A stretch of DNA of 22,195 nucleotides from IMG/VR virus record IMGVR_UViG_3300007540_000130, positions 1-22,195 of that record. One strand, 5' to 3'. Shown piece after piece: positions 1 through 22,195 of the stretch. Origin of the DNA: a virus. The notes below the pieces were generated by a model. The model was not told the DNA's origin. It did not search any database and saw nothing but the letters and a program-made list of their open reading frames with translations. The translations under genes were made by a program, and so were the position numbers. The stretch's first letter is position 1; each line of letters starts with the position of its first letter.

Positions 1-2
1 CA

Positions 3-1505
3 ACAGGGCCAACAGGTCCAACCGGACCAAAAGGTAATACTGGATCTCAAGGCCCACAGGGAATACAAGGCTCACAGGGTAGTGCAGGATGGGGTATATC
101 AATGCAAGGTCAAGTTTCCGCATCATCTGGTTTACCATCAAGTGGTAATTCAAATGGTGACGCTTATATAGTGCAATCAGATGATTCTATATGGGTGTGG
201 ACATCAGCAGATGGATGGGTTTCAGGTGGATCTATTAAAGGTACGCAAGGTGTAAAAGGTAACACTGGATCTCAAGGACCACAAGGGGCTAAGGGTAACA
301 CTGGTAGTCAAGGTCCTCAAGGAATACAAGGAATACAAGGACCAGCTGGTCCAAAAGGAAACACTGGATCAACAGGTGGTATAGGACCACAAGGTCCAAA
401 AGGTAATACCGGTGCAACAGGTTTACAAGGTGCGGCTGGTAATGATGGTGCTGATGGTAGTAATGGATCAACAGGACCACAAGGCCCAAAAGGAAACACT
501 GGAGCTGTAGGAGCTGCTGGAGGAACTGGCCCAGCTGGAGCTAAAGGAAATACAGGCTCTCAAGGAGCCACGGGTCCACAAGGACCTAGAGGATATACTG
601 GTGCGGCTGGCTCTAACGGTACCGATGGTGCTAAAGGAGATAAAGGTGATACAGGACCTACTGGACCAACAGGACCAAAAGGTTCAACTGGAGCTGCTGG
701 AGCAGTTGGTTCTCAAGGACCAAGAGGATATACAGGATTAACAGGACCTGCAGGGACAAATGGAACAAACGGAAGTCAAGGACCTAAAGGTAATACAGGC
801 TCCGCAGGCGCAACAGGACCAAAAGGAGACAAAGGAGATCCCGGAGCTACTGGTGGTACAGGAGCGCAAGGGCCAAGAGGATATACTGGTGCCGCAGGAG
901 GTACTGGTCCACAAGGACCTGCCGGAGCAAAAGGCTCAACAGGTGCGGCTGGCGCAAAAGGTGATACTGGAGCAGCGGGTACAAACGGTACAAACGGAAG
1001 TCAAGGACCTAAAGGAGACAAAGGTAGTACTGGATCAACTGGGCCTCAAGGAGCACCAGGATTAGCAGGAGCTACTGGACCTCAAGGTGCTAAGGGTAAT
1101 ACTGGATCTACCGGTTCGCAAGGACCAACAGGACCAGCTGGTTCAACATCATATTCTGCAGGTAATTTAACAAGTCAAGGTTATGGTAGCGGTAATCTTA
1201 CATGGCGACAAGGCTCTACTAATTTTGCTGGCCACACAGGTTGGGCTAGTAATATAATAAGTAACCACGGTGATGGATCTAACTATTATAATCAAATGAT
1301 AACACTGCCTTTCTGGGGAGCTCCTAGCTATTCTAGATTAGAAGGTGGTACTCAAAAAGGGCCATGGGTTTTCTTAACAGAAGAAAATCAGGGTAACTAT
1401 ATAAATGGATTTTCTGGCGAACAAGAAGTTATTGTTCCAGACGGCAAAGGCACTAAAACTGTAACTTTTGGTTACCAAAATGGTTTATTAAAATCAATAA
1501 AATAA
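3..1505 (+). CDS. Collagen-like phage fibre protein, 5' end outside the window
   Basis: The frame is open from base 3 with no start codon until the ATG at 102. That ATG is internal, because Gly-X-Y triplets already run from base 6 to 86 in the same frame. The visible order is: a first collagen segment (6-86); a compact non-collagen insert (about 90-239) with a GDAYIV...WVW...GWV pattern that recurs in phage fibre proteins; a second collagen segment of 101 uninterrupted Gly-X-Y triplets (240-1148), rich in KGNTG, PRGYTG and GPQ; then a globular C-terminal domain of about 118 residues ending in GYQNGLLKSIK. Collagen repeats form trimeric rods, and such proteins usually serve as tail or head fibres that reach the host surface. 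The C-terminal domain would act as a trimer cap or receptor-binding tip; that role is inferred. It is followed after 6 bases by the next gene. Confidence 0.85.
   Translation, partial: TGPTGPTGPKGNTGSQGPQGIQGSQGSAGWGISMQGQVSASSGLPSSGNSNGDAYIVQSDDSIWVWTSADGWVSGGSIKGTQGVKGNTGSQGPQGAKGNTGSQGPQGIQGIQGPAGPKGNTGSTGGIGPQGPKGNTGATGLQGAAGNDGADGSNGSTGPQGPKGNTGAVGAAGGTGPAGAKGNTGSQGATGPQGPRGYTGAAGSNGTDGAKGDKGDTGPTGPTGPKGSTGAAGAVGSQGPRGYTGLTGPAGTNGTNGSQGPKGNTGSAGATGPKGDKGDPGATGGTGAQGPRGYTGAAGGTGPQGPAGAKGSTGAAGAKGDTGAAGTNGTNGSQGPKGDKGSTGSTGPQGAPGLAGATGPQGAKGNTGSTGSQGPTGPAGSTSYSAGNLTSQGYGSGNLTWRQGSTNFAGHTGWASNIISNHGDGSNYYNQMITLPFWGAPSYSRLEGGTQKGPWVFLTEENQGNYINGFSGEQEVIVPDGKGTKTVTFGYQNGLLKSIK
6..1148 (+). repeat. 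Collagen Gly-X-Y coding repeats in two blocks
   Basis: A 9-base periodicity (ggn-nnn-nnn) fills 6-86 and 240-1148, separated by about 150 bases that encode a non-repetitive insert. Near-identical units recur, for example those encoding GPKGNTG and GPRGYTG (the latter near 580, 717 and 872). Such DNA can expand, contract or recombine by slippage, and it creates long open frames on both strands that are not genes. Confidence 0.85.
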
Positions 1506-1511
1506 ATAAAA

Positions 1512-1853
1512 ATGGCAATTACTTACAAATTTGAAATTCACAAAATAAACGCACTTGTTGAATCGCAAGGAAAAACAAACTTAATAACTAGAGTACATTA
1601 CACCTATTCTGGCTCTAAAGATGTTAGTGGTACTAAATATTCTGCAGACATAGGTGGTACGCAAAGCTTTGAGTATACAGATGGAGATGATTTTGTAGCT
1701 TACGAAAACACAGAAGCATTTGAGCGTATCGTAGTTGGGTGGTTAGAAACAGCTTTAGACCTAAGTGAATTACAGAGTCGTATCACAAGTATTATAGACG
1801 AAAAAATAACACCAGTTGATAATGATCTTTATTTTACATGGCAAGACTCATAA
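1512..1853 (+). CDS. Small conserved-type phage protein, function unknown
   Basis: This encodes a 113-residue soluble protein that follows the fibre gene by 6 bases after an A-rich leader (aataaaa). No signal peptide or membrane segment is visible. The first half reads as beta strands (MAITYKFEIHKI, then LITRVHYTYSG), the second as a helix (WLETALDLSELQSRITSIIDEKI). It ends in an acidic/aromatic tail with DLYFTWQDS. The overall plan resembles small hypothetical proteins found next to tail-fibre genes in marine phages, including cyanophages. I recognise the type but not a function. The adjacency suggests a virion accessory or fibre-associated role; this is inference from position only. Confidence 0.7.
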   Translation: MAITYKFEIHKINALVESQGKTNLITRVHYTYSGSKDVSGTKYSADIGGTQSFEYTDGDDFVAYENTEAFERIVVGWLETALDLSELQSRITSIIDEKITPVDNDLYFTWQDS

Positions 1854-1916
1854 CATTTATAAATTAAAAGAAATAAGTGATTAGTATATATAGGATTAAT
1901 AATTAAATATAATAAA
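1854..1916 (+). promoter_or_regulatory. AT-rich leader between fibre module and packaging module
   Basis: These 63 bases are almost entirely A/T (runs such as tagtatatatagg and taataattaaatataataaa) and separate the fibre-side genes from a chain of overlapping genes that leads to the terminase. It is one of few places where a promoter could sit. I could not match it cleanly to the Bacteroidetes consensus (TTTG near -33, TAnnTTTG near -7), so this is a candidate only. Confidence 0.2.
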
Positions 1917-2171
1917 ATGGCAAAAAAAATTAAAAAACAAGAATTACAGGATTTACAAGCTTTAGTTGGCGAGATAAATCAAATAAAATTGCAAATAGGT
2001 GATATTGAAGTACAAAAACATATGTTACTTCACAAAGCCGCTTCAATTGAAAGCAATGAGCTAAAAGAATTTCAAGAGAAGCTAGAAGATGCTTATGGTA
2101 AAGTTAACGTGAGTATCTCTGATGGCTCTATAACAGAAATAGAACAAGATGAGCCTAGTAAGAAAGATTAG
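1917..2171 (+). CDS. Small coiled-coil phage protein
   Basis: This 84-residue protein is mostly one long amphipathic helix. It starts with MAKKIKKQELQDLQ, continues through a heptad-like stretch (residues about 5-60: leucines and isoleucines alternating with Lys, Glu and Gln), and ends in a short strand (GKVNVSISDGSI) and an acidic tail (IEQDEPSKKD). This is the layout of a common class of small phage proteins with a helical hairpin followed by YGxVNVxIxDG. The function is not known to me. It is the first gene of a run of overlapping genes up to the terminase, and its last 23 bases overlap the next gene in another frame, suggesting co-translation. Confidence 0.7.
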   Translation: MAKKIKKQELQDLQALVGEINQIKLQIGDIEVQKHMLLHKAASIESNELKEFQEKLEDAYGKVNVSISDGSITEIEQDEPSKKD

Positions 2172-2367
2172 TATAGGTAAAGACTATAAAAACGATTCAA
2201 TGCATTACTCCGTGGGCCAAGAGGTTTACGGAGGACATGTTATTGATTGTATTCTTGAAGAAAAAGACAAGTACTGTATATTTATTAAAAAAGGTGTAGA
2301 TGTTTTACCGTGGAAAGACTTTAATAAAAACATGGCTATTTCTGTTGAATACAACTTGGATTATTAA
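2149..2367 (+). CDS. Small phage protein of unknown function
   Basis: This 72-residue protein has the pattern ISIGKDYKNDSMHYSVGQEV, then GGHVIDCILEE, a short strand YCIFIKKG, and an end in WKDFNKNMAISVEYNLDY, which suggests a small beta-rich fold. The chosen ATG at 2149 overlaps the previous gene by 23 bases. An ATG at 2200 (residue 18) is possible but would cut off the ISIGKDYK segment, which looks like part of the domain. The TAA stop shares its last base with the next ATG (taatg at 2365-2369), a typical translational-coupling junction. I do not recognise a function; proteins of this kind occur near terminase genes of Bacteroidetes and marine phages as far as I recall. Confidence 0.65.
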   Translation: MSLVRKISIGKDYKNDSMHYSVGQEVYGGHVIDCILEEKDKYCIFIKKGVDVLPWKDFNKNMAISVEYNLDY

Positions 2368-2963
2368 TGAAGAGTGTAACAAACTTTATAGTAAAACCTA
2401 AAAACAAAAGATACAACAACACTAAAAAAATAGGTGATAAAGAGTTAATATTAAACACGGAAATATTTACTCACCAAAACGTAAGCAGAAATGCTATTGT
2501 TTTGCAGACGCCAACAGTGGGTTGCACAGACATAAAGCAAGGTGACGAAGTAATAGTACATCACAACGTTTTTAGAAGATGGAAAGATATAAGAAATAAA
2601 GAGAAAAACTCTAAGGCTTTTTACAAAGAAGATATGTATTTTGTAATGCCTGATCAAATATTTGCTTATAAAAGAAACAGCGTCTGGAACGCAGTTAAAG
2701 GTTTTAGCTTTATAAAACCACTAGAAAACCAAGATAACTTCTCTATGGACAAGGAAATGCCTTTAATAGGCATCGTAAGACACGTAGATCCAGAATTAAA
2801 AAGCCAAAATATAAAATTAAACTCTTTAGTAGGTTTTAAACCTAACTCAGAATATGAGTTTGTTATTGAAGGCGAAAGACTTTATAGAGTTCCAACATTT
2901 GCAATTACAATTAAATATGAATATCAAGGAAACGAAAAAGAATATAATCCAAGCTGGTCATAA
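2367..2963 (+). CDS. GroES-like protein, possibly with two GroES-type domains
   Basis: This 198-residue protein has features of the GroES/gp31 co-chaperonin fold. Residues 7-11 (FIVKP) open the first half, followed by SRNAIVLQTP (40-49), DIKQGDEVIVHHNVF (55-69) and MYFVMPDQIFAYK (90-102), matching the GroES order of first strand, mobile loop, GxVxxVG-like strand, xGDxV and final strand. The second half repeats the plan: GFSFIKPLE (112-120), PLIGIVRHV (132-140), NIKLNSLVGF (148-157) and YRVPTFAITI (173-182). Phage GroES homologues such as T4 gp31 help host GroEL fold the capsid protein, and this gene lies in the head/packaging cluster, which fits. The assignment rests on pattern reading and should be tested by profile search. 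Its start overlaps the previous stop by one base, and its end overlaps the next gene by 47 bases. Confidence 0.5.
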   Translation: MKSVTNFIVKPKNKRYNNTKKIGDKELILNTEIFTHQNVSRNAIVLQTPTVGCTDIKQGDEVIVHHNVFRRWKDIRNKEKNSKAFYKEDMYFVMPDQIFAYKRNSVWNAVKGFSFIKPLENQDNFSMDKEMPLIGIVRHVDPELKSQNIKLNSLVGFKPNSEYEFVIEGERLYRVPTFAITIKYEYQGNEKEYNPSWS

Positions 2964-3192
2964 AGCTGTTGAAGAGCTTATAAAAGTAGCTGGTGAAAAA
3001 ATAGTTGATTCAGGAGACGATATATCTGCAGATAGATTAAAGAACGCTGCAGCTACTAAAAAGTTAGCTATATTTGATGCTTTCGAGATATTAAATAGAA
3101 TACAAGACGAAGAGGATATGCTTAACAATGTTGTAAAAGCAGAGGTTGAAGAAACATCATTTGGTGGTTTTGCAGAAAGAAGATCTAAGTAA
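2917..3192 (+). CDS. Small helical protein, candidate small terminase subunit
   Basis: This 91-residue, mostly helical protein has MNIKETKKNIIQAGHK, then VEELIKVAGEKIV, SADRLKNAAATKKLAIFDAF and ILNRIQDEEDML, with a basic end (FAERRSK). The ATG at 2917 is chosen. An in-frame ATG at 2854 would add 21 residues and enlarge the overlap with the upstream gene from 47 to 110 bases, and the extra residues do not look like part of the fold. The TAA overlaps the ATG of the terminase large subunit (taatg at 3190-3194). Size, helical content and position directly before the large subunit are what a small terminase subunit shows, but no DNA-binding motif is clear. It could also be an unrelated conserved phage protein. 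Confidence 0.55.
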   Translation: MNIKETKKNIIQAGHKAVEELIKVAGEKIVDSGDDISADRLKNAAATKKLAIFDAFEILNRIQDEEDMLNNVVKAEVEETSFGGFAERRSK

Positions 3193-5405
3193 TGTACAAG
3201 CAGAGTCTATACAAGGTTGTAGAACCTATTAAAATAAATACCATAAAAAGACTTAATAAGTCTAAAAAATGGAAGTACGGATATAACAAAGAACACGACA
3301 TTGTTGTTATATCTAAAACGGGTCAGATAGGTGAAATATATGAAATACAAAATTTTCAAATAGCATTACCAAAACACACAGATGTTTATAAATTTGATAG
3401 TGACAAATGGGAGGTAAATGAATATCCCTCTGAGTTAAAAAGAATAAAAACTATATTTGATTGGAAAAATTATCCAGATGATTTTAAGAAAAAATATATA
3501 GATTACATAGAAAGTGAGTTTAAAAAAAGAGAAGAAGGTTTTTGGTATTACAATAAAGGCGTTCCTACTTATATTACTGGTACTCACTACATGTACTTGC
3601 AATGGTCCAAGATTGATGTTGGGCAACCAGACTTTAGAGAAGCAAATAGATTATTCTATATATTCTGGGAAGCTTGTAAAGCAGATACAAGATGCTACGG
3701 AATGTGTTATCTTAAAAATAGACGTTCAGGATTCTCTTTTATGGCTTCAGGAGAAACAGTTAACCAAGCCACAATATCATCTGACGCTAGGTTCGGTATT
3801 TTATCTAAATCAGGACCAGATGCTAAAAAAATGTTTACCGATAAAGTCGTGCCAATATCAGTTAACTACCCTTTCTTCTTTAAACCAATACAAGACGGTA
3901 TGGATCGTCCAAAAACAGAATTAGCATATAGAGTACCAGCTAGCAAGTTAACAAGAAGAAGTATTGTAAGTTCTGAAAAACCAGAAGAATTAGAGGGATT
4001 AGATACAACTATTGATTGGAAAAACACAGGTGACAATAGTTATGATGGTGAAAAGCTTAAGTTACTAGTACACGATGAGTCTGGTAAGTGGGAGAGACCT
4101 AACAACATATTAAACAACTGGAGAGTTACAAAGACAACACTTAGACTAGGTTCTAGAATAATAGGTAAGTGTATGATGGGAAGTACGTCAAACGCTTTAG
4201 ATAAAGGTGGAGACAATTTTAAGAAACTATATAAAAATTCAGATGTTACAAAAAGAAACCGCAATGGACAGACAAGCTCGGGACTATATAGTTTGTTCAT
4301 ACCTATGGAATGGAACTACGAAGGATTCATTGATTCTTATGGGTTACCTGTCTTCGACACGCCTGACACAGAAAAAATTGGGCCTTTTGGCGAGACTATA
4401 GACACAGGTATATTAGAGCATTGGCAAAATGAAGTAGATGGATTAAAGAACGATGGTGATGCTTTAAATGAATTTTATAGGCAATTCCCAAGAACTGAAG
4501 AACACGCTTTCAGAGACGAAACAAAAAACAGTATATTTAATTTAGCAAAAATATACGAGCAAATAGATTTTAACGAGGATTTAAATAATACATCTCAAAT
4601 TACAGTAGGTAGTTTTCAGTGGGTTAATGGTATAAAAGATTCTAAGGTAATGTTTTATCCAAATCCAGATGGAAGATTTAAAGTTAGCTGGGTTCCACCT
4701 ATAAACAAACAGAATTACAGTGTAATTAAAAACGGCATTAAATATCCAGGCAATGAGCACATGGGTGCTTTTGGTTGTGACAGTTATGACATATCAGGTA
4801 CCGTTGATGGTAAAGGATCTAATGGCGCGCTGCATGGGTTGACAAAGTTTAGTATGGAAGATTGTCCACCTAATCAATTTTTTTTAGAATATGTAGCTAG
4901 ACCACAAACCGCTGAGATATTTTTTGAAGACGTTTTAATGGCGCTTATATTTTATGGGATGCCTTTACTTGCTGAAAATAATAAACCTCGTCTATTGTAT
5001 TATTTAAGAAGACGTTGTTATAGAGGTTATTCTATGAATAGACCTGACAGAGTTTGGAACAAGCTTTCAACAGCTGAAAAAGAAGTAGGTGGTATACCTA
5101 ACTCAAGTGAAGATATTAAGCAAGCACACGCTGCTGCTATTGAAATGTATATACAAGATCATGTTGGATTAAAGTCTGACAATACGTATGGAACATGCTA
5201 TTTTAACGAAACATTACAAGACTGGGCAAAGTTTGACATTAATAATCGTACAAAGTTTGATGCGGCTATTAGTTCAGGATTAGCTATCATGGCTTGTAAT
5301 AGACATTTATACAGAGCAAACCCCATTATGAAAAAAGAAAAATTAAACTTAAGCATAGCTAAATACGGACAATCAGGTATGCGTTCAAAACTAATAGAAA
5401 ATTAA
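3192..5405 (+). CDS. terL: Terminase large subunit (DNA packaging ATPase and nuclease)
   Basis: This 737-residue protein is the motor that cuts concatemeric DNA and drives it through the portal into the prohead. The ATPase half carries a P-loop region at residues 175-182 (KNRRSGFS), a Walker B at 291-296 (hydrophobic strand, then His, Asp295, Glu296) and a coupling-type motif GKCMMGSTSNA just after. The P-loop is atypical: the usual Lys before Ser/Thr is Phe here. The C-terminal half fits the RNase H-like nuclease, with Asp530 in GCDSYDIS, Glu595 in PLLAENNK and Asp690 in FDAAISSGLA as the likely metal ligands. Length is somewhat above the usual 450-700. It starts one base inside the stop of the preceding small gene and is followed by the portal after a single base. 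Confidence 0.88.
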   Translation: MYKQSLYKVVEPIKINTIKRLNKSKKWKYGYNKEHDIVVISKTGQIGEIYEIQNFQIALPKHTDVYKFDSDKWEVNEYPSELKRIKTIFDWKNYPDDFKKKYIDYIESEFKKREEGFWYYNKGVPTYITGTHYMYLQWSKIDVGQPDFREANRLFYIFWEACKADTRCYGMCYLKNRRSGFSFMASGETVNQATISSDARFGILSKSGPDAKKMFTDKVVPISVNYPFFFKPIQDGMDRPKTELAYRVPASKLTRRSIVSSEKPEELEGLDTTIDWKNTGDNSYDGEKLKLLVHDESGKWERPNNILNNWRVTKTTLRLGSRIIGKCMMGSTSNALDKGGDNFKKLYKNSDVTKRNRNGQTSSGLYSLFIPMEWNYEGFIDSYGLPVFDTPDTEKIGPFGETIDTGILEHWQNEVDGLKNDGDALNEFYRQFPRTEEHAFRDETKNSIFNLAKIYEQIDFNEDLNNTSQITVGSFQWVNGIKDSKVMFYPNPDGRFKVSWVPPINKQNYSVIKNGIKYPGNEHMGAFGCDSYDISGTVDGKGSNGALHGLTKFSMEDCPPNQFFLEYVARPQTAEIFFEDVLMALIFYGMPLLAENNKPRLLYYLRRRCYRGYSMNRPDRVWNKLSTAEKEVGGIPNSSEDIKQAHAAAIEMYIQDHVGLKSDNTYGTCYFNETLQDWAKFDINNRTKFDAAISSGLAIMACNRHLYRANPIMKKEKLNLSIAKYGQSGMRSKLIEN

Positions 5406-5406
5406 T

Positions 5407-7830
5407 ATGGCTGAGTCAGTTGTAAAAGGTTATTTTCCGAGTCAAGTTGTACCTGACGCAGAGAAGTTAAGCGCCGAATATGGTTTACAAGTAGGTAAAG
5501 CCATAGAGTATGAATGGTTTGATGGATCTACATCTAATCAAAGATATAATCAGCACCAAGCTGAGTTTCATAAATTGAGACTATATGCTAGAGGTGAACA
5601 ACCTATACAAAAGTATAAAGATGAATTATCTGTTAATGGAGATTTATCTTATTTAAATTTAGACTGGAAACCAGTTCCTATTGTACCAAAATTTGTAGAT
5701 ATAGTTGTTAACGGTATATCAGAAAGATCGTTTGATATAAAGTGTTATTCTCAAGATCCTTATGGTATAGAGAAAAGAACTAAGTACATGGAGTCTATAT
5801 TAAGAGACATGAAAACTAAAGATTTAAACTTATTTGCTGAAGAAGCATTTGGTATATCTTTGTTTGAGTCGCCTCCAGAGTTACTACCAAACTCACAAGA
5901 AGAGCTAGACTTACATATGAAGCTTAGTTATAAGCAAGGTATAGAACTAGCTGAAGAGCAAGCTATAAACGTTTTGCTTAAAGGTAATAGATATGATCTT
6001 ACTAAAAAAAGAGTAAATTACGACTTAGCAACCATAGGAATAGGTTGTGTTAAAAATACATTTACAAAATCAGAAGGAGTAAAGGTTGAATACGTTGATC
6101 CAGCTAATATAGTTTATTCATATACAGAAGATCCAGATTTTCAAGATATATATTACGTAGGTGAAATAAAAACTATACCTATAAACGAACTTAAAAAAGA
6201 GTTTCCTGATTTAACAGATGAAGATTTAAAGGCTATACAAAGTCAAAGCATCCATCAAAATAGTTATTCAACTAATAGATATAATTCTTCTCATTACGAT
6301 GATAAGAATCAAATACAAGTTTTGTACTTTAACTACAAGACTTATATGAATGAAGTTTATAAAGTTAAAGAAACAGCTACAGGAGCTGAAAAAATAATAT
6401 TAAGAGATGATACTTTTGATCCACCTATCAATGAAATGACAGGTAATTTTGGTAAAATATCAAGATCATTAGAAGTTTTATATGAAGGTTGTTTAATTTT
6501 AGGTACAGATTATCTTTTGAGATGGGAAATGGCTAAAAATATGATGAGGCCTAAAAGTGATTATAGTAAAGTTAAAATGAACTACGCTATAAACGCTCCT
6601 AGAATGTACAAAGGTAGAATTGATTCATTAGTAAAACGTATAACAGGGTTTGCTGACATGATTCAACTAACACACCTTAAGCTTCAACAGGTTATGTCTA
6701 GAATGGTTCCAGACGGTGTTTACTTAGACGCTGACGGACTAGCTGAAGTTGATCTTGGTAATGGTACAAATTATAATCCTCAAGAAGCGTTAAATATGTT
6801 CTTTCAGACGGGATCTATAATAGGTAGGTCTTTTACTTCTGAAGGAGATATGAATCCAGGTAAGGTACCTATTCAAGAAATACAAAGCGGTAGTGGTGGT
6901 CAGAAAATACAAAGCTTGATAACAAACTACAACTACTATATGCAAATGATAAGAGACGTCACCGGTTTAAATGAAGCTAGAGACGGTAGTACTCCAGATA
7001 GTAGAGCTTTAGTAGGTGTTCAAAAACTAGCTGCTGCAAATTCAAACACAGCAACAAGGCATATATTACAGTCTGGTTTAGCTTTAACTCAAGAGTTAGC
7101 GGAAGGCTTGTCTCTTAGAATATCTGACATATTAGAGTTTTCTCCAACAAAAGAGGCTTTTATACAAAAAATAGGAAATCAAAACGTAGGTATATTAGAA
7201 GATATATCTAATCTATATTTACATGATTTTGGTATATTTATAGAGTTAACACCTGATGATGAAGAAAAAGCTGTTTTAGAAAACAACATACAAGCAGCTG
7301 TTGCAGGTGGTTTAATAGATTTAGAAGACGCTATAGATCTTAGAGAGATAAAAAACATAAAGCTAGCAAACCAACTATTAAAGCAAAGAAGAAAAAAGAA
7401 ACAAGACAGAGATCAACAGATACAACAAGAGAATATGCAGGCTCAAGCTCAAGCAAATGCTCAGGCTCAGCAGGTTGCAGCTCAAGCTGAAGTACAAAAA
7501 TCTCAAGCTCTTTTTCAAATTCAATCTCAAATGGAGCAGCTTAAGGGCCAAATGAAGTCTCAACAAATGCAACAAGAAGCTATGTTGAAGAAAGATTTAA
7601 TGACCTTAGAGTTTGAATTTAATATGAAGCTAAAAGGAATTGAAGCTGATGGCGCTAAAAACAAAGAAGCTTACAAGGAAGATCGTAAAGACGAAAGAAC
7701 AAAAATACAAGCAACTCAACAAAGCGAGTTGATAGATCAAAGAAAAAATGACTCATCACCTAAAGATTTTGAATCTGCAGGTAATGACAACATGAGTGGT
7801 TTTGACATGGGCCAGTTTGGACCTATGTAA
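5407..7830 (+). CDS. Portal protein (head-tail connector, DNA channel)
   Basis: This 807-residue protein forms the dodecameric ring through which DNA enters and leaves the capsid. It begins one base after the terminase stop, the usual neighbour. N-terminal residues about 50-110 form the clip/wing region (LRLYARGEQPIQKYKDE, then VPIVPKFVDIVVNGISE). A typical portal segment VDPANIVYSYTEDPDF lies at about 229-244, and a long helical stem/crown region follows (about 400-640), including LTHLKLQQVMSRMVPDG and a TGLNEARDGSTPDSRALVG segment. From about residue 658 the protein turns into a Lys/Arg then Gln/Ala-rich coiled coil to about 780, ending in MSGFDMGQFGPM. The extended C-terminus resembles the helical barrel of long portals such as that of P22. 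Large size is in line with portals of crAss-like and related podophages. Confidence 0.87.
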   Translation: MAESVVKGYFPSQVVPDAEKLSAEYGLQVGKAIEYEWFDGSTSNQRYNQHQAEFHKLRLYARGEQPIQKYKDELSVNGDLSYLNLDWKPVPIVPKFVDIVVNGISERSFDIKCYSQDPYGIEKRTKYMESILRDMKTKDLNLFAEEAFGISLFESPPELLPNSQEELDLHMKLSYKQGIELAEEQAINVLLKGNRYDLTKKRVNYDLATIGIGCVKNTFTKSEGVKVEYVDPANIVYSYTEDPDFQDIYYVGEIKTIPINELKKEFPDLTDEDLKAIQSQSIHQNSYSTNRYNSSHYDDKNQIQVLYFNYKTYMNEVYKVKETATGAEKIILRDDTFDPPINEMTGNFGKISRSLEVLYEGCLILGTDYLLRWEMAKNMMRPKSDYSKVKMNYAINAPRMYKGRIDSLVKRITGFADMIQLTHLKLQQVMSRMVPDGVYLDADGLAEVDLGNGTNYNPQEALNMFFQTGSIIGRSFTSEGDMNPGKVPIQEIQSGSGGQKIQSLITNYNYYMQMIRDVTGLNEARDGSTPDSRALVGVQKLAAANSNTATRHILQSGLALTQELAEGLSLRISDILEFSPTKEAFIQKIGNQNVGILEDISNLYLHDFGIFIELTPDDEEKAVLENNIQAAVAGGLIDLEDAIDLREIKNIKLANQLLKQRRKKKQDRDQQIQQENMQAQAQANAQAQQVAAQAEVQKSQALFQIQSQMEQLKGQMKSQQMQQEAMLKKDLMTLEFEFNMKLKGIEADGAKNKEAYKEDRKDERTKIQATQQSELIDQRKNDSSPKDFESAGNDNMSGFDMGQFGPM

Positions 7831-7860
7831 TTAATTTTTATAATTTTATAATATTTTATT
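7831..7860 (+). promoter_or_regulatory. A/T-only spacer before the scaffold gene
   Basis: All 30 bases between the portal stop and the scaffold ATG are A or T, with T4-T5 tracts. No Shine-Dalgarno motif is present. It may act as an unstructured ribosome landing site and possibly a promoter -10 region; nothing in it forms a stable hairpin. Confidence 0.2.
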
Positions 7861-9009
7861 ATGGCTAAAGAAGAAAAAGTAGTCGATCAAGCTGTGGAAG
7901 AAATAAATCCACAAGTTGAAGAGACTGTAGAAGGTGATCTAGTACCTGAAGTTACTGTTAAAGAAGATGGTACACACAAAATAGATTTTGACAAACTAGT
8001 AGCTAAACCAATTAAAGGTGAGGTTGCAAAGCAAGACGTCAAAGAAAAAAAGGTTGAAGAAGCTGTGGCTAAAGAACCAGTAAACGAAGAACCTATTGTT
8101 TTAGAAGAAGTAACGCAAGAAGTTGTTCAAGAGAAAGTTGAGGAACTTGAAGAGCAGATAGAACAAGCTGTTGTTGAAGAGGCTGTGGGTATAGATTTAC
8201 CTGACAACATTAAAAAAGTAGTAGACTTTGTAAACGAAACAGGTGGTAGCCTAGAAGATTACGTAAAGTTAAACCAAGATGTAGACGCTTTAAATGAAGA
8301 GCAGTTGTTGGTTGAGTACTACCAAATCACAAGACCTCACTTAGATCCATCTGAGATAAACTTTTTAATAGAAGATAAATTCGCTATTGAAGAAGATATG
8401 GAAGATGAAAGAGATATTAAAAGAAAAAAACTAGCTAGAAAAGAAGAATTAGCAAACGCTAAGAATCATCTAAACGGTTTAAAAACAAAATACTATGAAG
8501 AGATCAAAGCTGGCTCTAGGTTAGCACCTGAGCAACAGAAGGCTGTAGATTTTTTCAATAGATATAACAAAGACAAAGAGGTTGCTGAAAAGCAAACTCA
8601 AACTTTCAACAATAAAACTAACCAAGTTTTTAATGACGATTTCAAAGGTTTTGAATACAAAGTCGGAGACAAGAGGTATAGGTTTAATGTTAAAAACCCG
8701 AATGAAGTAAAAGACAACCAAAGCAACATCAATAATTTTGTTAAGAAGTTTCTTAATAAAAACAACGAGATGCAAGATGCTACTGGTTATCATAAATCTT
8801 TATTCACTGCAATGAATCCTGACGCAATTGCAAACCATTTTTACGAACAAGGAAAAGCTGATGCCATGAAGCAAAGTATTGCTGCTACGAAAAACATTAG
8901 TATGGATCCTAGGAAAGGTCAAGGTGCTGCGCCTCAACAAGGTACAACATATAGATCTATCGATGCAGATGGTCAGTCGGTTAAGTGGGGATTTAAAAAA
9001 CGAAAATAA
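7861..9009 (+). CDS. Capsid scaffolding protein
   Basis: This 382-residue, highly charged protein sits between portal and major capsid protein, the classic scaffold position. Residues 1-110 are acidic, with many Glu/Val repeats (for example VEETVEGDLVPEV and EELEEQIEQAVVEEAV). The middle (about 180-215) is a strongly basic/acidic helix with DIKRKKLARKEELANAKNH. The end (about 330-382) contains a helix (HFYEQGKADAMKQSIAATKN) and a basic tail, VKWGFKKRK. Scaffolds guide coat subunits into a shell and then leave or are degraded; a positively charged C-terminal helix that binds coat protein is known for P22 and phi29 scaffolds. No protease motif is evident and no separate prohead protease gene lies between portal and capsid genes here. 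Assignment is from position and composition. Confidence 0.75.
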   Translation: MAKEEKVVDQAVEEINPQVEETVEGDLVPEVTVKEDGTHKIDFDKLVAKPIKGEVAKQDVKEKKVEEAVAKEPVNEEPIVLEEVTQEVVQEKVEELEEQIEQAVVEEAVGIDLPDNIKKVVDFVNETGGSLEDYVKLNQDVDALNEEQLLVEYYQITRPHLDPSEINFLIEDKFAIEEDMEDERDIKRKKLARKEELANAKNHLNGLKTKYYEEIKAGSRLAPEQQKAVDFFNRYNKDKEVAEKQTQTFNNKTNQVFNDDFKGFEYKVGDKRYRFNVKNPNEVKDNQSNINNFVKKFLNKNNEMQDATGYHKSLFTAMNPDAIANHFYEQGKADAMKQSIAATKNISMDPRKGQGAAPQQGTTYRSIDADGQSVKWGFKKRK

Positions 9010-9036
9010 ATTAACAAAACTTAAAAATTAAAAATT

Positions 9037-10491
9037 ATGGCTTTAGCTGGAACTGGCGCTGAGTTATCACACGTGGTACCTCGCCCAAACAAACTTGCAT
9101 ATGACAACAACTATTTGTCAATTGCAGACAATGATTTTAACTTTGCAAAACAATTCTTACCAGAAGTATATGAGAAAGAAGTAGAAAGATACGGTAACCG
9201 TACTATCTCTGGTTTCTTAAGAATGGTAGGAGCTGAAATGCCTATGGCTTCTGACGAAGTTGTGTGGTCTGAACAAGGTAGAATCCATGTAGCATCTAAC
9301 AACGCTACAATCGCAAACGTAAACGGAACAAGTGACGCGATTACATTAGTAACTGATCCTGCTGGAAACGGTGACGGATTAACTGCTGCTCAACAAGCTG
9401 CTTTATATTCTAAAGGAGATACATTAGTAGTTTCTCAAGGAAATAAAACAGTAAAAGCAAGAGTACAAGGTATAGCGGGAGTTGTACTTACGGTATCTGC
9501 TTACGACTATGCTGCTATCCAAGCGGCTGGTGCTGGAAATGCTGGATTTGCTGCTGCTGCGGTAAAACTATTCATCTTTGGTTCTGAGTATGCAAAAGGA
9601 ACAGACAATGCTGACCAAGCATCTGTAGATTCTCCTTTCACTAAATTTACTAACAAACCAATCATATTAAAAGGTAAGTATTCTATCTCAGGATCTGATA
9701 CTGCTCAAATCGGTTGGGTTGAAGTAGCTACTGAAGCTGGTGCTTCTGGTTACTTATGGTACTTAAAATCTGAATCTGAAACAAGAATTAGATTTGAGGA
9801 CAAATTAGAAATGGCAATGATTGAAGCTGAGAAAACTGTAGCTGGATCTGGTCTTGCTGGATCTTTTGGTGGATCTGAAGGTTTATTTGCTGCTGTTGAA
9901 TCTAGAGGATTGGTTTACAACAACCAAGACTTTGGAAACGCTGTACCTGCAAGTGGTATTCAAGAATTTGATAACATCTTACAAGAATTAGACAAGCAAG
10001 GAGCTATCGAAGAGAACATGATGTTCTTAGATAGAGCTACTAACTTATCTATCGATAAAATGTTAGCTAATCAAAATTCTTACGGAGCTGGAGGTACATC
10101 TTACGGTGTATTCGATAATTCTGAGGATATGGCTTTAAATTTAGGTTTCTCTGGTTTCAGACGTGGATCTTACGATTTCTACAAATCTGACTGGAAATAC
10201 TTAAACGATGCTACTACTCGTGGATTAATTGCTGACGTAGAAGGTATCATGGTACCTGCAGGAACAAGTACAGTATACGACCAATCATTAGGTAAAAATA
10301 TCTCAAGACCTTTCTTACACATCCGTTACAGAGCTTCTGAAGCAGATGACAGAAAAATGAAGTCTTGGATCACTGGATCTGTTGGTGGAAACTTTACTTC
10401 CGACTTAGATAGCATGACTGTAAACTTCTTATCAGAAAGATGTTTATGTGTACAAGCTGCTAACAACTTTGTTTTACTTAAAAAAGTATAA
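9037..10491 (+). CDS. Major capsid protein
   Basis: This 484-residue protein lies directly after the scaffold and is likely an HK97-fold coat protein. The N-terminal arm (AYDNNYLSIADNDFNFAKQF, about 22-41) is followed by a long helix and a loop region with YEKEVERYGNRTISGFLRM and EMPMASDEVVWSEQGRI. A domain rich in Ala and Gly with small strands (about 100-185) looks like an insertion. The C-terminal half contains ESETRIRFEDKLEMAMIEAE, the segment SYDFYKSDWKYLNDATTRG and RPFLHIRYRASEADDRKMKS. Codon use differs sharply from the neighbours: Ile is mostly ATC, Phe TTC, Asn AAC and Tyr TAC, as expected for the most abundant virion protein. The leader is A-rich (taaaaattaaaaatt), without Shine-Dalgarno. 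A strong hairpin follows the stop. Confidence 0.85.
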   Translation: MALAGTGAELSHVVPRPNKLAYDNNYLSIADNDFNFAKQFLPEVYEKEVERYGNRTISGFLRMVGAEMPMASDEVVWSEQGRIHVASNNATIANVNGTSDAITLVTDPAGNGDGLTAAQQAALYSKGDTLVVSQGNKTVKARVQGIAGVVLTVSAYDYAAIQAAGAGNAGFAAAAVKLFIFGSEYAKGTDNADQASVDSPFTKFTNKPIILKGKYSISGSDTAQIGWVEVATEAGASGYLWYLKSESETRIRFEDKLEMAMIEAEKTVAGSGLAGSFGGSEGLFAAVESRGLVYNNQDFGNAVPASGIQEFDNILQELDKQGAIEENMMFLDRATNLSIDKMLANQNSYGAGGTSYGVFDNSEDMALNLGFSGFRRGSYDFYKSDWKYLNDATTRGLIADVEGIMVPAGTSTVYDQSLGKNISRPFLHIRYRASEADDRKMKSWITGSVGGNFTSDLDSMTVNFLSERCLCVQAANNFVLLKKV

Positions 10492-10500
10492 CATAACAAA

Positions 10501-10543
10501 AGTAATTCTTACCCTCGTTGTAATTACGGGGGTAACTATTACT
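10501..10543 (+). terminator. Long hairpin after the major capsid gene
   Basis: Left arm 10501-10518 (agtaattcttaccctcgt) pairs with right arm 10526-10543 (acgggggtaactattact) around the 7-base loop tgtaatt. Six outer pairs, a 2x2 internal mismatch (tc/ct) and ten inner pairs (one T-G wobble) make a stable stem. It is not followed by a clean T-tract, only cttataaattattt. It could be a partial terminator, an RNase stop that stabilises the capsid mRNA, or both. Confidence 0.6.
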
Positions 10544-10571
10544 CTTATAAATTATTTAATTATATTATATC

Positions 10572-11351
10572 ATGGAAAAAACAAAAACAAAAAAACTACT
10601 AGGAATACCTGACGGTGTTCAGTGGGAAATAAAAGACAGGCTTTATACAATGGAAGCCAAAAACAAACCTCTAGTATATACAATACCATCAAAGCACTCG
10701 TCTAAAAGACCATTGTTATATTTTGATGAAAAACTTGGATATCAAAGAGAACTTAAGTATGCTACTAATATGGCTAGTCCTTTAGTAGACGAACAAGAAG
10801 GTGAAGCTACATTAGGTAGAATCATAATGAGAAACGGTAAGTTGTTTGTACCAAAAGAAGAGCAATGCTTACAAAAACTATTATCAATTTATCACCCATT
10901 AAAAGGTAGTATTTATTCAGAATACGATAAAGTTGAAGAGGCTCAAGATGATCTAGCTTACATGGAGTACGAAATAGAAGCTTTATTAGCTGCTAAAGCA
11001 TTAGATGTTGACGCGGCAGAAGCTATATTAAGAGCTCAAATAGGTAGTGATGTTAACGAATTAACAAGCAAAGAAGTAAAAAGAGACGTTTTACTAATGG
11101 CTAGAAGAAACCCAGGAATGTTTCTACAGTTAGCTAATGATGAAAATGTTGAATTAAGAAACTTTGGGGCTAAGGCAGTTGAACAAAACCTTATAAAATT
11201 ATCAGCAGATCAAAGGATATTTTCATATCCTAATGGTAAAAAGCTATGTACTGTTCCTTATGACGAACATCCATATAATGCTTTAGCTGCTTGGTTTAAG
11301 ACTGATCAAGGAATGGAAGTCTATAAGCAGTTTGCTAAAAAAGTAAAATAA
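10572..11351 (+). CDS. Phage protein of unknown function downstream of the capsid gene
   Basis: This 259-residue soluble protein follows the capsid gene after an 80-base gap that holds a hairpin. The N-terminal part (1-95) is beta-rich and basic (MEKTKTKKLLGIPDGVQWEI, GRIIMRNGKLFVPKEEQCLQ). The middle (about 95-160) is an acidic helical stretch (YSEYDKVEEAQDDLAYMEYE). The end has a helical repeat-like segment (LLMARRNPGMFLQLANDENV, then VELRNFGAKAV) and finishes with DEHPYNALAAWFKTDQG. This order matches hypothetical proteins I associate with head-gene clusters of flavobacterial and other marine phages. A role in head completion or stabilisation is possible but unproven. A second hairpin follows its stop. 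Confidence 0.7.
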   Translation: MEKTKTKKLLGIPDGVQWEIKDRLYTMEAKNKPLVYTIPSKHSSKRPLLYFDEKLGYQRELKYATNMASPLVDEQEGEATLGRIIMRNGKLFVPKEEQCLQKLLSIYHPLKGSIYSEYDKVEEAQDDLAYMEYEIEALLAAKALDVDAAEAILRAQIGSDVNELTSKEVKRDVLLMARRNPGMFLQLANDENVELRNFGAKAVEQNLIKLSADQRIFSYPNGKKLCTVPYDEHPYNALAAWFKTDQGMEVYKQFAKKVK

Positions 11352-11355
11352 AAAT

Positions 11356-11388
11356 GTAAAGTAACCGCCTTCGGGCGGTTGCATTTAC
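11356..11388 (+). terminator. Hairpin with UUCG loop after the 259-aa gene
   Basis: The core stem aaccgcc (11363-11369) pairs with ggcggtt (11374-11380) around the loop ttcg, closed by C-G: the exceptionally stable C(UUCG)G tetraloop. The stem extends by t-g and g-c pairs, then after one bulged A by five more pairs (gtaaa with tttac). No T-tract follows on the + strand (ttaaaaataaaa), so it may stabilise or process mRNA rather than end it. Its GC-rich core stands out from the AT-rich surroundings. Confidence 0.65.
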
Positions 11389-11401
11389 TTAAAAATAAAA
11401 T

Positions 11402-11563
11402 ATGGCTTTTAACATGAAACAAAAAGGCTTCGGCGATACTGTTGAGGCTATTACAAAAGCTACAGGAATAAAAAAAGTAGTTGAAAAAATAAGCGAAGCT
11501 ACAGGTAGAGACTGTGGTTGCGATAAAAGAAAAGAATATTTAAATAAAAAATTCCCTTATTAA
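11402..11563 (+). CDS. 53-aa conserved-type phage protein with CGC-DKRKE-FPY tail
   Basis: The ATG at 11402, preceded by aaaaataaaat, opens a 53-codon frame that ends in TAA two bases before the next gene. It translates as MAFNMKQKGFGDTVEAITKA, then TGIKKVVEKISEATGRD, then CGCDKRKEYLNKKFPY. The two near-repeats of a K/E-A-T-G motif (ITKATGIKK and ISEATGRD), the CxC pair and the KRKExLNxxFPY end are a pattern I recall from small proteins in structural clusters of Bacteroidetes phages. Function is unknown. The lack of any other use for this 160-base gap, the good leader and the conserved-looking ends make it a convincing gene. The CxC pair could bind a metal or form a disulphide; that is speculation. 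Confidence 0.75.
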   Translation: MAFNMKQKGFGDTVEAITKATGIKKVVEKISEATGRDCGCDKRKEYLNKKFPY

Positions 11564-11565
11564 TT

Positions 11566-12267
11566 ATGGCTGTAAGTGTAGATACCGTTTATCAGACTGT
11601 TTTGAGTACTTTAAACAAAGAGCAACGTGGCTATGTCACACCTCAAGAGTTTAATTTATTTGCAGAGCAAGCTCAACTAGATATATTTGAACAATATTTC
11701 TACGACATAAATCAATTTGGTAGACTGCACGGTAATAGTACAGAATATTCAGACATGCTAGATATACTTGAAGAAAAAATAAGTATATTTGAAGCACCAC
11801 CAGTGAATGTTACTATGGCTAACACGGGTATAGGTACTTTGCCAGCCAACTATAGGTTAGGTAATGTTATGCATACTACCAACGGTGTAGCTAGAATAGT
11901 TGAAAAGCTAAACAAAAAAGACATACAGATACTTCAAATGTCTCCATTAACAACTCCAAACTTAATTAGACCAGCTTACACTAGAACAAGTGAGACTACG
12001 ATACAACTCTATCCAGCTACAATAGTAGCAAATGTTACATGTGATGTCATATCAAAACCTACTGCTCCTAATTGGAATTATGTTATGGTTTATGGTGAAG
12101 CCTTGTATAATGCTACTGGTAGTACTGATTTTCAACTGCATCAATCTGAAGAAATAGCTTTAGTCGAAAAAATATTAGAGCTAGCTGGTTTATCTACCAA
12201 GGAAGTTCAGATGTATCAAATTGCAAATCAAGAAGAAATGCAAACAATCCAACAAGAAAAACAATAA
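11566..12267 (+). CDS. Connector / ring-type head-tail adaptor protein
   Basis: This 233-residue protein starts with a helical bundle, VDTVYQTVLSTLNKEQRGYV and TPQEFNLFAEQAQLDIFEQY, a common opening for adaptor-type proteins that dock below the portal. A beta-rich middle follows (VTMANTGIGTLPANYRLGNV; YTRTSETTIQLYPATI), and the end has FQLHQSEEIALVEKILELAG followed by a Gln/Glu-rich helix (NQEEMQTIQQEKQ). The LHxSEE...LVxKILELAG...YQxA end recurs in connector proteins of Bacteroidetes podophages as I recall. Position, four genes after the portal and immediately before the next connector-type gene, supports a ring/neck role. It starts two bases after the preceding 53-aa gene. Confidence 0.65.
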   Translation: MAVSVDTVYQTVLSTLNKEQRGYVTPQEFNLFAEQAQLDIFEQYFYDINQFGRLHGNSTEYSDMLDILEEKISIFEAPPVNVTMANTGIGTLPANYRLGNVMHTTNGVARIVEKLNKKDIQILQMSPLTTPNLIRPAYTRTSETTIQLYPATIVANVTCDVISKPTAPNWNYVMVYGEALYNATGSTDFQLHQSEEIALVEKILELAGLSTKEVQMYQIANQEEMQTIQQEKQ

Positions 12268-12270
12268 GAT

Positions 12271-13437
12271 ATGCCATTATTCAACGGAACACAACAAGGT
12301 TACTATGAGCAAAGCCAAAGCTTTGTAGGCGCTGGAGCTGGAAACCTCACGGTTGGACCAGTAACTACAGCTGCGTTTGCTACTAGACCAACTCAACAGG
12401 TTGATATAGTGGTTTTTATAAACGGCATAGAAATAAACAAAAATAGTTACTCGTATAATGGTACAAACCCAGGTGACACTACTCCTGACGATTCTTACGA
12501 TATATTATTCAATAACACAAATCCAAACACAAACGTGCAAGCTGCTGATGGATCTCCTTTAGCAGGCTTAACTGTATTGTTTAGAGAGGTTTTAGCTACC
12601 GAGCAGTTTGGTAACTATCAATATGTTTCTTTAGAGAATATAATAAACAACTTTATAATATCTTACGTGGGTGAAGATAAAATAATATCTAAAGTAAGAA
12701 GAACAGATATCGCTTTTCACGCTCAAAGAGGTTTAGCTGAGCTTAGCTACGATACTTTAAAATCTTTTAAGTCTCAAGAGATTGAAATACCACCTTCTCT
12801 ATCTATGAAATTACCTCATGATTTTGTTAACTATGTTAAATTATCTTGGCTAGACAATGATGGTATTGAAAGGATATTAATGCCTACTAGAAAAACTAGT
12901 AACCCAGAGGCGCTAATACAAGATAGTAATTACGATTACAGTTTTGACACAGATGGAACTTTGTTAGCTGCTGACGATTCTGAAACGTGGAATAAATTCA
13001 AAGATGCTACAAACAGGAATAATACAAATCCAGATACTTTAGATGAATTTGAAAGATATAGAAGTACTCAGGGTGGTAGATATGGATTAGAGCCGGAGTT
13101 TGCTAATAGCAACGGAGTTTATTTTATAGACAATCTAAGAGGTAAAATATTTTTTGATTCTAGCCTGACAGGTAAAATAATAACATTAAAGTATATAAGC
13201 GATTCACTTGGCACAGACAATGAAATGCTTGTTCATAAGTTTGCAGAAGAAGCGTTGTACAAGCACATAGCTTACGCTATACTAGCTACAAGAGCTAACA
13301 CTCAAGAGTATTTAGTCATGAGGTTTAAAAAAGAAAAGTTTGCTGCAACTCGCCAAGCTAAATTAAGATTATCAAATTTAAAATCAGAGGAACTTGCTCA
13401 AGTAATGAGAGGTAAGTCTAAGATTATAAAACACTAA
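12271..13437 (+). CDS. Ring/neck virion protein with beta-rich N-terminal domain
   Basis: This 388-residue protein has two parts. Residues 1-110 form a beta-rich domain (GAGAGNLTVGPVT, VDIVVFINGIEINKNSYSYN, LFNNTNPN, GLTVLFREVL) resembling the small jelly-roll-like domains often attached to phage tail and neck proteins. From about 117 it becomes helical and then beta: YVSLENIINNFIISYVGED, RTDIAFHAQRGLAELSYDTL, IEIPPSLSMKLPHDFVNYVK. The end is a basic helix with KEKFAATRQAKLRLSNLKSE and VMRGKSKIIKH. I recognise the second part as a family found next to portal-proximal genes in Bacteroidetes and marine phages, usually labelled virion structural protein. Adjacency to the adaptor gene and to the propeller-like tail protein favours a tail-ring role. 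Confidence 0.65.
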   Translation: MPLFNGTQQGYYEQSQSFVGAGAGNLTVGPVTTAAFATRPTQQVDIVVFINGIEINKNSYSYNGTNPGDTTPDDSYDILFNNTNPNTNVQAADGSPLAGLTVLFREVLATEQFGNYQYVSLENIINNFIISYVGEDKIISKVRRTDIAFHAQRGLAELSYDTLKSFKSQEIEIPPSLSMKLPHDFVNYVKLSWLDNDGIERILMPTRKTSNPEALIQDSNYDYSFDTDGTLLAADDSETWNKFKDATNRNNTNPDTLDEFERYRSTQGGRYGLEPEFANSNGVYFIDNLRGKIFFDSSLTGKIITLKYISDSLGTDNEMLVHKFAEEALYKHIAYAILATRANTQEYLVMRFKKEKFAATRQAKLRLSNLKSEELAQVMRGKSKIIKH

Positions 13438-13440
13438 AAT

Positions 13441-15162
13441 ATGCCAGAATTTATTCATAACTTTACTCAGGGGAAGATGAATCATGATCTTGATGAAAGA
13501 ATGGTTCCAAACGGTCAATATAGAGATGCATTAAACGTAACTGTAGCTACTTCTGAATCTAGCAATGTTGGTGCTTTGCAAAATTTAAAAGGTAATACAG
13601 AGTTGAAAGGTTCTCCAGCATCTTCTGGTAATTGGTCTTCTGATTACATAAACTCTCTTAACAACCCAGTCTGTATAGGTTCTATAAGACATGAGCCGAC
13701 AGAGTGTATATATTGGTTTGTAGCTACCGACAAGGGTACTACTAGATCAAGCGTTAGTGTTATAGCTGAGTTTAATCAAAAAACTGGTGACGTAACACCT
13801 GTATTAGTTGACACTAAAGGTATATTAAACTTTACTAAAAATAACTTAATAACAGGTGTAAATATAATAGACGACTTATTATTCTTTACAGATAATGTTA
13901 ATGAACCCAAGAAGGTAAATATAAAAAAGTTTAAAAAAGGTTCTTCAAACGGTGGTACACCTAGTTTCAGTGTACACAGTAAAATTCCAACTTACAACAC
14001 TTCTAACAGAAACTATACTTATAATTCTTCTGGCGCTGACTTTGCAGAAGAAGATATTACTGTTATTAAAAAATCTCCATTAGATGAACCGGGTTTATCT
14101 ATGTCAGCTTCGCTGGTAAACGGTCCTGGAACAGGCACCGATCCTATAACCACAACTTACTCTTTAAACAACTACTACAACTTTACGTACATAACAGAAG
14201 CCGCTACTAATAACTCACCAGCGGAGTACAAGCCACTACCAACGTTTCAAGAATATCAAGAAGCTTTAGGTACCGGTGGAGCGTTTCCAACTAATATGGA
14301 GTTTGTAAACATAGTTGTATCAGCAGTACCAACAGGTTACGAGCCTGGTGACGTTATAGTTCTTAGTGGAAGCTATATAAATGACTACAACAACGAAGAT
14401 GAATACACTATAAGATTAGAGATAGATTTCGTAAACGGAGCTAATTTAAGGTGTAAGATTCAATCTATACCTAATAAGATATTAAGATTTGGAGCAGATC
14501 AAGACGAGCTAATAACATGGGAGGTTCTATTAGAAGAGAAAGATCCTATGTTTGAATTTGATTTTCCAAGATTTGCTTACAGATGGAAGTATGAAAATGG
14601 TGAGTACTCTACTTTTTCACCTTTTTCTGGACCAGCGTTTATAGGTGGTCAATTTGAATACTTATCTTCTGATGGTTATAACTTAGGTATGAGAAACAAC
14701 CTAAGGTCTTTAAGTATAAATAATCTTTACTGGGGAAGTACAGAGGTTGTTGAACTAGATATATTGTACAAAGCATCTAACAGTAACACTGTGTATGTAG
14801 TAGATACCTTAAAGGATAGAACTAAAACTAGCTTTACTATTAAAAATGAATTAATTGGAGCCGCTGTAGAAGCTAACCAACTACTCAGACCTTGGGATAA
14901 CGTTCCAAGAAAAGCTAAAGCTCAAGAGGTTTCAGCTAATAGACTTATATACGCTAACTATATACAAAATTATAATGTTCCAAAAGTTGGTCTTATTTTA
15001 AGTTTAGCTACAAACAATCACACTGGTTTAAATGAAGAATCTGATACGTTTAGAGAACCAATACAAAGCGTAAAGTCTATAAGAAAATATCAACTAGGTA
15101 TTGTGTTTCAAGACGCTACGGAAGACAAACACCGGTTTTTTCGGATGCAAACGCTACTATAA
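13441..15162 (+). CDS. N-terminal part of a giant podovirus tail (nozzle/muzzle-like) protein
   Basis: These 573 codons encode the start of a protein that appears to continue in another frame. The opening, FTQGKMNHDLDERMVPNGQY then RDALNVTVATSESSNVGALQ, is the signature of large tail stabilisation proteins of podophages, thought to form beta-propellers that extend the portal channel (compare T7 gp12, P22 gp10 and crAss-like muzzle proteins; comparison by pattern only). A run of beta strands follows (CIYWFVATDKG, DDLLFFTDNVNEPKKV, FAYRWKYENGEYSTFSPFSG). The last visible natural segment is KYQLGIVFQDA (about 549-559). The final 14 codons to the TAA (TEDKHRFFRMQTLL) look foreign, while the -1 frame supplies YGRQTPVFSD at the same place. 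See the frameshift entry. Confidence 0.75.
   Translation: MPEFIHNFTQGKMNHDLDERMVPNGQYRDALNVTVATSESSNVGALQNLKGNTELKGSPASSGNWSSDYINSLNNPVCIGSIRHEPTECIYWFVATDKGTTRSSVSVIAEFNQKTGDVTPVLVDTKGILNFTKNNLITGVNIIDDLLFFTDNVNEPKKVNIKKFKKGSSNGGTPSFSVHSKIPTYNTSNRNYTYNSSGADFAEEDITVIKKSPLDEPGLSMSASLVNGPGTGTDPITTTYSLNNYYNFTYITEAATNNSPAEYKPLPTFQEYQEALGTGGAFPTNMEFVNIVVSAVPTGYEPGDVIVLSGSYINDYNNEDEYTIRLEIDFVNGANLRCKIQSIPNKILRFGADQDELITWEVLLEEKDPMFEFDFPRFAYRWKYENGEYSTFSPFSGPAFIGGQFEYLSSDGYNLGMRNNLRSLSINNLYWGSTEVVELDILYKASNSNTVYVVDTLKDRTKTSFTIKNELIGAAVEANQLLRPWDNVPRKAKAQEVSANRLIYANYIQNYNVPKVGLILSLATNNHTGLNEESDTFREPIQSVKSIRKYQLGIVFQDATEDKHRFFRMQTLL
15105..15162 (+). other. Apparent -1 frameshift site in the giant tail gene
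   Basis: In frame 1 the protein reads QLGIVFQDA and then TEDKHRFF up to a stop at 15160. In the -1 frame, bases 15117-15149 read YGRQTPVFSDA, and this frame is open to 18938. Joining FQDA (to 15117) with YGRQTPV gives a continuous phage-tail motif. One extra base within 15112-15117 (for instance gacgct-tac-gga) would fix the frame. A run of six T (15136-15141) lies nearby but downstream of the conserved YGRQTPV motif. Confidence 0.7.
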
Positions 15163-15227
15163 GCATAGATAAAGATGCAGCTGTTGGTGTTAGCAAATTT
15201 ATAGCCACCGTACCGCCTGTACAAAAT

Positions 15228-18200
15228 ATGCCTAGCTGGGTAACGCATTATAAGTATTTTATTAAAGATACATCTAACGAATACTACAACTTAGCTTTAG
15301 ATAGATTTTATTTTGCTGAAGATGGCAACGTTTGGTTGAGTTTCCCTTCATCAGAAAGAAGTAAAGTTCAAATAGATAGTTATCTTATACTAAAAAAACA
15401 ACACGACGTAGATAATCCTTCTATTGGTCCTTGTAGATATAAAGTTTTAGATGTTCAGTCTCAAGCTCCTGAGTTTGTTGCTAATTCTAAAAAGATTATA
15501 GCTTCAGCTCGCTGTGAAGTTGACGCTGGTTTTCAAGAAGATTTCTCTTTAATAACTTTTACAGGACCTAACGCTGATGATAATTCTCAGTTTGCAACAG
15601 CTTTTAATGGCGATAGCTTTATTACAATATCCGACGGTGGTAATACAACAGACATATTAGGGGTTAAATTTGGTGGACCTGTTTCAAGTAATGGTACAAT
15701 GTACGAGGTGCAGTTAGACGAGCCATTTGGAGCAGACGCTTCTTTCTTCGGGGTATCAGGTTTAGTAGAGGGTGCAACTATTACTATAAATGTTTATAAA
15801 AACGAAGAAGAAAGACTACCAGAGTTTGAAGGTAGATTTTTTGTTAAAATAAATAGAGATACAGATTTTGATGTTAACATAATAAAAACTTTTTCAGGTT
15901 TAAATAAAAGGTACGGTATAGTTGGCGCGGCTTATGTCGATAGAGTTACCGCTAGTTCTTCTTTGAGAGGTAGTTCATCAAGATGGGGGACATTTTTTAG
16001 AGATGCGGGAGAGGCAGCTGGAAATCCGTTTGGTGACTGTACATGTCCTGATTCCTGGAGACACAAAGGTGTCGAGCTAGGTGGTAACGGTAATAGGTTA
16101 AACGGTTTTAATGGAGTTCCTTCAAATTCAAGAGTATTTATAGATGGTCAAACAGGTATGGAGCAGGCTTTTCACGCTGGTGCCGCTTATAATAGAGAGT
16201 GGTTAGGTATTCTTAGAGCTGGTTTTTCAAATCCTATTTACGAACACTTAGGTAGTCAAAAAGCGTTTTTTGCAGAAAAAGCTGTAAAAGGGGCTTTAGT
16301 AAGAATAGTACACATAGACGGTAGAGTTTCTAAACCTTATGAAATTAAAAACCACTGGAGATTCAGAGGTGCTAGGGGAATAAGAAGATGTTTTTGTGTG
16401 GATGGTTGTGGTGACTGTCAAAAAAGTACGCTTGGAAGTAATAGAGTTTTTTCTTTAGCGTTAGAGCTAACTAGCAAGGTTCAAGAAGACTGGGTTGGTA
16501 ACGGATCAGAATCAGCCTTAACCAACATAAGAGGTTTTCAAATAGTTGAAGAAGTTATAAGTGATGATAACAAAATAATATCTTCTAACAATCCAGCTGT
16601 TTTTGAAACAGAGCCAAAAGAAGCTGTAGATATTGATATATATTACGAAGCATCAAATGCGTTACCTATATCAACTATAAATCAACAATCAAAAATATTA
16701 AATTACTATAACTGTTATAGCTTTGGAAATGGTGTTGAGTCTGATAGAATAAGAGATGATTTCAACGCACCTAGAATAGGTAAAGGAGTTAAAGTGTCTG
16801 CTTTACTAGATGAACCATATATGGAAGAAAGAAGGTCAAGTGGTCTTATATTTTCTCAAATATACAACTCTCAAGCAGGTATAAATAGATTAAATCAGTT
16901 TATACAAGCACAGCCTATAACTAAAGATTTAAACCCAGAGTATGGATCTATACAAAAGCTACATTCTAGAAACACAAACTTAATTACGCTTTGTGAAGAC
17001 AAATGTTTAAAAATACTAGCAAATAAAGATGCTTTATTTAACGCCGATGGAAGTGCTAATATAACTTCTAACAAGGCTGTTTTAGGACAAGCTGTTCCTT
17101 ATGCTGGTGAGTTTGGTATTAGTACAAACCCAGAGTCATTTGCTTCCTATGGATTTAGAGCTTATTTTTCAGATAAAAATAGAGGAGCTGTAATTAGATT
17201 ATCACAAGACGGTATAACTAATATTGCTTTAAAAGGTATGTCTGACTTTTTTGCAGACAACTTACCTAGTTCTACTAAAATAATTGGAAGTTATAACGAT
17301 GACAAAGAAAATTACAATTTAACACTAGACTATTTAACTGACGAGTGGCAAGATAAGCTTTCTAAGACACCTAAAGATAAAACACACTGTGAAGTACCTA
17401 ATGATGAATCTGATGATATAGAAACAACTACAGTATCATTTAAAGAGACTGTTGACGGTTGGACTAGTAGAAAATCTTATTATACTAAGACTGGTAGTGT
17501 TTTTTACCCACTAGAAAGTGGTGAATCTTTAAATGACAAGTATTATACTTTTAATAAAGGATTAATATGGGAGCATGCCTCTAATGATTTATATAATAAT
17601 TTTTATGGAACTCAATATGATAGCTCTGTCAATGTAGTGATAAATGACGCTACAGAGTCTATCAAAGGGTTTAAAACATTAAACTACTCTGGTACTGATT
17701 CTAGAAAATACTCTTATAACACGTCCAGTGGTTTAACGGGGTTGAGTATAGATCAGGTTGTAGCTCAACAAATATCACCTTCTATAATAAACGCTGAAAA
17801 CTATACGCCTGGTTGGTATACTAACTATATCAATACTGATATGGAGGAAGGTATGATAAAAGAGTTTGCTAAGAAAGAAAATAAATACTTCAATAAAATA
17901 AAAGGTATAAAAACTTACTACAATGATAATTGTGATAATAATATTGATTCTTCTGCTTTTCAAACTCAAGGATTAGGTTTAGCTACTGTAACTTCATCTG
18001 CTCCAACTGCATTTAAATTAACAGTTAAGGTTGACGCTTCTTGTTCTACAGGAACAGGTAATGATCCACTGCCAGACACTACTAAAAAGTTCTGGTACTA
18101 CTGGACATGTACCAAAACAGGGTCTAACGTAAACGTAGATATAAGACAAACGGCAACAGACCAACTTGTTAAATGTGGTATAGAAGAGTTTTATAATAAT

Positions 18201-18938
18201 TTCCCTAACAATTACACTGGTATTGATAAGAATTATTTTAATTTTAAATTCTTTAATTCTTCAGGTGTTAACGTGAACACTATACTTTATAACGAAAACA
18301 ACGAGTCTATATCTACTAGTGGTAAGTTTTTATATGTTGAACCAGCTTCAACGCCTGACAACAACGCTTTAAACGCTAATGTTTCTGGCACTGCTGTTCC
18401 AAATACTTACTTTATATTAACTGTAACAAACGGTGTTATAACCGCTAAAACTCAATACAATACTTTAGCTAGTTGTGGAACACCTCTTGTGGCTGTAGAC
18501 TTTTCTTTGTTCGTTGGTTATAGAGTTGGTGGTAACTCTACTAATTTGTTAACCGGTACAGCAGCACAACACGGTACTCCTTCTGGAAGAGCAGCTCTAG
18601 CTAAAACACAATTAAAAGATTGGTTAACTGGTCCATTAATAGGTCAAGTGAGTTCAAATAGATTAATTAGACTATCTGATATATACAAGTATTCCGGTGC
18701 AACTGGTTTAGTTGTTGGAGCTCAGCTTCACAATGATGTTGGTCCAATTGCTACAGATGGTATATTTGGGCACAACACTAACTCAGCGCCAATACCTAAT
18801 GGTTATTGGTCTTACACTTCACCATCAAGCAACTCATTAAAAACAGATGCCGGCTGGTCAAGTCTTGATAGTGCTTGGAAGTTTATAACATTTGAAAATG
18901 GAATAGTTACTCACATAACAACAATGAATACATTATAA
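15228..18938 (+). CDS. C-terminal part of the giant podovirus tail (nozzle/muzzle-like) protein
   Basis: The ATG at 15228 gives 1236 codons, but the frame is open upstream to at least 15063 and encodes GRQTPVFSDANATISI and KFIATVPPVQN before it, so this ATG is probably internal. Together with the preceding frame it would make about 1,830 residues. The section numbered from 15228 includes a Cys-rich insert (CTC at 271-273; CFCVDGCGDC at 388-397), then strands and loops with a propeller-like end, FRAYFSDKNRGAVIRLSQDG and ITNIALKGMSDFFADNL, a signature of large podophage tail hub proteins. The last 320 residues or so are Ser/Thr/Asn-rich and less familiar, possibly an exposed variable domain. 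It overlaps the next gene by one base (taatg). Confidence 0.72.
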   Translation: MPSWVTHYKYFIKDTSNEYYNLALDRFYFAEDGNVWLSFPSSERSKVQIDSYLILKKQHDVDNPSIGPCRYKVLDVQSQAPEFVANSKKIIASARCEVDAGFQEDFSLITFTGPNADDNSQFATAFNGDSFITISDGGNTTDILGVKFGGPVSSNGTMYEVQLDEPFGADASFFGVSGLVEGATITINVYKNEEERLPEFEGRFFVKINRDTDFDVNIIKTFSGLNKRYGIVGAAYVDRVTASSSLRGSSSRWGTFFRDAGEAAGNPFGDCTCPDSWRHKGVELGGNGNRLNGFNGVPSNSRVFIDGQTGMEQAFHAGAAYNREWLGILRAGFSNPIYEHLGSQKAFFAEKAVKGALVRIVHIDGRVSKPYEIKNHWRFRGARGIRRCFCVDGCGDCQKSTLGSNRVFSLALELTSKVQEDWVGNGSESALTNIRGFQIVEEVISDDNKIISSNNPAVFETEPKEAVDIDIYYEASNALPISTINQQSKILNYYNCYSFGNGVESDRIRDDFNAPRIGKGVKVSALLDEPYMEERRSSGLIFSQIYNSQAGINRLNQFIQAQPITKDLNPEYGSIQKLHSRNTNLITLCEDKCLKILANKDALFNADGSANITSNKAVLGQAVPYAGEFGISTNPESFASYGFRAYFSDKNRGAVIRLSQDGITNIALKGMSDFFADNLPSSTKIIGSYNDDKENYNLTLDYLTDEWQDKLSKTPKDKTHCEVPNDESDDIETTTVSFKETVDGWTSRKSYYTKTGSVFYPLESGESLNDKYYTFNKGLIWEHASNDLYNNFYGTQYDSSVNVVINDATESIKGFKTLNYSGTDSRKYSYNTSSGLTGLSIDQVVAQQISPSIINAENYTPGWYTNYINTDMEEGMIKEFAKKENKYFNKIKGIKTYYNDNCDNNIDSSAFQTQGLGLATVTSSAPTAFKLTVKVDASCSTGTGNDPLPDTTKKFWYYWTCTKTGSNVNVDIRQTATDQLVKCGIEEFYNNFPNNYTGIDKNYFNFKFFNSSGVNVNTILYNENNESISTSGKFLYVEPASTPDNNALNANVSGTAVPNTYFILTVTNGVITAKTQYNTLASCGTPLVAVDFSLFVGYRVGGNSTNLLTGTAAQHGTPSGRAALAKTQLKDWLTGPLIGQVSSNRLIRLSDIYKYSGATGLVVGAQLHNDVGPIATDGIFGHNTNSAPIPNGYWSYTSPSSNSLKTDAGWSSLDSAWKFITFENGIVTHITTMNTL

Positions 18939-20989
18939 TGGCAGATCAAACAATTATAAATAACTATACGGTATCACAAGTTACGTACTCTGTTACGGCA
19001 GGAACAAATGTAGCTTTGCAGCACGCTACGGCAATATTGATAATATCACCTTTAAGTGGTTATGTTGTTGTGGCTGAGGATTTTTCTTGGGTAAACACTA
19101 CTTTAGCTAACATAGACACTGTTGTTTTTACGCAAGATGGGGCTGATGTTAGATGTATTGTTACTTTTGATAACCCATTCGCTATGCCTGCAGCAACAAC
19201 TATATTAGCTTTATGTATAAGTGGTTCTGCTAAAATATCAACAGTTCAAGTCGTAGGTACTTACAATGCTACAGGTTCATCTACAAATATGACTATAGAT
19301 CAAGAAAGTCCAGTTCCTGAAACAACAACCTTTGATATATCAGGAAATGCTCTTTCAGCTGTTATGTTTTTAGAAAAAACTTATACAGCAGCGAGTGGTT
19401 ACTTTTTTGTTGAAGATTTTAATATAGAATATACAGGTTTCAATATGGTTGTTGACAACTACAATTGTGTTGAAACAAAGACTTATGATGCAAATAATAA
19501 GTTAACAGCTATAAACTTAAAATTTTATTATACTTTCACAAACGAAGCAAGTATATACGGTAACAATATAAATGTTACAATTCCTGCTACAGAAGCTACC
19601 TATGTTGTTAGTAATAAAATTAGAAATTATTCTTTTATTGGTGGTAACAATCAAGTTCAAGAACCTGGAGCTGTAAGAAAAGTTAGAATATACGGAAACC
19701 CTACAACAACGTTCACTTTAGCTAGTGCGAACGGATCAATACTAGATATTGGTCAGCTGTCTACTGACGGTCTTGATACAATTGTGTTTTACGCAACAAC
19801 ACCGACTATTACAATGCCAGCTTCTGGTTATTTTGATATAAATATATACATACCGGCCTCTAGTTCAAACGTGACTTACACGTTTACATTAGCTGGTGGT
19901 AATTTAATTAGTCCTTTCCCACAACCTAATCCTTTTTATATATATCAAAAAGCTAAAGTTAATTTAACTTTCACAGCAAGTGGTACAAATATGGTGGTTA
20001 GTACAGTATTACCTAGTCAGACTAGTTTCGTAAAGACGTTTGACGCTAATAGTCAACCTACCAGTGGTGCTTCAACCGCTTCTCAAGTTGATTATAATTT
20101 TAAAGTAACTGGTAATGCAGGTCAAATTATAACTCTAGATAATCAAGATACCGTGGGTTACGCTACGTGGTCTAATTTAGAAAGTGTGGACAACGCCCTG
20201 TCCAGTGCTATAGCTAATACTTTAGTTTTACCTGTTGAAAGTGCTACAGGTATAGTTGCTGGTATGAGATTCTCTACACCTTACTTTTCATCAAGCGATG
20301 TATATACTGTTGCTAGTGTTAATAGTAATAACGTTACATTAACAGGTGGACCTAACTTAACATTACCAGATAACACAAACGTTAGTTTTAATAATAGAAA
20401 AGGTTCTGAATTAATACTACCTGTTAGCGTGGTTTTGAACATTGCTGGTACTGAAGCTACAATTACTGGACCTGGTACTATACAAGCGTATGGAGACTCG
20501 GATGTTACTTTTAACTTAGATTTAACCTCTGTTATTACTTTAGGATCTGCTAATGGATGTGTTGAATATGACATAGTTGTTGGTAACGCCGGTGGAACTG
20601 TAAAGTATTACGATTGTGTTACTAATACAAAAAGAGTTATATACACAAACAAAGGTGATACTAATTTTTCTATATGTGCACTATCTTCTCCAGCCCCTGT
20701 GGTATCAGGTACTATGACCTCTACTGCTAATGGTGATACTTGTGATACAACTGGTGTTGATCAAACATGCGCTACTTGGACTATACAGTACAACCCAGCT
20801 ACCACACCAAGAGCAAAACAAGTTGCTGTAACGTATGTAAACTGTGAAACATTAGCTGAAGAAACAATAAACATAGGTGTTTTATCACCAGCTATAACAC
20901 AGTGTGCTACAAGACAAACACCAGTAAGCGTTGATCCAGGTGATGGAGGAGCTACAATAACATTAACTAATCTAAATTGCACACCTTAA
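18938..20989 (+). CDS. Beta-rich virion protein, possible receptor-binding protein
   Basis: This 683-residue protein has almost no helices. Repeated strand-rich stretches, Thr/Ser/Asn/Val dominated (YTVSQVTYSVTAGTNVA, DVRCIVTFDNPFAMPAATT, TFTASGTNMVVSTVLPSQTS), suggest a chain of Ig-like or jelly-roll domains. The last 140 residues contain two similar units, each with Cys near the start (GCVEYDIV; TCATWTIQ), a YxxC in the middle (KYYDCVTNT; VTYVNCETL) and a Cys-Ala near the end (SICAL; TQCAT). Such proteins at this place, after the tail hub gene, are usually tail tips, fibres or decoration proteins. There is no signal peptide. The start overlaps the preceding stop (taatg). Function as adhesin is inference from composition and position. 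Confidence 0.6.
   Translation: MADQTIINNYTVSQVTYSVTAGTNVALQHATAILIISPLSGYVVVAEDFSWVNTTLANIDTVVFTQDGADVRCIVTFDNPFAMPAATTILALCISGSAKISTVQVVGTYNATGSSTNMTIDQESPVPETTTFDISGNALSAVMFLEKTYTAASGYFFVEDFNIEYTGFNMVVDNYNCVETKTYDANNKLTAINLKFYYTFTNEASIYGNNINVTIPATEATYVVSNKIRNYSFIGGNNQVQEPGAVRKVRIYGNPTTTFTLASANGSILDIGQLSTDGLDTIVFYATTPTITMPASGYFDINIYIPASSSNVTYTFTLAGGNLISPFPQPNPFYIYQKAKVNLTFTASGTNMVVSTVLPSQTSFVKTFDANSQPTSGASTASQVDYNFKVTGNAGQIITLDNQDTVGYATWSNLESVDNALSSAIANTLVLPVESATGIVAGMRFSTPYFSSSDVYTVASVNSNNVTLTGGPNLTLPDNTNVSFNNRKGSELILPVSVVLNIAGTEATITGPGTIQAYGDSDVTFNLDLTSVITLGSANGCVEYDIVVGNAGGTVKYYDCVTNTKRVIYTNKGDTNFSICALSSPAPVVSGTMTSTANGDTCDTTGVDQTCATWTIQYNPATTPRAKQVAVTYVNCETLAEETINIGVLSPAITQCATRQTPVSVDPGDGGATITLTNLNCTP
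20558..20908 (+). repeat. Two diverged Cys-containing C-terminal repeats in the 683-aa protein
   Basis: Unit 1 spans 20558-20680 and unit 2 spans 20768-20908. Each runs from C-x-x-[YW]-x-I through a YxxC strand to a C-A pair. The DNA is not alike, so this is an old duplication at protein level. Confidence 0.45.
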
Positions 20990-20999
20990 AAAATAAATC

Positions 21000-21341
21000 A
21001 TGGCGACACAACCGATAACATTATTATTCCCTACAGCGGTAAACGTATCACTACAGGTTGGTGACACGGTTTATTATTTAGCTGCTAACGAGGAAGTAGT
21101 AGAAATAGGTCCAATAACCAGTATAACTACAAACGCTAACGGATCAGTTACAATAGTGGCTAATATAGACACTTTAACAACACCGCCCACAAACAGCAGT
21201 TATATATTTTTTACTAAAGATTCTCAAGGTAATACTTCTAATTTAAAAGGCTATTACGCAGAGGCACAATTTAGAAACGATAAAACAACAGAGGTTGAAT
21301 TGTTTTCAGTAGGATCAGAAATATTTGAAAGTAGTAAATAA
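21000..21341 (+). CDS. Small conserved-type virion-cluster protein
   Basis: This 113-residue protein begins with a short beta-rich segment (ITLLFPTAVNVSLQVGDTVY, then EEVVEIGPITSIT) and ends with a distinctive motif: LKGYYAEAQFRNDKTTEVEL then FSVGSEIFESSK. I recall this ending (GYYA...F.N....ELFSVGSEIFESSK) from hypothetical structural-cluster proteins of marine and Bacteroidetes phages. No membrane helix or signal is visible. It sits 10 bases downstream of the beta-rich protein with an A-rich leader (aaaaataaatc). A minor virion protein or a fibre/assembly accessory is likely by context; no molecular activity can be assigned. Confidence 0.7.
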   Translation: MATQPITLLFPTAVNVSLQVGDTVYYLAANEEVVEIGPITSITTNANGSVTIVANIDTLTTPPTNSSYIFFTKDSQGNTSNLKGYYAEAQFRNDKTTEVELFSVGSEIFESSK

Positions 21342-21373
21342 CCTGTAATTATAATAACATAAACAAAATTAAC

Positions 21374-22012
21374 ATGGCACAAGGAACGTATAAAAAATCA
21401 CCAATAAAGCTTTTAACCGGAGGTATGATGGCTCAAGCAGCTGGAGGACTAATGGGTATCGCTGGTGGTATAATCGGTGGTGGTAAGCGTAGACGTGAAC
21501 AAAGAGCTGCGCAAGCAGAAATGAATAGAAACAAAGCTAGATTTGAAAACTTAGACACTTCAAATTTAGCCGCGAACCTAGACAATGCTTACGAAGATCT
21601 AAGCGTTAATACTCAAGCTGCTGATTTTGCTAGAGATCAATCACAGCAAAACAACGCCAACATAATGAATAACATGGGTGGTGCAGCTGGTGGATCCGGA
21701 ATTGCAGCTATGGCTCAAGCTTTAGCTGGTGCTGGAAATCAACAAGCGCAACAAGCAGCTGTAAGTATAGGACAACAAGAGCAAGGTAATCAAATGAAAG
21801 CTGCTGGTGGAAGAATGAGTATTCAAAACGCTGAAATGGCAGGCGCTCAGGCTTCTAGAAACGCTGAACAAAACAAAGTGGAAACACTATTAGGTATGTC
21901 ACAGCAGAGACTTGGCGCTGCTAACGCTGCTAGAGATGCAGCTACTCAATCTATAATGGGAGGAGTTGGCTCGATAGTTGGAGCCGGAGGAGACATGATA
22001 GATAATAGATAA
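21374..22012 (+). CDS. Internal virion / ejection-type protein
   Basis: This 212-residue protein has a hydrophobic, Gly-rich helix near the start (about 17-36, MMAQAAGGLMGIAGGIIGGG) flanked by basic KRRREQRAAQ, and then a Gln/Ala/Asn-rich helical body containing YEDLSVNTQAADFARDQSQQ, GGAAGGSGIAAMAQALAGAG and KVETLLGMSQQRLGAANAAR. The motif set NTQAADF..., AAGGSGIAAMAQ and TLLGM marks a family I recognise from phage structural clusters, similar in character to the small ejection proteins (T7 gp14-like) that enter the host envelope with the DNA. The amphipathic, low-complexity composition and the Gly-zipper-like segment fit a protein able to cross or insert in a membrane. The gene ends in TAA and is followed after 10 bases by another likely internal protein. 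Confidence 0.65.
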   Translation: MAQGTYKKSPIKLLTGGMMAQAAGGLMGIAGGIIGGGKRRREQRAAQAEMNRNKARFENLDTSNLAANLDNAYEDLSVNTQAADFARDQSQQNNANIMNNMGGAAGGSGIAAMAQALAGAGNQQAQQAAVSIGQQEQGNQMKAAGGRMSIQNAEMAGAQASRNAEQNKVETLLGMSQQRLGAANAARDAATQSIMGGVGSIVGAGGDMIDNR

Positions 22013-22022
22013 AAAAAACAAA

Positions 22023-22195
22023 ATGGCAAATGAATCATTAATAAAAGGCGCTGCTTTTGCGCATGGTGGTCTTAAGACCGGTGGGTTTGTAAATCCACAA
22101 GCCGCTTATGTGCAGGGTATGAATACACCTATGTCTGAGATCGGTAGAAGAGCTTTACAAGAGGCCGCGTACAAAAGAAAACAAGACGAGGTTGA
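22023..22195 (+). CDS. Start of another virion-cluster protein, 3' end outside the window
   Basis: The ATG at 22023 follows an A-rich leader (aaaaaaaacaaa) and opens a frame of 57 codons that runs off the window: MANESLIKGAAFAHGGLKTG, then GFVNPQAAYVQGMNTP and EIGRRALQEAAYKRKQDEV. It is soluble so far, with a helix rich in Ala/Arg/Lys at the end. Given its neighbour it may be a larger internal virion or ejection protein, possibly one of the large tail-end proteins; too little is visible to say. Confidence 0.6.
   Translation, partial: MANESLIKGAAFAHGGLKTGGFVNPQAAYVQGMNTPMSEIGRRALQEAAYKRKQDEV

Follow-up and report, generated by a model that had tools for sequence, protein, structure and literature searches.

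A single-base break in the muzzle gene of an uncultured crAss-like phage contig, most likely a consensus error

Two overlapping open reading frames in the structural block of an uncultured crAss-like phage raise the question of whether they are two tail genes, one gene read by recoding, or one gene that has been broken. The frames lie in an IMG/VR virus record, IMGVR_UViG_3300007540_000130, of which we analyzed a stretch of 22,195 bases (the window; Table 1). The cultured relatives of this phage have hosts among the Flavobacteriia, namely Cellulophaga, Flavobacterium, Tenacibaculum and Maribacter. The zero-frame ORF (13441-15162, 573 aa) ends in ...KYQLGIVFQDA followed by TEDKHRFFRMQTLL, the last 14 residues being an unrelated tail. 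The -1 frame is open from 15054, directly after a stop at 15051-15053; from 15117 it reads YGRQTPVFSDANATISI... and it stays open to 18938. The overlap between the two frames spans 109 bases (15054-15162), and the parts on either side of 15117 encode 559 and 1273 aa, which makes 1832 aa together. A preliminary description of the sequence had proposed one giant tail gene of about 1,830 aa, split near 15117, with an unrelated 14-residue tail after QLGIVFQDA and a -1 frame open to 18938. These coordinates were all recovered, and the proposal of a single split gene was borne out by relatives that carry the gene whole and in a single frame. Elsewhere in the window, the open frames 2367-2963 and 2854-3192 overlap by 110 bases, the second of which is without a match.

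Table 1. Gene content of the window and the parts of the broken muzzle gene.
Feature	Position	Strand	Evidence
Collagen-like fibre	3-1505		
GroES-like protein	2367-2963		PHROG 13932
TerL	3192-5405		
P22-like portal	5407-7830		
Capsid-type structural protein	9037-10491		
Two further virion proteins	11566-13437		
Broken muzzle gene (downstream genes follow it)	13441-18938		
N-terminal 559 codons of the muzzle gene, zero frame	13441..15117	+	PHROG 14478; PF25731 crAss_MUZ; protein 100% identical to three intact contigs
Frame-break site, window one base shorter than all close relatives	15117..15117	+	Only indel in 22.2 kb relative to 99.9% identical contigs
Spurious out-of-frame tail, 14 codons TEDKHRFFRMQTLL and stop	15118..15162	+	Missing from relatives
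C-terminal 1273 codons of the muzzle gene, window's -1 frame	15117..18938	+	PHROG 14478; PF25729 crAss_MUZ_C; protein 100% identical to two full and one partial intact copies

When the two parts were compared by tblastn with the fetched loci, the relatives aligned with both of them unbroken. Since, in addition, both halves match the same PHROG (E = 8e-58 for the N half and 2e-62 for the C half), the frame break does not reflect a chance arrangement of two reading frames. The same search showed that three contigs (3300006920_000260, 3300025652_000055 and 3300034375_003733), which come from datasets or samples other than that of the window, carry the gene whole, its two parts adjacent and in one frame without the loss of a residue; their DNA is 99.9% identical to the window over the shared stretch. 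Thirty distinct related contigs, about 31-100% identical, were continuous at the junction, and phi38:1, Gundel_1, elemoA_11-5C and the complete genome ctfjg026 each have one CDS of about 1324-1551 aa. Searching the GenBank phages at nucleotide level for this gene gave no match. The stretch 13441-18938 is one gene, encoding a crassvirus-type muzzle protein (a tail-tip gatekeeper) of about 1832 aa. Some relatives (the elemo phages and 3300029309_003524) have an in-frame insert of ~0.7-1 kb just upstream of the junction, at protein residues ~513-540 (about 14977-15060 in the window), which looks to be an additional domain, and ctfjg026 may carry such an insert close by.

The break cuts through a conserved motif, K-S/T-x-R-x-YQ-x-G-x(3)-x-D-x-Y/F-GR-Q/E-TP-V/I, which is conserved across 19 aligned relatives and whose core can be given in short form as YQ-x-G-x(3)-D-x-YGR-x-TPV. 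Residues G553, G561, R562, T564 and P565 are invariant, and in an AlphaFold2 model the junction forms the turn of a predicted β-hairpin with strands at 550-557 and 563-567. The preliminary description had already recognized a YQLGxVxxD-YGRxTPV motif at this point and had counted a lack of YGRQTPV-type continuity in intact relatives as evidence against a single gene; the motif was correctly read, and the continuity is conserved. Relatives with two genes that start independently near 15228 would also have spoken against it, but the relatives are not built in that way. Mechanical ORF calling yields such a split, with the second gene starting at ATG 15228. This ATG only marks where the second frame first offers a start codon: just 3 of the 19 aligned relatives have a methionine there, and all three read through. 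The 37 codons between the junction and the ATG also align with the relatives, and the cultured relatives have one CDS across the junction, which leaves two separate genes with next to no probability.

Programmed recoding, by -1 ribosomal frameshifting or transcriptional slippage, would yield the full-length protein from the two frames. The overlap of the frames would allow such a mechanism, and some 20 bases downstream of the break there is a T6 run at which slippage is conceivable. Slippage at that run would bring the reading back into frame, but at the cost of the conserved YGRxTPV motif. The overlap 15054-15162 contains no slippery heptamer of the X_XXY_YYZ type, the nearest one lying at 15027, before the -1 frame opens. 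A search for a downstream stimulatory RNA structure found folding no better than that of shuffled sequences (z = 0.02 against 200 shuffles), and nothing specific was found in the literature on frameshifting in crAss-like phages. The near-identical relatives need no shift and the frame break is not conserved, 30 contigs being continuous at the junction, which makes recoding very improbable. The continuity of the relatives, together with the lack of a heptamer in the overlap, of an RNA structure beyond shuffles and of a conserved start codon at 15228, effectively excludes both recoding and a pair of independent genes. Of the three options in the preliminary description (assembly error, genuine defect or recoding), recoding is thus the one that is not supported, as the relatives are whole in one frame.

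The muzzle assignment combines profile and structural matches. PF25731 (crAss_MUZ) matches residues 7-183 of the N half (E = 3.4e-10, 39.1 bits against a cut-off of 27), a match that spans only profile positions 5-167 of 1224. PF25729 (crAss_MUZ_C) matches the C half by a narrow margin (E = 2.5e-6, 28.3 bits against a cut-off of 27); the full protein of an intact copy scores 27.8 bits and the phi38:1 homologue 67.9 bits. Because searches of the PDB by sequence, with a profile and with a single sequence, gave nothing meaningful, a comparison of folds was needed. The AlphaFold2 model covers residues 1-816 of an intact copy with moderate confidence (mean pLDDT 70) and was built from an alignment of the fetched loci only, without database rows. 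Its top match in VIA-align 2 was the muzzle of PhicrAss001 (7QOL, Z 10.1; 7QOK, Z 9.8). The match spans model residues 63-615, thus running across the junction, with a propeller/IG fold like that of gp44. Foldseek gave 7QOL a probability of 1.00 and ranked a tail chain of Sf11 higher, although with a probability of 0.54. The Pfam and structural matches refine the family guess of the preliminary description, which had named the tail stabilisation family, to the crassvirus muzzle protein.

The likeness to PhicrAss001 gp44 amounts to an rmsd of 5.2 over 299 residues for 7QOL, and covers 324 residues for 7QOK. In contrast, identity is about 13-14%, the solved chains have 1354-1361 residues against 1832 aa here, and the frame in the window's record is broken by one base. 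Cellulophaga phage phi38:1 gp97 (Callevirus, Pervagoviridae) is about 30-34% identical, with a similar gene order and a strong crAss_MUZ_C match, but is shorter, being encoded by one uninterrupted CDS of 1324 aa without a frame break. The PhicrAss001 muzzle, which probably acts as a gate for ejection, is hexameric and comprises a ring-joining domain, a 7-bladed propeller, two IG domains and a crass fold (PMC10172136). By analogy, the window's muzzle would sit as a hexameric gate where the short tail ends, holding back DNA and cargo and contacting the cell, as in PhicrAss001 (PMC10172136). From the aligned PhicrAss001 chain range (60-451), we infer that the break would fall in the IG2 region, which in PhicrAss001 comprises 318-1021, and ahead of the insertion of the crass fold that starts at 453. 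Window positions 17427-17727, in the C half, and the small ORF 21000-21341 match the two ends of PHROG 18548, and these sequence matches suggest that the domains may be fused or exchanged in other phages.

How did the frame come to be broken in this record? The window differs from the three near-identical contigs by about 8 to 20 substitutions per shared stretch, mostly synonymous, and by a single indel, at 15117. The 67-kb contig 3300025652_000055, which is 99.9% identical over the full window and has the same genes, differs in that its muzzle gene is intact and one base longer at the break site. When 2.9 million viral contigs, a set that may omit the window's own record, were scanned for exact matches, the short junction of the window occurred in no other contig and the intact junction in four. 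The allele is private and the sole indel in 22 kb, the halves are otherwise unchanged as protein, and the protein should be essential; on these grounds we consider it most likely, with a probability of roughly three in four, that the gene is broken in this contig by a one-base shortfall that is a consensus (sequencing or assembly) error. We infer an error rather than a real private deletion from the expectation that virions need this protein. A classic homopolymer error is less obvious because there is no long homopolymer at 15117. A chimeric join of two strains at this position was also considered and rejected, as private and shared substitutions flank the site on either side and no switch between haplotypes is evident.

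If the base were truly lost from this phage strain, the assembler would have captured a defective genome or a minority variant whose muzzle is cut short at 573 aa and whose tail tip does not function. Since the window represents a slightly different strain, with private synonymous changes, a private mutation is possible, and the rest of the contig indeed resembles a true strain variant. Position 5016 carries a private non-synonymous transversion that gives C at TerL residue 609, where the near relatives and ctfjg026 have G and phi38:1 has R; this may reflect a weak consensus, with a possible second error or mutation, and it fits a decaying genome as well as it fits consensus errors. A real deletion is nevertheless unlikely: the allele is found in no other contig, the halves are still 100% protein-identical to intact copies, so that any loss must be very recent, and a phage without a tail gate should not become the population consensus. 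Far less probable again is a real deletion that is common in the strain, with the muzzle made by slippage or being phase-variable and the tail-tip function switched on and off.

Other records of the muzzle gene showed sporadic breaks at other places, and none at the window's site. Dataset 3300046167 has multiple breaks in the gene, 3300030098_003298 has a one-base break, and 3300025874_000247 has a nonsense codon near the contig end. In 3300027704_000041, the frame is broken by a 92-base tandem duplication (about 6623-6806 of the fetched locus), which resembles an overlap left uncollapsed at an assembly join, where such duplications are typical. The cultured Maribacter phage Panino (PP540027.1) has a muzzle gene annotated as two CDS, which on comparison with phi38:1 gp97 proves to be one protein with a -1 frame change at a five-T run (7483-7486 of the fetched locus); this break lies at another place than that of the window, and a consensus error in the homopolymer is its probable cause. 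With its 5.5 kb, the gene simply offers much room for such sporadic breaks.

Because near-identical copies from three other samples are whole, the frame break most likely arose in sequencing or assembly, or at most by a private mutation, rather than reflecting a special mode of decoding, and it is an ordinary event. It matters mainly for annotation hygiene, as automatic callers would list two tail genes for one muzzle and could wrongly suggest recoding. For this crassvirus hallmark protein, many intact relatives from environmental sequences are added as well.
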